From assembly GCF_001463885.1 (NCBI RefSeq), contig NZ_BBWQ01000001.1, positions 62,001 through 126,000 on the forward strand: a stretch of 64,000 bases of DNA, written 5' to 3'. The position numbers were made by a program, and so were the translations under genes. How positions within the stretch are numbered: position 1 is the stretch's first letter; each line of letters begins with the position of its first letter. This stretch comes from Aureimonas altamirensis (GTDB lineage: Bacteria; Pseudomonadota; Alphaproteobacteria; Rhizobiales; Rhizobiaceae). Shown one piece after another: positions 1-64,000 of the stretch. The notes under the pieces were generated by a model. It had not been told where the DNA came from. It did not search any database and was given only the letters and a program-made list of their open reading frames with translations.

Positions 1-2817
1 CACATGAACCTGGTCGGCCTTGTAGTTGCCGGTCAGCACATACATGACGATGTTGACGCCGGCCCTGTAGGCATAGTCGCGCTGCGCCGGGTCGGGCGTG
101 TCGGTCGGATAGACGAACAGGCCGGTATCATCCACCGCCCAGGCGCTGGCGAAATCGTTGGACGTGATCATGATGGACGAGACGCCATCGCCGGCCGTGG
201 CGGGGCGCGTCTCGGCGTCGGCAGAGCGCGCCAGCGCTTCCACCCACAAGTCGGACGCGGTGTAACGGCCGGGGAACTGGTCCATGATGTAGAAGGACTT
301 GGTCAGCACATGGTCGGCCGGGACAGGCTCCAGCGGCGGTATGTCCAGGTCTGCCAGAATGGCGCGCAGGCGGCGCTGCCCGTCGGAGACGGCCGTGCCG
401 GACAGGCCGCTCATGCCGCTGTCCTCGACATCGAAAAGCACTGTGCCGCCCTGCTTCATATAGGCGTCGACCCGGCTGATCGCTTCCTCTGCCGGCATGG
501 GCGCCGAAGCGGAAATCGGCCAGTACAGGATGGGATAGAAAGAGAGCTCGTCGGTCGCGATATCCACCTCGACCGGCTCGCCCGGCTCCAGCGCCGTCTT
601 GGCGGCGATGAACTGCGAAAGGCCGAACAGGCCTTGCCGCGATATCTCGTCCTGCGCCGCATCGCCGGTGCGCACATAGGCAAGGTGGGTCGTGGCCGTG
701 GCGGCGATGGCGGCCTCGGCGTCGTAGCTATCGAGCCCGGCGCGTGCCGGATCATCGGCCTGCTGTGCGTGGCCGACCGCGGGCAGCAGCAGGACTGCCG
801 CAGCAAGGATAAGCGGCAACGTCGCCTGGCGGCGCCAGCGCCCGGGCGCGAACAGGCGGCGCAAGCCGCCCTGCAGCCATATCAGCGCCAGCGCATCCAG
901 CGCGAACAGAAGCAGCGCCGCGGCGAACAGCCATGGCGTGAGGCTGGTGCTGTCGGCGCCGCCATAGGCGCGCGCCTCGACAGGGCCGGCGGCGGCAAGG
1001 TCGCCGATCGGCGATAGCGTCGCCTCACGCGGGAGGAGGTTCAACGCGACATAGCCTTCTTCGGAGCCGTAGAGCCCGGGCGGATGCTCCCGCGTGACGG
1101 CAGGCAGCCCCTCGGCGGACACGGTCAGCGGGCGGGCGGTGTTGTCCGGCGGCACCAGAAGGCCGTCTGCATCCAGCATGAGATAAGGGGGATAGGAGGC
1201 TGCGCGGGCATCGGAGGCGGCCGCCGCCGTGCCGGCGCGCGACAGCATCACGATGCGGCGGAGCATATCGACGAAAGCGCCCGATATGGGCAGGTTGGAC
1301 CAGGTGGCCTCGGCCGTCGTGTGGAACAGGATGATGCGTCCCGCGCCACGCGTGGCGGCGGTGACGATGGGCGTGCCGTCGGCAAGGCTGGCCCAGGTGC
1401 GGTCGGCCAGTTCCACCGAGGGCTCCGCCAGGATCTGCCGCGTCACCGTGACATCGTCGGGAATGGCGATGTCGGAGAAGGGGCTGTCGTCCGCCATGGG
1501 GGCCAATGCCTGCGGCTCCGACCAGGACAGCGCCCCGCCCAACTGGCGCTCGCCGCCGCGCAGGCGCACCGGAACGAGCTGGTCGTCCGCGGTGGAGGCG
1601 GCAAGCCGCGGGCCCGCGAAGCGCAGCAGCGTTCCCCCGGCCTCGACATAGGATGTCAACGCCGTTTCGGCGGCGGCGGGCAGCACCCCGATATCGGCCA
1701 GCACGATGACGGAAGGGTTGCCGCGCACCATGGCCGGCACCGAGGTGGCCAGATCGGCGCTCTCGGCCTGCACCAGATCGGCAAAGGGCTCGAGTGCCCG
1801 TGTTATGTAGTAGAGCGGCGACAGAAGCGGTTGGGCGAGGTCGAGCGGCTCGCCGGATATCAGGCCCACGCGCCGCCGCTGGAAACTGTCGTCCACCAGC
1901 CGGACCGAGCCGGCATCGATGGTTCCGGCCAGTTCGATGCGGGCCACGTCGTTGCGAAGCTCAACCGGTATATTGAAGCGGGCGACGGTGCCGGTTGCGC
2001 CGGCATCGAAGGACAGCGGCGCGCGCCCGATCTCCCGCGATTGGCGATCCAGTGCCCGGAGCGTGCGGGTGGGCACGGCATCGCCCGTCGGGCGGACGGC
2101 CGTGACCGTCAGCGCGTCGGTGGCGTTATCGGCTGCCGTAAGGCCTACGAGGCCACCCGTTTCGGCCTGGAACGCAAGCACCTGCGCCGCACCGATGCCG
2201 GACAGCGCCGCCATCGCGTCTGCCCGATCCGCGCTTTCGAGTCCGTCGGTCAGGAGCGCCAGCGTCACGCCGGGCTGTCCCTGCAGCGCGGTTGCCAGGC
2301 GTTGTGCTGCCGCCAGCCGTTGCACAGGAACAGGGCGCGCTTCGGCGGCCGCAAGGCGTTCAAGCGCCGTCGCCGCCTCCATCGGGGCCGCGTCGTCGGA
2401 GGTGTCCTCGGCGGTCAGGACCAGCGAGACGGGGCGGCCGGCCTCTCCGGCCTCCCGCACCAGCGCGGCGGCGTTGTCGCGCATGGCATCGAAGCGGGTG
2501 GCGCTGGCCCAGCCATTGTCGAGCATGACGCCCAGGGGCCCTTCGCCGCGCAGCAGCGCCTCGCGGGGGTTCAGCACCGGGGCGGCCAGCGCCAGAATGA
2601 CGAGCCCCGCCAGCAGCAGCCGCAGGAGGGTCAGCCACCACGGGCTGCGCGCCGGTGTCTCCTCGGTCTTGAGAACGCGCTGCAGGATGCGGAACGGCGG
2701 AAAGGCTTCGGTTTCCGGTTGCGGCGGCGTCAGCCGCAGCAGCCACCAGATGATCGGCAGTGCGACCAGGCCGAACAGCACGAGGGGGGCGCCGAATGAG
2801 AGTGCGAGACCGCCCAT
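1..2817 (-). CDS. DUF4159 domain membrane protein (C-terminus outside window)
   Basis: The frame is open from an ATG at 2817 down to base 1 (939 codons, no stop), so the 3' end lies outside the window. The N-terminus has a BatA-like membrane segment (about residues 8-26), another near 65-80, and a von Willebrand-like region with the phrase VMLDNGWAS. Further on are glutamine-amidotransferase-like stretches and two more hydrophobic segments around residue 650-700. The last visible part, with a DxEDSG motif, matches the DUF4159 domain. Family members run to about 900-950 residues, so little should be missing. It starts directly after the stop of the DUF58 gene, with no spacer, as the third gene of a MoxR-DUF58-DUF4159 operon. 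Such operons are thought to act in envelope or protein-complex maturation; the exact role is unknown. Confidence 0.85.
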   Translation of the reverse strand, partial: MGGLALSFGAPLVLFGLVALPIIWWLLRLTPPQPETEAFPPFRILQRVLKTEETPARSPWWLTLLRLLLAGLVILALAAPVLNPREALLRGEGPLGVMLDNGWASATRFDAMRDNAAALVREAGEAGRPVSLVLTAEDTSDDAAPMEAATALERLAAAEARPVPVQRLAAAQRLATALQGQPGVTLALLTDGLESADRADAMAALSGIGAAQVLAFQAETGGLVGLTAADNATDALTVTAVRPTGDAVPTRTLRALDRQSREIGRAPLSFDAGATGTVARFNIPVELRNDVARIELAGTIDAGSVRLVDDSFQRRRVGLISGEPLDLAQPLLSPLYYITRALEPFADLVQAESADLATSVPAMVRGNPSVIVLADIGVLPAAAETALTSYVEAGGTLLRFAGPRLAASTADDQLVPVRLRGGERQLGGALSWSEPQALAPMADDSPFSDIAIPDDVTVTRQILAEPSVELADRTWASLADGTPIVTAATRGAGRIILFHTTAEATWSNLPISGAFVDMLRRIVMLSRAGTAAAASDARAASYPPYLMLDADGLLVPPDNTARPLTVSAEGLPAVTREHPPGLYGSEEGYVALNLLPREATLSPIGDLAAAGPVEARAYGGADSTSLTPWLFAAALLLFALDALALIWLQGGLRRLFAPGRWRRQATLPLILAAAVLLLPAVGHAQQADDPARAGLDSYDAEAAIAATATTHLAYVRTGDAAQDEISRQGLFGLSQFIAAKTALEPGEPVEVDIATDELSFYPILYWPISASAPMPAEEAISRVDAYMKQGGTVLFDVEDSGMSGLSGTAVSDGQRRLRAILADLDIPPLEPVPADHVLTKSFYIMDQFPGRYTASDLWVEALARSADAETRPATAGDGVSSIMITSNDFASAWAVDDTGLFVYPTDTPDPAQRDYAYRAGVNIVMYVLTGNYKADQVHV

Positions 2818-3729
2818 CTAGACTGCCGATCGTTGGGTCTGCGGCAGACCGCCGAGACGGCCGTGGATAGCCACCAGCGCCTCCGAGGCAAGCCTGTCGG
2901 TGCGGTGCGAAACGAAGCTCCAGCCAAGGCGGCGGCAATGGTCGGACAGGGTGCTGCGGCGGGCCGTGTACAGCCGCCCATACTCTTCCTTCAGGGCTTC
3001 CGCGCGCCCCGCCGTCAGGCGTTGGCCGCTTTCGGGATCGCGGAACTCGGTGCGGCCGGCATAGGGGAAGTCTTCTTCCGCCGGATCGTAGATCTCGATC
3101 AGATGTCCGCGCATGCCGCGCCGCGCCAGAATGTCGATCCGCTCCATGACGTCCGGGAGCGGGTCCAGGAAATCACTGGCGATGACGATCTCGCTGAAGC
3201 GCCGGAAATGGGCGTCCGGAAAGCTGTCATGCGGGCGATGCGTCATCAGGGCCGCCGCGATCCGCTCTGCGGCGTTGCGTGCCGATACAGGCTGCAACAC
3301 GCCCGGATAGCCGATCCGCTCGCCGGCGCGGGCCAGAAGCTCGGCCAGCGCGAGCACGAGCACGAGTGCGCGCGACTCCTTGGAAACGGCGGCCGTGCGC
3401 GACTGGTACATCATCGACGGGGATGGATCGGCCCACAGCCAGACGGTGTGCGCGGCTTCCCATTCCCGGTCCCGCAGATAGACATGATCGTCGCGCGCAG
3501 AGCGGCGCCAATCGATGCGCGATACCGGCTCGCCCTCTACGAAGGGGCGGAACTGCCAGAAGTTTTCGCCCGCGCCACGGCGCCGGCGCCCGTGCCAGCC
3601 GGCGGTGACGGTGGCAACGATGCGGCGCGCCTCCACCAACAGGTCCGGCATCAGCGCGGCGCGCTGGCGGGCGCGCAGCAGCGCAGACTGGCTGTCCGTC
3701 AGAGGGTGCGCTTTGCCGATGGCCGCCAT
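2818..3729 (-). CDS. DUF58 domain-containing protein
   Basis: This 303-residue protein carries the DUF58 signature RPFVEGEPVSRIDWRRSAR at about residues 60-78, followed by a vWA-like fold with a DPSPSM motif (a MIDAS-like DxSxS site). There is no signal peptide or clear membrane segment, so it is probably cytosolic. It lies 34 bp downstream of the MoxR ATPase and its stop codon abuts the ATG of the DUF4159 gene. DUF58 proteins are regular partners of MoxR AAA+ ATPases, which are proposed to load or activate vWA proteins. The role of this member is inferred from that context only. Confidence 0.88.
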   Translation of the reverse strand: MAAIGKAHPLTDSQSALLRARQRAALMPDLLVEARRIVATVTAGWHGRRRRGAGENFWQFRPFVEGEPVSRIDWRRSARDDHVYLRDREWEAAHTVWLWADPSPSMMYQSRTAAVSKESRALVLVLALAELLARAGERIGYPGVLQPVSARNAAERIAAALMTHRPHDSFPDAHFRRFSEIVIASDFLDPLPDVMERIDILARRGMRGHLIEIYDPAEEDFPYAGRTEFRDPESGQRLTAGRAEALKEEYGRLYTARRSTLSDHCRRLGWSFVSHRTDRLASEALVAIHGRLGGLPQTQRSAV

Positions 3730-3763
3730 GCGCTGCCTTTCGAAACGGTTGCGGGACGCCCGA

Positions 3764-4774
3764 TCAGGCGATGCTGCGCTTGAGCGCCACGATGACGTCC
3801 TTGACGCCCATCCCTTCGGCGCGGGCGGCGAAGTTCAGCGCCATGCGATGCTGCAGGATGGGCTCGGCCAGCGCCCGCACATCGTCGATCGAGGGTGCGA
3901 AGCGGCCTTCGTACAGCGCACGGGCGCGCACGCAGGTCATCAGTGCCTGGCTGGCGCGGGGGCCGGGGCCCCAGGCGATATGCGAGTCGGCTTCGGCGCT
4001 TCCGTGGCCGGGGCGCGCGGAGCGCACCAGCGACAGGATGGCCTCGACGACGCTTTCCGGCACCGGCATCTGGCGCACCAGCCTCTGGATTTCGCGCAGG
4101 CGCTCGGCGGCGATCACCGGCTCGGCCCTGTCTTCGCTGACGCCCGTTGTGGCCAGAAGAATCCGCCGCTCGGCGGCAAGGTCGGGATACAGCACGTCCA
4201 CCTGCATCAGGAACCGGTCCAACTGGGCTTCCGGCAGCGGATAGGTGCCTTCCTGCTCCAGCGGGTTCTGGGTGGCAAGCACGTGGAACGGAGAGGGCAG
4301 GTCGTGCCGCTCGCCCGCAACGGTGACGTGATATTCCTGCATGGCCTGCAGCAGCGCCGATTGCGTGCGGGGGCTGGCACGGTTGATTTCGTCGGCCATC
4401 AGCAACTGGGCAAAGACCGGCCCGCGAATGAAGCGGAAGCTGCGGCGCCCCATATCGTCCTGATCCAGCACTTCGGAGCCGACGATGTCGGACGGCATCA
4501 GATCGGGCGTGAACTGGATTCGCTTGCCGTCGAGGCCTAGCGCGACGCCCAGTGTTTCGACCAGCTTCGTCTTGGCAAGGCCCGGAACGCCGACCAGCAG
4601 CGCGTGGCCCCCCGCCAGGATCGCCACCAATGTCTGCTCGACCACCTGCTCCTGGCCGAAGATCGCCCGCCCGACCGAGGCGCGGATGCCGGCGATGTCG
4701 GCAAGCGCCGATTCGGCCATGGCCTCGACCGCCTTCATGTCGGCAACGGGGTTCTGCGGCTCCAGAAGGGTCAT
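3764..4774 (-). CDS. moxR: MoxR family AAA+ ATPase
   Basis: The 336-residue protein has a Walker A motif GVPGLAKT at residues 62-69 and a Walker B LLMADEIN at about 124-131. The following NRASPRTQSALLQAM and the sensor 1 region (VLATQNPLEQEGTYPLPEAQLDRF, given here in parts: VLATQNPLEQ then EGTYPLPEAQ) are typical of MoxR ATPases. These proteins act as chaperone-like ATPases on vWA-domain partners, here most likely the DUF58 and DUF4159 proteins encoded directly downstream. The gene heads that operon and diverges from the DUF1285 gene across about 145 bp, which should hold both promoters; no strong promoter hexamers were seen. Confidence 0.92.
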   Translation of the reverse strand: MTLLEPQNPVADMKAVEAMAESALADIAGIRASVGRAIFGQEQVVEQTLVAILAGGHALLVGVPGLAKTKLVETLGVALGLDGKRIQFTPDLMPSDIVGSEVLDQDDMGRRSFRFIRGPVFAQLLMADEINRASPRTQSALLQAMQEYHVTVAGERHDLPSPFHVLATQNPLEQEGTYPLPEAQLDRFLMQVDVLYPDLAAERRILLATTGVSEDRAEPVIAAERLREIQRLVRQMPVPESVVEAILSLVRSARPGHGSAEADSHIAWGPGPRASQALMTCVRARALYEGRFAPSIDDVRALAEPILQHRMALNFAARAEGMGVKDVIVALKRSIA

Positions 4775-4919
4775 CGGACAGTCTCCGTTGCGGGGGTCGA
4801 CCAGCCCATGAAAACGGGCTGCGCGCCATCTGGCAAGCCCGGCGCTTCGGAACTATGTGGTGACGGGCAAGCCCGGCCAAAATAAGACGGGGCCGAACTG
4901 GCATGATCGAGGAGGCGGA

Positions 4920-5486
4920 GTGGGCGACGACGGTTCAGGAGCGATGGCAGGACTTGCGGCGCTGATGGCCCGCGCAGAGCGGGCGGACGCCTCGCCGGCG
5001 CCCGTCGAGCGGTGGCATCCGGCGCATTGCGGCGATATCGACATCGTGATCCGCGCCGATGGAAGCTGGGTCCATGAAGGCACGGTGATCGGCCGGCCGG
5101 AGCTGGTGCGCCTGTTCTCGACCGTCTTGCGCAAGGACGCGGATGGCGAGACCTATCTGGTCACCCCTGCCGAGCGCCTGCGCATAACGGTCGAGGACGC
5201 GCCTTTCCTGGCGGTGGAAATGGCGGTCGAAGACGCCGATGGGGGCCCGGTCCTGACGTTCCGCACCAATATGGGCGACGTCGTGCGCGCCGGAAACGCG
5301 CATCCGATCCGCTTCGGCGCTGGGGCGGACGGCTTCGTTCCCTATGTCACCGTGCGCGGCCGGCTGGAAGCGCGGTTGACGCGGCCGGTGGCGTTCGAGC
5401 TGGCGGGGATGCTGCAAGAGGACGAGACAGGCCCCTATCTGATGTCGGGCGGTGTCCGTTTCCAGCCTGCGCCGGCGGCAGCGTGA
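4920..5486 (+). CDS. DUF1285 domain-containing protein
   Basis: This is a 188-residue cytosolic protein of the DUF1285 family. Typical phrases are CGDIDIVIRADGSW, GRPELVRLFSTVLRKD, VTPAERLRI and DAPFLAVEM. Function is unknown. I chose the GTG at 4920 because GGAGG lies at 4911-4915 and the product starts close to the family's usual N-terminus. The frame stays open upstream to 4857, and an in-frame ATG at 4944 is a weaker alternative with its purine tract too close. The stop TGA overlaps the GTG of the Nudix gene by 4 bp, which suggests translational coupling in a DUF1285-Nudix-cca operon. Confidence 0.82.
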   Translation: MGDDGSGAMAGLAALMARAERADASPAPVERWHPAHCGDIDIVIRADGSWVHEGTVIGRPELVRLFSTVLRKDADGETYLVTPAERLRITVEDAPFLAVEMAVEDADGGPVLTFRTNMGDVVRAGNAHPIRFGAGADGFVPYVTVRGRLEARLTRPVAFELAGMLQEDETGPYLMSGGVRFQPAPAAA

Positions 5487-6121
5487 GAGGCGCAGCGCAA
5501 TGCCACCCTTTGACCGCCGATGATTTCCGTCGGCGTGTGGCCGCCCGTGGTGCGACCGGCGATGCGCCATCCCTTCAGGGAGATCACGTGCTGAACCCCG
5601 GGACCGAAGCGATGATCGGCGCTGCCGCCACGCGTGAAGCCGCCGTCCTGGTGCCGATTGTCGCACGGGCGGAAGAGGCGAGCATCCTTTTGACGACGCG
5701 CTCGGCCGCCTTGCGGAAGCATTCGGGGCAGATCGCCTTTCCGGGCGGCGCGGTGGACCCGGGTGATCAATCCGCCGAGGCCGCGGCGCTGCGCGAAGCC
5801 GAGGAAGAGATCGGGCTGACGGCGGATCATGTGGAAACGCTCGGCCGCCTGCCGTCCTATCTGTCCAGTACCGGTTATCGCATCGTACCGGTGCTTTCCA
5901 TCGTCAGGCCGGGCTTCGGCCTGAAGCTCAATCCGGATGAGGTGGACGACGCCTTCGAGGTGCCGCTGGCATTCCTGATGGATGCCGCCAACCATCGGCT
6001 GGAAAGCCGCGAGTGGCGCGGGGTGGCGCGCACCTTCTACACCATGCCCTTCGGGGATCGATACATTTGGGGCGTGACGGCGGGTATCCTCCGGTCGCTC
6101 TATGAAAGGTACTATGCATGA
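5483..6121 (+). CDS. CoA pyrophosphatase-type Nudix hydrolase
   Basis: The 212-residue protein carries a Nudix box at about residues 88-112 (GG, then E in SAEAAALREAEEEIG). Just before it is LLTTRSAALRKHSGQIAFPG, which resembles the NuCoA signature of CoA pyrophosphatases of the YeaB/NudL type. It would hydrolyse CoA or related nucleoside diphosphate compounds; substrate is inferred from the motif. Translation starts at a GTG that overlaps the DUF1285 stop (GTGA) and ends with a TGA overlapping the ATG of the next gene (ATGA). The three genes are therefore almost certainly co-transcribed and coupled. Confidence 0.88.
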   Translation: MRGAAQCHPLTADDFRRRVAARGATGDAPSLQGDHVLNPGTEAMIGAAATREAAVLVPIVARAEEASILLTTRSAALRKHSGQIAFPGGAVDPGDQSAEAAALREAEEEIGLTADHVETLGRLPSYLSSTGYRIVPVLSIVRPGFGLKLNPDEVDDAFEVPLAFLMDAANHRLESREWRGVARTFYTMPFGDRYIWGVTAGILRSLYERYYA

Positions 6122-7377
6122 CGAGCCTGACCGACGCCGCCTGGCTGCAGGATGTTGCCGTCCAGACCCTGTTGCGTGCTCTTGGGCAGGGAGAGGAGGA
6201 GGCCCGCGTGGTGGGGGGCGCGATCCGAAACCACTATCTCGGATATCCGATCACGGATGTCGACATCGCCACCACGACGCTCCCGCGCGAGACGATGCGC
6301 CTTGGCGCGGAGGCCGGCTTCAAGGCGGTGCCGACAGGCGTCGACCATGGCACCGTGACCCTGGTCCAGGGCGGGCGCGCCTTCGAGGTGACGACGCTGC
6401 GCCGCGATACCGAAAGCGACGGCCGCCACGCCAAGGTTGCCTTCGGACGCGACTGGAAGGTCGATGCCGAGCGGCGGGACTTCACCATAAACGCGCTCTA
6501 CGCGGATGCGGACGGTAAGGTCTACGATTACGTCGGCGGCCTTGCCGACCTGGAAGCCCAATCGCTGCGCTTCATCGGCGACGCGGAACTGCGGATCCGG
6601 GAAGATTATCTGCGCAGCCTGCGGTTTTTCCGGTTTTTCGCCTGGTACGGCAAGGGCCGGCCGGATGCCGAGGCCTTGCGCGCAACCGCGCGGTTGCGTG
6701 ACGGGCTGAAGACCCTATCGGCGGAGCGTGTCTGGGGTGAGATGAAGAAGCTCCTGTCGGCGCCCGATCCATCCCGCGCTTTGCTGTGGATGCGGCAGGC
6801 CGGCGTGCTGACGGCCGTGCTGCCGGAAACGGAAAAGTGGGGCATCGATACGATCCACCCGCTGGTGCAGGCCGAGCGCGACAATGTCTGGGATGCCGAC
6901 CCGATGCTGCGGCTGATGGCCATGATACCGCCGGACGGCGCCCGCGTAACCGAGATGGCGCGGCGGCTGCGCCTGTCCAATGCGGAGCGCAAGCGCCTTC
7001 AGGCCTTCGCGATGACCGCCACGGTGGCGGCCGATATGCCGGACGGCACCTGGCGGGCGACGCTGCAGGACGGCGACCGGCGGGCGCTGGCCGACCGGCT
7101 GCGCCTGGACATCGCGGTGGCAAGCCGGGAGCCCTCCGGGGACGTCGCGGCCGCACGGCTGCGATTGCTACATGCGTTGGAAACCTTCGAGCCGGCAGAG
7201 TTTCCGATCGATGGCGACGATGTGCAGGCCGCCGGCGTGCCGGCCGGCAAGGCCGTGGGGCAGGCGCTGGCGCGGCTGCGTCAACGATGGCTGGACAGCG
7301 GCCTGACGGCCGACCGCGAAACCCTTCTGCGGGATCTGAGGCAGGAGGCCCCGCGCGGAGAGGGGGCCGATCAATAA
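6118..7377 (+). CDS. cca: CCA tRNA nucleotidyltransferase
   Basis: This 419-residue protein adds or repairs the 3' CCA end of tRNA. It has the nucleotidyltransferase motif VVGGAIRN at residues 31-38 with catalytic aspartates in DVD (47-49), then RRDFTINALY, and IREDYLRSLRFFRFFAWYG in the helical region. These features and the length match alphaproteobacterial class II CCA-adding enzymes. The ATG overlaps the Nudix stop by 4 bp, so it is the third gene of the operon. A hairpin terminator follows immediately. Confidence 0.93.
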   Translation: MTSLTDAAWLQDVAVQTLLRALGQGEEEARVVGGAIRNHYLGYPITDVDIATTTLPRETMRLGAEAGFKAVPTGVDHGTVTLVQGGRAFEVTTLRRDTESDGRHAKVAFGRDWKVDAERRDFTINALYADADGKVYDYVGGLADLEAQSLRFIGDAELRIREDYLRSLRFFRFFAWYGKGRPDAEALRATARLRDGLKTLSAERVWGEMKKLLSAPDPSRALLWMRQAGVLTAVLPETEKWGIDTIHPLVQAERDNVWDADPMLRLMAMIPPDGARVTEMARRLRLSNAERKRLQAFAMTATVAADMPDGTWRATLQDGDRRALADRLRLDIAVASREPSGDVAAARLRLLHALETFEPAEFPIDGDDVQAAGVPAGKAVGQALARLRQRWLDSGLTADRETLLRDLRQEAPRGEGADQ

Positions 7378-7402
7378 AAAACGGGCCGCGAGGGCCCGTT
7401 TC
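7376..7402 (+). terminator. Rho-independent terminator after cca
   Basis: A run of A residues is followed by ACGGGCC (7381-7387), a 5-nt loop and GGCCCGT (7393-7399) running into TTT. This 7-bp stem directly after the cca stop is a plausible terminator for the DUF1285-Nudix-cca operon. The T tract is short, so efficiency is uncertain. Confidence 0.65.
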
Positions 7403-7448
7403 GACTTTCATCTGGGTCCGTGGACCTTGAGCCGAAGCTCCAGGCCGA

Positions 7449-7628
7449 TCAGTGGACGGGCATTTCGTGCACGTTCGTGCGGAAAGCGTCCATCATGATT
7501 GGCGTGATCGTGTCGACGCCGAGCTGCTTGGCTTGCACCACCGCCCGGCGGATCACTTCCGCCTGGCTCTCAGCCCGTATGACGCGATTACATCCGGGTA
7601 TGACACCTGCACAGTTGAGTTCGTACAT
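7449..7628 (-). CDS. DUF1059 family small protein
   Basis: A 59-residue protein starts at an ATG at 7628 with a GGGAGG ribosome site upstream. It begins MYELNCAGVIPGCNRVIRAE, followed by a helix with the register EVIRRAVVQAKQLG and ends with a His-rich tail NVHEMPVH. The spacing of two Cys residues (6 and 13) followed by an acidic helix fits the DUF1059 family of about 55-60 residues. Its function is unknown. It is a single-gene unit with an AT-rich upstream region. The opposite strand is also open here, but that reading has no family resemblance. Confidence 0.72.
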   Translation of the reverse strand: MYELNCAGVIPGCNRVIRAESQAEVIRRAVVQAKQLGVDTITPIMMDAFRTNVHEMPVH

Positions 7629-7635
7629 CTGGGCC

Positions 7636-7690
7636 TCCCATCGACTGACATTAATGTTTGATATATTTCGTGAAAGTCAATCGGAAGTTG
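7636..7690 (-). promoter_or_regulatory. Candidate promoter of the DUF1059 gene
   Basis: The region upstream of the DUF1059 ATG is clearly more AT-rich than its surroundings. Read on the minus strand it contains TTGACT with, about 17-18 nt further on, ACATTA/CATTAA close to the start codon. The match to a sigma-70 promoter is partial. No other feature was seen in the 110 bp between this gene and the PepSY gene. Confidence 0.3.
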
Positions 7691-7738
7691 AAGGTGTTCT
7701 CCGAAATTTAATCTTTTCAGGCTAAGGGCCGCCGCTCT

Positions 7739-8071
7739 TTAGCGGACAGCGATCACCGATCCGTCGCGCCGGTCGACATCGACCCGAATGTCGTCGCCAC
7801 GTCTGTCGATGCCTTCCACCCGATAGGCGGACCGTGTGCGGCTGACATCGTCGACCTCACGGAGGCCTTCGCCACGGGCGATGCGGACGGCTTCCCGCTC
7901 GCTGATCTCTCCGCGCGGCATGTCGCGGTCGCGCTGGCGGCCTTCGCTTTCGTTGGGGTTGACGACCCGGACCCCGTCGGGGCCGATCATGATACCCTGT
8001 GCCTGGGCAGGCAGTGCGGCTCCGCCAACGGCGCCGGCAACGAGTGCGGCTGCTAGAAGTGTCTTGAGCAT
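7739..8071 (-). CDS. Secreted PepSY-like domain protein
   Basis: The 110-residue product starts with a clear Sec signal peptide (MLKTLLAAALVAGAVGG, then AQAQ as the cleavage region near residue 24-26). The C-terminal 45 residues, starting at EISEREAVRIARGEG and ending DVDRRDGSVIAVR, look like a PepSY-type domain, a small fold common in periplasmic proteins. The start at 8071 was chosen over an upstream in-frame ATG because GGAGGA precedes it and it gives an intact signal peptide. Role unknown; it lies 40 bp downstream of the pseudouridine synthase gene. Confidence 0.75.
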   Translation of the reverse strand: MLKTLLAAALVAGAVGGAALPAQAQGIMIGPDGVRVVNPNESEGRQRDRDMPRGEISEREAVRIARGEGLREVDDVSRTRSAYRVEGIDRRGDDIRVDVDRRDGSVIAVR

Positions 8072-8111
8072 CTCAAATCCTCCGATCGATGCCATGTTTT
8101 TGATCGGAGTG

Positions 8112-8930
8112 TTAACCAAATGCCCGTTTTGCTGGTTCCTGCGGCAGGTGGGACGAATTGCCGCTCGTGAGCGTCGACAACTCCTCCGGCGTCAGAGGGC
8201 GCGCCGTGCCCTTGGGAAGATCGCCCAGCGCCAGGGGCCCGATTGCCACGCGCACCAGCCGAAGGACTTCCATGTCCAGCGCGGCCAGAAGCCGGCGTAT
8301 ATGCCGGTTGCGTCCTTCGTCCAGCACGATCTCCAGCCAGGCGTTGCGGGTGCCGCTTCGTAGAAGCCTTGCACCCGTGGCGCGCAGCAACTCGCCCTTG
8401 TCGACGATGCCTTCTGAAAGGCGCTGGCACAGGCCGGCGTCCGGCAGCCGATCGACCTGGACATGATAGGTCTTCTCCGGGCCTGTCCCGGGATCGAGCA
8501 GCCATTGCGAAAACCGCGTGTCGTTGGTCATGAGGATCAGGCCTTCGCTGGCCTTGTCGAGCCGGCCGACGGGCGAGACATGCGGCAGGCCAAGGCCGTC
8601 CAGGCAACGATAGATCGTGTCACGGCCTTCCGGATCGGACAGGGTGGTTACCAGTCCGCGCGGCTTGTTGACCATGAGGTAGATGGGCGCCTGGGCGGCA
8701 ACCGGCTGGCCGTCGAGCAGAATTTTCGCCCTGTCCATGTCGATGCGCATATCCGGCTGCTGCACGATCCTGCCGTCGACGGAGACGCGCCCCGCCCGGA
8801 TGAAGTCGTCCGCCGCCCCGCGTGAGGCGATGCCGAGCTTGGAAAAGACGCGGTTCAGGCTGACGCCGCCGGGCTTTGGCGGACGATGCGCCGAAGCGCC
8901 GGAACGTGCCGGTTTGTCCGATTTGCGCAT
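8112..8930 (-). CDS. RsuA/RluB/RluE/RluF family pseudouridine synthase
   Basis: The 272-residue protein has an N-terminal basic tail, an S4 RNA-binding domain at about residues 22-70, and the catalytic motif GRLDKASEGLILMTND with nucleophile Asp125. A second family motif, VLDEGRNRHIRRLL, follows. It isomerises uridine to pseudouridine in rRNA. The family covers RsuA (16S), RluB, RluE and RluF (23S), and sequence alone does not fix the target; RluB-like is most likely by length and S4 domain. It is a single gene on the minus strand, separated from tctA by a strong hairpin. Confidence 0.88.
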   Translation of the reverse strand: MRKSDKPARSGASAHRPPKPGGVSLNRVFSKLGIASRGAADDFIRAGRVSVDGRIVQQPDMRIDMDRAKILLDGQPVAAQAPIYLMVNKPRGLVTTLSDPEGRDTIYRCLDGLGLPHVSPVGRLDKASEGLILMTNDTRFSQWLLDPGTGPEKTYHVQVDRLPDAGLCQRLSEGIVDKGELLRATGARLLRSGTRNAWLEIVLDEGRNRHIRRLLAALDMEVLRLVRVAIGPLALGDLPKGTARPLTPEELSTLTSGNSSHLPQEPAKRAFG

Positions 8931-8949
8931 CGCATGGCCCTGAAACTAT

Positions 8950-8979
8950 GACGCGGGGCCGTGATAGCGGCCCCGCGTC
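8950..8979 (-). terminator. Hairpin terminator after tctA
   Basis: A perfect 12-bp inverted repeat GACGCGGGGCCG / CGGCCCCGCGTC with a 6-nt loop lies between the tctA stop and the pseudouridine synthase start. On the minus-strand transcript it is followed by ATAGTTTC rather than a full U tract. It probably ends or attenuates the tctCBA transcript. Confidence 0.65.
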
Positions 8980-8985
8980 TGCGTA

Positions 8986-10491
8986 TCAATCGTCCTCGAC
9001 GAAGACTTCCTTGCGCTTGTTGCGGATCGAGGGCAGCACCGCGAAGATCACGCAGGCAAGGCCGATCGCCAGCAGCGTTGCGGAGATGGGCCGCTCCAGG
9101 AAGATCATCGGATCGCCGCGCGAGATGATCATGGCCCGGCGCAGATGCTCTTCCAGGAGTGGGCCGAGCACGAAGCCCAGCAGCAGCGGCGCCGGCTCGC
9201 AGCCCAGCCGGATCAGCACGTAACCGAGGACGCCGAACAGAATGATGGCATAGACGTCGAACGGGTTGTTGTTGATCGAATAGCAGCCGATGGAGGCGAA
9301 CAGCACAATGGCCGGAAACAGGACCCGGTAGGGGATGGTCAGCATCTTCACCCACAGGCCGATGAGCGGCAGGTTGAGGATGACGAGGAGGATGTTGCCG
9401 ATCCACATCGAGGCGATGATGCCCCAGAACAATGCCGGCTGCGAGTTGATGACGTTCGGACCGGGGGTGATGCCCTGCAGGATGAACGCGCCGACGATGA
9501 GCGCCATCACCGGATGGGCCGGAATGCCGAGCGTCAGCAGCGGGATGAAGGAGGTCTGCGCCGCTGCATTGTTGGCGCTTTCGGGCCCGGCGACACCCTC
9601 GATGGCGCCGTGGCCGAACTCTTCCTTGTGCTTCGACAGGTTCTTTTCGGCCGAATAGGAGGCAAAGGAAGACAGGACGTGTCCGCCGCCCGGCAGGACG
9701 CCGAGAAGCGAGCCCAGCACCGTGCCGCGTATGACGGGCGCGATGATGCGCTTGAACTCGTCTTTCGTCAGCCAGAGGCTGGTGACCTTCTTGACCATGA
9801 CCTCGCGGCTGCGCTCGTTTTCGAGGTTGCGGAAGATTTCCGCGACGCCGAACACGCCGACCGCCACCGAGACGAAGTTGAGGCCTTGATAAAGCTCCAG
9901 GAAGCCGAAGGTGAAGCGCGGCGTGCCGGTGTAGATGTCCTGCCCGACCGTGCCCAGAAGCAGGCCCAGGATGATCATCCCGAGCGCCTTGGTGACGGAG
10001 CCGTGGGCGAGCGAGATGGACACCAGCAAGCCGAGTACGATGAGCGCGAAATATTCCGGCGCGCCGAAATTGAGCGCGATGCGCGCCAGCGGCGGCGCGG
10101 CGATGGCCAGTAGCAGCGTCGCCACGGAGCCGGCGAAGAAGGAGCCGAGCGCCGCCGTGGCGAGCGCCGCGCCCGCCCTGCCTTTCTTGGCCATCTGGTA
10201 GCCGTCGATGGCTGTGACAGCAGACGAGCTTTCGCCCGGCAGGTTGATCAGGATGGCCGTGGTGGAGCCGCCGTACTGCGCGCCGTAATAGATGCCCGAC
10301 AGCATGATGAGCGCCGTGACCGGCGAGAAGGTGAAGGTGATCGGCAAGAGCATGGCGATGGTTGCCGTGGGCCCGATGCCGGGCAGCACGCCGACCAGGG
10401 TGCCGAGGAGCACGCCAATGAAGCACCAGAAGATGTTGATGGGCGTGAGCGCCGTTTCGAAGCCGAGCGCCAGATTCGCGATAAGGTCCAT
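8986..10491 (-). CDS. tctA: Tripartite tricarboxylate transporter large permease TctA
   Basis: This is a 501-residue integral membrane protein of the TctA family with about 10-12 membrane segments. Hallmarks are GVLPGIGPTATIAMLLPITF near residues 39-58, YYGAQYGGSTTAILINLPGE, and the repeated GVLPGGGHVLSSFASYSAEK around residue 265. It forms the channel of an ion-driven uptake system for carboxylates with TctB and the binding protein TctC. It is third in the operon tctC-tctB-tctA, 16 bp after tctB. The substrate cannot be read from sequence. Confidence 0.93.
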   Translation of the reverse strand: MDLIANLALGFETALTPINIFWCFIGVLLGTLVGVLPGIGPTATIAMLLPITFTFSPVTALIMLSGIYYGAQYGGSTTAILINLPGESSSAVTAIDGYQMAKKGRAGAALATAALGSFFAGSVATLLLAIAAPPLARIALNFGAPEYFALIVLGLLVSISLAHGSVTKALGMIILGLLLGTVGQDIYTGTPRFTFGFLELYQGLNFVSVAVGVFGVAEIFRNLENERSREVMVKKVTSLWLTKDEFKRIIAPVIRGTVLGSLLGVLPGGGHVLSSFASYSAEKNLSKHKEEFGHGAIEGVAGPESANNAAAQTSFIPLLTLGIPAHPVMALIVGAFILQGITPGPNVINSQPALFWGIIASMWIGNILLVILNLPLIGLWVKMLTIPYRVLFPAIVLFASIGCYSINNNPFDVYAIILFGVLGYVLIRLGCEPAPLLLGFVLGPLLEEHLRRAMIISRGDPMIFLERPISATLLAIGLACVIFAVLPSIRNKRKEVFVEDD

Positions 10492-10507
10492 GAATCGTCT
10501 CCGCGCG

Positions 10508-10978
10508 TCAGAACGAGAGGGCCGGCCCGAAGGTGGGCAGGGTGATGCCGAGTCCGACCTTGAAGATCAGGTAGCAGAGCGCCGACATGCAGGCGGCCAT
10601 GATGAGCGCCGATACGATGTTGTTGTTCCGCGAGGCCATCGCGGACAGGAAGGTGCACAGCGCCACGATGGGCACCAGACCGAGCGAGCGTGCGGCATAG
10701 CCGAAGATCGCCAGCGACAGGCAGACCAGGAAGATGCCCCGCCAGGCGATGGGCTCTGCCTGGACTTCCTGATGCCGGCCGAAGCCCTGCACCGCGATCA
10801 GAATGCCGAACCCGGCCAGAAGACAGGCCAGGAACAGCGGCATGAAGCCGGGCCCCATGCGCAGCGCCGTCCCCATCTGGTAGTTCATCGCCTCGACCGC
10901 GAAGCCGGCGGCGATGGCGATGAAGATGAGACCTGCGAAAACGTCGCGCCAGGCTCGAGAGCGTGTAATGTCCGTCAT
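10508..10978 (-). CDS. tctB: Tripartite tricarboxylate transporter small subunit TctB
   Basis: The 156-residue protein has four predicted membrane segments, starting with WRDVFAGLIFIAIAAGFAVE, and the motif GTALRMGPGFMPLFLACLL typical of TctB subunits. It pairs with TctA in the inner membrane. The start at 10978 was preferred over an upstream in-frame start because GGGGGAA precedes it and family members begin here. It sits between tctC (58 bp, with a hairpin) and tctA (16 bp). Confidence 0.88.
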   Translation of the reverse strand: MTDITRSRAWRDVFAGLIFIAIAAGFAVEAMNYQMGTALRMGPGFMPLFLACLLAGFGILIAVQGFGRHQEVQAEPIAWRGIFLVCLSLAIFGYAARSLGLVPIVALCTFLSAMASRNNNIVSALIMAACMSALCYLIFKVGLGITLPTFGPALSF

Positions 10979-10995
10979 GTTTCCCCCGTAACGGA

Positions 10996-11026
10996 AAAGC
11001 CGGCCGCGTATGCCGCGGCCGGCTTT
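10996..11026 (-). terminator. Intercistronic hairpin between tctC and tctB
   Basis: A perfect 12-bp inverted repeat AAAGCCGGCCGC / GCGGCCGGCTTT with a 7-nt loop lies just after the tctC stop and ends in TTTT on the transcript strand. It looks like a partial terminator or an RNA-stabilising hairpin that would raise binding protein output relative to the permeases. Similar hairpins follow chvE, sbp and fbpA in this window. Confidence 0.65.
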
Positions 11027-11036
11027 CGAACGCACA

Positions 11037-12020
11037 TCAGTCGGCGTAGACGCCGGCTTCCTCGATGATCGGTTTCCACAGGGCGATCTGCGAGGTGAGT
11101 TCCTGGGTCAGGGCGGCGGGTGTCGCCTGATCCTGCGATACGGGCGCGGTGCCGAGTTCGGCGAAGCGCTGGATGACCGTCTGGTCCTGCAGCGCCGTCT
11201 GCAGCGCGGCTTCCAGCTTTTCGACGATGGCGGGGTCCATGTCCTTCGGGCCATAGAGGCCGTGCCAGACGCCGATCTGCAGGCGCGGCAGGTTGGATTC
11301 GGCCGTCGTCGGCAGGTCCGGGAGGGAGTCGACGCGCGCGGGCGAGGTGACGGCATAGGCCTTCACTTCGCCGGCCTTGATCTGGTTGGTGGTATTGGTG
11401 GTCTGGTCGCAGATCATGTCGACCTGTCCGCCGACGATGTCCGTCATCGCCGGGCCGGCGCCCTGGTAGGGCACGGTGATCATCTGGACTTCCAGGGAAT
11501 CCATCAGCAGCATGCCGCACAGGTGCGATGCCGAGCCGATGCCGGCATTGGCGTAGGTGACGTCCTCGCCGTTTTCCTTGAGGTAGGAGACAAGGCCCGC
11601 CATGTCGGTCGGCTCGAAATCCTTGCGGGCGACGATCGTCATGGGAACCGACGTGATGAGCCCGACGGGCGTGAAATCGGTGAGGGGATCGAAGCCGAGA
11701 TTGCGGTAAAGGGTCGGCGCGGTGGACATGCCGATATGGTGCAGCAGCAGCGTGTAGCCGTCATTCGATGCATTGGCCACCTGTCCGGCGCCGAGCGTGC
11801 CGCCGGCCCCGCCGACATTCTGGATCAGCACCTGCTGCCCCAGTTCCTTCGACATGACTTGGGCGACCAGCCGGGCAACGGTATCCGTCGGCCCACCGGC
11901 CGAGAAGGGCACGATGATCGTGACCGGCTGGGTGGGATAGTCGGTCTGCGCCATGGCGGCCATCGGTGCCGTGAAGGCGAGCGCGGCGGATACGGCAAAT
12001 GCCGCGAGGCTGAGTTTCAT
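11037..12020 (-). CDS. tctC: TctC/Bug family periplasmic binding protein
   Basis: The 327-residue protein starts with a signal peptide ending AAMAQ (about residue 25), followed by YPTQPVTIIVPFSAGGPTDTVARLV, the N-terminal signature of the Bug family (shown here as YPTQPVTIIV and PFSAGGPTDT). It binds a carboxylated solute in the periplasm for the TctAB permease. The start at 12020 has AGGAT before it and gives a clean signal peptide, whereas the upstream extension does not. The gene follows the GntR regulator on the same strand with a 113-bp gap containing an inverted repeat, so it may have its own regulated promoter. The ligand is unknown. Confidence 0.9.
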   Translation of the reverse strand: MKLSLAAFAVSAALAFTAPMAAMAQTDYPTQPVTIIVPFSAGGPTDTVARLVAQVMSKELGQQVLIQNVGGAGGTLGAGQVANASNDGYTLLLHHIGMSTAPTLYRNLGFDPLTDFTPVGLITSVPMTIVARKDFEPTDMAGLVSYLKENGEDVTYANAGIGSASHLCGMLLMDSLEVQMITVPYQGAGPAMTDIVGGQVDMICDQTTNTTNQIKAGEVKAYAVTSPARVDSLPDLPTTAESNLPRLQIGVWHGLYGPKDMDPAIVEKLEAALQTALQDQTVIQRFAELGTAPVSQDQATPAALTQELTSQIALWKPIIEEAGVYAD

Positions 12021-12062
12021 GCAATCCTCCCGAATGCGTGAGCAGCAGGGCCTGTAGGGCCA

Positions 12063-12087
12063 CGATTCGTTCATCCATCACGAATCG
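12063..12087. promoter_or_regulatory. Inverted repeat upstream of tctC (candidate operator)
   Basis: CGATTCGT (12063-12070) and ACGAATCG (12080-12087) form a perfect 8-bp inverted repeat with a 9-nt spacer, centred about 55 bp upstream of the tctC ATG. The symmetry and spacing fit a dimeric regulator site. A hairpin at the end of the GntR transcript is an alternative. No regulator is proven. Confidence 0.4.
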
Positions 12088-12133
12088 CAGCGCCTTGTCC
12101 AGCAGCGAGGTCCACGCACGGGATAGGGAATTG

Positions 12134-12892
12134 TTATGACTGAGCGTTCGTCAGCGGCATATCCGCGTGCAGGGCGGTCATCGTGCGATCGACCCCGACA
12201 TGGATGACGTTCTCCATGGCAAGCCGGGCGGCTGACTCGTCGCGGGCGGCGATGGCACGCACGATGCGCAGGTGGTTTCCCGCGCATTCGGCGATCTTCT
12301 CGGTGCTCGACGCCGGCGAGGATAGCTGGAAGGAAGCCGCCAGCGCGGCTTCTATCAGCGCGCTGATCGAGCGCATGAACGGATTGCGCGACACGCGCGC
12401 CACCGCAAGGTGGAATTCCAGATCCACCTTGGCGATGCTTTCGCGCGTGTGGGCCGGGTTATCCAGCCGGCCGGCGATCTCGTAAAGTTCAACGATCTCC
12501 TCGGCGCTCGCACGCCGTGCGGCCATGGCGGCGGCGGCGGGCTCGAGCGCCAGCCGCATCTCGGCCAGATCGGCGATCAGCGTGTCGTCGACGCCAGACT
12601 CGAAGCGCCAGCCCAGAACGTCCGCATCGAAGAAATTCCATTGCGACCGGTTGAGCACCCGCGTTCCCACCTTGGCCTTGGGCTCGACGAGCCGTTTGGC
12701 GGCCAGCGTCTTCATCGCTTCACGCAGGACGGTGCGCGATACGCCGAAACGCGCGCTCAGCTCGGCGTCGCCCGGCAGGAGGGAGCCCTCGGGCCGGGCG
12801 CCGGTGACGATTTCGCGGCCGAGAACCATGACGACCTGGGCATGGCTGGTGCGCAGAGACCGGCCCGCGATGGTCGATTGCAACAGACTCAT
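12134..12892 (-). CDS. FadR-type GntR transcriptional regulator
   Basis: The 252-residue protein has a GntR winged helix at about residues 12-80 (ELSARFGVSRTVLREAMKTL) and a C-terminal FCD domain. Putative metal ligands are the Asp and His of DLEFHLAVARVSRNPF and the His of GNHLRIVRAI. FCD regulators bind sugar acids or other carboxylates as effectors. The gene lies divergent from the galactose oxidation operon and directly upstream of tctC, so it may control either or both. By analogy with DgoR-type regulators a galactonate-like effector is plausible; this is inference from position. Confidence 0.88.
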   Translation of the reverse strand: MSLLQSTIAGRSLRTSHAQVVMVLGREIVTGARPEGSLLPGDAELSARFGVSRTVLREAMKTLAAKRLVEPKAKVGTRVLNRSQWNFFDADVLGWRFESGVDDTLIADLAEMRLALEPAAAAMAARRASAEEIVELYEIAGRLDNPAHTRESIAKVDLEFHLAVARVSRNPFMRSISALIEAALAASFQLSSPASSTEKIAECAGNHLRIVRAIAARDESAARLAMENVIHVGVDRTMTALHADMPLTNAQS

Positions 12893-13057
12893 TGTGTGGT
12901 GTCTCCAAACCGCAAAGGCGCCCGCTGACGCTACTATAACATTGATTTGTATTATTTATAGCCGCAAAAGCGGCGTGGCTCTCGCCTTCCTTGGGGCTTG
13001 ACGCTGGAATCTGCAAGAGTATTAGTCACACGTAATAAGGATTGGAAACGGTCAAAA
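12893..13057. promoter_or_regulatory. Divergent control region between gntR and the gal operon
   Basis: This 165-bp gap separates gntR from the galactose operon. An AT-rich tract near 12935-12962 carries CTATA and TATAG in inverted orientation. Near the gal gene, TATTA (13020-13024) and TAATA (13033-13037) are inverted around GTCACACG. Both are candidate GntR sites, but neither symmetry is long. No clear sigma-70 hexamers were recognised. Confidence 0.35.
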
Positions 13058-13996
13058 ATGCCCGCGCACCCTATCAGCGTCGCCATTGTCGGCCTCGGCA
13101 AGATCGCGCGCGACCAGCATATTCCCGCCATAGAGGGCAATCCGGCATTCGAGCTGGCCGGGGTGGCCAGCCGGAACGCGTCGCTACCATCCTTACGCCA
13201 TTTCACCGACATCGGCGAGATGCTTCGCAACGCGCCCGATATCGCGGCCGTCTCGCTATGTACGCCGCCGCAGGGGCGGCAGGCGCAGGCGCGTGCCGCA
13301 CTTGCCGCAGGCCGGCACGTGCTCTTGGAGAAACCGCCCGGCGCAACCGTGGCCGAGATCGGGCCGCTCATCGATCTCGCCCGGCAGAACGGCGTCACGC
13401 TGTTCGCGACCTGGCATTCGCGTTTCGCGGCGGCGGTGGAGCCGGCCCGCGCCTTTCTTGCGGACGCACGGATACGCTCGGTGCAGGTGACGTGGAAAGA
13501 GGATGTGCGCCACTGGCATCCCGGCCAGCAATGGATATGGGAGCCGGGCGGGCTCGGCGTGTTCGATCCGGGCATCAATGCCTTGTCCATCGTGACGCGC
13601 ATACTTCCGCAGCCTTTCTTTCTGACGCAGGCAAGCCTGTCCTTCCCGGCCAACCGGGCCGCCCCCATCGCGGCGGAGCTGGACTTCGCCGATGGTGCGG
13701 GCGTTCCTGTGCGCTTCGACCTCGACTGGCGGCAGACGGGCCCGCAAAGTTGGGATATCGACGTCGACACCGATAAAGGGCGGCTGTTGCTGGGCGAGGG
13801 CGGCAAGACCCTGTCGCTGGACGGGCAGCCGCTTCTTGCCGACGAGGATGCCGAATATGCCGGCATCTACGCACGTTTCGCCGAGTTGATCGAAGCGGGC
13901 GAAAGCGAGGTCGACCTGTCGCCTTTGGTCCATGTGGCGGACGCCTTCATGCTGGGGCGGCGAATTGAAGTCGAGCCTTTCGAGGACGCGGCGTGA
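13058..13996 (+). CDS. gal: D-galactose 1-dehydrogenase (Gfo/Idh/MocA family)
   Basis: The 312-residue protein has an N-terminal Rossmann motif VAIVGLGKIARDQHIPAI (residues 8-25) and the family motif EKPP at 91-94. The stretch TWHSRFAAAVEPAR and the DVRHWHPGQQWIWEPGGLGVFDPGINAL region (quoted here as DVRHWHPGQQWIWE) match the Gal type, which oxidises D-galactose, and often L-arabinose or D-fucose, to the aldonolactone with NAD(P). It opens an operon with an epimerase, dehydratase, lactonase, dgoK and dgoA, which supports this substrate. The TGA stop overlaps the GTG of galM by 4 bp. Confidence 0.85.
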   Translation: MPAHPISVAIVGLGKIARDQHIPAIEGNPAFELAGVASRNASLPSLRHFTDIGEMLRNAPDIAAVSLCTPPQGRQAQARAALAAGRHVLLEKPPGATVAEIGPLIDLARQNGVTLFATWHSRFAAAVEPARAFLADARIRSVQVTWKEDVRHWHPGQQWIWEPGGLGVFDPGINALSIVTRILPQPFFLTQASLSFPANRAAPIAAELDFADGAGVPVRFDLDWRQTGPQSWDIDVDTDKGRLLLGEGGKTLSLDGQPLLADEDAEYAGIYARFAELIEAGESEVDLSPLVHVADAFMLGRRIEVEPFEDAA

Positions 13997-15048
13997 GCGT
14001 CCGCCGCGAAGATTTCGGGCCTATGCCCGACGGGCGTATGGTGGAGCGCTTCGTGCTGGAGGGAATAGGCCTGTCGGCTGCGGTCATCTCCTACGGCGCG
14101 GCGCTGCAATCGCTGTTTGCGCCCGGCCGCGACGGCACTTTGGACGATGTGGTGCTGGGCGGCGACACGATCGACGCCTATCTGGACGAGCGCCGCTTCT
14201 TCGGCGCGGTCGTGGGGCGCTACGCCAACCGCATCCACAAGGGCTACGCCGATGCGTCCGGCGCCTTCGTGGCTCTGCCGCAGAATGACGGGCAGAACTG
14301 CCTGCATGGCGGACCGGCCGGATTCGATACGCATGTCTGGTCGCTTGCCGAATTCGGCGAGGATGGCGGCCCCTTCGTCGAACTGGCGCTCGACCTCGGC
14401 GATGGCCTCGACGGCTTCCCCGGCGCGGTGTCCGCACGGGCCCGCTACTCGATACCGGCCGCCGGCGAACTGGTGCTGGACCTGTCCGCGACGGTGTCCC
14501 AGCCATCGCCGGTCAACCTGAGCGGACACAGCTACTTCAACCTTGCCGGCGCGGGGAGCTCCGATACGATCCTCGGTCATGTCCTGCGCGTCGGCGCCGA
14601 AACGGTGCTGCCCATCGACGAGGCATCGATACCGCTGGGCGCGCCGGTGGACGTCGCGGGCACCGTCTTCGATTTCCACGGCGGCGGCGTGATCGGCGAG
14701 AAGATGGACATTGCCGATCCGCAGATCGCGCTGACGGGCGGCTACGACCATAATTTCTGCTTTTCCGACACGGGCGAGTCCCGGCTGCTGGCGCAGCTCC
14801 ACGCGCCGACCAGCGGGCGGACGCTGTCGATCTATTCCGATGCCCCGGGCCTGCAATTCTATACCGGGCAGTTTCTGGACGGCAGTGCGCACGGCAAGGG
14901 CGGGGCGCGCTACGGCCGCAATGCCGGGCTATGCCTGGAGCCGCAATCCTGGCCGGACAGCCCCAACCATGCCGGCTTCCCGGGGGTGATGCTGCCCGCC
15001 GGCGCCACATACCGACATACGATCCGCTACGCCTTCGGCGTACAGTGA
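13993..15048 (+). CDS. galM: Aldose 1-epimerase
   Basis: The 351-residue protein interconverts alpha and beta anomers of galactose or a related aldose, supplying the right anomer to the dehydrogenase. Conserved catalytic residues are visible: His105 in NCLHGG, His179 in [10 protein letters not shown] and Glu316 in [28 protein letters not shown] is another family signature. It starts at a GTG that overlaps the gal stop, implying translational coupling. No signal peptide, so cytosolic. Confidence 0.92.
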
Positions 15049-15079
15049 CAGAACAGAAGAACGAAAAGCTGGACACGAG

Positions 15080-16888
15080 ATGAGCAAGGAACTGACGCCC
15101 TCCGACCCGAACAAGCTGCGCTCGCGTGCCTGGTTCGACAACCCGATGAATGCCGACATGACGGCGCTCTATCTGGAGCGCTACATGAATTTCGGCCTGA
15201 GCCAGGAAGAGCTGCAGTCCGGCAAGCCGATCATCGGGATCGCGCAGACCGGCTCGGACCTGTCGCCCTGCAACCGCCACCATATCGAGCTGGCGCAGCG
15301 CGTGCGCGAAGGCATCCGCGAGGCGGGCGGCATCGCCATCGAGTTTCCGGTGCACCCCATCCAGGAAACCGGCAAGCGCCCCACCGCCGGCCTGGACCGC
15401 AACCTTGCCTATCTCGGCCTCGTCGAGATCCTGTACGGCTACCCGCTCGACGGCGTGGTGCTGACGATCGGCTGCGACAAGACCACGCCGGCCTGCCTGA
15501 TGGCGGCGGCGACGGTGAACATTCCGGCCATAGCGCTGTCGGTCGGGCCGATGCTGAACGGCTGGTTCCGCGGCGAGCGTACCGGCTCCGGCACCATCGT
15601 CTGGCGTGCCCGCGAACTGATGGCGAAGGGCGAGATCGACTATCAGGGCTTCGTCAAGCTGGTGGCGTCCTCCGCCCCGTCGACGGGCTACTGCAACACG
15701 ATGGGCACGGCCTCCACCATGAACTCGCTGGCCGAGGCGCTGGGCATGCAGCTTCCCGGCTCGGCGGCCATACCGGCGCCCTACCGCGATCGGCAGGAGG
15801 TTTCCTACCGCACCGGCCTGCGCATCGTGGACATGGTCCGCGAGGACATGAAGCCGTCCGACATCCTGACGCGCGACGCCTTCATCAACGCCATCCGGGT
15901 CAACTCGGCCATCGGCGGCTCGACCAACGCGCCGATCCACCTGAACGCCTTGGCGCGGCACATGGGCGTGGAACTGACCATCGACGACTGGCAGACATAC
16001 GGCCACGAAATCCCGCTGCTGGTGAACCTGCAGCCGGCCGGCGAGTATCTCGGCGAAGATTATTACCATGCCGGCGGCGTGCCGGCGGTCGTCAATCAGC
16101 TGATGGAGCAGGGGCTCATCAACGAGGATGCGATGACGGTCAACGGGCGCACCATCGGCGACAATTGCCGTGGCGCCATCATCGAGGACGAGAAGGTAAT
16201 CCGCCCCTTCGGCCAGCCGCTGAAGGCGGAGGCCGGCTTCATCGTGCTGAAGGGCAATCTGTTCTCCTCGGCCATCATGAAGACCAGCGTCATCTCTCCT
16301 GAGTTCCGCGAACGCTACCTTTCGGACCCCACCGACCCGAATGCCTTCGAGGGGCGGGCGGTCGTCTTCGACGGACCGGAAGATTATCACCACCGCATCG
16401 ACGATCCGGCACTTGGCATCGACGAGCACACCGTGCTGTTCATGCGCGGGGCGGGGCCGATCGGCTATCCCGGCGCGGCCGAGGTGGTGAACATGCGCGC
16501 TCCGGACTACCTGATCAAACGGGGCATCACCTCTCTTGCCTGCGTCGGCGATGGGCGCCAGTCGGGCACGTCCGGTTCGCCTTCGATCCTGAACGCCTCT
16601 CCCGAGGCGGCGGCGGGGGGTGGCCTGGCGGTGCTGAAGACGGGCGACCGCGTGCGTATCGACCTTGAAAAGGGCACGGCCGACATCCTGATCGACGATG
16701 CGGAGCTGGCCGAGCGGTACAAGGCGCTGGCCGCCGATGGCGGTTTCCATTTCCCCGGCCATCAGACGCCGTGGCAGGAAATCCAGCGCGGTATCGTCGG
16801 CCAGATGGAAAGCGGTGCGGTGCTGGAGCCTGCCGTACGCTACCAGCGTATCGCGCAGACCCAGGGGCTGCCGCGCGACAACCACTGA
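15080..16888 (+). CDS. IlvD/Edd family sugar-acid dehydratase (arabonate/galactonate type)
   Basis: The 602-residue protein belongs to the sugar-acid branch of the IlvD/Edd family. Candidate [2Fe-2S] ligands are Cys64 (SPCNRHH), Cys132 (GCDKTTP) and Cys205 (TGYCNT); their 68 and 73 residue spacing is, as I recall, that of Rhizobium L-arabinonate dehydratase. It dehydrates an aldonate to the 2-keto-3-deoxy acid. With dgoK and dgoA downstream, the relevant substrate is probably D-galactonate, replacing the enolase-family DgoD, although L-arabinonate or D-fuconate may also be used. The gene sits 31 bp after galM. Confidence 0.85.
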
Positions 16889-16909
16889 CCCATACCGGAA
16901 AGGCCGTCC

Positions 16910-17785
16910 ATGGAAGCGAGCGTCACCATCATCTCGGATGTCCATTGCCATCTCGGAGAAGGGGTGGCGTGGCTGCCGCAGGCGCAGCGCGTCTGCTGGT
17001 TCGACATCGTCGAGAAGGTGCTTTTCGAGCATCGGCTGGATAGTGGAGAGACGGTCCGCCACAGCCTTCCCTTCATGGCTTCGGTGATCGCCGAGATCGA
17101 CGGCGAGCGTCAGCTTGTCGCCGCCGACGAGGGACTGTTCGTCCGCACGGCGGACGGCGCCTTCGAGGCGCTCCTGCCGCTGGAAGCCGACAAGCCGGGC
17201 AATCGCTCCAATGACGGCCGCGTGCACCAGAGCGGCGCGTTGTGGATCGGCACGATGGGCCGCAACGCCGAAAAAGGCGCCGGCTCCGTCTACTGGTATG
17301 GCGGCGGACGCGCGGTACGGCTTTTCGCGGACATCACCATACCCAATGCCATCTGCTTTTCGCCGGATGGCGGCACGGCCTATTTCGTCGACAGCGATGT
17401 CGGCGAACTGATGCGCGTGGCCGTCAACCCGGATACCGGCCTGCCGGTGGGCGCGCCCACCGTTCTGCGGCGTCATGAGGCCGAAGGTGGACTCGACGGG
17501 GCGGTGGTGGATGCCGACGGGGCGATCTGGGTGGCCCATTGGGGCGGTGCCTGCGTAGAGGCCTACAGCCCGGCCGGCGACGTCATAAAGCGGGTGTCGC
17601 TGCCGGCCACCAACATCTCCTGCCCGGGCTTCGTCGGCGACGATCTCGACAGGATGGTGGCCACCAGTGCCTGGCAGGGCATGGGCGATGCGCGGAAGGC
17701 CGCGGAACCGGCCCATGGCAATACGTTCCTGTTCGATCCGGGTGTGCGCGGCCTGCCATGGCCGGCCGCCAATCCCTTCGCGTGA
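16910..17785 (+). CDS. SMP-30/gluconolactonase family lactonase
   Basis: The 291-residue protein is a six-bladed propeller lactonase. Probable metal ligands are Glu17 (HLGEGVAW), Asn101 in RSNDGRVH, Asn146 in PNAICFSPDG, and the Asp in the later EGGLDGAVVDADG stretch. It hydrolyses the sugar lactone made by galactose dehydrogenase to the free aldonate, which is then the substrate of the dehydratase. It lies 21 bp after the dehydratase and 11 bp before dgoK. The lactone identity is inferred from the operon. Confidence 0.88.
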   Translation: MEASVTIISDVHCHLGEGVAWLPQAQRVCWFDIVEKVLFEHRLDSGETVRHSLPFMASVIAEIDGERQLVAADEGLFVRTADGAFEALLPLEADKPGNRSNDGRVHQSGALWIGTMGRNAEKGAGSVYWYGGGRAVRLFADITIPNAICFSPDGGTAYFVDSDVGELMRVAVNPDTGLPVGAPTVLRRHEAEGGLDGAVVDADGAIWVAHWGGACVEAYSPAGDVIKRVSLPATNISCPGFVGDDLDRMVATSAWQGMGDARKAAEPAHGNTFLFDPGVRGLPWPAANPFA

Positions 17786-17796
17786 GGTTGCAGGCG

Positions 17797-18708
17797 ATGG
17801 GCGTCCGAAAGCTTCTGGTGGATTGGGGAACGACGAGCTTCCGCCTCTGGGCGGTGGGCGCCGACGACGGCATCATGGGCGAGCGGCGCAGCGGCGAAGG
17901 CCTGACCAGCGCCGGCGATTTCGATGCCGTGCTGGAATCCCACGCGACCGCGCTGGGCGTCGGCAGCGACGTGCCCGCCATCCTGTGCGGCATGGTAGGT
18001 GCACGCAACGGCTGGCTTGAAGCGCCCTATCTCGATGCGCCGGTGCCGTTGAGCGACGTGGCGGGGCGCGCAACCCGCGTCACGAAGGCCAGCCGCGCCG
18101 TCTTCATACTGCCCGGTGTCTGCCAACGGCGTCCTGCCCCGGATGTCATGCGCGGCGAGGAGACCAAGCTTCTCGGACTCGGGCGCGATGACGGGCTGGT
18201 GCTCATGCCGGGCACGCATACCAAATGGGCGCGGCTGGACGGCGGGTTGCTGGCCGGGTTTTCCACCTTCATGACGGGCGAGATCTTCGCGCACTTACGC
18301 GGCGCGCCGACATCGGTGCTGCGGCAGGCCGTGGGCGAAGCGCCCCTTGTGCAGACATCCGGCCCGGTATTCGCCGATGCCGTGCGGATGGGCTTCGAGG
18401 CGCCCGAGCGGCTGGCCAATGCCGCCTTCGGCGTGCGCGCCGGCTGGCTTATCGATGGCACCCCCGCGGCGGATGGGCTTGCACGCCTGTCGGGGCTGCT
18501 GATCGGGGCCGAAATCGCCGGTGCGCGGACGCTGTACGGAGACCTCGACGGGGTCGTTCCGCTGGGTGCCGGGCCCGGTGCGCAGGCCTATCTGGATGCG
18601 CTGGCCGCACTCGACATCGCCCATGCGCCACCGGTGGACGCCGATGGCTGCGTGCGTGCCGGGCTGTCGCGGGCGGCCGATATCCTATTGCAGGAGATAC
18701 AGTCATGA
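17797..18708 (+). CDS. dgoK: 2-dehydro-3-deoxygalactonokinase
   Basis: The 303-residue protein shows the N-terminal nucleotide loop VDWGTTSFRLWAV, GEGLTSAGDF, CGMVGARNGWLEAPYL and the MRGEETKLLGL and PGTHTKWARL motifs of DgoK. It phosphorylates 2-keto-3-deoxygalactonate with ATP. The ATG at 17797 follows the lactonase stop by 11 bp; the frame is open further upstream but lacks conservation there. Its stop overlaps the dgoA start (ATGA), so the kinase and aldolase are probably made together. Confidence 0.92.
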   Translation: MGVRKLLVDWGTTSFRLWAVGADDGIMGERRSGEGLTSAGDFDAVLESHATALGVGSDVPAILCGMVGARNGWLEAPYLDAPVPLSDVAGRATRVTKASRAVFILPGVCQRRPAPDVMRGEETKLLGLGRDDGLVLMPGTHTKWARLDGGLLAGFSTFMTGEIFAHLRGAPTSVLRQAVGEAPLVQTSGPVFADAVRMGFEAPERLANAAFGVRAGWLIDGTPAADGLARLSGLLIGAEIAGARTLYGDLDGVVPLGAGPGAQAYLDALAALDIAHAPPVDADGCVRAGLSRAADILLQEIQS

Positions 18709-19349
18709 GTGGTTCCGAGCGCGTTGCCTGGCCTTCCTTCCGACGTTCGCTGGTGGCGATCCTGCGCGGCATCACCATCGACGAGGTGGAGCCGGTCGTC
18801 GACGCACTCGTGGAAGCCGGCTTCGAGGCCATCGAGATCCCGTTGAATTCGCCGGCTCCGTTCCGGTCCATCGAGGCGGCGGTGCGCCTTGCACCGCAGA
18901 CCCACTATGTGGGCGCCGGCACCGTCCTGAGCGTCGAGGATGTCGACAGGCTGGCGCATGTGGGCGGGCGGCTGATGGTCAGCCCCAATGTGGACCCGGC
19001 CGTCATCGCACGGGCGGCAGAGCAGGGAATGGTGACGATGCCGGGCGTGTTTACGCCCACCGAAGCCCTGGCAGCCTGGCATGCAGGGGCCGTGGCGCTG
19101 AAGTTCTTTCCGGCCAGCGTGCTTGGCCCCGCCGGTATCGCGGCGATTTCGGCGGTGCTGCCGAAAGAGGCGGTCCTGGGGGCGGTCGGCGGTGTTTCGG
19201 AAGGCGATTTTTCGGCCTATGCCGGCTACGGCATCAGGGCGTTCGGCCTCGGCTCGAGCCTCTACAAGCCCGGCCTGTCGACGGCCGAGGTGGCGGCTCG
19301 GGCCAAGGCGGCCATAACCGCCTACGACGCGGTATTCGGCACCGGCTAG
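18705..19349 (+). CDS. dgoA: 2-dehydro-3-deoxy-6-phosphogalactonate aldolase
   Basis: The 214-residue class I aldolase of the KDPG/KDPGal family has Glu44 in EAIEIPLNSP, the GAGTVLS motif, and the Schiff-base Lys133 in ALKFFPAS. The PLNSP motif is typical of KDPGal rather than KDPG aldolases. It cleaves 6-phospho-2-keto-3-deoxygalactonate to pyruvate and glyceraldehyde 3-phosphate, completing the De Ley-Doudoroff route. The ATG overlaps the dgoK stop. The short 30-bp repeat array starts 11 bp after its stop. Confidence 0.92.
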   Translation: MSGSERVAWPSFRRSLVAILRGITIDEVEPVVDALVEAGFEAIEIPLNSPAPFRSIEAAVRLAPQTHYVGAGTVLSVEDVDRLAHVGGRLMVSPNVDPAVIARAAEQGMVTMPGVFTPTEALAAWHAGAVALKFFPASVLGPAGIAAISAVLPKEAVLGAVGGVSEGDFSAYAGYGIRAFGLGSSLYKPGLSTAEVAARAKAAITAYDAVFGTG

Positions 19350-19360
19350 GCCGGGGCCCG

Positions 19361-19450
19361 CATGGCGGGGAGCCATGCAGAACGACTTCGCATGGCGAGG
19401 AGCCATGCAGCATGATTTGACATGGCAGGGAGCCATGCCGAACGACTAGC
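19361..19450. repeat. Three 30-bp tandem repeats with hairpins between dgoA and chvE
   Basis: Three units of exactly 30 bp start at 19361, 19391 and 19421. Each opens with CATGGC-N5-GCCATG, a perfect 6-bp stem with a purine loop (GGGGA, GAGGA, AGGGA), and continues with a less conserved tail (GCAGAACGACTT, GCAGCATGATTT, GCCGAACGACTA). The stems do not vary while loops and tails do, which points to selection on structure. Each loop and 3' stem also resembles a ribosome site followed by an ATG. A fourth, smaller hairpin CCGCA-TGG-TGCGG follows at 19454-19466, just before the real chvE ribosome site. No known element was recognised. Confidence 0.85.
19375..19449 (+). other. Possible 24-residue peptide across the repeats (doubtful)
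   Basis: Because the unit length is a multiple of three, an ATG at 19375 opens a 24-codon frame ending at TAG 19447-19449, with purine-rich GGGGAG just upstream. The product repeats a decapeptide of the type MQNDFAWRGA, then [10 protein letters not shown], then MPND. Other frames also stay open through part of the array, so the frame may be a by-product of the repeat. It could act as a leader peptide for chvE, but nothing shows that it is translated. Confidence 0.15.
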
Positions 19451-19487
19451 GGTCCGCATGGTGCGGCTGCCTGGGGAGGATTTCGCA

Positions 19488-20549
19488 ATGAGGACTTTCG
19501 TGAAATGGGCCGCCGCGCTTGCCCTCGGGGCGGCGATGGTGCTGCCGGCCAGCGCGCAGGACAAGGGCCTCGTCGGCATCGCCATGCCGACGAAGTCGTC
19601 GGCACGGTGGATCGACGACGGCAACAACATGTCGAAGACCCTGCAGGAGCGCGGTTACGAGACCGACCTGCAATACGCCGAGGACGACATCCCCAACCAG
19701 CTCTCGCAGGTCGAGAACATGGTGGTGAAGGGCTCCAAGGTGCTGGTGATCGCGTCGATCGACGGCACCACGCTTTCCGACGTGCTGCAGCAGGCCGCCG
19801 ACATGGACGTGAAGACGATCGCCTACGACCGGCTGATCCGCGATACGCCCAATGTCGACTATTACGCCACGTTCGACAATTTCCAGGTCGGCGTCCTGCA
19901 GGCCACTTCCATCGTCGACAGCCTGGACCTCGCCAACCAGGCGGGACCGTTCAACATCGAGCTGTTCGGCGGCTCGCCGGACGACAACAACGCCTACTTC
20001 TTCTATGACGGCGCCATGAGCGTTCTGCAGCCCTATATCGACAGCGGCAAGCTGGTCGTCGGCTCGGGCCAGACGGGAATGGCCCAGGTTTCCACGCTGC
20101 GCTGGGACCCGGCCGTGGCGCAGGCCCGCATGGACAACATCCTGTCCGCCTTCTACCCCGACAAGCGCGTCGATGCCGTGCTGTCGCCCTATGACGGCCT
20201 GTCGATCGGTATCCTGTCTTCGCTGAAGGGCGTCGGCTACGGATCGGCCGACATGAAGATGCCGGTCGTGACCGGGCAGGATGCCGAGGTGCAGTCGATC
20301 AAGTCGATCCTGGCCGGGGAACAGACCTCGACCATCTTCAAGGACACGCGCGAACTGGCCCGCGTGACGGCCGACATGGTGGATGCTGTCATCAACGGCA
20401 CCGAACCGCAGGTCAACGATACCGAGACCTACAATAACGGCGTCAAGGTCGTTCCGTCCTACCTGTTGAAGCCGGTCGTGGTGACCAAGGACAACTGGAA
20501 GGAAATACTGGTCGACAGCGGCTACTACACCGAAGCCCAACTCCAGTAG
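19488..20549 (+). CDS. chvE: ChvE-type multiple sugar-binding periplasmic protein
   Basis: The 353-residue protein has a signal peptide ending VLPASAQ (about residue 23) and is ChvE-like throughout, for example [20 protein letters not shown] (exactly the N-terminal sugar-site region), [20 protein letters not shown] and [12 protein letters not shown]. ChvE binds galactose, arabinose, glucose and related sugars; in Agrobacterium it also signals to VirA. No virA is present here, so uptake is the likely role. The start at 19488 has GGGGAGGA in front; the frame continues upstream through the third 30-bp repeat but without a signal peptide. Confidence 0.93.
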
Positions 20550-20557
20550 GACCGAAT

Positions 20558-20579
20558 GGGGCGCCGGCGACGGCGCCCC
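20558..20579 (+). terminator. Intercistronic hairpin between chvE and gguA
   Basis: GGGGCGCC (20558-20565) and GGCGCCCC (20572-20579) form an 8-bp stem with a 6-nt loop, 9 bp after the chvE stop. The following TTCGTC is a poor U tract, so it is more likely an attenuator or mRNA-stabilising end than a full terminator. It would favour ChvE over GguAB expression. Confidence 0.6.
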
Positions 20580-20616
20580 TTCGTCTGCGGTATCGTCACG
20601 GCCGTTGGAGGCGCAC

Positions 20617-22149
20617 ATGAACGCCATTCTGGAAATGCGGGGCATCTCCAAGTCCTTCACCGGGGTCAAGGCCCTTTCCGAAGTGAACCTTGCGGTGCAG
20701 CCCGCCGAAATCCATGCCGTCGTCGGCGAAAACGGCGCCGGCAAGTCTACCTTGATGAAGGTGCTGTCCGGCGTCTATCCGCATGGCAGCTACGATGGGC
20801 AGATCCTTTTCGAGGGCGAGGAGCGCAGCTTCCGCACGGTGAACGATTCCGAGGCGCTCGGCATCATCATCATCCATCAGGAGCTTGCCCTCATCCCCCT
20901 GATGTCGATTGCCGAAAACATATTTCTCGGCAATGCGCCGACGCGGATGGGCGTCATCGACCGGTCGGCCGTCTTCGAGCGTTCCCGCGAGCTGCTGCGC
21001 AAGGTTGGCCTGAAGGAGAATCCCGATACGAAGATCGCCGATCTCGGCGTCGGCAAGCAGCAATTGGTGGAGATCGCCAAGGCGCTGTCGAAGGAAGTGA
21101 AGCTGCTCATCCTCGACGAGCCGACGGCCAGCCTCAACGAAGCCGATTCCGATGCGCTGCTTGCGCTTCTGACTGAGTTCCGGCGCCAGGGCATCTCCTC
21201 GATCCTGATCTCGCACAAGCTGAACGAGATCTCCAAGGTGGCCGACCGCATCACTGTGCTGCGCGATGGCAAGACCGTCGCCACCATGGATTGCCATGCC
21301 GGCCCGGTCGAGGAAGACGAGATCATCCGCAAGATGGTGGATCGCGACCTGGAAAGCCGCTTCCCCAAGCGCGAACCGAAGATCGGCGAGACAATCCTGT
21401 CCATCCGCGACTGGTCGGTGGAGGACCCGCTCCACCCGGGACGGCAGGCCGTGAAGAGCCTCAGCCTCGACCTGCGCGCCGGCGAAATCCTCGGCATTGC
21501 GGGGCTGATGGGGGCAGGGCGCACGGAATTCGCCATGAGCGTCTTCGGCCGCTCGTGGGGGCGCAACATCCGGGGCACCGTCACCATGCACGGCAAGCCG
21601 GTGGACCTGTCCACCGTGCCCGCCGCCATTCGTGCCGGGCTTGCCTATGTGACGGAAGACCGCAAGCAGCTTGGCCTGCTTCTGGACGAGGATATCCGCA
21701 AGAACATTTCGCTTGCCCATCTTGCCGGCGTGTCGCGCCGCGGCGTGCTGGACGACATCCAGGAGCTGCAGGTCGCCAATACCTATCGCCAGAAGATGCG
21801 TATCCGGTCTTCCAGCGTGTACCAGGAGACCGGCAAGCTGTCGGGCGGCAACCAGCAGAAGGTTGTCCTGTCGAAATGGCTCTTCTCGGAGCCGGAAGTG
21901 CTCATCCTCGACGAGCCGACGCGCGGCATCGACGTCGGGGCAAAGTATGAAATCTATTCCATCATCAACAGCCTGGCCGACAGCGGCAAGGGAGTGATCG
22001 TGATCTCGTCCGAGATGCCGGAACTGCTGGGTATCTGCGACCGCATCCTCGTGATGAACGAGGGCAGCTTCGTCGGCGCCTTCACCCGCGAAGAGGCCAG
22101 CCAGGAAAAGATCATGCGCGCCATCATGCGCAAGGAGACCCTGAAATGA
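20617..22149 (+). CDS. gguA: Sugar ABC transporter ATPase GguA
   Basis: The 510-residue protein contains two ABC domains. The first has a Walker [10 protein letters not shown] at residues 37-45; the second has the degenerate GLMGAGRTE and the signature [14 protein letters not shown], the usual arrangement in monosaccharide importers. It drives ChvE-dependent sugar uptake with GguB. ATG 20617 was chosen because GGAGG lies 5 nt upstream; a TTG 12 bp earlier is less likely. The stop overlaps gguB (ATGA). Confidence 0.93.
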
Positions 22150-23333
22150 GCGACAATCCGGCAACCATCGGGGAAACGCGCAGCTATAGCGGTTTCCTGA
22201 AAAACAACCTGCGCGAATATGGAATGCTGCTGTCGCTGCTGGCGATCATGATCTTCTTTCAGGTCATGACCGACGGCACGCTGATGCGGCCGCTGAACCT
22301 GACCAACCTGATCCTGCAGAACAGCTACATCGTCATCATGGCGCTCGGCATGCTTCTGGTGATCGTATCGGGCCATATCGACCTTTCGGTCGGCTCCGTC
22401 GCCGGCTTCGTCGGCGCGGTGGCAGCCGTGCTGATGGTCAAGCTTGGCGTGCCCGCCATCGCGGCCGTCGCCATCTGCCTTGCCATCGGCGCCGCCATCG
22501 GGGCGGCGCAGGGCTGGTTCGTCGCCTACCTGCGCATCCCGTCCTTCATTGTCACGCTGGCGGGGATGCTGGTGTTCAAGGGGCTCAGCCTCGCCGTTCT
22601 CGGCGGCGCATCGGTTGGCCCGTTTCCCACCACCTTCCAGCGCCTGTCGTCCGGCTTCATCCCCGACGTCTTCGCGACGCCGGGCCTGAAGCTGACATCG
22701 CTGATCCTCGGCACCGTGCTGGCGCTGGGGCTGGTCTACCTCAACTTCCGCAACAGGGCGCGCCAGCAGCGCCACCAGACCGAAACGGAGCCCTATGGCT
22801 TCTTCGTCCTGAAGAACATCGTGCTCTTTTCCGTCGTCACCTATTTCACCTACCTTCTCGCATCGCTGCGCGGGCTTCCCAATGTACTGATCATCATGGT
22901 GGCGCTGATCGCGCTCTATGCCTTCCTTGCCAACCGCACCACCATCGGCCGGCAGATCTATGCCGTCGGCGGCAACGAGAAGGCGGCGAAGCTTTCGGGC
23001 GTCATGACCGAGCGTCTGACCTTCCTGACCTTCGTCAACATGGGTATCCTGGCGGCGCTGGCCGGCCTCATCTTCGCCGCGCGGTTGAACACGGCGACGC
23101 CGAAGGCCGGTCTCGGCTTCGAGCTGGACGTCATCGCCGCCTGCTTCATCGGCGGCGCGTCGGCCTATGGCGGTGTCGGCAAGGTGGTGGGCGCGGTGAT
23201 CGGCGCCTTCATCATGGGCGTCATGAACAACGGCATGTCCATCCTGGGTATCGGCATCGATTACCAGCAGGTCATCAAGGGCATCGTGCTGCTGGGGGCC
23301 GTCTGCATCGATGTCTACAACCAGCGCCGTTGA
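22146..23333 (+). CDS. gguB: Sugar ABC transporter permease GguB
   Basis: The 395-residue integral membrane protein has around ten hydrophobic segments and family motifs [28 protein letters not shown] and [24 protein letters not shown] (quoted as [16 protein letters not shown]). It matches GguB, the single permease of the ChvE-GguAB importer, which presumably works as a dimer. It starts inside the gguA stop. In Agrobacterium gguC follows gguB; here the next gene is purU, so gguC is missing at this place. Confidence 0.93.
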
Positions 23334-23406
23334 AGCGTAACGCGGTTTGCGCACGGGCCGGGATGATTTATAGGCGGTGCAACATTCCTTTCATGGAGTC
23401 GCCGCC

Positions 23407-24267
23407 ATGCCCGACCAGTACGTCCTATCGCTGTCGTGCCCGAACAAGCCGGGCATCGTGGCCTCGGTGTCGCGCCATCTCTACGAGCATGGCGCCGACA
23501 TCCGCGAGGCGCATCAGTTCGACGACGAGGAAACCGGCCGCTTCTTCATGCGGGTGCGCTTCAATTTCGTCGAGGCCGGCGGCGACAGCGAAGCGCTGCG
23601 CAGCGCGTTCGACGCTGTGGCGCAGCGCCACGACATGGACTGGAGCCTCAATTGCGCGGCGCGGCGCCAGAAGGTGCTGATCCTTGTGTCGCGCTTCGAC
23701 CATTGCCTCGCCGACCTTTTGTATCGCTGGCGCATCGGCGAGCTGTCCATGGATATCGTCGGCATCGTCGCCAACTACCCGCGCGAGACCTACGCCCATC
23801 TCGACCTTGCGGATATCCCGTTCCATTATCTGCCGGTGACCCGGCAGACCAAGCTGGAGCAGGAGGCGGACGTCTGGCGCGTCGTGCAGCAGACGGGGGC
23901 AGACCTTGTCGTGCTGGCGCGCTACATGCAGATCCTGTCGGACGGGCTCGCCGCGAAACTGGCCGGCCGCTGCATCAACATCCACCACTCTTTCCTGCCG
24001 GGGTTCAAGGGCGCACGCCCCTACCACCAGGCGCATCGCCGCGGCGTCAAGCTGATCGGCGCGACGGCGCACTACGTGACGGCCGACCTCGACGAGGGGC
24101 CGATCATCGAGCAGGACGTGGAGCGGATCGCCCACCACGACACGCCGGACGACCTTGTCCGCAAGGGACGCGATATCGAGCGCCGCGTTTTGGCGCGGGC
24201 GATTGCCTGGCATCTGGAAGGCCGCGTCATACCGAACGGTGCCAAGACCGTCGTATTCCGGGATTGA
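23407..24267 (+). CDS. purU: Formyltetrahydrofolate deformylase
   Basis: The 286-residue protein has an N-terminal ACT domain (about residues 5-80, starting [20 protein letters not shown]) and a C-terminal formyltransferase fold. The catalytic set is visible: Asn191 and His193 in [20 protein letters not shown], and Asp229 in [12 protein letters not shown]. It hydrolyses 10-formyl-THF to formate and THF. The ATG at 23407 has GGAG 8 nt upstream. It is followed 9 bp later by folD, joining two steps of folate one-carbon balance. Confidence 0.93.
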
Positions 24268-24276
24268 GGAATGTCC

Positions 24277-25158
24277 ATGCAGGCGAAACTGATCGACGGC
24301 AAGGCCGAGGCCGCAAATGTCCGCGCGGCGGTTGCCGAAAGGGCCGCAGCCTTTTCCGCGCGCCACGGCCGGAAGCCGGGCCTGGCCGTGGTGCTGGTGG
24401 GCAACGATCCCGCCAGCGAAGTCTATGTCGCCTCCAAGGTGCGGCTGACGCGTGAAGCCGGCATGGAGAGCTTCGAGCATCGCCTGCCCGCCGATACGGC
24501 GCAGGACGATCTCCTGGCGCTGGTGCGTCGCCTGAACGCGGATGACGCCGTGGACGGCATCCTGGTGCAACTGCCGCTGCCGGCGCCGCTGGATGCGGGG
24601 CCGGTTATCCTGGCGATCGACCCGGCCAAGGACGTGGACGGGCTCCACCCGGAAAATGCCGGCCGGCTCGTCGCCGGATTGCCCGGCCTCGTTCCGTGCA
24701 CGCCGATGGGGGCGATGCACCTGGCGCGCACCGTGCGCCCGCGCATGGACGGCCTCAATGCGGTGGTCATCGGACGCTCCAATCTTGTCGGCAAGCCCGT
24801 GGCGCAACTGCTGCTCAATGCCAACGCAACGGTGACGATGGCCCATTCGCGGACACAGGACCTCGCCGGACTGTGCCGCACCGCGGATATCCTGGTTGCG
24901 GCCGTCGGCCGCCCGGGAATGGTCAGGGGCGACTGGATCAAACCCGGCGCAACCGTGATCGACGTGGGCATCAACCGGCTGCCGCCGGCCGATGGGCAGG
25001 CCAAAGGGCGCCTTGTCGGGGACGTCGCCTTCGACGAAGCGGTCGCGGTGGCGGGCGCCATAACGCCGGTTCCCGGCGGCGTCGGGCCCATGACGATCGC
25101 CTTCCTGTTGCAGAATACATTGACCGCGGCAGAGCGGCGTGCGGATGTGATGCGATAA
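24277..25158 (+). CDS. folD: Bifunctional methylene-THF dehydrogenase/cyclohydrolase
   Basis: The 293-residue FolD carries the Tyr and Lys of [14 protein letters not shown], the cofactor motif [16 protein letters not shown] and [15 protein letters not shown]. It interconverts 5,10-methylene-THF and 10-formyl-THF, the substrate of PurU. An ATG lies at 24271 but GAGGA directly abuts it; the ATG at 24277 has the same GAGGA at a good 6-nt distance and was chosen. The enzyme is cytosolic and essential for one-carbon flow in many bacteria. Confidence 0.93.
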
Positions 25159-25227
25159 CCGCAGATTTCGTTTTGATTTTCGGGCAGAAACAGCCATACA
25201 GGCTGCGCTCCAGCATCGAGAACCAAG

Positions 25228-27858
25228 ATGACCGACCAGGCCATATCCTTCGGCTCAAAACCCCCGCGCGGCGGTGACACGGGTGCGCTCCTGCGCGCCC
25301 ATGACTGGCATAATACGGAGCTAGGCTCTCTCGAGAGCTGGTGCCCGAACCTGCGCGTCACGGTCGATGTGATGATCGACTCCCCGGTGCCGAAGGTCCT
25401 TATGTGGGGCCCGCAGCACCGGATGATCTACAATGACGGCTATATCGCCATTGCAGGGCGCCACCATCCGCATGCCTTCGGCGGACGCGTGGACGAGGTG
25501 TGGCCCGAGATCTGGGACTTCAATCGCCAGGTGCTGGAAACCGGCATGCGGGGCGAAGTGCAGGCCTTCCATGACCAGCTCATGGTGTTGAACCGCAGCG
25601 GTGCGATGGAGGAAGTGTATTTCGACCTCTTCTACACCCCGATCTATATCGACGAGGACACCGTCGGCGGGGTGCTGTGCACCGTGGTCGAGAATACCGG
25701 CCGTGTCCGGATGCGGCGAGAGCTGATGCACAGCACGAGGCGCTTCGAAGCGGCCGTGGCCGCTGTGGACGGCATCGTCTGGACCAACGACCCGGAGGGG
25801 CGCATGTCCGGCCCGCAGCCGGGCTGGCAGGCGCTGACCGGCCAGACACAGCAAGAATGCGAAGGCTTCGGCTGGGCCGAAGCCGTGCACCCGGATGACC
25901 GCGCGGCAAGCGTCGCCGCCTGGAACGAGGCGGTGGCCGAGCGCAAGACGTTCGTGTTCCAGCATCGCGTACGCCGCAAGGATGGCGAATGGCGCTGGTT
26001 CTCCATCCGCGCCGTTCCGAGCTTCAGCGACGATGGCAGCATCCGCGAATGGGTGGGCGTCCACACCGACGTCACCGACAAGCACCGGCAGGAGATCGCC
26101 CTGCGCGAGCATGCCGAGCAGCTCGAGCGGCAGATCCGCCATCGCCAGCGTGCCGAAGACCAGCTCCGCCATCTCAACGAGACGCTGGAAACCCGCATCG
26201 TCGAGGCCATCGCCGAACGGCGTCAGGCCGAGATCGCCCTGGCGCAGGCGCAGAAGATGGAGAGCATCGGCAAGCTGACCGGCGGCGTCGCGCACGATTT
26301 CAACAATCTGCTGCAGGTGGTGTCCGGCAATCTGCAATTGCTGGCAAGCGATATCGCCGGCAACGAACGGGCAGAGCGCCGCGTGGCCAACGCCATGGCG
26401 GGCGTATCGCGCGGGTCGAAGCTGGCGGCACAGCTTCTGGCCTTCGGACGGCGGCAGGCGCTGGAGCCCAAGGTGGTCAACGTGACGCGCTTCGTGCGCG
26501 GCATGGACGATATGCTGCGCCGTGCCATCGGCGAAGGGATCGAGATCGAGACCGTGGTCGGCGGCGGCCTGTGGAACACCTTCATCGACCCGACGCAGAT
26601 CGAGAATGCGCTGTTGAACCTTGCGATCAACGCGCGCGACGCGATGGACGGGCAGGGGCGGCTGACGATCGAACTCGGCAATGCCAGCCTGGACGACGCC
26701 TATGCGCGCCTGCACGAAGAGGTGACGCCCGGCCAGTACGTGATGCTGGCGGTGTCGGACACCGGCTGCGGCATGACGCCGGAGGTGATGGAGCGCGTCT
26801 TCGAGCCCTTCTTCTCCACCAAGAGCGAAGGCAAAGGCTCGGGCCTCGGCCTGTCGATGGTCTACGGGTTCGTCAAGCAGTCGGGCGGCCATGTGAAGAT
26901 CTATTCGGAACCCGGCCACGGCACCACGATCCGCCTGTACCTGCCGCGCGCCGTCGAGGCGGAAGACGTGGAAGTCGAGGTGGACACCGGGCCGGTGTCC
27001 GGCGGCACGGAAACCGTGCTCGTGGTGGAGGACGACGAAGAGGTGCGCGCCACCGTGGTGGAGATGCTGGGCGAGCTCGGCTACCGCGTGCTGAAAGCGG
27101 TGGACGCGACTTCCGCGCTGAGCGTTGTGGAAAGCGGCATCCCGATCGATCTTCTGTTTACCGACGTCGTCATGCCCGGCGCCCTGAAAAGCCCGGAGCT
27201 GGCCCGCAAGACGCGGGAGCGCCTACCGGGCGTCGCGGTTCTGTTCACCTCGGGCTACACCGAAAATTCCATCGTGCATGGCGGCCGTCTGGATGCCGGG
27301 GTAAACCTTCTGTCCAAGCCCTATACGCGCGAGGCGCTGGCGCGGAAGGTGCGCCACGTGCTGGCCAACCAGGCGCAGGCCAATTCGGGCGCGGCGCCGC
27401 GGCCCGTGGCCGATGCCCCGGCGGCCGACAGCGACGGCAAGAAAGCCAATGTCGTCGGCATTTCGGTCATGCTGGTCGAAGACGACGTGCTGATCCGCAT
27501 GAACACGGCCGAACTCCTGAAGGAGATGGGGCATCTTGTCGTCGAGGCCGGCAGTGCGGAAGAGGCGACGACCGCCCTCCAGACCATGCCGGTGAAAGTG
27601 CTGGTGACGGACGTGAACCTGCCCGGCATCTCCGGGCCGGACCTTGCACGCCGCGCGCTGGAACTCCGCCCGGACCTTGGCATCGTCTTCGCCACGGGCG
27701 ACCGGCATGTGGACGGCATCGAGGCTTTCGACCCGGCACGCACGACGATCCTGTCCAAGCCCTACGACATGCGCGGGCTGGAAAGGGCGATCTCCGGCGT
27801 ATTCGCAGGGGTGGCCGCGCAGGCGAGCCCGGCGCAGCGCACGACAGCCGATAGCTGA
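25228..27858 (+). CDS. Hybrid sensor histidine kinase with two receiver domains
   Basis: The 876-residue soluble protein has an N-terminal PAS-like sensor (about 25-165), a PAS_3 domain (170-285), a coiled coil (290-345), a HisKA with His356 in VAHDFNNLL, an ATPase domain (N-box NLAINARDAM, G motifs DTGCGM and GSGLGLSMVYG), a receiver with Asp646 (LLFTDVVMPG) and a second receiver with Asp795 (VLVTDVNLPG). No transmembrane segment is present, so the signal is cytosolic. No response regulator gene adjoins it. Its partner and signal are unknown. Confidence 0.9.
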   Translation: MTDQAISFGSKPPRGGDTGALLRAHDWHNTELGSLESWCPNLRVTVDVMIDSPVPKVLMWGPQHRMIYNDGYIAIAGRHHPHAFGGRVDEVWPEIWDFNRQVLETGMRGEVQAFHDQLMVLNRSGAMEEVYFDLFYTPIYIDEDTVGGVLCTVVENTGRVRMRRELMHSTRRFEAAVAAVDGIVWTNDPEGRMSGPQPGWQALTGQTQQECEGFGWAEAVHPDDRAASVAAWNEAVAERKTFVFQHRVRRKDGEWRWFSIRAVPSFSDDGSIREWVGVHTDVTDKHRQEIALREHAEQLERQIRHRQRAEDQLRHLNETLETRIVEAIAERRQAEIALAQAQKMESIGKLTGGVAHDFNNLLQVVSGNLQLLASDIAGNERAERRVANAMAGVSRGSKLAAQLLAFGRRQALEPKVVNVTRFVRGMDDMLRRAIGEGIEIETVVGGGLWNTFIDPTQIENALLNLAINARDAMDGQGRLTIELGNASLDDAYARLHEEVTPGQYVMLAVSDTGCGMTPEVMERVFEPFFSTKSEGKGSGLGLSMVYGFVKQSGGHVKIYSEPGHGTTIRLYLPRAVEAEDVEVEVDTGPVSGGTETVLVVEDDEEVRATVVEMLGELGYRVLKAVDATSALSVVESGIPIDLLFTDVVMPGALKSPELARKTRERLPGVAVLFTSGYTENSIVHGGRLDAGVNLLSKPYTREALARKVRHVLANQAQANSGAAPRPVADAPAADSDGKKANVVGISVMLVEDDVLIRMNTAELLKEMGHLVVEAGSAEEATTALQTMPVKVLVTDVNLPGISGPDLARRALELRPDLGIVFATGDRHVDGIEAFDPARTTILSKPYDMRGLERAISGVFAGVAAQASPAQRTTADS

Positions 27859-27876
27859 TCCCGGCAGGTACGCTAC

Positions 27877-27912
27877 AAAAAAAGGCCGAAGCGTATGCTC
27901 CGGCCTTTTTGG
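27877..27912. terminator. Bidirectional terminator
   Basis: An A tract, then GGCCG-A-AGC, a GTAT loop and GCT-C-CGGCC, then TTTTT form a stem with one mismatch flanked by A and T runs. It lies between the converging kinase and aminotransferase genes and works as a terminator in both directions by sequence. Confidence 0.85.
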
Positions 27913-27932
27913 TGGTCGATGACGATCGAGGA

Positions 27933-29321
27933 TCAGGCGACGACGCCGTCCGCCTTGAGGGCGGCATAGGTGTCGTCGAGTGCCTTGCCGAAGCGCGCGA
28001 CCATCTCGCGTACCTCGTCTTCGGTGATGATGAGCGGCGGGCAGAAGGCGATCTGGTCGCCGATGGCGCGGATGATCACGCCATGCTCGTGCCCCTTCAC
28101 GAAGAGCGTGCCGCCGGCCCTGCCTACAGGATCGAAGCGCGTCTTGGTGGCCTTGTCGGCGACCAGTTCCACCGCCGCGATCAGGCCCACGCCACGCACG
28201 TCGCCGACCAGAGGATGGTTTTGGAAGCGCTTCAGCTCTTCCTGCAGGACCGCACCGGAGCGCGCGGCATTCTCGACGAGATTACGCTCGCGGATGATGG
28301 CGAGGTTTTCGTTGGCGATGGCGCAGGACACGGGATGCCCCGTCGTGGTGAAGCCATGGCCGAGCGTGCCGATCTTGGCCGTGTTGTCGGCGATGCCCTG
28401 GTAGATCGCGTCGGAAATCAGCACTGCCGCCAGGGGCGCGTAGGATGAGGCGATCTGCTTGGACGTCACCAGCACGTCGGGCTGGATGTCGTAATACTCG
28501 CAGGCGAAGGTGGTACCGAGACGCCCGAAGCCGTTGATGACCTCGTCCGCGACGATCAGGATATCGTGCTTGCGGCAGATTTCCTGGACGCGCGCCCAAT
28601 AGCCTTCCGGCGGAGGCAGCACGCCGCCGGCACCCATCAACGGCTCGCCGATGAAGGCAGCGATGGTGTCCGCCCCTTCCGCCGCGATCGTGTCTTCCAG
28701 CTCCTGCGCAAGCCGCTCGGTGAACTGGGCTTCGGTTTCGCCCGGCTGGCCGAAGCGCCAGTAGTGCGGGCAGGTCAGGTGCCGCACGGGAATGATCGGC
28801 AGGTCGAAATCGCGGTGGTTGACGGGCAGCCCCGTCAGCGACCCGGAAACCATCGTGATGCCGTGATAGGCATTCTGGCGCGACAGGAACTTCTTCTTTT
28901 CCGGGCGGCCGCGCGCATTGTTGTAATACCAGATCAGCTTGACGACGGTGTCGTTGGCTTCCGAGCCGGAATTGGTGAAGAAGACGCGGTTGACGCTGGC
29001 CGGGGTCATTTTGACCACTGTTTCGGCCAGGTCCACCGACGGCTCGTTCGTCTTGTGGCTGAAGGTGTGGTAGTAGGGCAGCTTCTGGAGCTGGGCGTAG
29101 GCGGCATCCGCGATCCGCTTCTCGCCGAAGCCGACGGCCACGCTCCACAGGCCGGCCATGGCCTCGATATACTGCTTGCCCTGATCGTCGAAGACATAGA
29201 TGCCTTCGCCTCGGTCGATCACGATGGGGCCGGTCTCCTCATGCTTGCGGGCATTGGTGACGGGATGGAGGATATACTCCACATCCCTTGCATAAACGGA
29301 ATTCGGCAGTGCCGCGGACAT
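27933..29321 (-). CDS. Class III (omega) aminotransferase, probably polyamine/amino-alcohol catabolic
   Basis: The 462-residue PLP enzyme has the class III elements: NSGSEANDTVVKLIWYYNN, Asp259-Glu260 in ILIVADEVINGFGR, and catalytic Lys288 in VLVTSKQIASS. It resembles omega-aminotransferases acting on putrescine, beta-alanine or other terminal amines with pyruvate. It is the last gene of a unit with a polyamine-type importer (75 bp after potC), which points to an imported diamine or amino alcohol as amino donor. Sequence does not fix the substrate. Confidence 0.88.
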   Translation of the reverse strand: MSAALPNSVYARDVEYILHPVTNARKHEETGPIVIDRGEGIYVFDDQGKQYIEAMAGLWSVAVGFGEKRIADAAYAQLQKLPYYHTFSHKTNEPSVDLAETVVKMTPASVNRVFFTNSGSEANDTVVKLIWYYNNARGRPEKKKFLSRQNAYHGITMVSGSLTGLPVNHRDFDLPIIPVRHLTCPHYWRFGQPGETEAQFTERLAQELEDTIAAEGADTIAAFIGEPLMGAGGVLPPPEGYWARVQEICRKHDILIVADEVINGFGRLGTTFACEYYDIQPDVLVTSKQIASSYAPLAAVLISDAIYQGIADNTAKIGTLGHGFTTTGHPVSCAIANENLAIIRERNLVENAARSGAVLQEELKRFQNHPLVGDVRGVGLIAAVELVADKATKTRFDPVGRAGGTLFVKGHEHGVIIRAIGDQIAFCPPLIITEDEVREMVARFGKALDDTYAALKADGVVA

Positions 29322-29396
29322 GATGGAAGTTCCTTTCCCTGTGGAGCCGTCAAACCCTGGGGTGTGCTGACGGAAATGCTTTCGTCATACGGTGCT

Positions 29397-30182
29397 TCAG
29401 ACCTTGCCCGCCAGCGATCTTTCCTGTCGCCACCGAAGCAGGGCGGCAAGCCCGGCCAGGAGCAGCGTTCCGAGGATCAGCAGGAACGCGGCCGCGGCCA
29501 CCGCCGGGCTGATGTTCTCGCGGATGGAGGAAAACATCTGGCGGGCTAGCGTACGCTGGTTGGGGCCGGCGACGAACAGCGTCAGCACCACTTCGTCCAG
29601 CGATGTGGCGAAGGCGAAGACCGCGCCGGTCACGATGCCGGGCGCGGCCAGAGGCATGGTTACACGGCGGAACACGGTGAATGGATTGGCGCCGAGGCTG
29701 GCTGCCGCCCGAAGCGATGTGCGGTCGATGCCGGCCAGCGCGGTGGACACGCTGACGATGACGAAGGGGATGCACAGCACCGAGTGCGAGACGATGACGC
29801 CGAGATAGGTCGAGGACAGGCCGATCCGCGCCAGCGAAATCTGCAGCCCGACGCCGAGAACCACCGCCGGCACGACCATCGGCAGCAGGAAGACCGTGCG
29901 GAACAGACCGGCGAGGGGCAGGGCGCTTCCCGCCAGCCCCAGCGCCGCGAGCGTTCCGAGAACGACGGAGACCAGCGTTGCCCCGCCGCCGATGATGAGG
30001 CTGTTGATGATGGAGCGCTGCCACGCCCCGCTGGCCAACTCGTCGAACCAGCGCAGCGAGACACCGGGGATCGGGTAGTTCAGGAACACCGAATCCGTAA
30101 AGGCCAGCGGCAGGATGGCGACGATGGGAAGCAGCAGGAACACAACTGCCGCGATGCCGAAGATGATCTTGAGCGCGCGCAT
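29397..30182 (-). CDS. potC: Polyamine-type ABC permease PotC
   Basis: The 261-residue inner membrane protein has about six hydrophobic segments and the EAA-type loop RAAASLGANPFTVFRRVTMP, close to PotC/PotI permeases. It pairs with PotB to form the channel. The start at 30182 was chosen over an upstream in-frame start because it begins with the first membrane segment (FGIAAVVFLLLPIVAILPLA) and lies 1 bp from the potB stop. The substrate is a polyamine or a similar cation by family. Confidence 0.9.
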   Translation of the reverse strand: MRALKIIFGIAAVVFLLLPIVAILPLAFTDSVFLNYPIPGVSLRWFDELASGAWQRSIINSLIIGGGATLVSVVLGTLAALGLAGSALPLAGLFRTVFLLPMVVPAVVLGVGLQISLARIGLSSTYLGVIVSHSVLCIPFVIVSVSTALAGIDRTSLRAAASLGANPFTVFRRVTMPLAAPGIVTGAVFAFATSLDEVVLTLFVAGPNQRTLARQMFSSIRENISPAVAAAAFLLILGTLLLAGLAALLRWRQERSLAGKV

Positions 30183-30183
30183 G

Positions 30184-31368
30184 TCAGGCCCCCAGCGGCG
30201 CGCCGTTGCGCGACAGCCTGTTGTAGACGACGTAAAGCAGGGTCGTGACGACGAGCAGGATGATGCCCAGCGCACCGGCCATGCCCCAATTGGCCGTCTG
30301 CAACGCGTAGAAGGCGATGATGGACGAGATCATCTGGTCGTTGGGGCCACCCACCAGCGCGGGCGTGATGTAATAGCCGATCGCGACCATGAAGACGAGC
30401 AGGGAGCCCGACAGGACACCCGGCAGGCTGAGCGGCAGCAGCACCCGCCAGAAGGCGCGCAGCGGCGATGCGCCCATCGAGGCCGCGGCCGGCATCAGGT
30501 TTTTCGGGATGGCGGTGATGACCGAATAGATCGGCAGCACCATGAAGGGCAGCAACACATGCGTCATCGCGACGATGACGCCGGCCCGATTGAAGATCAG
30601 CGGCAGCGGCCCCGATATGAGGCCGAGATCCATCAGCGTCCGGTTGATGAGGCCCTGGTCTTGCAGCAGGATGAACCATGCCGCGGTGCGCACGAGCAGC
30701 GATGTCCACAGCGGCAAAAGCACCGCGAGCAGCAGGATATTGCGCTTCCAGCCGGTGACGGACGCCGCAAGCATGGCGTAGGGCAGGCCGATGGCGATGC
30801 AGAAGAGCGTTATGACGGCGGCGATGGAGAAGGTGCGCCAGATGATGAGCCGGTTGGCCGAGCTGCCGGCCGGGCGTGCCTCGATGTCGCCGGCGTCGTT
30901 GCGCTCCAGGTCGACCGCGGCCAGAAGGTTGCGGTCGGTATAGGGGCTGGCGGCGTTCTGTATGGCCGTCCAGAAGGTCGGATCGCCCCAGCGGTCGTCG
31001 ATGGCCACCATGTCGACCGGGTCGCCGTCGGCCATGTCGCGCGCGGCGCGCTGGGTTTTGCCCATCAGCGTGCGGAAACCGGAGGCGGCGCTGTTGAGGC
31101 GCCGCACCGCCGGGCCCAGCTTCGCATTGTCCACCTCGCGCAGGTCCTTCATGAAGGCCTGCTGGATATCCATGGAGGGCGGAGCCTCGCCATCCCATCC
31201 GCCGATGACGGCGGCCGTCTCGGGCAGCGCCCCGGCCATGGCGTCGTCGCGCACCGCCACGGCAATCATGGTCCAGAGCGGCCAGATGAAGAAGACGGCC
31301 AGAAACAGTGCCAGCGGCAGGACAAGCAGCCCGGCCCGCAGGCGGGTGGAGAGGGTGACGTCGGTCAT
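30184..31368 (-). CDS. potB: Polyamine-type ABC permease PotB with large periplasmic insert
   Basis: The 394-residue permease is longer than the 280-300 usual for PotB. A hydrophilic stretch of roughly 120 residues (about 45-165) lies between the first and second membrane segments and should face the periplasm. The remainder is standard, with the EAA-like loop AAASMGASPLRAFWRVLLP. It starts inside the potA stop (ATGA overlap at 31365-31368) and is followed 1 bp later by potC. The insert is not a domain I recognise; some alphaproteobacterial PotB proteins share it. Confidence 0.9.
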   Translation of the reverse strand: MTDVTLSTRLRAGLLVLPLALFLAVFFIWPLWTMIAVAVRDDAMAGALPETAAVIGGWDGEAPPSMDIQQAFMKDLREVDNAKLGPAVRRLNSAASGFRTLMGKTQRAARDMADGDPVDMVAIDDRWGDPTFWTAIQNAASPYTDRNLLAAVDLERNDAGDIEARPAGSSANRLIIWRTFSIAAVITLFCIAIGLPYAMLAASVTGWKRNILLLAVLLPLWTSLLVRTAAWFILLQDQGLINRTLMDLGLISGPLPLIFNRAGVIVAMTHVLLPFMVLPIYSVITAIPKNLMPAAASMGASPLRAFWRVLLPLSLPGVLSGSLLVFMVAIGYYITPALVGGPNDQMISSIIAFYALQTANWGMAGALGIILLVVTTLLYVVYNRLSRNGAPLGA

Positions 31369-32435
31369 GCCGGGAATACCGAGCAATCCGCGGGGTCGAA
31401 GGACATGTTGACCCGCTCGCCCGGGCTGAACGTGCGCGCGCTGCGTTCCAGCCGGGCGACGAACGGCAGTTCCCCGGCGTTGAGGTGCAGGCGAATATGG
31501 TCGCCCTGGTAGACGGCGTCATCCACCGTGACGGAAAAGCTGTTGGCCAAAGGCGGGGTGCGGTCGAGCGCCAGACGCTCCGGCCGGATCGACAGCGTCG
31601 CGGCCCCGGATGCGGGCCCATCCTGCGGGGCGGTGGCCAGGACGCGATGCCCGCCGGGAAGATCCACCGCGACGAAACCGCCCTGGCGGCCGGCCAGCGA
31701 GCATTCGATGAGGTTCGTCTCGCCGATGAACTGCGCGACGAAGCGGTTTTCGGGCCGGTCGTAGACCGCGTCCGGAGAGCCGATCTGCGCGATCCGGCCC
31801 TTGTCGAAGATGGCGATCCTGTCCGACATCGTCAGCGCCTCGGACTGGTCGTGCGTGACGAAGACGATGGTCAGGCCAAGCCGGCGATGCAGGGCGCGGA
31901 TCTCGAGCTGCATCTCCTCGCGGAGCTGCTTGTCGAGCGCGCCGAGCGGCTCGTCCATCAGGATGACCTTCGGCTCGAACACCAGCGCCCGCGTCAGCGC
32001 CACGCGCTGCTGCTGGCCACCGGACAGTTGGGAAGGCTTGCGGTCGGCAAGATGGCCAAGGCGCACCCTGTCGAGGGCGGCCGCCACGGCCTTGCGCGAG
32101 TCCGCTTTGCGCACGCCCCGCATGTCGAGCGGGAAGGCGACGTTTTCGGCGACGGTCATATGCGGGAACAGCGCATAGTTCTGGAACACGACGCCCATGC
32201 CCCGCTTGTGCGGGGGCAGATCGTTGAGTTTCTGCCCGTCGAGCCAGATGGTCCCGGCGCTGGCGCGCTCGAAGCCCGCCAGCATCATCAGGATGGTCGT
32301 CTTGCCGGAGCCCGAAGGCCCCAGCAGGCTCAGGAACTCGCCTTTCGCCACTTCGAGGTTGAGGCCCTCCACGACGCGCATCGGCCCATAGCTTTTGGAC
32401 ACGTCGTTGAGGTGGATGAAGGCGCGTTCATTCAT
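31365..32435 (-). CDS. potA: Polyamine-type ABC transporter ATPase PotA
   Basis: The 356-residue ATPase has Walker A GPSGSGKT (residues 39-46), Q-loop FQNYALFPHMTV, signature LSGGQQQRVALTRAL, Walker B VILMDEPLGALD and the H-loop VTHDQSEAL, followed by a TOBE domain (about 280-355). This is the PotA/MalK subgroup. It lies 12 bp after the binding protein gene with no hairpin in between. It energises PotBC import. Confidence 0.93.
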   Translation of the reverse strand: MNERAFIHLNDVSKSYGPMRVVEGLNLEVAKGEFLSLLGPSGSGKTTILMMLAGFERASAGTIWLDGQKLNDLPPHKRGMGVVFQNYALFPHMTVAENVAFPLDMRGVRKADSRKAVAAALDRVRLGHLADRKPSQLSGGQQQRVALTRALVFEPKVILMDEPLGALDKQLREEMQLEIRALHRRLGLTIVFVTHDQSEALTMSDRIAIFDKGRIAQIGSPDAVYDRPENRFVAQFIGETNLIECSLAGRQGGFVAVDLPGGHRVLATAPQDGPASGAATLSIRPERLALDRTPPLANSFSVTVDDAVYQGDHIRLHLNAGELPFVARLERSARTFSPGERVNMSFDPADCSVFPA

Positions 32436-32447
32436 GCGGATACAGCC

Positions 32448-33494
32448 TTACTGGGCAAGCCAAGCGTTGAAGCGCGCGCTGAGCTCCTCGATATGGTCGA
32501 TCCAGAAATCGGTATCGAGCGAGATCGCGCCTTCCATGTTTGCCGGAGAGGTGGGGAGCTCGGCCGCTTCCGCCGCCGGCACCAGCGTGCCGGCCTCGAC
32601 GTTGGGCAGACCATAGGCGATGTAGTTCGGCAGCTTGGACTGGTTCTCCGGCGCGCTCGCAAAGGAGATGAACTCGAAGGCGGCGTCCTTGTTGGGCGAA
32701 TCCTTCAGCACGACCCAGCTATCCACGGCATAGATGCTGCCCGGCCAGACGATCTTCAGATTGCGGTTCTCGGTCTTGTTGATGCCCGACAGGCGGCCGT
32801 TATAGGCCGTCGTCATGACGACTTCGCCCGAGGCCAGAAGCTGGATCGGCTGGGCGCCGGCTTCCCACCAGACGATATCGGACTTCAGCGCGTCGAGCTT
32901 GGCGAAGGCCCTGTCGACACCCTCGTCGGTGCCGAGAACCTCGTAGACTTCCTCGGGCTTCACGCCGTCGGCCATGAGTGCGAATTCCAGCGCGTATTTC
33001 GGGCCACGGCGAAGGCCGCGCTTGCCCGGAAACTTCTCGGTGTCCCAGAAGTCGGCCCAGCTCTGGGGCGCTTCCTTCAGCTTGTCGCCGTCATAGCTGA
33101 GGCCGGTCGTCCAGACGATGGCGCCGACGCCGCATTCGCTGACCGCAGAGGGGATGAACTTGTCTTCGCCGCCGAGGGCCGACCAGTCGACCGTCTCGTA
33201 AAGGCCGTCGGCGCAACCGAGGGCGAGTTCCTCGGCTTCCACCTGGACCACGTCCCAATTGGCGGGAACGGTTTCCATCTTGGCGGCGATGACGCCGTAG
33301 CCGCCATCCCAGGACTCTTCCAGAACGGGCTTGCCGGACTTTTCGGCAAAGGGCTTGAAGTAGATTTCACGCTGCGCGTCCTGGTAGTTTCCGCCCCAGG
33401 ATACCACCGTCAGGTCGCGGGCCGAAGCCGTGCCTGCGGAGAGGGCGATGCCCAATGCCACCAGGCCCACCGTCGTCGAAATAAGTTTCTTCAT
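32448..33494 (-). CDS. potD: PotD-type periplasmic binding protein
   Basis: The 348-residue protein has a signal peptide ending GTASA (residue 25), then RDLTVVSWGGNYQDAQREIYFKPFAEK, typical of family 1 polyamine/spermidine-binding proteins (quoted as DLTVVSWGGNYQDAQ). The Trp and acidic residues in the later YDGDKL and SWVVLKDSPNKDAAFEFI region fit the ligand site. It leads the potD-potA-potB-potC-aminotransferase unit. GAGGAGA precedes the ATG at 33494. The exact ligand is unknown. Confidence 0.9.
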   Translation of the reverse strand: MKKLISTTVGLVALGIALSAGTASARDLTVVSWGGNYQDAQREIYFKPFAEKSGKPVLEESWDGGYGVIAAKMETVPANWDVVQVEAEELALGCADGLYETVDWSALGGEDKFIPSAVSECGVGAIVWTTGLSYDGDKLKEAPQSWADFWDTEKFPGKRGLRRGPKYALEFALMADGVKPEEVYEVLGTDEGVDRAFAKLDALKSDIVWWEAGAQPIQLLASGEVVMTTAYNGRLSGINKTENRNLKIVWPGSIYAVDSWVVLKDSPNKDAAFEFISFASAPENQSKLPNYIAYGLPNVEAGTLVPAAEAAELPTSPANMEGAISLDTDFWIDHIEELSARFNAWLAQ

Positions 33495-33564
33495 TGAAAT
33501 CGTCTCCTCTGGAAGTCTGGCGAAAGTCAAACACAACCCGCCATGGTCCGCAGCAGGGAAAAGC

Positions 33565-33577
33565 GGGTGTTGAATAT
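33565..33577 (+). promoter_or_regulatory. Motif GGGTGTTGAA upstream of potD
   Basis: GGGTGTTGAA followed by TAT lies in the 131-bp gap between potD and the XRE-cupin gene, about 75 bp upstream of potD. The same decamer, followed by AAT, occurs on the other strand at 34262-34271 in front of the HisD-like gene. The sharing suggests a binding site of the regulator encoded between them. It overlaps the palindrome GAATATTC at 33572-33579. Confidence 0.45.
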
Positions 33578-33625
33578 TCTGTCCGGCAAAGCCTTCGCGG
33601 CTGCACTCGAACGGGCTTGCGAGGC

Positions 33626-34174
33626 TTAGTAAGTGGGCGGCGTGATGGCGCTGACGATGCGCGCCGGCTGCCCCGAAAGGTTGCGGAACCGGTGGGGGAT
33701 CTGGCTGTCGAAATAATAGGCGTCGCCCGTTTCCAGCACGCGCGCTTCGGCGCCGACCGTCACCTCGACGCAGCCCTCCACCACGACGCCGGCCTCCTGC
33801 GCCGCATGCGATATCGCTTCCCCGGTATCGGCCCCCGCCGCGTAGGTTTCGTGCAGCATCAGAAGCGTTCGGTTGGGATGGTCGATGCCGACGATGCGAT
33901 AGGAGATACTGGATGGCCGGCCGGCTTCCGGCAGGTCGTCTGCGCGGTAAAAGGGAGAGTAGGGCGCACTGGACGCGAGCTGCGAAAAGAAGCCGCTCAT
34001 GGTGGAGCCCATGGCCTCCAGTATGGCGCCCAGCGTGTCGACAGACGGGCTCAGCCTGTCGCGCTCGATGAGCGAAATGGTGGAGTGGGAAATGCCGGAG
34101 CGAACCGCCAGTTGCCGGGTCGACAGTTGGCGTCGCCTGCGCAACTCCCTCAGGCCCTGTCCGATCGCAGGCAT
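33626..34174 (-). CDS. XRE-cupin transcriptional regulator (PuuR-like)
   Basis: The 182-residue protein has an N-terminal helix-turn-helix (about residues 8-62, RQLAVRSGISHSTISLIERD) and a C-terminal cupin (about 110-180) with H in QIPHRFRNLSGQP. This layout is that of PuuR-type regulators of polyamine catabolism. It lies between potD (same strand) and the HisD-like gene (divergent). ATG 34174 was preferred to an upstream start because GGGAG lies at the right distance and it begins just before the HTH. Confidence 0.87.
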   Translation of the reverse strand: MPAIGQGLRELRRRRQLSTRQLAVRSGISHSTISLIERDRLSPSVDTLGAILEAMGSTMSGFFSQLASSAPYSPFYRADDLPEAGRPSSISYRIVGIDHPNRTLLMLHETYAAGADTGEAISHAAQEAGVVVEGCVEVTVGAEARVLETGDAYYFDSQIPHRFRNLSGQPARIVSAITPPTY

Positions 34175-34234
34175 ACGATGCTCCCGTGTGATCCCGTCCG
34201 GGCGGGCAGTCAACGCACCGCACAATTTTCAGTC

Positions 34235-34276
34235 ACCACCATCCTACGAGTGGTTGGTATTTTCAACACCCTTGAA
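34235..34276. promoter_or_regulatory. Inverted repeats in the XRE-hisD-like divergent region
   Basis: Two symmetric elements lie in the 183-bp divergent gap: ACCAC-N10-GTGGT at 34235-34254 and TTCAA-CACCC-TTGAA at 34262-34276. The second contains, on the minus strand, the decamer GGGTGTTGAA also found upstream of potD. They are good candidates for operator sites of the XRE-cupin regulator. Confidence 0.45.
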
Positions 34277-34357
34277 TGACCGGATTGGCAGCGGCCGCGC
34301 CGGGTGAGAGCTTCTGCGCGAAAAGATCGACCCCACTCATATCCGCAGGAATGTCCG

Positions 34358-35647
34358 ATGACCCTTTCGACGCCGTCCCCGACTGCCGCGCACGGCCTGT
34401 TCCATATCAAGGCGCCGTCGGCCAGCGCCGAAATCGACGGAACGGAGATCGAATCGACGGTCCGCGACATACTGGGCCGCGTTGCCCGGGAGGGCGACGA
34501 GGCCGTGCGCCATTACAGCCAGGCCTTCGACGGGACGGCGCCGGAGCGATTCGAGGTTTCCGACGCGCAGAAGCAGGAGGCGGTCGCCGCCCTGGAGCCG
34601 GAAGCGCTCGAGGACATGCAGTTCGCCATCGAGCAGGTGCGCCATTTCGCCGAGGCGCAGCGGCAGACCATGTTGCCGCTGGAGATCGAGACCCTGCCGG
34701 GGCTGCATCTGGGCCATCGGATCATCCCGATCCGCCGCGTCGGTGCTTATGTGCCCGGCGGACGCTATCCGCTGTTGTCCGCCCCGGTCATGACCATCGT
34801 TCCGGCGGTCGTTGCCGGCTGCGCCGAAATCGTCGCGTGCCTGCCGCCCAATGCCCATCCTGCCATGATCGCCGGCTGCCACCTTTCCGGTGCGACGCGC
34901 ATCTTCCGGATCGGCGGCGCACAGGCGATCGCGGCGATGGCCTACGGCACCGACAGCGTACCGGCGGTCGACAAGATCGTCGGACCCGGCAACGCCTATG
35001 TCAACGAAGCGAAGCGGCAGGTGTTCGGACGGGTCGGCATCGACCAGTTGGCCGGGCCGAGCGAAATCTACGTGCTGGCCGACGAAACCGGCGATGCCAG
35101 GATGATCGCCACCGATCTTCTGGCCCAGGCCGAGCATGACATCCGCACGCGCGTTGGCCTGATCACGACGTCGGAGACCCTTGGCCGCGCGGTGCAGGCC
35201 GAAGTCGAGGCGCAACTGGCGACTTTGTCGACGGCGGCGGTGGCCGGTGCGGCGTGGAAGACCTATGGCGAGATCGCCGTCGTGCCGGATGAGGATGCGA
35301 TGGTGGCCTATTCCGACCAGATTGCCGCAGAGCACTTGCAGGTCCATACGCGCGACGCCGCAGCATTCGCGCAGCGCCTGTCCAATTATGGGTCCCTGTT
35401 CATCGGCACGAAGGCAAGCGTCGTCTATTCCGACAAATGCTGCGGTACCAACCACACGCTGCCGACCATGGGGGCAGGGCGCTACACCGGCGGCCTGTGG
35501 GTGGGGTCGTACCTGAAGGTCGCGACGCACCAGTGGCTCGACGGCGAAGGCGTGGCTGCCGTTGCGCCCCATGCCGTGCGCCAAAGCGCCCGCGAAGGCC
35601 TGGAAGGCCATCGTCGTGCCGCCGCATTGCGGCTGGGGCTCGCCTGA
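34358..35647 (+). CDS. HisD-family NAD-dependent alcohol dehydrogenase (HpsN-like), not the histidine gene
   Basis: The 429-residue protein keeps the zinc and catalytic residues of histidinol dehydrogenase: Gln257 and His260 in LLAQAEHD, Glu325-His326 in IAAEHLQVH, Asp359 in YSDK and His418 in EGLEGH. However, the C-terminal part NHTLPTMGAGRYTGGLWVGS resembles the HpsN/sulfopropanediol dehydrogenase branch, where canonical HisD has GPNHVLPT...FWSGL. It would oxidise an alcohol to an acid in two NAD steps. Its place beside an aminotransferase and polyamine-type importer, with no his genes near, argues for a catabolic role. ATG 34358 has GCAGGA at 7 nt. Confidence 0.82.
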   Translation: MTLSTPSPTAAHGLFHIKAPSASAEIDGTEIESTVRDILGRVAREGDEAVRHYSQAFDGTAPERFEVSDAQKQEAVAALEPEALEDMQFAIEQVRHFAEAQRQTMLPLEIETLPGLHLGHRIIPIRRVGAYVPGGRYPLLSAPVMTIVPAVVAGCAEIVACLPPNAHPAMIAGCHLSGATRIFRIGGAQAIAAMAYGTDSVPAVDKIVGPGNAYVNEAKRQVFGRVGIDQLAGPSEIYVLADETGDARMIATDLLAQAEHDIRTRVGLITTSETLGRAVQAEVEAQLATLSTAAVAGAAWKTYGEIAVVPDEDAMVAYSDQIAAEHLQVHTRDAAAFAQRLSNYGSLFIGTKASVVYSDKCCGTNHTLPTMGAGRYTGGLWVGSYLKVATHQWLDGEGVAAVAPHAVRQSAREGLEGHRRAAALRLGLA

Positions 35648-35657
35648 GCGTCAGCCT

Positions 35658-36056
35658 TTATCGGCAATCCGCCCGGCGGATATAGAAGGTCTGGACCTGG
35701 CCGTCGCCTTCATAGCGATGCTCGACGGCCGCCAGTTCTCCGCGCAGCAAGGCCGGCTTCCAGGTGGCGCAGCGTTGGCCTGCCATCGCCGACTTTTCCC
35801 GGCGGGCGTCTACCGGCCCGTCCGCGGCGAAGGCATAGACGACCTTGTCGCCTTCCTGCCTGATATCCGTCAGGCGCACGCCGGGCAGGACCTCCCGCGG
35901 AAGGCTCTGCGCCTCCGTTGCGACGGCGTCGAAAACGAATGTCTGGCTGTGGGGCGTCGCCCATGCCTGGACCTCGTCGACGGGCAACTGCATGACGGCA
36001 ATCCCGGCTGCCCCGAGAAGGCCGATCTGGCCGTATCTGCTTCGCAATATGCTCAT
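35658..36056 (-). CDS. Hypothetical protein with N-terminal hydrophobic segment
   Basis: A 132-residue protein begins MSILRSRYGQIGLLGAAGIA, giving one hydrophobic segment that could be a signal anchor, followed by a mainly polar region ending QTFYIRRADC. No family was recognised. It converges with the HisD-like gene (10 bp between stops). An in-frame GTG at 36071 is an alternative start. It is kept as a gene because it fills the space with normal composition and has a signal-like start, but support is limited. Confidence 0.5.
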   Translation of the reverse strand: MSILRSRYGQIGLLGAAGIAVMQLPVDEVQAWATPHSQTFVFDAVATEAQSLPREVLPGVRLTDIRQEGDKVVYAFAADGPVDARREKSAMAGQRCATWKPALLRGELAAVEHRYEGDGQVQTFYIRRADCR

Positions 36057-36195
36057 GACGTCGTGCACCACCTAGACCCCTGGAAGCATGTTTAAACGAT
36101 TCAAATGGGGTTGGGTTGCAGTGCAGCGCGGTCGAATATCGATTTTCGCCGCAAATTTGCCGGAATGGTTAACGCTGTCCTTCCTCATGTTCCCC

Positions 36196-36227
36196 TTGCC
36201 GAGTGGGCTGTAATGTTATAACAAGCC
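36196..36227 (+). promoter_or_regulatory. Zur-type box over the promoter of the zinc operon
   Basis: GTAATGTTATAACAAG (36210-36225) contains the palindrome GTTATAAC and closely resembles alphaproteobacterial Zur sites of the form ATGTTATAACAT. TATAAC at 36217-36222 may serve as the -10, with TTGCCG at 36196-36201 as -35 (15-bp spacer). Zur bound with zinc would block the promoter. It lies 30 bp before the first gene of the aztABC operon. Confidence 0.75.
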
Positions 36228-36253
36228 GGCAACTGGAACACCCCGGCGGCCCG

Positions 36254-36400
36254 ATGCATACAGACAGCCAAACCCGATCGGCAGATGCGGGTCGCAAACC
36301 GCGCTCCGTCATGCAGATGTCGGCCATCCAGCGTCTCGGCATCGTTGCGGCGCCGCTGGTGCTGCTGTGGGCGGCCGTGCTTCTGGTGATGGTGCGATGA
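36254..36400 (+). CDS. 48-residue single-pass membrane protein in zinc operon
   Basis: A small protein starts at ATG 36254 with a polar, basic N-terminus (HTDSQTRSADAGRKPRS) and a C-terminal membrane helix (LGIVAAPLVLLWAAVLLVMV) ending with Arg. Its TGA overlaps the ATG of aztA (36397-36400), which is the main sign that it is real. The ribosome site is weak. It belongs to no family I know. A role as a regulatory or assembly subunit of the zinc importer is a guess from position. Confidence 0.55.
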   Translation: MHTDSQTRSADAGRKPRSVMQMSAIQRLGIVAAPLVLLWAAVLLVMVR

Positions 36401-37143
36401 GTGCCGGTGCGCCCGTCATCACGATCGACGACCTGACGCTCGCCTATCGTCGGCAGCCGGCCGTGCATCATGCGTCGGGGGCCTTCACGGAGGGTTCGCT
36501 GACGGCGATCATCGGGCCCAACGGCGCCGGCAAGTCTACCCTGCTCAAGGGCATCATGGGCCTGATAGACCCGTCCACGGGCAGCATCCGGCTGAACGGC
36601 CTGAAGCGCCACGACGTCGCCTACCTGCCGCAGGCCGGTGATCTGGACCGCAGTTTCCCCATGGATGTCGCAGACCTTGTGGCCTTGGGCGCATCGCGCA
36701 AGTCCGGCTGGTTCCGGGCCATCGCGCAGGGCGATCTTGCCCGTGTGGACGATGCGATCGCCGCCGTCGGCCTGCGCGGCTTCGAGCGCCGCGCCATCCA
36801 CACTTTGTCCGGCGGCCAGCTTCAGCGCGCGCTGTTTGCGCGGATGCTGGTGCAGGATGCGCGCGTTCTATTGCTGGACGAGCCTTTCACCGCCATCGAC
36901 ATGCGCACCACCCTCGACCTTCTGGCCGTCGTACGGCGCTGGCACGGGGAGGGGCGAACCATCATCGCGGTTCTGCACGACCTGGAACTGGTGCGCGAAC
37001 ACTTTCCGGATACGCTGCTGATCGCCCGCGAAATCGTGGACTGGGGCGCGACGGCGCGGGTGCTGACCCCGGAAAAGCTGCGCGAAGCGCGGACCTTGAG
37101 CGAAAACTGGATCGAGGATCCCTATTCGAGATCGGCGGCATGA
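36397..37143 (+). CDS. aztA: Zinc ABC transporter ATPase (AztA/ZnuC type)
   Basis: The 248-residue ATPase shows Walker A GPNGAGKST (about residues 41-49), signature LSGGQLQRALFARML, Walker B LLLDEPFTAID and the H-loop LHDLELV. The sequence is closer to AztA than to ZnuC. It powers zinc import through the permease encoded next. ATG overlaps the preceding small gene and its own stop overlaps aztB, so all four genes are co-expressed under the Zur-type box. Confidence 0.88.
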   Translation: MSAGAPVITIDDLTLAYRRQPAVHHASGAFTEGSLTAIIGPNGAGKSTLLKGIMGLIDPSTGSIRLNGLKRHDVAYLPQAGDLDRSFPMDVADLVALGASRKSGWFRAIAQGDLARVDDAIAAVGLRGFERRAIHTLSGGQLQRALFARMLVQDARVLLLDEPFTAIDMRTTLDLLAVVRRWHGEGRTIIAVLHDLELVREHFPDTLLIAREIVDWGATARVLTPEKLREARTLSENWIEDPYSRSAA

Positions 37144-38003
37144 GCGCGTTGCTGTCCCCCTTCGTCGATTATGGTTTCATGCTGCGGGCGCTGACGGGGT
37201 GTCTCGCCCTCTCGCTGGGGGCGTGCCCGCTGGGCGTGCTTCTGGTGCTGCGTCGCATGAGCCTTGTCGGCGATGCGATGAGCCACGCGATCCTGCCGGG
37301 CGCCGCCATCGGCTTCATGGTGGCGGGCTTCTCGCTGGTCGCCATGACGGTCGGGGGGCTCGTCTCGGGCCTCGCCGTGGCGTTGCTGGCGGGGGTCGTC
37401 TCGCGGTTCACCGCCCTGCGCGAAGATGCGAGCTTCGCCGCATTCTACCTTGCCTCGCTGGGGCTCGGCGTTCTGATCGTCTCGCTGTACGGCTCCAATA
37501 TCGACCTGCTCAACGTGCTGTTCGGCACGGTGCTGGGGCTGGACGATGCGGCGATCCTGCTGATGGCCTGTATCGCCACGCTGACGCTCGTGCTGCTGGC
37601 GGTCTTCTATCGCGCCATCGTGGCCGAGTGTCTCGACCCGGGCTTCCTGCGCTCCGTCGGCGGAGCGGGAGGGCTGGCGCATATGCTGTTCATGAGCCTC
37701 GTCGTTTTGAACCTCGTCGGCGGCTTCCAGGCGCTCGGCACCTTGATGGTCGTCGGCATCATGATGCTGCCGGCCGCCGCAAGCCGCTTCTGGGCGGAGA
37801 CCGTGCCAGGCCAGATGCTCGTCGCCATTCTCGTCGGTTTCGCCTCTTCGGTGTGTGGCCTGCTGGTATCCTACCACTACGGCGCGCCGGCATCTCCGGC
37901 CATCATCCTGTCGGCCTCGGCCGTCTATGCGGTCTCCGTCCTCGCCGGGCGCTTCGACAGCGTGCTCGCCCGGACCATCCAGTTTCGTCATATCCATCAC
38001 TGA
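37140..38003 (+). CDS. aztB: Zinc ABC transporter permease (AztB/ZnuB type)
   Basis: The 287-residue protein has 7-8 membrane helices and belongs to the ABC-3 metal permeases. The motif RRMSLVGDAMSHAILPGAAIGF is characteristic, with VGGFQALGTLMVVGIMMLPAAAS later (quoted as QALGTLMVVGIMMLP). It forms the zinc channel as a dimer. The start overlaps the aztA stop, and the binding-protein gene begins 9 bp after it. Confidence 0.9.
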   Translation: MSALLSPFVDYGFMLRALTGCLALSLGACPLGVLLVLRRMSLVGDAMSHAILPGAAIGFMVAGFSLVAMTVGGLVSGLAVALLAGVVSRFTALREDASFAAFYLASLGLGVLIVSLYGSNIDLLNVLFGTVLGLDDAAILLMACIATLTLVLLAVFYRAIVAECLDPGFLRSVGGAGGLAHMLFMSLVVLNLVGGFQALGTLMVVGIMMLPAAASRFWAETVPGQMLVAILVGFASSVCGLLVSYHYGAPASPAIILSASAVYAVSVLAGRFDSVLARTIQFRHIHH

Positions 38004-38012
38004 GGTTTTCGC

Positions 38013-38978
38013 ATGTTGAAGTCTCTTTCCATCGGTATCGTCTCCGCCATCGCACTTCTGTCGGCTTCCGGCATGGCGGCGGCCGAGCCCGTCAAAGTCG
38101 TTGCCAGTTTCTCCATCCTGGCCGACATGACACGCGAGATCGGCGGCGACGCGGTCGAGGTTCAGCCGCTCGTCGGCCCCGACGGCGATGCGCATGTGTT
38201 CCAGCCATCGCCGGCCGATACGCGCAAGCTGGCCGATGCCGACCTCGTCGTCATGAACGGCCTGGGCTTCGAGGGGTGGATGCCGCGCCTCGTCGAGGCA
38301 TCCGGCTATACCGGCAAGACGGTCGTGGCATCGACGGGCGTGACCGAGCTGAAGAGCGAGGAGCACGAGGAGCATGACCACGAAGCGGCGCATGAGCATG
38401 AAGCCGCTCACGAGCACGAGCATGGCCACGAAGGGCACGACCATGGCCCGATAGACCCGCACGCCTGGCAGGATCTGTCGAACGGCGTGGTCTATGCGCG
38501 CAACATCGCCGATGGCCTGGCAGAGGCCGACCCGGCCAATGCCGATGGCTACCGGCAGCGGGCGGCGGCCTACATCGCGCAGATGCAGGCACTGGACGCC
38601 GAGGTTAAGACCGAGCTTGCGACGATCCCGCAGGAACGCCGCAAGGTGGTCACCTCGCATGACGCATTCGGCTACTTCGCCCGCGCCTATGGGGTAGAGT
38701 TCATTGCGCCGGAGGGCGTCTCCACCGAGTCCGAGGCATCGGCCGCCGACGTTGCCGCGATCATTTCGCAGATCAAGGCCGAGAACATCACGGGTGTCTT
38801 CGTCGAAAGCATCACCAACAGCCGGCTGATCGAGCAGATCGCGCGCGAGACGGACGCCCATGTCGGCGGAACGCTGTATTCCGATGCGCTTTCGGACGCG
38901 TCCGGACCGGCGCCGACCTACCTCGACATGTTCCGCAACAACACACGCAAGATCCTGGATGCGTTGAAGCTCGGCTGA
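38013..38978 (+). CDS. aztC: Zinc-binding periplasmic protein (AztC/ZnuA type)
   Basis: The 321-residue protein has a signal peptide ending GMAAA (about residue 24) and cluster A-I metal ligands: His61 (GDAHVFQP), His150 (DPHAWQD), the His in VTSHDAFGYF and an Asp near residue 288 (TLYSDALSD). Between the first two is a His-rich loop (about 116-144, repeats of EHEAAHEHEH). Such loops are common in ZnuA and help in zinc capture. It is the last gene of the operon, unusual only in having the binding protein at the end. Confidence 0.92.
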   Translation: MLKSLSIGIVSAIALLSASGMAAAEPVKVVASFSILADMTREIGGDAVEVQPLVGPDGDAHVFQPSPADTRKLADADLVVMNGLGFEGWMPRLVEASGYTGKTVVASTGVTELKSEEHEEHDHEAAHEHEAAHEHEHGHEGHDHGPIDPHAWQDLSNGVVYARNIADGLAEADPANADGYRQRAAAYIAQMQALDAEVKTELATIPQERRKVVTSHDAFGYFARAYGVEFIAPEGVSTESEASAADVAAIISQIKAENITGVFVESITNSRLIEQIARETDAHVGGTLYSDALSDASGPAPTYLDMFRNNTRKILDALKLG

Positions 38979-39107
38979 GCGGCCGAAGAATTTTCCACGG
39001 ATGGGCACGGCTGCGGAAGATTGGTTCCGCCCGGCCGCTCGATGCAACCGGCTTGGACCTCGTCGCGCGGCCTGCGACGGGGGATAAAGGGTCTTCGATC
39101 CAGACCC
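38977..39107 (+). promoter_or_regulatory. Structured leader upstream of the sulfate operon
   Basis: The 149-bp gap before sbp is rich in symmetry. GAGCGGCCG (38977-38985) pairs with CGGCCGCTC (39032-39040) around an inner hairpin GCGGAA/TTCCGC (39013-39030). Then follow CGTCGC/GCGACG (39061-39079) with loop GCGGCCT, and GGGTCT/AGACCC (39089-39107) flanked by ATAAA and TAAA. The loop GCGGCC could compete for the same GGCCGC. The first element may end aztC transcription. It matches no riboswitch I can recall. Confidence 0.4.
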
Positions 39108-39127
39108 TAAATGCCGAGAGACGCCCG

Positions 39128-40129
39128 ATGAAGAAAACCCTTCTGCTCAGCCTTGCGATTGCGCTTTCCACAGCCGGAGGCGCTCAGGCGCAGGAGGCGA
39201 ACAAGCTTCTGAACGCGTCCTACGATATCTCCCGCGAGTTGTTCGCAGCGATCAACCCCGCCTTCATCGCCGACTACAAGGCAAACACCGGCCGCGACGT
39301 GACGATCGATCAGTCGCATGGCGGATCGTCGCGGCAGGCCCGGTCCATCCTGGAAGGTCTGGAAGCCGATGTCGTCACCTTCAACCAGGTGACGGACGTG
39401 GACATCCTGGCCGGCAACGGCTTCGTCAGCGCCGACTGGCAGCAGGAATTCCCCAACCAGGCGTCGCCCTACTACTCCCTGCCGGCCTTCCTTGTCCGCG
39501 AGGGCAACCCGAAGAACATCAAGGACTGGAGCGATCTCGTCCGCGACGACGTCAAGGTGATCTTCCCCAACCCGAAGACTTCCGGCAACGCCCGCTACAC
39601 CTATCTGGCGGCGACGGCCTATGCGCTGGAAGCCTTCGACGGCGACCAGGAAAAGGTAAGCGCGTTCATCTCCAAGCTGTTCGACAACGTGCCCGTATTC
39701 GATACCGGTGGCCGCGCCGCCACGACGACTTTCGTCGAGCGCCAGATCGGCGATGTGCTGATTACCTTCGAGGCGGAAACACGCGGGATCGAACGGGAAT
39801 TCGGCACCGACAGCTTCGATACGGTGGTGCCTTCGGTCAGCCTTCTGGCCGAGTTTCCGGTCGCGGTTGTGGATCGCGTCGCAGAGCGGCACGGAACGGC
39901 GGAGCTTGCCAAAGCCTATCTCGATTTCCTCTACACGCCTGCCGGGCAGGAGATCCTGGCCGAAAACGGCAACCGGGTGCATGACGAAGCGGTTGCGGCA
40001 AAGTTCGCCGGAGAGTTTCCGCAGGTTCGCCTGCTGACGGTCGACGACGTCTTCGGTGGCTGGGACAAGGTGCAGGAAGAGCATTTCGCTTCGGGCGGGA
40101 CGCTCGACCAACTCTACGGCAGCCGCTAA
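39128..40129 (+). CDS. sbp: Sulfate-binding periplasmic protein
   Basis: The 333-residue protein has a signal peptide ending GGAQAQ (about residue 22) and the sulfate-binding family motifs NASYDISRELF, DQSHGGSSRQARSI, ADVVTFNQVTDVD and FPNPKTSGNARYTYLAA. It delivers sulfate or thiosulfate to CysTWA. Start 39128 gives a clean signal peptide; upstream in-frame codons are not conserved. A hairpin and 76 bp separate it from cysT. Confidence 0.93.
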   Translation: MKKTLLLSLAIALSTAGGAQAQEANKLLNASYDISRELFAAINPAFIADYKANTGRDVTIDQSHGGSSRQARSILEGLEADVVTFNQVTDVDILAGNGFVSADWQQEFPNQASPYYSLPAFLVREGNPKNIKDWSDLVRDDVKVIFPNPKTSGNARYTYLAATAYALEAFDGDQEKVSAFISKLFDNVPVFDTGGRAATTTFVERQIGDVLITFEAETRGIEREFGTDSFDTVVPSVSLLAEFPVAVVDRVAERHGTAELAKAYLDFLYTPAGQEILAENGNRVHDEAVAAKFAGEFPQVRLLTVDDVFGGWDKVQEEHFASGGTLDQLYGSR

Positions 40130-40143
40130 GAGGGGTGCATCCG

Positions 40144-40167
40144 AAGGCCGGCCACAGGGCCGGCTTT
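40144..40167 (+). terminator. Intercistronic hairpin between sbp and cysT
   Basis: GCCGGCC (40147-40153) and GGCCGGC (40158-40164) form a 7-bp stem with ACAG loop, extended by A-U and G-U pairs to TTT. It lies 15 bp after the sbp stop and probably attenuates transcription or protects the sbp mRNA end. Confidence 0.65.
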
Positions 40168-40205
40168 CTCCTGTTTGCGCCAAGACCTGAGGGGGCGCCC
40201 GAAAC

Positions 40206-41027
40206 GTGTCGCGTCGTGTCCTGCCGGGGTTCGGACTGAGCCTCGGCTTCACCCTGTTCTACATCACGGTCATCGTGTGCCTGCCGCTCGGGGCGCTCAT
40301 CTTCAAGGCTGCCAGCCTTGGGCCGGAAGCCTATTGGCGGATCGTATCCGCGCCGCGCGCCGTTGCCAGCTACCAGGTAACCATCCTGACGGCGCTGGCG
40401 GCGACGGCGTTCAACGTCGTCTTCGGGCTGGCGCTCGCCTGGGTGCTGACGCGTTATCGCTTTCCGGGGCGTAGGCTGCTGGATGCCATCGTCGACCTGC
40501 CCTTCGCCTTGCCGACGGCGGTGGCGGGCATCGCGCTGACGACGCTTTTCGCGGCCAATGGCTGGCTGGGCGGCGCGCTGGCCGATCTTGGCATCAACGT
40601 GGTCTACACGCCGCTCGGTATCATCGTCGCCATGACCTTTACCAGCGTGCCTTTCGTGGTGCGGACCGTGCAGCCGGTGCTGGAGGATCTGGACCCCGCG
40701 CTGGAAGAAGCGGCTCTGTCGCTGGGCGCCGGCGAGGGGCGCATCTTCCGCAAGGTGATCCTGCCGCTTCTGGCTCCCGCGCTGCTGGCCGGCACCTCCT
40801 TATCGTTCGCACGCTCGCTGGGCGAGTTCGGCGCCATCATCTTCATTGCCGGCAATCAGCCCTTCTACAGCGAGATCACGGCGCTGTTGGCCTTCATCCG
40901 GCTGGAGGAATACGACTACCCGGCCACAGCCGCCATCGCCTCCGTCATGCTGTTCGCCGCCTTCGTGATGCTGGCCGTGACGAACGTCCTGCAGGCGCGG
41001 GCGCTGCGCTATACGGAAAGGGGCTGA
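40206..41027 (+). CDS. cysT: Sulfate ABC permease CysT
   Basis: The 273-residue permease has six membrane segments and the EAA loop LEEAALSLGAGEGRIFRKVI, as well as VDLPFALPTAVAGIAL, typical of CysT (CysU). It begins at a GTG, preceded by a modest GGGG tract. It forms the sulfate channel with CysW, whose gene starts 1 bp after its stop. Confidence 0.93.
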   Translation: MSRRVLPGFGLSLGFTLFYITVIVCLPLGALIFKAASLGPEAYWRIVSAPRAVASYQVTILTALAATAFNVVFGLALAWVLTRYRFPGRRLLDAIVDLPFALPTAVAGIALTTLFAANGWLGGALADLGINVVYTPLGIIVAMTFTSVPFVVRTVQPVLEDLDPALEEAALSLGAGEGRIFRKVILPLLAPALLAGTSLSFARSLGEFGAIIFIAGNQPFYSEITALLAFIRLEEYDYPATAAIASVMLFAAFVMLAVTNVLQARALRYTERG

Positions 41028-41028
41028 C

Positions 41029-41910
41029 ATGGAGACGCGCAAGGCTCGCATAGGCGAGGGCCGCCTTTTCCGCCTCGTCCTGATCGGCTTCGTCCTGGTC
41101 GCTGCGTTGGGTTTGATCGTGGCGCCGCTCGGCATGATCTTCGCGGCGGCCTTTTCGCAGGGCTTTGCCTATTTCGCCGAAACGATCCGCCAGGCCGACA
41201 CGCTGCACGCCATCGGCCTGACGGTGGCGACCGCCCTGATCGCCGTTCCGCTGAACACCGCATTCGGGATTGCCGCCGCCTGGGCGGTCACGAAGTTCGA
41301 CTTTCCCGGACGGCGCGCACTCATCGTGCTGATCGAGATTCCGTTTTCGATCTCGCCTATTGTCGCGGGCATCTCCTACCTCTTCGTCTACGGCTTGCAG
41401 GGCATGTTCGGCAGCTATCTGATGGATGCCAACCTGCAGATCCTGTTTGCGCTGCCGGGCATCGTGCTGGCATCCATGTTCGTGACGGCGCCCTTCGTGG
41501 CGCGGGAACTCATCCCGCTGATGCAGGCGCAGGGCCGCGACCTGGAGGAAGCGGCCGTATCGCTGGGCGCGGGCGGTCTGCGCACGTTCCTGCGCGTTAC
41601 GCTGCCCAACATCCGGTGGGCGCTGCTGTACGGGATCGTCTTGTGCAATGCCCGCGTGATGGGCGAGTTCGGCGCCGTGTCGGTGGTTTCCGGAAATATC
41701 CGGGGCCAGACCAACACGCTGCCCCTGCATATCGAGCTTCTGTACCACGACTACAACACGGTCGGGGCCTTCGCCGCGGCATCGATCCTGACCGTCCTGG
41801 CATTGGTGACGCTGGCGGTGAAGGTTGCGCTGGAGGCACGCGGCGCCGGGCGGCGCAAGCGCCCCGCTGCCCAGACGATGATTGCCCCGCCCGGAGGATT
41901 TGCGCGATGA
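41029..41910 (+). CDS. cysW: Sulfate ABC permease CysW
   Basis: The 293-residue permease has about six membrane segments and CysW motifs EIPFSISPIVAGISYLFVYG, EEAAVSLGAGGLRTFLRVTLP and GEFGAVSVVSGNIRGQTNTL (each quoted up to 20-21 letters in parts). It is the partner of CysT. Its stop overlaps the cysA start by 4 bp (ATGA). Confidence 0.93.
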   Translation: METRKARIGEGRLFRLVLIGFVLVAALGLIVAPLGMIFAAAFSQGFAYFAETIRQADTLHAIGLTVATALIAVPLNTAFGIAAAWAVTKFDFPGRRALIVLIEIPFSISPIVAGISYLFVYGLQGMFGSYLMDANLQILFALPGIVLASMFVTAPFVARELIPLMQAQGRDLEEAAVSLGAGGLRTFLRVTLPNIRWALLYGIVLCNARVMGEFGAVSVVSGNIRGQTNTLPLHIELLYHDYNTVGAFAAASILTVLALVTLAVKVALEARGAGRRKRPAAQTMIAPPGGFAR

Positions 41911-42929
41911 AGATCAGCCTCGACACCGTCGTCAAGACGTTTCGCACGTTCCGCGCGGTGCACGGCGTATCGCTGGACATCGAGAGCGGCCGGCTGGTGG
42001 CGCTGCTGGGCCCCTCCGGCTCGGGCAAGACGACCATCCTGCGCATGGTCGCCGGGCTCGAATATCCGGATTCGGGCCGTATCCTGTTCGGCGACGACGA
42101 TGCGACGGGCATCCCGATCCAGGACCGGGGCGTCGGCTTCGTCTTTCAGCATTACGCCCTGTTTCCGCACATGACGGTGGCCGAAAATGTCGCCTTCGGC
42201 ATGCAGGGCGGCAAGGGACGCAAGCGCACCAAAACCGAGATCGGCGCGCGGGTCAGCGAACTTCTCGGCCTGGTACGGCTGAGCGGGCTGGAGGATCGCT
42301 TCCCGAACCAGATCTCCGGCGGGCAGCGCCAGCGAGTGGCGCTGGCCCGGGCGCTTGCGGTGGACCCGCGCGTTCTTCTGCTGGACGAGCCTTTCGGCGC
42401 ACTCGACGCGGCCGTGCGGCGCGATCTAAGGCGCTGGCTGCGGGAAATCCACGGAGAACTCGGCATTACGACGCTGTTCGTGACGCACGACCAGGAAGAG
42501 GCGCTCGACCTTGCCGACGAGGTCGTGATCCTGAACGAGGGGCGTATCGTGCAGCGGGGCACCCCGCGCGAGGTAACGCGCGCGCCCGCCAATGCCTTCG
42601 TGATGCAGTTTCTGGGAGATTCGAACCGGCTGACGGTGGATGTGCGGGACGGGGTTGCCCGGCTGGGCGATATCGCCATCCCCGCGCCCGGCGTAGGCGA
42701 CGGCAAGGCCTGGCTTTTCGTGCGGCCGCGCGATGTGGACTACGCCCCATCCGGCAGCGGTCTGCCGGTCACGGTGCGGCAGGTGCTGGACCGCCCCGAC
42801 AGCCGCCGGCTGGTTGCGGCCACCGATGGCGGCGAGATGCTGGAATTCGACGTCCGGTCCGATGTCACTGTCAATTCCGGCGACCGCGGAGCCATCGCCA
42901 TCCGGGACGGCCGCGTCTTTGCGGAGTGA
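41907..42929 (+). CDS. cysA: Sulfate ABC transporter ATPase CysA
   Basis: The 340-residue ATPase has Walker A GPSGSGKT, Q-loop FQHYALFPHMTV, signature ISGGQRQRVALARAL, Walker B VLLLDEPFGALD and H-loop VTHDQEEAL, with a C-terminal TOBE-like domain. It closes the sbp-cysTWA operon. Its TGA (42927-42929) directly abuts the stop of the converging GFA gene (42930), so the two 3' ends share no untranslated spacer. Confidence 0.93.
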   Translation: MKISLDTVVKTFRTFRAVHGVSLDIESGRLVALLGPSGSGKTTILRMVAGLEYPDSGRILFGDDDATGIPIQDRGVGFVFQHYALFPHMTVAENVAFGMQGGKGRKRTKTEIGARVSELLGLVRLSGLEDRFPNQISGGQRQRVALARALAVDPRVLLLDEPFGALDAAVRRDLRRWLREIHGELGITTLFVTHDQEEALDLADEVVILNEGRIVQRGTPREVTRAPANAFVMQFLGDSNRLTVDVRDGVARLGDIAIPAPGVGDGKAWLFVRPRDVDYAPSGSGLPVTVRQVLDRPDSRRLVAATDGGEMLEFDVRSDVTVNSGDRGAIAIRDGRVFAE

Positions 42930-43322
42930 TCAGCTTTCCGTTCGGTCCCCATCCGGACGGTCGCCGATATAATGTCGTGTCAGCGGAAACGCCGGTAGCC
43001 AGCCTTCCCGACGCACTGTCCATAATTCGTAGGTCGGGACGAATCGGTCGGTCTGGTCGAGCGCACCCAGATTGACTTCGACCTCGTCACCGGACCTGCC
43101 GAAGACGGACGAGCCGCAACGCGGACAGAAGCTGCGTCCTGCATAGTCCTGCGTCGGACCGGTGATGGATACCGCGTCCTGCGGAAAGATCGCCGAAGCA
43201 TGGAACAGCGCGCCATGATGCTTGCGGCAATCCAGACAGTGACAGATGCCGACGCGATAAGGCTTCCCGGCCGCCTTCAGGCGGACGGCCCCGCACAGGC
43301 ATCCTCCTTCGACCTCCTGCAT
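42930..43322 (-). CDS. GFA family (glutathione-dependent formaldehyde-activating-like) protein
   Basis: The 130-residue protein has the zinc-binding layout of the GFA/Mss4-like fold: GGCLCGAVRL (near residues 7-16), CHCLDCRKHHGALF, then FCPRCGSSVF. The family is named after a proposed glutathione-formaldehyde activity, but most members have no proven role. ATG 43322 has GGAGG 8 nt upstream. It follows the CatE-like gene by 17 bp on the same strand, likely in one transcript. Confidence 0.85.
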   Translation of the reverse strand: MQEVEGGCLCGAVRLKAAGKPYRVGICHCLDCRKHHGALFHASAIFPQDAVSITGPTQDYAGRSFCPRCGSSVFGRSGDEVEVNLGALDQTDRFVPTYELWTVRREGWLPAFPLTRHYIGDRPDGDRTES

Positions 43323-43339
43323 CGTGGCTTCCTCCATCA

Positions 43340-44149
43340 TCATGGAACCGGCGTGTAGCGCAGTTCGGTGCCCCATGGGTCTGTCAGGACGCGGGCCGTA
43401 GCATCGGCGCGGCGGTCCAGTACCTCGAACCACAGTAGCCCCGTCCGGTTGCCGCGCTTGCCCGACCCGGCACTGCGCCAGACATTGGTGCCGACATGAT
43501 GGTGATAGTGGCCGGTCGACAGGAAATGCGCGCCGGGATAGGTAGTGGCAAGCTCGAAACCGGCGTCACTCAGATAGAAGCCGTCGCTTTCCTTCAGGTC
43601 GCCGACCCGCAGGTGGATATGGCCGACCGTGGTGCCCTCCGGCGCGCCGTCCCAGCCTGGCTCCGAAAGGTCGATCTCGTCGAACAGGCTGTTGGTGTCC
43701 AAGGGCTTCGTCGCCATTTCCACCGCGCCGTCGCGCCACGTCCAGGCCGAGGACGGCTTGTCGGCATAGATCTCCACCCCGTTTCCTTCCGGGTCGGACA
43801 GATAGAATGCCTCGCTGACGATATGGTCGGATGCGCCTTCCAGCGGCACCTGCCGGCGCACGCCCATTTCGGCAGCCCATTCGGCCAACGACTCCCGGTC
43901 GGGCAGCAGGAAGGCCGTATGAAACAACCCGGCTTCACGCGGGTCGTCCGGCTGGGCGTCGGGCCTGTGGACGAGTTCGAGAAGCGCCGTCTCCTCTGTG
44001 CCGTACAAAGCGCCTTCCGCACCCCGGCCCAGCGGCACAAGCCCGACGACGTCGCGATAGAAGGCGCCCACCGCCTCCGGGTCGCGGACGGCCAGCGCGA
44101 CGCGGCCGATGCTAAGCGGGGCAAGGGAGGGATGCGTTACGATGTCCAT
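43340..44149 (-). CDS. CatE-like VOC family dioxygenase
   Basis: The 269-residue protein has two vicinal-oxygen-chelate modules, each starting with a beta strand (GRVALAVRDPEAVGAFYRDV and VGHIHLRVGDLKESDGFYLS). It resembles CatE-type catechol 2,3-dioxygenase or glyoxalase-like proteins. Candidate metal residues are the His of VGHIHL, the His cluster GHYHHHVG and the Glu of GTELRY. With the DoxX and GFA proteins nearby it fits detoxification of catechols or quinones, as CatDE in Bacillus. The reaction is inferred. Confidence 0.8.
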   Translation of the reverse strand: MDIVTHPSLAPLSIGRVALAVRDPEAVGAFYRDVVGLVPLGRGAEGALYGTEETALLELVHRPDAQPDDPREAGLFHTAFLLPDRESLAEWAAEMGVRRQVPLEGASDHIVSEAFYLSDPEGNGVEIYADKPSSAWTWRDGAVEMATKPLDTNSLFDEIDLSEPGWDGAPEGTTVGHIHLRVGDLKESDGFYLSDAGFELATTYPGAHFLSTGHYHHHVGTNVWRSAGSGKRGNRTGLLWFEVLDRRADATARVLTDPWGTELRYTPVP

Positions 44150-44203
44150 GGCGGTCGGTCCTGATTGCGAACTGCGTTGGCGTGAAGATGGATATTCTCT
44201 CTC

Positions 44204-44241
44204 GTGTGAGCAACTGGGCGTAAAAGCATCAACGCTCACAC
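44204..44241. promoter_or_regulatory. Inverted repeat between lysR and the CatE-like gene
   Basis: GTGTGAGC (44204-44211) and GCTCACAC (44234-44241) are perfect 8-bp inverted repeats 22 bp apart, with GCGT/ACGC nested inside. The site lies in the 101-bp gap upstream of the CatE-like gene and just after the lysR stop. It may be an operator for that gene or a terminator-like hairpin of lysR. Confidence 0.4.
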
Positions 44242-44250
44242 CATTAAGCA

Positions 44251-45174
44251 TCAAACCGGCAGGTCCCGGTCCCAGGGCGGTGTTCCGCTCCAGGCCGAGG
44301 CCAGATGGTCGATCATGGCGCGCATCTTGGCGGACGGGTGCCGTGTCGCCGGCCAGACGGCATGGACGCCGCCGAGGCGGACCGGTGGATGGTCGAGCGC
44401 GATCGGGACAAGCTTTCCCTCGCGCACCGCGTCTCCCACGATGAAGCTCGGCTCGTAGACGAGCCCGAGGCCCGCAATGGCCGCCAGCACGAGGGCGTCG
44501 CCGCTGCTGGCGGTCAGGTTTCCCGATACCTTGACGGAGACGTCGCCATCCTCGCCGAAGGTCCAGAGCCCGGCGCGGGTAACGGTGGAGAGCGTGTAGC
44601 CGAGGCAGTTGTGGTCTGCCAATTGTGCAACGGACCGGGGCGCCCCGTGGCGCTCGATATAGGAAGGTGCGGCGCAGACGAGGATGTTGCAAGGGGCCAG
44701 GCGCCGCGCCGTCAGGCTGGAATCCTTCAGCCGCCCGATACGGATGGCCATGTCGAAACCTTCCGACAGGATATCCACGAGCCGGTCATTGAAATCGACG
44801 TCGAGGCGCACCTTGTCGTGGCGCGCCAGATAGGCCGGCACGACGCGCGAGAATTCGCGCAGCCCGAAGGACAAGGGCGCGCTGATCCGCAGGGTGCCCT
44901 GCGGCTCAACCGTTTCGGCCGCGGCGAGCGCCTCCGCCTCGCGGATTTCCTCCAGGATGCGCTCTGCGGATTGTGCAAAACGCTGCCCGGCCTCCGTCGG
45001 CGTCACGCGCTGCGTCGTGCGGCGCAGAAGCTGCACGCCAAGACGGCGCTCCAGCGCGGCGACATGCTTGGTCACCATGGTCTGCGACATGTCCAATGCC
45101 CGCCCGGCCGCGGAAAAGCTTCCGGCGCTGACCACGCGGGCGAACACCTCCATGGAGCGGAGTTGATCGGGCAT
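44251..45174 (-). CDS. LysR family transcriptional regulator
   Basis: The 307-residue protein has an N-terminal winged helix (residues 4-60, SFSAAGRALDMSQTMVTKHVAALE in parts) and a LysR substrate domain; it belongs to the CrgA-like branch with the MEVFARVV start. It is divergent from the DoxX gene across 106 bp and upstream of the CatE-like gene, so it probably governs both. The inducer is unknown; aromatic or quinone electrophiles are a reasonable guess. Confidence 0.9.
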   Translation of the reverse strand: MPDQLRSMEVFARVVSAGSFSAAGRALDMSQTMVTKHVAALERRLGVQLLRRTTQRVTPTEAGQRFAQSAERILEEIREAEALAAAETVEPQGTLRISAPLSFGLREFSRVVPAYLARHDKVRLDVDFNDRLVDILSEGFDMAIRIGRLKDSSLTARRLAPCNILVCAAPSYIERHGAPRSVAQLADHNCLGYTLSTVTRAGLWTFGEDGDVSVKVSGNLTASSGDALVLAAIAGLGLVYEPSFIVGDAVREGKLVPIALDHPPVRLGGVHAVWPATRHPSAKMRAMIDHLASAWSGTPPWDRDLPV

Positions 45175-45280
45175 CTATTCCTCTGGGTGTGAGACTATAT
45201 CCTCCGGGGCAGTCTTCTCCAATTTTTCGATAGAGGCAATATGCGCCTCCAACGACACGAACACCCGGAAGCAAAAAACC

Positions 45281-45685
45281 ATGATCGATACCAGAACCGC
45301 ACCTTACGCGGCGCTCATCCTCCGCCTTGTCCTCGGTCTCCTGTTCCTGGCCCATGCCTGGCTGAAGATCTTTGTCTTCACGCCGGCGGGAACGGCACAG
45401 TTCTTCGCAAGCCTCGGCCTTCCGGGCTTTCTCGCCTATGTCGTCATCCTGGTGGAAGTGCTTGGCGGCGTCGCGTTGATCCTGGGTTTCAAGGCCAGGG
45501 TCGCCGCTATCGCGCTCATTCCCATTCTTCTCGGGGCTATCGTGACGGTACACGGCCCGGCCGGCTTCTTCTTCACCAATGAAGGCGGTGGCTGGGAATA
45601 TCTCGGCCTGTGGATCGCCGGCCTCGTTGCGCAGTCGCTGCTTGGCGATGGTCCTTACGCGGTGCGGTCGTCCGCCCAGGCCTGA
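45281..45685 (+). CDS. DoxX family membrane protein
   Basis: The 134-residue protein has four membrane helices and family motifs LRLVLGLLFLAHAWLKI and VEVLGGVALILGFKARVAAI. DoxX proteins occur with CatE-type dioxygenases (CatD) and in thiosulfate:quinone oxidoreductases. Here it lies divergent from the LysR gene, close to the CatE-like gene. Its last 31 bp overlap the 3' end of the converging HAD gene. Confidence 0.88.
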   Translation: MIDTRTAPYAALILRLVLGLLFLAHAWLKIFVFTPAGTAQFFASLGLPGFLAYVVILVEVLGGVALILGFKARVAAIALIPILLGAIVTVHGPAGFFFTNEGGGWEYLGLWIAGLVAQSLLGDGPYAVRSSAQA

Positions 45686-46395
45686 GGCGCGGCACGGCTG
45701 TCGAGCCATTCGATCAGGCCGGCAAGATCGGTCACGATCACTTCAGCATGGCCGGCGAGCGCATCCTGCGCCGCCGGCGTCCGTGCGATGCCGACAGGGT
45801 GCGCGCCGGCCGCCTTTGCGGCATCCATGTCGTGAGTGGAATCGCCGATCAGGGCCACCGCTGCGGGATGGAGCCCGGTCTCCCTTGCAAAGGCCTCGAC
45901 CATGCCGGGGCCGGGCTTGGCCCCATGGCCGGAATCGTACCCGGCGACATAGTCGAACCGGTCGAGGACGCCGAGTGCGGACAGATGCGCACGGGCCGTC
46001 GCTTCGGCATCGTTGGTGGCAAGGCCGATGCGATAGCCCTTGGCGATCAGATGGTCGATGCCCCTGGCCACGTCGTCGTAACCGCGCAGCGTCGACAGGC
46101 TGGCGCTACGGTACAGGTCGTTGACCCGGTTCTCGAACGCCTTGTCAAAGGGCATGCCGATGAGCTCGGCCCAGACGGGGGCATAGTCGGCCGTGTCGCC
46201 GGCGATGATCGGCGAGCCCGGAAGAAAGGTCATTGCTGCAATGTCGAGGCCGCAGGCCTCTGCCATGCGGTCGGCGATGTCCCGGCGGCCATCCGCCAAG
46301 GCATCCAGGACCTGCATCGTCGCCGGCGCCCAGGTGGCGTCGAAATCCAGAAGCGTCCCATCCTTGTCGAAGAGTATGCCTTGCAGCCCTGCCAT
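45655..46395 (-). CDS. HAD superfamily hydrolase (phosphoglycolate phosphatase-like)
   Basis: The 246-residue protein shows HAD motif I FDKDGTLLDFDATW (Asp10 and Asp12), motif II around IGLATNDAEATA, motif III Lys in HGAKPGPGMV and motif IV IGDSTHDMDAAKAAG. A helical cap lies between motifs I and II. It would dephosphorylate a small phosphate ester such as phosphoglycolate. Start 46395 is the one right before motif I. Its 3' end overlaps the DoxX gene. Confidence 0.87.
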   Translation of the reverse strand: MAGLQGILFDKDGTLLDFDATWAPATMQVLDALADGRRDIADRMAEACGLDIAAMTFLPGSPIIAGDTADYAPVWAELIGMPFDKAFENRVNDLYRSASLSTLRGYDDVARGIDHLIAKGYRIGLATNDAEATARAHLSALGVLDRFDYVAGYDSGHGAKPGPGMVEAFARETGLHPAAVALIGDSTHDMDAAKAAGAHPVGIARTPAAQDALAGHAEVIVTDLAGLIEWLDSRAAPQAWADDRTA

Positions 46396-46494
46396 GCCCG
46401 GTCCCTTCCGATGTGCAAGGACCGGCATCGCAGGCGGGCCGGGCAGCGTCAAGGCCGGAGCGTCGCGCCCCGGCCCCGTGCTGGTGTTTACCGT

Positions 46495-47172
46495 CTATCG
46501 GCGGTCGCCGCGCTCCTGGCCCGGCCCGTGCGGGCGGTGGTGGTGCGGGCCCTTGCCATGGCGGCCGGGGCGGGGAAGCTCACGCAGAAGGCGCTCGGCC
46601 GTTGCGGTCTGCTCCGGTGTCAATTCGCCGGCAAGCTGCGCCATCGCGGTGCGCAGCGTCTCGGCTGCCTGTCCACGGGTGATGCTGCGTTCCAGCATCC
46701 TGTCCACCCGCGCGAAGGGGCGGCTGTCGGGTAGCGTCGGAGCTGCCTCCTCGACGTCGTCCGCCTCGGTCGAGGCATCGTCGTCCGATGCCGGGCCGGC
46801 CTCGTCTTCATCGTCCTGCGCGGCCACATCCGGGCCGCCGCGCGCCGGGCGCCCGGCTTCCACGAAGCCGATTGCGGCGCGAGTGAAGGCGTTCCAGCTA
46901 TCCTGCTGATCGGCGGTTATTCCGAGCGCCGTTTCCGCCGCGGTCAGCCGCGAGGCGACATCCCACAGCATCGACGGGCGGTCGGGTCTTTCGCCGCGCA
47001 TCATGCGGCCCGGGCCGCCCGGTCCGCCGGGGCCGTGCGGCGGGCCCTTGGCGTCCTGTCCGACGGCGGCCGGCGGCGGCGGCGGGGGTGCCGGCTGTGC
47101 CGTCTGCGCCAGTGCCGGAAGCGCGATGCCCGTGGCCAACAGGCCGGCCAGTAGTTTCGACGATGTCTTCAT
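46495..47172 (-). CDS. Spy/CpxP-like periplasmic protein with acidic insert
   Basis: The 225-residue protein has a signal peptide ending PALAQ, a Pro/Gly-rich stretch, and two LTxxQ-type helices (LGITADQQDSWNAF and AGELTPEQTATAERLLREL), the mark of Spy/CpxP periplasmic chaperones. Between them is a strongly acidic segment (DDEDEAGPASDDDASTEADD). The C-terminus is rich in His and Pro, a possible metal-binding tail. It diverges from an OmpR/EnvZ-like pair, as CpxP does from CpxRA, suggesting regulation by it. Confidence 0.8.
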   Translation of the reverse strand: MKTSSKLLAGLLATGIALPALAQTAQPAPPPPPPAAVGQDAKGPPHGPGGPGGPGRMMRGERPDRPSMLWDVASRLTAAETALGITADQQDSWNAFTRAAIGFVEAGRPARGGPDVAAQDDEDEAGPASDDDASTEADDVEEAAPTLPDSRPFARVDRMLERSITRGQAAETLRTAMAQLAGELTPEQTATAERLLRELPRPGRHGKGPHHHRPHGPGQERGDRR

Positions 47173-47389
47173 CCGTTTCGCTCCTTTGGCTTGCGATGAA
47201 CGACGATATAGGGTCGCTCCGCGGCAGGACCGCGCCCGGCGTGTTTCGATATGTTGTAAAGTGTCGCCCTTGGCCCGGCCGGAAGGACGGTCGCGAGCGT
47301 GCTGCAAGGTTTCGCAACAAATTTCCGCAGGAAAAGCGGTGCGCCGCCGCCTAAATGAAGGCACTGGACAGTAATCGAAGGAAGCGGTG
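47173..47389. promoter_or_regulatory. Divergent region between spy-like gene and two-component operon
   Basis: This 217-bp gap should hold both promoters. GCAA-N6-GCAA at 47304-47317 gives a 10-bp spaced direct repeat of the kind used by OmpR-type regulators, next to the AT-rich tract TTTCGCAACAAATTT. The match is short, so it is only a candidate for autoregulation. Nothing else was recognised. Confidence 0.3.
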
Positions 47390-48109
47390 ATGGACGGTCG
47401 AACCCGCGTGCTGGTGGTCGACGACGATGCGGATATCCGCAATCTCTTGAGTCGCTACCTGGAAGGGCAGGGATTCAGTACGGATCTGGCGGCCAACCGC
47501 TCGGAGGCGGAACAGAAGGTGGCGGCCGGAGGCATCGACCTCGTCGTTCTCGACGTGATGCTGCCCGATGGCTCCGGGCTGGACCTGTGCCGCGAATTGA
47601 AGGACCGCCGCCCGGACCTGGCCATCATCCTGTTGACCGCGCTGAAGGAGGATGTCGACCGGATCGTCGGGCTCGAACTTGGGGCCGACGATTATCTCGG
47701 CAAGCCTTTCAACCCGCGCGAGCTGGCGGCGCGCATACGCGCCGTGATGCGGCGCGGTGCCGAACGCGCGTCCACCGAGCCCGAAACCGGCGTCTACCGT
47801 TTTTCGGGCTTTACCGCCGACAAGACGGCGCGGCGCGTAACGGACGAGGCCGGCCAGGACCTCGATCTGACAGGAGCCGAATTCGACCTTCTGGTGATCT
47901 TCCTGGATCGGCCGGGCCGGGTCCTGTCGCGCGATACGCTTCTGGATCTCCTGCATGGGCGCAGCTTCACCGACCCGTTCGACCGCACCATAGACGTGAC
48001 GATGAGCCGCCTGCGCCGCAAGTTCGGGGATGGCGGCGTGTTCCGCCTGTTCAAGACTGTCCGCAACGGCGGCTATCAGTTTTCGACGCAGGTGGAGAGA
48101 CTGTCCTGA
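47390..48109 (+). CDS. OmpR-family response regulator
   Basis: The 239-residue protein has a receiver domain with acidic pocket DDD (residues 11-13), phospho-acceptor Asp55 in LDVMLPDG, and Lys in GKPFNP, followed by a winged-helix DNA-binding domain (about 135-235, VDVTMSRLRRKFG-like: TIDVTMSRLRRKFGD). ATG 47390 is favoured over an overlapping GTG three bases earlier. The stop overlaps the kinase start in TGATG, so the two are translationally coupled. Confidence 0.93.
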   Translation: MDGRTRVLVVDDDADIRNLLSRYLEGQGFSTDLAANRSEAEQKVAAGGIDLVVLDVMLPDGSGLDLCRELKDRRPDLAIILLTALKEDVDRIVGLELGADDYLGKPFNPRELAARIRAVMRRGAERASTEPETGVYRFSGFTADKTARRVTDEAGQDLDLTGAEFDLLVIFLDRPGRVLSRDTLLDLLHGRSFTDPFDRTIDVTMSRLRRKFGDGGVFRLFKTVRNGGYQFSTQVERLS

Positions 48110-49359
48110 TGGGTTCGATCCGCTCCCGGCTGGCTCTTCTTCTGGTGGTCTCCATCGTCGGCGTCGTCGTGCTTGCGGCGCTGGTAAGCTGGCGTGTGCT
48201 GGAGCGCCCCGACCGCCGCAGCTTTGCCGCCACCTTTGCCGAGGAAGTGCGGATCGTGGCCAGCGTGCTGCGGCAGGACCCGTCCGCCGCAGCACGCCAC
48301 GGCATACGCACCGGCCCGCCGCCCGGCGGGGAAGACGATGGCGAGCTGGCGCGCGAGGCGCGCGGCGTGCAGAAGATACTGGCCCGCCAGGGAAACCCGA
48401 TGCAGGTGCTGATCCTGCAGGATACGGATGGGGCACGCCGGCTTGCGCTGGAGTACGAGCCCGGACAATGGGCCTACCTGACCTATCCGGCGCCGCCGCC
48501 CTCGGCGCGCGCGCCGCTGGTGTTCTATCTTGGCCTCGTCATCCTGGGTGCATTGGCCATCGCCCTGATCGCGGCAACCATGATGACCCGCCCGCTCCGC
48601 ATGCTGGACGAGGCCGTCGGGGCCATCGGGCCGGACGGCTTGCTTCCGCATGTCGAGGAGCGCGGCCCGGCCGAGGTGCGCGAAACCGCCGCCGCCCTCA
48701 ACCGCCTGTCTACCCGGCTGCGCAACGCCATGGAAAGCCGGATGCGGCTGGTGGCCGCGGCCGGCCACGACCTGCGCACGCCGATGACGCGCATGCGCCT
48801 GCGCGCCGAATTCCTGCCCGACGAGGACCGCGAGGTATGGCTGCGCGACCTTTCGGAACTCGACAGGATCGCTGACAGCGCCATCCGCCTGGTGCGCGAG
48901 GAGGTGGCGGGCCCGGAAGGCCGAGAGCGTGTCGACCTTGCCGCGTTGACCGGCGAGATCGTCGACGAGCTGGACGAAATCGGCATGAAAGTCGCACAAA
49001 AGGGCAAGATGGCGAATGCCGCGGTGAACGCGCGTCCGCTGGCGATCAAGCGCGCTTTGCGCAACCTTATCGAGAACGCCTGCATCCATGGCGGCGGCGG
49101 GACCGTGTCGGTGCAGGCCGACGGGCCGCGCCTGCGCGTGATCATCGGCGACGAAGGCCCTGGCATACCGGCCGAATTGCTGGACAGGGTGTTCGAGCCG
49201 TTCTTCCGCGTCGATCCGGCGCGCCGGAAATCGGCGCCCGGGGCCGGACTCGGGCTTGCCATAGCGCGGGAGATCATCGAGCAGGAGGGCGGCACGCTGA
49301 CGATCGCCAACCGGCCGTCCGGCGGGCTGGAGCAGGTGGTGTCGCTGCCGGCGGCCTGA
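48109..49359 (+). CDS. EnvZ-like sensor histidine kinase
   Basis: The 416-residue kinase has two membrane segments (about 9-30 and 137-158) around a periplasmic region of roughly 105 residues, a HAMP domain (to about 212), HisKA with His220 in AAAGHDLRTPMTRM, and an ATPase domain (N-box LRNLIENACIHGG, G1 DEGPGIP, G2 GAGLGLAIAREI). This is the EnvZ/CpxA architecture. It should sense an envelope signal and phosphorylate the adjacent regulator. The Spy-like neighbour points to envelope stress or metals. Confidence 0.93.
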   Translation: MGSIRSRLALLLVVSIVGVVVLAALVSWRVLERPDRRSFAATFAEEVRIVASVLRQDPSAAARHGIRTGPPPGGEDDGELAREARGVQKILARQGNPMQVLILQDTDGARRLALEYEPGQWAYLTYPAPPPSARAPLVFYLGLVILGALAIALIAATMMTRPLRMLDEAVGAIGPDGLLPHVEERGPAEVRETAAALNRLSTRLRNAMESRMRLVAAAGHDLRTPMTRMRLRAEFLPDEDREVWLRDLSELDRIADSAIRLVREEVAGPEGRERVDLAALTGEIVDELDEIGMKVAQKGKMANAAVNARPLAIKRALRNLIENACIHGGGGTVSVQADGPRLRVIIGDEGPGIPAELLDRVFEPFFRVDPARRKSAPGAGLGLAIAREIIEQEGGTLTIANRPSGGLEQVVSLPAA

Positions 49360-49364
49360 TGCAG

Positions 49365-51041
49365 CTAGCGCTCGCGGCCGATCCGCGAAAGGACGGCGAC
49401 AGGGATCATGCCCACCAACACGATCAGCAGGGCGGCAACCGACGCATCCTCGTAGGTTCCGCGTGCGGCCTCGCCATACAGATGCGTCGCAAGCGTCTCG
49501 AAATTCAGTGGCCGCAGCAGCAATGTCGCCGGCAGCTCTTTCATGCAATCGACGAAGATCAGGATGGCCGCCGCCGCGATGGCGGCGCGCGACAGCGGGA
49601 TGTGGATGGTGGTGAGCAGTCTGAGCGGCGTCGCGCCCAGCGTCCGCGCCGCACCGTCGAGCGAGGGCGGAATGCGCGACAGGCCGGCCTCTATGCCGCC
49701 GGTGGAGATGGCCAGGAAGCGCAGCGTGTAGGCCAGCACCAGCGCGCTGCCGGAGCCGAGGAGAACGAGGCCCAGACCGGTGCCGAAATAGCCCCGCCAG
49801 AGGCCGTCCATCCAGCGATCCGCCAGCGTGACGGGATAGAGGACGCCGATCGCCAGCACCGTGCCGGGTATGGCGTAGCCCACCAGCGCGGCGCGCGTGA
49901 ACAGGCGCGACATGGCCCCCGGCGCAAGGCGCGCGGCGAAGGCGATGACAAGTCCGAAGATAATTGCCGCCAGAGTTCCGGCCGTGGCGATGGACACCGT
50001 ATTGACGACCTCGTTGAGGATGGCCGGCGATACGCCGCTGAAGGCGATGCGCCTGGCAGCGGCATCCGCCAGATAGGACGCGGGAAGCAGGAAGCCGAAG
50101 GACACGGGAACAAGCGTGGCAAACAGGGCCAGCAAGCCGGCGGCCCTCGGCAGGCGCTTCGGCTCCAGCCGGCGTGGGCGCTGGGCCGAGGCGGCGAAGG
50201 CCTGGTGCCGGCGTGCCCAACGCTCCGCCGCAACGACGAGAACCACGAGCAGCAGCAGCGCAAGCGCGATTTGCGCGGCGCCGGCAAGATCCGTCCGGTT
50301 GACCCATTGCGAGTAGATCGAAACGGTCAGCGTGCGGATGCCCAGAAACTCGGAAGCACCGATGTCGTTGAGCGTTTCCATCAGCGCCAGGCTGATGCCG
50401 ACGGCGATGGCGGGCCGCGCCTGCGGCAGCGCCACCCGGAAGAAAGCGGCGCGGTAGCTGCAGCCGAGCGTGCGCGATACGTCGATCAGGTTGGCGGCCT
50501 GCGTCATGAACATCGCGCGGGTGGTGATGTAGACGTAAGGGTAGAGGACCGAGGAAACGATCAGGATGCAGCCTGCCATGGAGCGCACGTCCGGCAGACG
50601 GAAATCGCGCGGGCTGTCATAGCCGAGGATCAGCCGGATCGTGGATTGAATGGTGCCGACGGGATGCAGGAGATCCAGATAGGCATAGGCGACGATGTAG
50701 GTCGGCACCGCCAGCGGCAGCAGCAGCGCCCATTCCATCTGGCGCCGCAACGGAAAGTCGTACGCCGTCACCAGCCATGCGGTTCCGCAACCGACGATGC
50801 CGGTGATCGTACCGACCCCGCCAAGCAGCAGAAGGGTGTTCCACGTTGCGCGCGGCAGGACATTGGACAAAAGGTGCGGCCAGACATCGAGCGAGCCGCC
50901 CAGCGCCAGCACGGTCAGGGCCACGATCGGCATCATCGCCAGGGCGGCGACGATGCCCGCGGCGGCAATCCACAGGGCGCGGCCGCGACGCCATGGGCGG
51001 GCGCCGGATATGGCCCGTGCCGGAAAGGTCGGCGTCGTCAT
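49365..51041 (-). CDS. fbpB: Ferric iron ABC transporter fused permease FbpB
   Basis: The 558-residue membrane protein is a tandem duplication of two permease units with about twelve membrane segments. Each has an EAA-like loop (SRTLGCSYRAAFFRVALP and ARTLGATPLRLLTTIHIP). This fusion is typical of FbpB/SfuB ferric transporters. It pairs with FbpA and FbpC encoded just upstream. Start 51041 was preferred since the extension upstream is Arg/Ala-rich and unconserved. A 12-bp hairpin separates it from fbpA. Confidence 0.92.
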   Translation of the reverse strand: MTTPTFPARAISGARPWRRGRALWIAAAGIVAALAMMPIVALTVLALGGSLDVWPHLLSNVLPRATWNTLLLLGGVGTITGIVGCGTAWLVTAYDFPLRRQMEWALLLPLAVPTYIVAYAYLDLLHPVGTIQSTIRLILGYDSPRDFRLPDVRSMAGCILIVSSVLYPYVYITTRAMFMTQAANLIDVSRTLGCSYRAAFFRVALPQARPAIAVGISLALMETLNDIGASEFLGIRTLTVSIYSQWVNRTDLAGAAQIALALLLLVVLVVAAERWARRHQAFAASAQRPRRLEPKRLPRAAGLLALFATLVPVSFGFLLPASYLADAAARRIAFSGVSPAILNEVVNTVSIATAGTLAAIIFGLVIAFAARLAPGAMSRLFTRAALVGYAIPGTVLAIGVLYPVTLADRWMDGLWRGYFGTGLGLVLLGSGSALVLAYTLRFLAISTGGIEAGLSRIPPSLDGAARTLGATPLRLLTTIHIPLSRAAIAAAAILIFVDCMKELPATLLLRPLNFETLATHLYGEAARGTYEDASVAALLIVLVGMIPVAVLSRIGRER

Positions 51042-51065
51042 GCTCGCTTCCAGTGCGCGGATACG

Positions 51066-51095
51066 CGCCGCCGCCGGAACCATCCGGCGACGGCG
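51066..51095 (-). terminator. Intercistronic hairpin between fbpA and fbpB
   Basis: On the minus strand CGCCGTCGCCGG and CCGGCGGCGGCG form a 12-bp stem (one G-U pair) with a 6-nt loop, 15 bp after the fbpA stop. There is no U tract. Most likely it stabilises the upstream mRNA or reduces read-through into fbpB. Confidence 0.55.
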
Positions 51096-51110
51096 GGGGT
51101 TTGAGCCCGC

Positions 51111-52139
51111 TTAATCGTCGAAGCCGACCTTTTCCGCAAGGCTCGTCGCATCGGCGCGGCGCGTGGCGATGGTCGCCAGCGGCGTCGGGTCGATTTCAAG
51201 CGTGCCGAACTCGGCGATGATCGGATCGACCTCGACACCGGCGCGCACCGGGTATTCATAGTTGGCGCGGGCGTAGATTTTCTGGGCCTCTTCCGAAACC
51301 AGGAATTCCAGGAAGTCGACGGCGACGTCCTTGTTCGGCGCATGCGCGGCAACCGCCGCGCCAGAAATGTTCACCTGCGTGCCGCCGCCTTCGAAGGTGG
51401 GCAGGATAACCTTGATGGCCTTGACCCATTCTTCCTGCTCGGGCCCGCCGGCGCCGCTGCGCATCAGGCCGACATAGTAGGAATTGGCGATGCCGATGTC
51501 GCAGATGCCGCCCATGATGTCGCGCGCCACGTCCCTGTCTCCGCCGCCGGCCTTGCGGGCAAGGTTGGCCTTGACGCCTTCGAGCCAGGTCTGCGTGGCT
51601 TCGCTGCCGTGATGCGCATCGTAGGCCGCGAACAACGCCGTGTTGTACGGGTGCTGCCCCGAGCGGATGCACACCTTGCCGCGCCATTCGGGATCGGCCA
51701 GTTGTTCATAGGTGAAGCTGTCGATGTCGAGGTCCTTGGCGGCGTAGAGCACACGGGCACGGGCCGAGAGGCCGAACCAGTTGCCGTTTGCATCGCGCAG
51801 ATTTTCCGGGATGGCGCTTTCCAGCGCTTCGGACTCGATCGGCTGCGTCAGGCCCTTGTCGACGAGGTCGACGAGGTTGCCGAAATCGACCGTCATCAGA
51901 AGGTCGGCGGGGGAGCTTTCACCCTCGCTCGCGACACGCTCCGCAAGGCCGTCCTTGAGGAAGATGGTGTTGACGGTGTTGCCCGTCTCGGTCTGGAAGG
52001 CTTCGATCAGCGGTTGGATCAGCCCCGGCTCGCGGGTGGTGTACAGATTGACCTCGGCTGCAAGTGCCGAGCCGACGCCCGCCGAAAGACAGACGCCGCA
52101 CAAAAGCGCCTTGCCGAGAGTTGAATTGACCACGCGCAT
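51111..52139 (-). CDS. fbpA: Ferric iron-binding periplasmic protein FbpA/FutA type
   Basis: The 342-residue protein has a signal peptide ending SALAA (about residue 28) followed by EVNLYTTREPGLIQPLIEAF. The iron-binding tyrosine pair is seen in IGIANSYYVGLM (around residue 220), together with the earlier Tyr of NLYTTREP. These are the FutA/FbpA ligands. ATG 52139 was selected because GGAGG lies 7 nt upstream; an ATG two codons earlier overlaps that ribosome site. A RirA-type box lies in its own promoter region. Confidence 0.9.
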   Translation of the reverse strand: MRVVNSTLGKALLCGVCLSAGVGSALAAEVNLYTTREPGLIQPLIEAFQTETGNTVNTIFLKDGLAERVASEGESSPADLLMTVDFGNLVDLVDKGLTQPIESEALESAIPENLRDANGNWFGLSARARVLYAAKDLDIDSFTYEQLADPEWRGKVCIRSGQHPYNTALFAAYDAHHGSEATQTWLEGVKANLARKAGGGDRDVARDIMGGICDIGIANSYYVGLMRSGAGGPEQEEWVKAIKVILPTFEGGGTQVNISGAAVAAHAPNKDVAVDFLEFLVSEEAQKIYARANYEYPVRAGVEVDPIIAEFGTLEIDPTPLATIATRRADATSLAEKVGFDD

Positions 52140-52187
52140 GACCATGCCTCCAGTGATGACCTTGATGATCCCGCTAGAAACCCAACA

Positions 52188-52202
52188 TGACTTGCATAGT
52201 CA
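52188..52202. promoter_or_regulatory. Candidate iron-responsive (RirA-type) box upstream of fbpA
   Basis: TGACTTGCATAGTCA fits the rhizobial iron-responsive operator pattern TGA-N9-TCA exactly and is embedded in ACTTG-N6-CAAGT. On the minus strand it overlaps TTGACT, a possible -35 for fbpA. RirA represses iron uptake under iron-replete conditions. Together with the transporter type this makes iron control likely. Confidence 0.6.
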
Positions 52203-52229
52203 AGTTTAAATCCGCTCCTCTCGAAATTG

Positions 52230-53309
52230 TCACGAGGAAACGGGAAATACAAAGGTTTCCTTACGGTCCAGCACGATGCGGATACGGTCCGCGTCCGAAG
52301 CAAAATCGCCGATGTTTCTTCGAATGGTTACAAGTTGCGGGTGTGCATCCAGCTTAAGTTCGAGTTGTTCCACTTCGCCGCAGAATCGGCGATGCACAAT
52401 TTGAGCTTCTATGCTGCCATCGCCATTGCCGGGGCGCAGTCCGCCAGGACGGACGAGCACCAGCATCTCGCTTCCCTCGGCGGCGCCATGGCCTGCCGCC
52501 ACGCGGCCAAAGGGCGTATCGATGGCGCCATGGCGCACCGTGCCGCGCACTTCGTTGAAATCGCTGAAGAAGCGCGCCACGAAAGGCGTCTGTGGCTTGT
52601 AATAGAGGTCACGGCCGGTACCGGCCTGGATGATGCGCCCCTGGTGCATGAGGGCGATCCTGTCGCTGACCATCAGGGCTTCCTGCGGATCGTGCGTCAC
52701 CAGGACGACGGTCGCGCCGACCTGACGTACCAGGGCCAGCGTCTCCATGCGGACCGCCTCGCGCAGGCGGCTGTCCAGATTGGAAAAGGGCTCGTCCATC
52801 AGCAGGACGCCGGGGCGCGGGGCGATGGCGCGGGCCAAAGCCACGCGCTGCTGCTCGCCACCGGACAGCATATGCGGGTAGCGCGTACCGAAATGCGCGA
52901 TGCCCAGCCGTTGCAGGGTGGATTGTACGCGTGCCGCGATATCGCCCCGGGCCCGGCCCCGCAGCCCGAAAGCGATGTTCTGCTGCACCGTCAGATGCGG
53001 GAACAGCGCATAGTCCTGGAACATCAGCCCGACGCCGCGCTTCTCGGGCTCGACGAAGCGGCCGGGGCCGGCCATGACCTCGCCACCGAAGGCGATGCGC
53101 CCGGCGCTGGGTGCATCGATGCCCGCAAGCAGCCGCAGAAGCGTGGACTTTCCGCAACCCGAATGGCCGACAAGGCAGAGGATTTCCCCTGCGGCGACCT
53201 CCAGATTGATATCGGACAGGATGTCCAGCGCGCCGATGCGGCGCGACAGGCCGGCCACCGATACCGGTATCGCCGCCGCTTCGTCGCTGGTCGTCTGCAA
53301 CACCGCCAA
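52230..53309 (-). CDS. fbpC: Ferric iron ABC transporter ATPase FbpC
   Basis: The 359-residue ATPase has Walker A GHSGCGKST (about 48-56), Q-loop FQDYALFPHLTV, signature LSGGEQQRVALARAI, Walker B VLLMDEPFSNLD and H-loop VTHDPQEAL, then a TOBE-like C-terminus. The GxSGCGKST form is common in iron and spermidine transporters. The apparent start is TTG at 53309 with GGGGGAG upstream; GTG at 53303 is an alternative. It leads the fbpC-fbpA-fbpB set, an unusual order with the ATPase first and a second promoter before fbpA. Confidence 0.88.
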   Translation of the reverse strand: MAVLQTTSDEAAAIPVSVAGLSRRIGALDILSDINLEVAAGEILCLVGHSGCGKSTLLRLLAGIDAPSAGRIAFGGEVMAGPGRFVEPEKRGVGLMFQDYALFPHLTVQQNIAFGLRGRARGDIAARVQSTLQRLGIAHFGTRYPHMLSGGEQQRVALARAIAPRPGVLLMDEPFSNLDSRLREAVRMETLALVRQVGATVVLVTHDPQEALMVSDRIALMHQGRIIQAGTGRDLYYKPQTPFVARFFSDFNEVRGTVRHGAIDTPFGRVAAGHGAAEGSEMLVLVRPGGLRPGNGDGSIEAQIVHRRFCGEVEQLELKLDAHPQLVTIRRNIGDFASDADRIRIVLDRKETFVFPVSS

Positions 53310-53387
53310 GAGCGCTCCCCCGTAAACTGGAGCCTTTTACTACACAAAGAGGCGTGCCGACTTCAACTCCGCACGGGGCGGCGCGCG

Positions 53388-54155
53388 TTACAGCGTCGCC
53401 AGCACGCCGCCGTCCACATAGATGGTCTGCCCGTTGACGAAGTCGGAGGCCGACGAAGCCAGGAAGATGGCCGCGCCCTGCAACTCCTTCACGTCTCCCC
53501 ACCGGCCGGCCGGGGTGCGGGTGCGAAGCCAGGCGTCGAATTTAGGGTCTTCCACCAGGGCCTTGTTCAGCGGCGTATCGAAATAGCCCGGGCCGATCGC
53601 ATTGACCTGCAGTCCGTGCCGCGCCCAGTCGGTGCACATGCCCTTGGTTAGGTTCTTCACCGCGCCCTTGGTGGCTGTATACGGCGCGATCGAGTAGCGG
53701 GCCGCCTCGCTTTGCAGGCTGGCGATGTTGATGATCTTGCCGCGCTTGCGCGCGATCATGTGGCGGGCCACCGCCTGCCCAACGTAGAAGACGCTGTCCA
53801 GATTGGCGCTGACGATCTCGCGCCATGTATCGACCGCGAAATCCTCCAGCGGGGCGCGGCGCTGGATACCGGCATTGTTGACGAGAATGTCGATCGGGCC
53901 GGTGTCCGCCTCGATCCGGTCGACGCCGGCCCGCACCGCGCCGGGGTCGGTCACGTCGAAGGCGGCCGCCGTCACGTCGAAGCCACGTCCGCGCATCGCC
54001 TGCGCCGCCGCCTCGACGCGGTCCGCATCGCGCCCGTTGAGCACGATGGCCGCACCGGCAGCCGCAAGGCCCTCGGCCAATGCCAGGCCTATGCCCTGGC
54101 TGGAGCCGGTGATCAGGGCGCGGCGGCCCGCAAGGTCGAAAAGCGACAACGACAT
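53388..54155 (-). CDS. SDR oxidoreductase, gluconate 5-dehydrogenase-like
   Basis: The 255-residue classical SDR has the cofactor motif TGSSQGIGLALAEGL (residues 16-30), NNAGIQRR, and the catalytic Ser, Tyr and Lys in IASLQSEAARYSIAPYTATK. The phrases ALITGSSQGIG and DVTDPGAV fit gluconate 5-dehydrogenase (IdnO/Gno) proteins, which interconvert gluconate and 5-ketogluconate. It is a single gene divergent from nadQ. The LacI-type palindrome upstream fits sugar-acid control by an unlinked regulator. Confidence 0.85.
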   Translation of the reverse strand: MSLSLFDLAGRRALITGSSQGIGLALAEGLAAAGAAIVLNGRDADRVEAAAQAMRGRGFDVTAAAFDVTDPGAVRAGVDRIEADTGPIDILVNNAGIQRRAPLEDFAVDTWREIVSANLDSVFYVGQAVARHMIARKRGKIINIASLQSEAARYSIAPYTATKGAVKNLTKGMCTDWARHGLQVNAIGPGYFDTPLNKALVEDPKFDAWLRTRTPAGRWGDVKELQGAAIFLASSASDFVNGQTIYVDGGVLATL

Positions 54156-54184
54156 TGGATATCTCCCAGGGACTGATTCTGTTT

Positions 54185-54198
54185 TGGCAGCGCTGCCA
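54185..54198. promoter_or_regulatory. LacI-family operator-like palindrome
   Basis: TGGCAGCGCTGCCA is a perfect 14-bp palindrome with the central CG typical of LacI/GalR operators. It lies 30 bp upstream of the SDR start and 105 bp upstream of nadQ. No LacI-type gene is in the window, so the regulator must be encoded elsewhere, as with many gluconate regulators (GntR/IdnR type). Confidence 0.65.
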
Positions 54199-54302
54199 TT
54201 TTTGCTCCTGTATGCGCCGGCCGCGGTCATGGCGCAATGGCCGGTTCATTCGGCGGCGCTTGTGCGCTATGTCATGCGGCACTGTTCACCGACGGGAAGC
54301 GC

Positions 54303-55223
54303 ATGCCTCAATCGCCAGCTCTGGCCGCATCCAACGCCGTTACCGCGGATCTGATCGCCGTGCTGGCCGCAGTCACCGATGGTGCGCCCGCCGTCCTGAC
54401 GACGGATGACGGCCGGTCCCTTCCTTCGGGCCCATTCGAATCGGGGCACCGCTCGCTGCAGCTTGGCCTGCGCGCCTGGGTGGAAGAACAGACCCACCAT
54501 CCGCTCGGCTATCTCGAACAGCTCTACACCTTCGCCGACCGCGATCGCGATGTTGCGGGCGGGCGGGTCATCTCGATCAGCTATCTGGGCCTTACGCGGC
54601 AGGGCAACACGACGCTGGATGGCGGCGCCGGCTGGACGGACTGGTATCGGTACTTCCCATGGGAGGATCATCGAACCGGTGTGCCGGCAATCCTTGCCCG
54701 TATCCGGCATGCCTTGGCCGATACACAGGCCGACGACGCCTTCCGCCAGCGGGCGGCAACGGCCTTCGCCATGGAAGGGCAGGGTTGGAACGAGGAACTG
54801 ACCCTGCAGCGTTATGAGCTTCTGTATGAGGCAGGCCTCGTCGACGAAGCATGGCGCGACCGGGGCGAGAACCGCAGATTGGCGTTTGCAACCGGCTGCG
54901 CCATGGATGCCGACCATCGTCGCATCCTGGCGACGGGCATTGCGCGGTTGCGTGCCAAGATCAAATACCGACCGGTGGTTTTCGAGCTGATGCCGCCGGA
55001 CTTCACGCTTCTGCAGTTGCAGCGCAGTGTCGAGGCCCTGTCGGGACGGCTGGTGCACAAGCAGAATTTTCGTCGGCTGATCGAGCAGCAGGAACTGGTC
55101 GAGGAAACCGGCGCGATGGCCGGCGATACGGGTGGCCGGCCCGCGAAACTGTTCCGGTTTCGACGGGCGGTGGTTGCCGAGCGCGATGCCGTAGGAACGA
55201 AGCTGCCGCTCACACGCTCTTGA
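54303..55223 (+). CDS. nadQ: Nudix-related transcriptional regulator of NAD synthesis (NadQ/NrtR type)
   Basis: The 306-residue protein has an N-terminal Nudix-like domain (about residues 10-150) lacking a complete Nudix box, so it senses rather than hydrolyses, and a C-terminal winged helix (about 225-300, PPDFTLLQLQRSVEALSGRL, in part). This is the layout of NrtR and its alphaproteobacterial relative NadQ. It lies directly upstream of nadABC, separated by 57 bp with two symmetric boxes. ADP-ribose or another NAD-related ligand probably relieves repression. ATG 54303 follows GGGAAG. Confidence 0.85.
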   Translation: MPQSPALAASNAVTADLIAVLAAVTDGAPAVLTTDDGRSLPSGPFESGHRSLQLGLRAWVEEQTHHPLGYLEQLYTFADRDRDVAGGRVISISYLGLTRQGNTTLDGGAGWTDWYRYFPWEDHRTGVPAILARIRHALADTQADDAFRQRAATAFAMEGQGWNEELTLQRYELLYEAGLVDEAWRDRGENRRLAFATGCAMDADHRRILATGIARLRAKIKYRPVVFELMPPDFTLLQLQRSVEALSGRLVHKQNFRRLIEQQELVEETGAMAGDTGGRPAKLFRFRRAVVAERDAVGTKLPLTRS

Positions 55224-55277
55224 CAACGCTTATACTCATAGTAAGCATATGACGAACATATACTCACTATGAGCATT
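55220..55277 (+). promoter_or_regulatory. Promoter and two tandem NadQ-type boxes before nadA
   Basis: Box 1 (55231-55249) is TATACTCA-TAG-TAAGCATA and box 2 (55259-55277) is TATACTCA-CTA-TGAGCATTA; their half sites are nearly symmetric (TATACTCA versus TGAGTATA) and their centres are 28 bp apart. TTGACA at 55220-55225 is a good -35 and overlaps the nadQ stop. Box 2 covers the upstream ATG at 55269. Binding of NadQ at both boxes would block nadA transcription. Confidence 0.6.
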
Positions 55278-55280
55278 ATA

Positions 55281-56264
55281 ATGGCCCTGAACGCAGATGT
55301 CCTCGAGCGCACAGCGCCGCTCTATGAGCGCGTGTCCCGCGTCATCCCGAAGATCGAGTGGCCGTCCATGGCGGGCGACGTGGACGCGATCCTGCGGCTG
55401 AAACGCGAGAAGAACGCCATCATCCTGGCGCACAACTACCAGTCGCCGGAAATCTTCCATTGCGTAGCGGACGTCGTGGGCGACAGCCTGGCCCTGGCGC
55501 GTGAGGCCATGAACGTGGATGCCGACATCATCGTTCTGGCCGGCGTTCACTTCATGGCGGAAACCGCGAAACTGCTGAACCCCGGCAAGACGGTTCTGAT
55601 CCCGGACATGGGTGCGGGCTGCTCGCTGGCCGACAGCATCACGGCGGCGGACATCCGCCTGCTGCGGCAGCGTTACCCGGGCGTGCCGGTGGTGACCTAC
55701 GTCAACACCAGCGCCGACGTGAAGGCAGAGTCCGACATCTGCTGCACCTCCGGCAATGCGCGCAAGGTTGTGGAGGCGCTCGGGGTGCCGCGCGTCATCA
55801 TGCTGCCCGACGAGTACCTGGCGCAGAACATCGCCCGCGAGACCCATGTGGAGATGATCACCTGGGCCGGCCATTGCGAGGTGCACGAGCAGTTCACGCC
55901 CGGCGATATCGCCGAACTGCGCGCCAGCCACCCCGGGGTGATCGTGCTGGCCCATCCGGAGTGCCCGCCAGAAGTGGTCGAAGCGGCGGATTTTTCGGGC
56001 TCGACGGCCATGCTGTCGGATTATGTGGAAGAAAAGCAGCCGGCACGCGTGGTGCTTCTGACCGAATGCTCCATGAGCGACAATATCGCCGTCCACCATC
56101 CGAAAGTGGATTTCATCCGCCCCTGCAACCTCTGCCCGCATATGAAGCGGATCACGCTGGCCAATATCCGCGAGGCGCTGGAGTTCGGGCGTCACGAGGT
56201 GACGGTGGACCCGGCGGTGGCCGACCGGGCCCGCATCGCCGTCGAGCGGATGCTGGCGATATGA
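55281..56264 (+). CDS. nadA: Quinolinate synthase A
   Basis: The 327-residue protein condenses iminoaspartate with dihydroxyacetone phosphate to quinolinate. The three [4Fe-4S] cysteines are visible in [17 protein letters not shown] and [23 protein letters not shown] and EIVHE-like CEVHEQF are family signs. An ATG exists at 55269, but it lies inside the second NadQ box; ATG 55281 was chosen. Neither has a clear ribosome site, so a leaderless mRNA is possible. The stop overlaps nadB by 4 bp. Confidence 0.92.
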
Positions 56265-57763
56265 CAGGCCCCCGCCAGCCTGCCGTGATCGTGGGGGCAG
56301 GGCTTGCCGGCATGCTGACGGCGCTGTCGCTGGACGAGCCCTGCATCCTTGTCTGCCCATCGCTGACGGCGGCGCAGTCGTCGACCGGGCTGGCGCAAGG
56401 CGGTGTCGCCGCAGCCATCGGTGCGGGCGACGACGCCATGCTGCATCTGGCCGATACGCTTGCGGCGGGCGACGGGCTGGTGCAGCCCGATGCCGCCGGA
56501 TCGATCCTCGGCGGCGCGGCGGCGGCAATTGCGCGTCTGGCCAGCCTCGGCGTCCGCTTCGACCGCGACGCGGATGGTGCGCCGGCGCTGGGCCTGGAGG
56601 CCGCCCACGCGCGGCGCCGTATCGTGCATGCCTTCGGCGATGGCACGGGTGCGGAAATCCACCGCGCGCTTGCCGCCGCGGTGCGGCAAGCGCCGCATAT
56701 CCGCCTTGCCGAAGGCCATCGGGTGCGCCGGCTCCGGACAGAGGACGGGCGGATCGTGGGCCTCTGGCTTGACGATACATTCGTGCCGACCGCCCGCGTC
56801 GTGCTTGCGACGGGCGGCGTCGGCGGGCTGTTCCTGGCGACGACCAACCCGGCGGGCAGCATAGGCGGCGGGCTTGCCCTCGGCCTGCGGGCCGGCGCGC
56901 AGGTGCGCGACCCGGAATTCGTGCAGTTTCATCCGACCGCGCTCGATTGCGGGCGCTTTCCGCTGCCGCTCATTTCGGAAGCCGTGCGGGGCGAGGGCGC
57001 CATCCTTGTGGACGAGGATGGGCGGCGCTTCATGGCCGATGTGCCGGGCGCAGAGCTTGCCCCGCGTGACGTCGTGGCGCGCGCCATCCATGCCGAGATC
57101 GCCCTTGGACGAAGGGTCTATCTGGATGCGCGCGGGCTTTGCGACGGGGCCTTCGCCGAGCGCTTCCCGGCCATCGCCGCGATCTGCCACACCTTTGGGG
57201 TGGACCCGTCGCATGATCCGATCCCGGTGCGTCCGGCCGTGCATTACCATATGGGGGGTCTGGCCACGGACCTGTCCGGCCGCACGACGGTTCCGGGCCT
57301 GTGGGCGGTGGGCGAGGTGGCGTCGACAGGGCTGCACGGCGCCAACCGGCTGGCCAGCAATTCGTTGCTGGAGGCGGCGGTGATGGCGCCGCGCGTCGCC
57401 GACAGCGTTGCCGGCGCGCCTGCCCACAGCCCTGTCGGTGACGCGGCACCAAGCGTCGATACCGGGGATGCCGCACTGGAGCAGGTGCGCCGAATCCTGG
57501 GGCGCGACCTTGCCCTGATCCGCGACGAGGCCGGGCTGACACGCGCCGTCACCCAGTTGCTGCCGCTTGCCGAAACCAGCGACCCTGCACTTGTGGGGCT
57601 TGCCATGGCCGTCGGTGCGTTCGAGCGCCGCGAAAGCCGCGGCGGGCACTGGCGCTCGGACTATCCGGCACAAGCAGCGCAGGCGCGTCATACGTGCCTC
57701 GACATTTCAGCCATCCGCACAGCGGCCGAGCATGTTGCCCAGCCGCTCCTTCTGACTGCCTGA
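56261..57763 (+). CDS. nadB: L-aspartate oxidase
   Basis: The 500-residue flavoprotein has the FAD motif [14 protein letters not shown] (residues 9-22), [24 protein letters not shown], the succinate-dehydrogenase-like QFHPTAL and [11 protein letters not shown], and [14 protein letters not shown]. It oxidises aspartate to iminoaspartate for NadA. ATG overlaps the nadA stop. At 500 residues it is shorter than E. coli NadB (540), mainly at the C-terminus, which is common in alphaproteobacteria. Confidence 0.93.
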
Positions 57764-57779
57764 CAACGCCGTAGAGACC

Positions 57780-58628
57780 ATGCTGATACCCTTGCCCGAC
57801 ATCATGCTGGAACCGGTGGTGCGCGCCACGCTGCTGGAAGACCTTGGACGCGCCGGCGACATCACCACCGACGCTATCGTGCCGCCGGACCACCGGTCGC
57901 GCCTGGCCCTGGGCGCGCGGCAGGACGGCGTCGTCGCCGGCCTCGACCTTGCCCGCATCGCCTTCCGGCTCATGGACCCGGACATCGATATGATCGTGCA
58001 TCGGCCGGATGGCGCGCTTGTCCGGGCCGGCGAGGCGATTGCAACATTGAGCGGGCCAACGCGCGGCCTGCTGACGGCCGAGCGCACGGCACTCAACCTT
58101 CTGTGCCGCTTGTCCGGCATCGCGACGGCAACGGCCGGGCTGGTGGACGCCGTCAGGGGGCACCGCGCCAGCATCGTCTGCACCCGCAAGACGACGCCCG
58201 GCCTGCGCGCGCTGGAAAAATACGCGGTGCGTGCCGGCGGCGGCGGCAACCACCGCTTCGGACTGGATGACGCGATCCTGATCAAGGACAATCACGTTGC
58301 CATTGCGGGCGGCATCCGCCCAGCCTTGCAGCGCGCCCGCAACCATGCCGGCCATATGGTAAAGATCGAGCTCGAGGTCGACAGCCTCGATCAGCTCCGC
58401 GAGGCCATGGAGATCGGCGTCGACGCGGTGCTGTTGGACAATATGGGCCCGGAGATGCTGGCGGAAGGCGTCAGCATCATCGCCGGGCGCGCGATCAGCG
58501 AAGCGTCGGGGCGGATCACGCCGCAAACCGCCCCGGCCATCGCGGCCAGCGGGGTGGACCTGATCTCATGCGGGTGGATCACCCATTCGGCGGCGATCCT
58601 GGACATCGGCTTCGACCATCTGGACTGA
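57780..58628 (+). CDS. nadC: Nicotinate-nucleotide pyrophosphorylase (carboxylating)
   Basis: The 282-residue protein converts quinolinate and PRPP to nicotinate mononucleotide. Family motifs are EDLGRAGDITTDAI, CTRKTTPGLRALEKYAVRAGGG (quoted as CTRKTTPGLRALEKYAV), HRFGLDDAILIKDNH and VLLDNM. It is the last gene of nadABC, 16 bp after nadB, and the trio makes NAD precursor from aspartate. Confidence 0.93.
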   Translation: MLIPLPDIMLEPVVRATLLEDLGRAGDITTDAIVPPDHRSRLALGARQDGVVAGLDLARIAFRLMDPDIDMIVHRPDGALVRAGEAIATLSGPTRGLLTAERTALNLLCRLSGIATATAGLVDAVRGHRASIVCTRKTTPGLRALEKYAVRAGGGGNHRFGLDDAILIKDNHVAIAGGIRPALQRARNHAGHMVKIELEVDSLDQLREAMEIGVDAVLLDNMGPEMLAEGVSIIAGRAISEASGRITPQTAPAIAASGVDLISCGWITHSAAILDIGFDHLD

Positions 58629-58651
58629 ACCATGGACCGCCGATGGAGGGT

Positions 58652-58681
58652 GCATGGCCGCGCTTTGCGCGGCGGCCATGC
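58652..58681. terminator. Hairpin between nadC and tdh
   Basis: GCATGGCC (58652-58659) and GGCCATGC (58674-58681) form an 8-bp stem, with GCGC/GCGC nested inside around TTT and a GGC bulge. It sits in the 112-bp gap between the converging nadC and tdh genes. There is no U tract on either side, so termination efficiency is uncertain. The rest of the gap shows nothing notable. Confidence 0.45.
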
Positions 58682-58740
58682 GCAACCCGGATTGCGATGG
58701 CCGCGGTGATGCCGCTGCGACCATCGGCGATAGTGCAGCG

Positions 58741-59772
58741 TCAGGCTTTGGTCCAGTCGAGGACGATCTTGCCGCTTTCGCCCTTCATCATGGTGTCGAA
58801 GGCCGTGCCGTAATCGGCGACATCCATGCGATGGGTGATGACGCCCCGCACATCGAGGCCGCTTTGCAGCATGGCCAGCATCTTGTGCCATGTCTCGAAC
58901 ATCTCGCGCCCGTAGACGCCCTTGATCGTCAGCATCTTGAAGACGATCTTCGTCCAGTCCACCGGGGCGGGGCGGGGCGGAATGCCGAGCATCGCGATCT
59001 TGCCGCCCATCAACAACTGGTCGACCATCTGGTCGAAGGCGGCCGGCGAGCCGCTCATCTCCAGCCCTACGTCGAACCCTTCCTTGAGGCCCAGCCGCGA
59101 CATGACGGAGCGCAAATCCTCTTCCGCCACGTTGACCGGCGTCACGTCGGCAACGCGCCCGGCCAGTTCCAGCCGCGCCGGGTTGATGTCGGTGATGACG
59201 ACGTGGCGCGCGCCGACATGGCGGGCCACCGCCGCGCTCATGATCCCGATGGGGCCGGCGCCGGTAATGAGCACGTCTTCGCCGACGAGGTCGAAAGACA
59301 GCGCGGTATGCACGGCGTTGCCGAGCGGATCGAGGATCGCGCCCAGCTCGTCGTCGATATCGTCGGGAAGCGGCACCACATTGAAGGCCGGCAGCTTGAG
59401 ATACTGCGCAAAGGCACCCGGAATGTTGACGCCGATGCCACGCGTTTCGGGATCGAGATGGAACCGGCCGCCACGGGCTGCCCGGCTTTGCATGCCGATG
59501 ACATGTCCCTCGCCGGAAACGCGTTGTCCAACCTTGAGACTGCGGACGGAGGCGCCCGTTTCGACGATCTCGCCGGCATATTCATGGCCGACCACCATGG
59601 GCACCGGCACGGTCCGGCTGGCCCAGTCGTCCCATGCGTAGATGTGGATGTCGGTGCCGCAGATCCCGGTCTTGTTGACCTTTATCAAAACCTCGTCGGG
59701 GCCGATGGTCGGCACCGGCTGCTCTTCCAGCCAGAGGCCCGGCTCGGGCCGGGATTTCACGAGAGCTTTCAT
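58741..59772 (-). CDS. tdh: L-threonine 3-dehydrogenase
   Basis: The 343-residue zinc-dependent medium-chain dehydrogenase has the catalytic Cys in [24 protein letters not shown], the cofactor motif [15 protein letters not shown] and the C-terminal [13 protein letters not shown]. This is the Tdh pattern. It oxidises threonine to 2-amino-3-ketobutyrate, which the product of kbl (10 bp upstream in the operon) cleaves. ATG 59772 is taken as start; the frame extends upstream across the gap without conservation. Confidence 0.93.
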
Positions 59773-59782
59773 GGGTGATACC

Positions 59783-60985
59783 TCAGATGATGCCGAGCGA
59801 CTTGCCGGCATCCTTGAATGCGTCGATGGCGAATGAGACGTCGTCCGGCGTCAGCGCCGCCGACATCTGGGTGCGGATGCGCGCCTTGCCCTTGGGCACG
59901 ACGGGGAAGAAGAAGCCGGCAACGTAGACGCCGCGCGCGTCCAGGGCGGCGGCCATGTCCTGCGCCTTGCGCGCGTCGTGCAGCATCACCGGAATGATCG
60001 GCGTGGACCCGGGCAGAAGCTCGAAACCGGCCTCGGCCATGCCGTTGCGGAAGCGTTCGGTATGCTGGCCCAGCAGCGCCCGCCGGTCGTCCGCCTGCCG
60101 CGCGATCTCGATCGCCTTCAGCGAGCCGGCGGCAACGGACGGTGCGAGGCTGTTGGAAAACAGATAGGGGCGCGCACGCTGGCGCAGGAGGTCGATCACC
60201 GGCTGCGAGGCCGCGACGAACCCGCCCATGGCGCCGCCGAGGCTTTTGCCAAGCGTGCCGGTGATGATGTCCACCTTGTCTCCGACACCCGTCAGCGTCG
60301 GCGTGCCGCGTCCCTCGGCTCCGAGATGGCCGGTGGCATGGCAGTCATCCACCATCACCAGGGCGCCATAGCGGTCGGCGAGGGCGCAGATGGACGGCAG
60401 GTCGGCCACATAGCCATCCATGGAGAAGACGCCGTCGGTGACGATGAGCTTGAAGCGCGCGCCGGCGGAATCGGCCTCCTTGAGGCGGGTTTCCAGCTCG
60501 TCCATGTCGCCGTTGGCAAAGCGATAGCGCGCCGCCTTGCACAGGCGGACGCCGTCGATGATGGACGCATGGTTCAGCGAATCCGAGATGATCGCGTCCT
60601 CGGCGCCGAGGAGCGGCTCGAAGACGCCGCCATTGGCGTCGAAGCACGCGGCGAACAGGATGGCGTCGTCCTTGCCGAGATATCGGGCGATGGATTGCTC
60701 CAGCTCACGATGCAGGGTCTGTGCGCCGCAGATGAACCGGACCGAGGCCATGCCGAAGCCGAACGCGTCCAGCCCCTGATGGGCGGCGGCGATGACGTCC
60801 GGGTGGTCGGCAAGGCCCAGATAGTTGTTGGCGCAGAGGTTGATGACCGAGCGGGGGCCATCCTTGCCCTCGATGGTGATGCGTCCGCCTTGCGGGCTGG
60901 CGATCAGGCGCTCGCGCTTGGTGAGGCCATCGGCCTCGATCTCGGCCAGCGTTGCCCTCAGATGGTCTTCGAAGCCGGTTGCCAT
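59783..60985 (-). CDS. kbl: 2-amino-3-ketobutyrate CoA ligase (glycine C-acetyltransferase)
   Basis: The 400-residue PLP enzyme of the alpha-oxoamine synthase family shows [40 protein letters not shown] and the PLP lysine in [17 protein letters not shown]. It cleaves 2-amino-3-ketobutyrate with CoA to glycine and acetyl-CoA. With tdh it converts threonine to glycine. The 87-bp upstream region has a strong palindrome that may bind the XRE-cupin regulator encoded before it. Confidence 0.93.
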
Positions 60986-61002
60986 GATCGCTTCTCCTAG
61001 AA

Positions 61003-61036
61003 TTCCAAGATATTGGAAATTACAGTATATCGGAAA
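61003..61036. promoter_or_regulatory. Operator-like palindrome and direct repeat upstream of kbl
   Basis: TTCCAA-GATA-TTGGAA (61003-61018) is a perfect 6-4-6 inverted repeat 18 bp upstream of the kbl ATG. ATATTGGAAAT (61010-61020) and ATATCGGAAAT (61027-61037) form a direct repeat with 17-bp period, so two copies of the half site face the same way. It is a good candidate site for the adjacent XRE-cupin regulator and may overlap the promoter. Confidence 0.6.
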
Positions 61037-61072
61037 TATCACAAGGCAGCATCGGTTGAATTCGCATGCGCC

Positions 61073-61636
61073 CTAGCCGTAATGCAGTACCATCAATGCG
61101 CGCGCCGGGGCGTCGGACAGATTGTCGATGGCATGCGGGATGTCGGCCTTGTAGCGCGCGGTTTCGCCCAGCGCCAACGGGCGCGTGACCCCGCCGCTGG
61201 TGACGCTGAGGCCTTCGGTCAGGGCGGTGAGATGCTCGAACGCGCCGGGTGCATGCGGGGCACTGTCCAGCCGCCCGCGCGGCGCGATCTCCACCTCGTA
61301 CCATTCGGTCAGGCCGGCCAGCCGTGGCGGGCTGAGGATGCGCAGCCGGCACGAACCGTCCGGACTGCGGATTTCCGGCGTGTTGAAGGCAGAGACCACC
61401 TCGACGGCCGGCTCCTCCACCGGTGCGGCGCGGGCCCCGCCGACAAGATCGGAGAAATCGATCTTGAGCGCGCGTGTCAGGCTCCAGAGAACGGCGAAGG
61501 TGGGGTTGGCGCTGCCGCGCTCGATCTGCGACAGCATGGAGCGGGATACGCCCGAAAGCGCCGACAACTGCTCCAGCGACAGGCGGCGCGCCTTGCGCTC
61601 GCGCTGCAGGATCGGGCCGATACGGGGCGTTTCCAT
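61073..61636 (-). CDS. XRE-cupin transcriptional regulator
   Basis: The 187-residue protein has an N-terminal helix-turn-helix (about residues 8-62, LEQLSALSGVSRSMLSQIERG) and a C-terminal cupin (about 100-180). It resembles regulators of amino acid catabolism. It lies on the same strand upstream of kbl-tdh and just after the M20 gene (13 bp), so it may control either unit. Its start at 61636 begins directly with the DNA-binding domain. The effector may be threonine or a related amino acid; this is inferred. Confidence 0.88.
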   Translation of the reverse strand: METPRIGPILQRERKARRLSLEQLSALSGVSRSMLSQIERGSANPTFAVLWSLTRALKIDFSDLVGGARAAPVEEPAVEVVSAFNTPEIRSPDGSCRLRILSPPRLAGLTEWYEVEIAPRGRLDSAPHAPGAFEHLTALTEGLSVTSGGVTRPLALGETARYKADIPHAIDNLSDAPARALMVLHYG

Positions 61637-61649
61637 GAGTGCGGCCCCG

Positions 61650-62834
61650 TCAGGAAAGAAGCCGGGATGCCGCCAGCGACAGCGCGACGACCCCGTGGCG
61701 GATGCAGCCTTCGTCGGGCTGGTAGTCGGCATTGTGCAGCCTGTCCTGGCGGCCGGGCTGGCCGGAGCCGACGCCGAGCTGGAAGGCGGGCACGATCTGC
61801 GAAACGAAGGCGAAGTCCTCGGCGCCGAGGTCGGCCGGCTTTTCGTCGGCGACCGCGCCGTAATGGGCTTCCACCGCGTCCACCGTGGCCGCGAGGATGT
61901 CCGCGTCGCTGGTGAGGCAGGGCGTGCCGGGCTGCCAGTCCAAAGTCGCACTGACCCGCATGGAAGCTTCGATGCCGGCGCAAAGGCGGCGCAGGGCCGC
62001 CTCGATGGTGGCGCGGGCCGCGTCGGACTGGGTGCGGGCCGTGCCGCGCAGAACCGCGCGCTCGGGGATGATGTTGTGAGTGTCGCCGGCCAGCAGCGCA
62101 CCCACGGTGACGACCGCCGGCAGCATCGGATCCACCTCGCGCGAGACGATGGTCTGGATCTGCAGCACCAGGTGCGCCGCCGCGACGATGGGATCGGCGG
62201 TCTGGTGCGGGCTTGCGGCATGGCCGGACCGACCCTGCAGAACGATGTCGAAATCGTCCGACGACCCGTTGGCGACACCATGAACGTAACAGAAGCGTCC
62301 AACGGGCACTTCCGGGTAGTTGTGGAAGCCGAGCGCCATGTCCGCGCCGTCCAGCACGCCGTCGCGGATCATCGCCGCCGCTCCGCTGACGGGGGTCTCT
62401 TCCGCCGGCTGGAACATCAGCCGGACCGTGCCGGCGAGGCCGGGTGCGATGTCGCGCAGGACGCGCGCCGCGCCAAGCAGCGTCGCCGTATGCAGATCGT
62501 GCCCGCAGGCATGCATCTTGCCCGGCACCGAACTGGCGAAGGGCAGCCCGGTTTCTTCGGTGATGGGCAGCGCGTCCATGTCGGCGCGCAGCACCAGCAT
62601 TGGGCCCGGCCGTCCGCCGGCGATTTCGGCGACGACGCCGGTCTCACCGACGCCCGTCTGCGGGGCAAGGCCCAGTGCTCGCAACTCGTCCGCCACGATC
62701 GCCGCCGTGCGCACCGTGTCAAAACCCGTCTCGGGATGGGCATGCAGATCGCGCCGGATGGCGATCAGCCGCGCCTCGTCTTCCGCTACGATGGCTTCGA
62801 TGCGCGATCCGAGATCGTTGACCATGCGGTTCAT
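61650..62834 (-). CDS. M20 family amidohydrolase (hippurate hydrolase/HipO-like)
   Basis: The 394-residue metallopeptidase-like enzyme has metal-binding motifs HAHPETGF, MHACGHDLHTATLLG, PAEETPVSGAAAMI, GFHNYPEVPVG and ADYQPDEG near the end. It is of the M20D group that cleaves N-acyl amino acids such as hippurate or indole-acetyl amino acids. ATG 62834 has GGAG 8 nt upstream. It heads a minus-strand group with the XRE regulator and kbl-tdh, so it may supply an amino acid from an N-acyl or peptide source. Confidence 0.88.
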   Translation of the reverse strand: MNRMVNDLGSRIEAIVAEDEARLIAIRRDLHAHPETGFDTVRTAAIVADELRALGLAPQTGVGETGVVAEIAGGRPGPMLVLRADMDALPITEETGLPFASSVPGKMHACGHDLHTATLLGAARVLRDIAPGLAGTVRLMFQPAEETPVSGAAAMIRDGVLDGADMALGFHNYPEVPVGRFCYVHGVANGSSDDFDIVLQGRSGHAASPHQTADPIVAAAHLVLQIQTIVSREVDPMLPAVVTVGALLAGDTHNIIPERAVLRGTARTQSDAARATIEAALRRLCAGIEASMRVSATLDWQPGTPCLTSDADILAATVDAVEAHYGAVADEKPADLGAEDFAFVSQIVPAFQLGVGSGQPGRQDRLHNADYQPDEGCIRHGVVALSLAASRLLS

Positions 62835-62900
62835 GGACGGCTCCTTCCTTCGGACCGCCCTTATAGGCTGCGCGCCGCCCCGCTGGAAGCGGGCAGGCGC

Positions 62901-63992
62901 TCAGTCTTCACCGCGTGCGCCTTTACGCGCTTCGTCTCCCGCTGCCCCGCGCCGCCAGTAGGCCGCCACGAGATGGCGATCCTTGGCCACTTTCAGATCC
63001 TTCCGGACGCTGCGGCGAATGGCCTTGAAGGCATCGAATTCGCAGCCGGCCCAGATATAGAGATCCTCCGTAATGCCTGCGGCGGCAACGCTGTCCAGCG
63101 CATCCTGAAGCAGCCGGGTCGTGCCCGCCGGGGCGCCGTGGCGGTGCAGATAGCGGATGTCGGCTTTGCAGGATGCGGCGATGGATTGCTCTTCCGCCGG
63201 GCCATCGACCTCGATGAAGGCGGTGGCCGAGGCATCCGGCGCCGCGTTTTCCAGAATGCGGGCCATGGCGGGCAGGGCGGTCTCGTCGCCCAAAAGAAGC
63301 ATGCGCCGCGCCTGGGGCAGGAAGCCGCCGCCCGGCCCGGTCATGCCGACGACATCGCCGGGCATCGCCGTTTCGGCAAAGCTGGCGCCCGGCGTATCGG
63401 CGCCGGGATGCAGCACCATGTCCACCTCGAGCGTGCCGGCGGCAACGTCGATCGAGCGGATGGTGTAGACGCGCAGCACAAGCCTGTCTTCGCCCTGCGG
63501 CCAGACCGGCATGCCGTCCTCTCCCATGATAGGCCAGACGGGTACGCGCCCCTTGGGCGGAAAGACGAGCCGGATATGAAGGCCGCCGGCAGCGAACCGC
63601 CCGATATCCTGCCCCGACAGCGTCAGGCGCTGCATATGCGGCGTGATGCGCCGGCTGGAAACCACCTGCATGACGCGGAAGAACGGCGGCTGCACCCCGC
63701 TGACCCCGTCGCCCTGCCACCGCACGGTCGGGGCAGGCTGCGGCGCGAACTCCAGCACATGGCTGGTCACGCCCATCTTTATGTAGGCAAGGCCGGTTTC
63801 GTCGCGCGATTGCGCGATGGCATGAAGCGCCCCATCCACCACACTCAGCCGGGCTTCGCCGAAGCTGACGACGATGCGCGCCGCCCCATCGGCATAAGTG
63901 ACTTCCCCATGCTCGGAATAATGGTCGCACAAGGCGTCCAGCAGGCGCCGGGATTCGGCCACCTCGATGCGCGACCAGGCCTGCAATATCAT
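62901..63992 (-). CDS. DUF2218-SIP siderophore-interacting flavoprotein
   Basis: The 363-residue protein begins with a DUF2218 domain (about 1-95) and continues with a siderophore-interacting protein (SIP) domain: FAD-binding part starting RVMQVVSSRRITPHMQRLTL and NADPH-side region with LLLGDETALPAMARIL. It would reduce ferric siderophore complexes in the cytosol. The first ATG lies 8 bp from the window edge, so a longer N-terminus cannot be excluded, but DUF2218 starts normally here. It is separated by 66 bp from the M20 gene. Confidence 0.88.
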   Translation of the reverse strand: MILQAWSRIEVAESRRLLDALCDHYSEHGEVTYADGAARIVVSFGEARLSVVDGALHAIAQSRDETGLAYIKMGVTSHVLEFAPQPAPTVRWQGDGVSGVQPPFFRVMQVVSSRRITPHMQRLTLSGQDIGRFAAGGLHIRLVFPPKGRVPVWPIMGEDGMPVWPQGEDRLVLRVYTIRSIDVAAGTLEVDMVLHPGADTPGASFAETAMPGDVVGMTGPGGGFLPQARRMLLLGDETALPAMARILENAAPDASATAFIEVDGPAEEQSIAASCKADIRYLHRHGAPAGTTRLLQDALDSVAAAGITEDLYIWAGCEFDAFKAIRRSVRKDLKVAKDRHLVAAYWRRGAAGDEARKGARGED

Positions 63993-64000
63993 CGTTCGAC

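Follow-up and report, generated by a model that had tools for sequence, protein, structure and literature searches.

The window analysed here is a stretch of 64,000 nucleotides of the Aureimonas altamirensis genome (contig NZ_BBWQ01000001.1, positions 62,001 to 126,000), and coordinates are those of the window unless a contig or locus is named. Genes for an IlvD/Edd-family dehydratase and an SMP-30/gluconolactonase lie on the same strand as dgoK, dgoA, chvE, gguA and gguB, the last three encoding the ChvE-GguAB transporter (Table 1). Near these sugar genes there is also a gene for a GntR/FCD-type regulator (positions 12134-12892), a candidate regulator of the cluster. The spacer between dgoA and chvE is 138 nt long, running from the dgoA stop codon (19349) to the chvE ATG (19488). 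A simple scan of positions 19000-19600 on either strand gave no match to a terminator or to a sigma70-like promoter, bearing in mind that a scan of this kind may miss alphaproteobacterial promoters, and there was no intrinsic terminator (i.e. a G+C-rich hairpin followed by a run of T) in this interval. Since neither kind of signal was matched there, read-through from dgoA into chvE fits the locus.

The spacer contains a tandem array of three 30-bp units (19359-19448), each comprising a hairpin followed by a linker. The palindrome CATGGC-N5-GCCATG is found at 19361-19377, 19391-19407 and 19421-19437 with a spacing of exactly 30 bp, and the loops GGGGA, GAGGA and AGGGA, in that order, are all purine; the preliminary description of this DNA had both the coordinates and the letters right. 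It had also said that the array fills the gap between the two genes. The array is indeed located between dgoA and chvE, but takes up only ~90 of the 138 nt, and a second hairpin, CCGCATGGTGCGG, that adjoins the chvE Shine-Dalgarno (SD) sequence had been missed. TRF reports the array as 19359-19447 with a period of 30, 3.0 copies and no indels, the top score among seven rows in the window. A very GC-rich tandem repeat of 36 bp, present in two copies, was found elsewhere in the window (47007-47079).

Allowing up to one mismatch, the palindrome has five matches in the window compared with 0.65 expected, and none of 100 shuffles reaches five. A lone palindrome of this form is common, with at least one exact match in 67 of the 101 genomes searched; within the genome that holds the window the array accounts for three of the four exact matches (one strand counted). 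The unusual feature is the tandem arrangement with all-purine loops, not the single palindrome. In a longer fold (19359-19418) unit 1 pairs with unit 2 via both stems, such that the purine loops face each other in an internal loop. This mutual pairing is an alternative to the formation of separate local hairpins.

Table 1. Coordinates of the genes, array units and leader elements of the dgoA-chvE region, and of the candidate small RNA.
Feature	Position	Strand	Evidence and remarks
dgoA, 2-dehydro-3-deoxy-6-phosphogalactonate aldolase (upstream gene)	18690..19349	+	NF006600 279 bits, cut-off 207
Array unit 1, GCATGGC-GGGGA-GCCATGC + linker	19359..19388	+	covariance model R1 49.2 bits; alone folds at -12.0 kcal/mol
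Array unit 2, GCATGGC-GAGGA-GCCATGC + linker	19389..19418	+	covariance model R1 42.4 bits; -12.0 kcal/mol
Array unit 3, CATGGC-AGGGA-GCCATG + linker	19419..19448	+	covariance model R1 43.9 bits; -7.8 kcal/mol
Small conserved hairpin CCGCATGGTGCGG, upstream of chvE SD	19454..19466	+	-5.3 kcal/mol
chvE SD region GGGGAGG	19473..19479	+	best predicted AbcR-like sRNA site
chvE, sugar-binding protein of ChvE-GguAB transporter (downstream gene)	19488..20549	+	NF040907 566.8 bits, cut-off 460
gguA + gguB, ATPase + permease of ChvE-GguAB transporter	20605..23333	+	NF040905 859.2 bits (cut-off 810), NF040906 578.1 bits (cut-off 450)
AbcR-like sRNA, copy of this genome	G000:C11:95910-96018 (= L182:1501-1609)		blastn; other loci L177, L179, L183-L194

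The array is present in three of the 21 Aureimonas genomes searched, always before chvE. A count of units in related spacers, which the preliminary description had proposed, gives five in G005, three in our genome (G000) and two in G012 (A. altamirensis A31, with a ChvE 95% identical to ours), but none in the nearby species G014 and G017 (A. fodinaquatilis, 87% identical); the corresponding spacer lengths are 199, 138, 110, 88 and 86 nt. The lack of an array in G014 and G017 speaks against an essential role. A DNA search of the 21 genomes with positions 19340-19500 gave strong matches in the same three genomes, with the next best at E 0.007. A covariance model of the unit found ten units, all at chvE of G000, G005 and G012 (E ≤1.9e-7), with scoring applied to the best 150 of ~5,500-11,500 first-look candidates in each genome. 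Its other matches had E values of at least 4.4e-4 and are taken as chance; the flanks of seven of these weaker matches, viewed in part, held no array, and none was seen in the other Aureimonas chvE leaders examined. A dispersed repeat of the REP/BIME type was rejected, there being no comparable match outside chvE in the 21 genomes among the best 150 candidates scored in each.

The small hairpin CCGCATGGTGCGG has a wider distribution. It is kept in G000, G005, G012 and G017, and in G014 with one outer base changed, i.e. in more species than the array and including two that lack it. Its core GCATGGTGCG is found in 7 of 216 chvE leaders, corresponding to five Aureimonas species with two counted twice. 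Of the hairpin elements in this leader it is the older.

The stems had been described as invariant. This is true within our genome, but across species they vary. In an alignment of the ten units standard pairs make up 97.1% of the stem cells, and a change on both sides is seen in two pairs (GCGTGGC/GCCACGC in unit 2 of G005 and CACGGC/GCCGTG in unit 2 of G012). Unit 3 of our array is orthologous to the last units of G005 and G012, with which it has a common flank, and one pair of this unit is U-A in G000, U.G in G005 and C-G in G012. Relative to the consensus, substitutions are found in 5/120 cells of the inner stem, 3/20 of the outer pair and 3/50 of the loop, compared with 24/108 of the linker; the difference between inner stem plus loop and linker has p = 1.3e-5 when cells are counted and 0.017-0.030 when minimal changes are counted. 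At least two double changes would arise among five random transitions with a probability of 0.0009. Against a maintained stem, all inner pairs stay standard in 3.9% of random-transition trials, and 33 of 500 shuffles match the observed number of double changes. In the last unit and its tail 4 to 5 of 50 positions differ; for dgoA and chvE the divergence at fourfold sites is 0.10-0.28. The signs of the strand point both ways. Two wobble cases agree with the plus strand, whereas an inherited A-C outer pair, seen in unit 3 of G000 and unit 2 of G012, could form a wobble on the minus strand and not on the plus strand. Relative to shuffles the minus strand has the better fold (z = -4.08, compared with z = -2.56 for the plus strand).

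Because the linker is more variable than stem and loop, and because of the two double changes and the U-A, U.G, C-G series, a maintained hairpin is favoured. The stem is thus probably maintained as a structure, although the sample is small and the pattern could be mimicked by template switching. Template switching at palindromes can perfect them, yielding compensated changes without selection. The likeness of the units may also stem from recent duplication or homogenization. The preliminary description had taken a random expansion with varying stems as a sign of no function. The copy number does vary and two species lack the array, but the changes in the stems are compatible with pairing. Overall a hairpin array kept as a structure before chvE is moderately supported in three species and absent from two, while the suggestions of CsrA binding and ribosome loading are not supported.

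Ribosome loading had been suggested by the resemblance of each loop, with its adjacent ATG, to the chvE start region. In each unit GGAG ends just 2 nt before the ATG, the ATG itself belongs to the 3′ arm of the stem, and reading frames starting from the unit ATGs encode different peptides in the three species. For these reasons start-site mimicry, or loading of ribosomes at the individual units, is unlikely. A coding repeat or upstream ORF was likewise rejected since the peptides and frames that follow GGAGCCATG differ between G000, G005 and G012, and a conserved peptide from the array is unlikely. A frame of 24 codons encoding a repeated peptide (19375-19449) does span the array, and is not kept in G005 or G012. 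Searching positions 19200-19600 with Rfam 15 gave nothing at the gathering cut-off (nine matches at E up to 10, the best at E 0.48). Searches of the literature on Aureimonas tandem repeats, and on tandem hairpins, anti-Shine-Dalgarno sequences, small RNAs and leaders, gave no description of the 30-bp unit among the matches listed.

Hairpins with purine loops are also found before chvE in other bacteria. The Rhizobium-group leader L079 contains the look-alike GGGCGGC-GAGGA-GCCGCCC, and hairpins with the core GGC-GAGGA-GCC precede chvE in L079, L085, L089 and L090, all of the Rhizobium group. Early counts pointed to an enrichment of purine loops. In a set of 102 leaders 21 loops were all purine, none all pyrimidine and 54 mixed; 8 of the 21 belong to the array clade, in which one species is represented twice. 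In a set of 80 named loci with naive gene calls, purine loops accounted for 8 of 18 hairpins at chvE (40 leaders) and 2 of 94 at other genes (166 leaders). A set of 216 leaders (180 without near-duplicates) gave 25 purine, 1 pyrimidine and 68 mixed loops, 7 of the 25 being from the array clade; the corresponding values were 1.8, 0.8 and 27 for shuffles, and 6, 2 and 131 for the stretch after the chvE stop codon. When Rhizobiaceae were drawn evenly and the array clade was left out, purine-loop hairpins were found in 6/115 chvE leaders and 3/124 control leaders (p = 0.32). The controls were purU (1/55; 55 of 70 loci usable, 15 dropped) and xylF (2/69; 70 of 70 usable, 69 after removal of near-duplicates). 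The purine share of hairpins was 8/59 for chvE and 4/84 for controls (p = 0.07). A looser count based on the minimum-energy fold gave 20/115 and 8/124 (p = 0.009, uncorrected for relatedness or multiple tests), for which start codons were script-assigned and some matches may be real SD sequences. Because the early leader sets lean on the closest ChvE relatives, and the even sample gives p = 0.32, we make no claim of a purine-loop rule and treat the pattern as a lead; the family-wide control survey does not support such hairpins as a feature shared by chvE leaders in general.

A small RNA had been suggested as a partner of the array, and a candidate exists. With the A. altamirensis copy as query, blastn found an AbcR-like sRNA in 15 of the 21 Aureimonas genomes. 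The loci carry the anti-SD motifs ACCUCCUCCC (14/15) and GUUUCCUCCC (15/15). In our genome a LysR-type gene precedes the sRNA, and an aspartate-transaminase-like gene (model score 558.7 bits, below the cut-off of 617) follows on the other strand. The S. meliloti AbcR carries CUCCUCCC and UUCCCCUC and adjoins the LysR gene lsrB (PMC8844928). The Rfam family ar15 scored 26-29 bits in three of five sRNA loci and suhB (of the ar15 clan) 29 bits in one of five, both below gathering and with unrelated families scoring as high; ar15 had no match in our genome at the default threshold. Because these scores stay under the cut-off, the AbcR-like assignment rests on neighbourhood and motifs.

In a simple pairing calculation the best predicted site for this sRNA is the chvE SD in five of five species (6-8 bp, -9.6 to -10.1 kcal/mol), two of which have no array. 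Predicted pairing at the array loops is weaker (5-6 bp, -3.8 to -7.3 kcal/mol), and the sRNA motifs have better complements than the loops. Most array loops should open at almost no cost, except those in the last units of G000 and G005 (~3 kcal/mol). Pairing at the loops was thus rejected as the main mechanism, and the small RNA, a possible partner, has its best predicted site outside the array. The sRNA could act at the chvE SD with or without the array, and the loops could add weak docking sites. This leaves a reading in which the sRNA makes kissing contacts with the purine loops through its C/U-rich loop, and is thereby recruited to, or diverted from, the chvE SD. Besides the two anti-SD motifs, the LysR neighbour and the ease of opening, it draws on published accounts in which chvE is a named target of AbcR1 in Agrobacterium, dysregulated in an abcR1 mutant (PMC7486931), and two contiguous AbcR sites are suggested for the S. 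meliloti prbA leader (PMC8844928). Set against the preference for the SD we consider it unlikely. A little less probable again is the fuller proposal that the units are copy-variable kissing-loop sites in cis for an AbcR-type anti-Shine-Dalgarno sRNA, with gain and loss of repeats tuning the action of the sRNA on ChvE.

The other alternatives differ widely in likelihood. The array might have no function, being a neutral minisatellite that arose by duplication of a 30-bp palindrome-bearing stretch in a spacer that tolerates it, with a drifting copy number and with stems kept alike by slippage and template switching. Copy numbers of 3, 5, 2 and 0 in close relatives, the closeness of the three array species (fourfold divergence 0.10-0.28) and a covariation that is modest relative to shuffles are all consistent with this, whereas the uneven variation along the unit, the double changes and the series of pairs in the orthologous last unit argue against it. 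We regard the neutral reading as a serious possibility, nearly as likely as a functional RNA element. If the palindromes were instead DNA operators, each would bind a dimeric regulator of an internal chvE promoter. Perfect 17-bp palindromes at regular 30-bp spacing would suit such a role, and the GntR/FCD-type gene lies in the window, but a fixed operator would not be expected to pass through a U.G intermediate or to change on both sides, there are relatives without the array, and the scan for sigma70-like promoters (which may miss those of alphaproteobacteria) was negative; we think this improbable. Read on the minus strand the loops become UCCCC, UCCUC and UCCCU, i.e. a small RNA with several anti-SD loops resembling cuckoo or NfeR1, the latter having three anti-SD motifs (PMC8844928). 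The stronger fold of that strand is in keeping with this, yet neither promoter nor terminator was matched on either strand of 19000-19600 and Rfam gave nothing at gathering level or at E below 0.48, so that we hold a minus-strand RNA to be very improbable. Binding of CsrA/RsmA, as put forward in the preliminary description from the GGA in every loop, has practically no likelihood. Pfam family PF02599 matches none of the 21 Aureimonas genomes, while the control search did detect it in E. coli, B. subtilis and T. maritima, three of the 14 control genomes; this exclusion reaches as far as Pfam.

Our tentative preference, to which we would give somewhat less than an even chance, is that the array is a copy-variable, lineage-specific set of hairpins tuning mRNA decay or processing in the A. 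altamirensis group. The genes dgoA-chvE-gguAB would form one transcription unit, with cotranscription of dgoA and chvE suggested by the gene order. Slippage would add and remove units, with the stem being retained as RNA on the plus strand. Each hairpin could slow exonucleases or shield a processed 5′ end, and the array would in this way contribute to the balance between DgoA and ChvE-GguAB. Anti-SD sRNAs of the AbcR type may find additional weak sites in the purine loops. The decay step is proposed by analogy with structured operon segments; a survey in E. coli places protective mRNA structures mostly within coding regions (PMC5927463). If functional, the array would be an RNA-hairpin minisatellite with 0, 2, 3 or 5 units in close relatives before a sugar-uptake gene, and would thus offer a natural dose series for asking whether hairpin number tunes the stoichiometry of the operon or its control by small RNAs. 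A neutral array would be an ordinary minisatellite.

Several known systems resemble parts of this locus. Cuckoo (CcsR) is an sRNA with repeated short hairpins that have SD- or anti-SD-like loops. Read on the minus strand, the array would share repeated short anti-SD-loop hairpins with cuckoo and NfeR1; by contrast the scan of 19000-19600 gave no sign of a minus-strand transcription unit at the array. REP/BIME-type repeats are also palindromes repeated between genes, but the array occupies a single locus in each of three genomes (best 150 candidates per genome scored). The chvE leader is like the leaders targeted by AbcR (Rfam ar15), in that chvE is an AbcR1 target in Agrobacterium (PMC7486931) and the purine motifs of the array can pair with anti-SD seeds. 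It differs in that the best predicted site here is the SD, while the additional sites are in repeated hairpin loops with 5-6 bp only. The malE-malF REP sequences and the puf operon provide intercistronic hairpins that shape the decay of operon mRNA. Like these, the array places stable stem-loops between genes whose products the cell probably requires in unequal amounts. It differs from them in having short tandem units of variable copy number at a single locus, with all-purine loops, and in being known from sequence. The array thus adds a new, copy-variable example to an already known kind of element.
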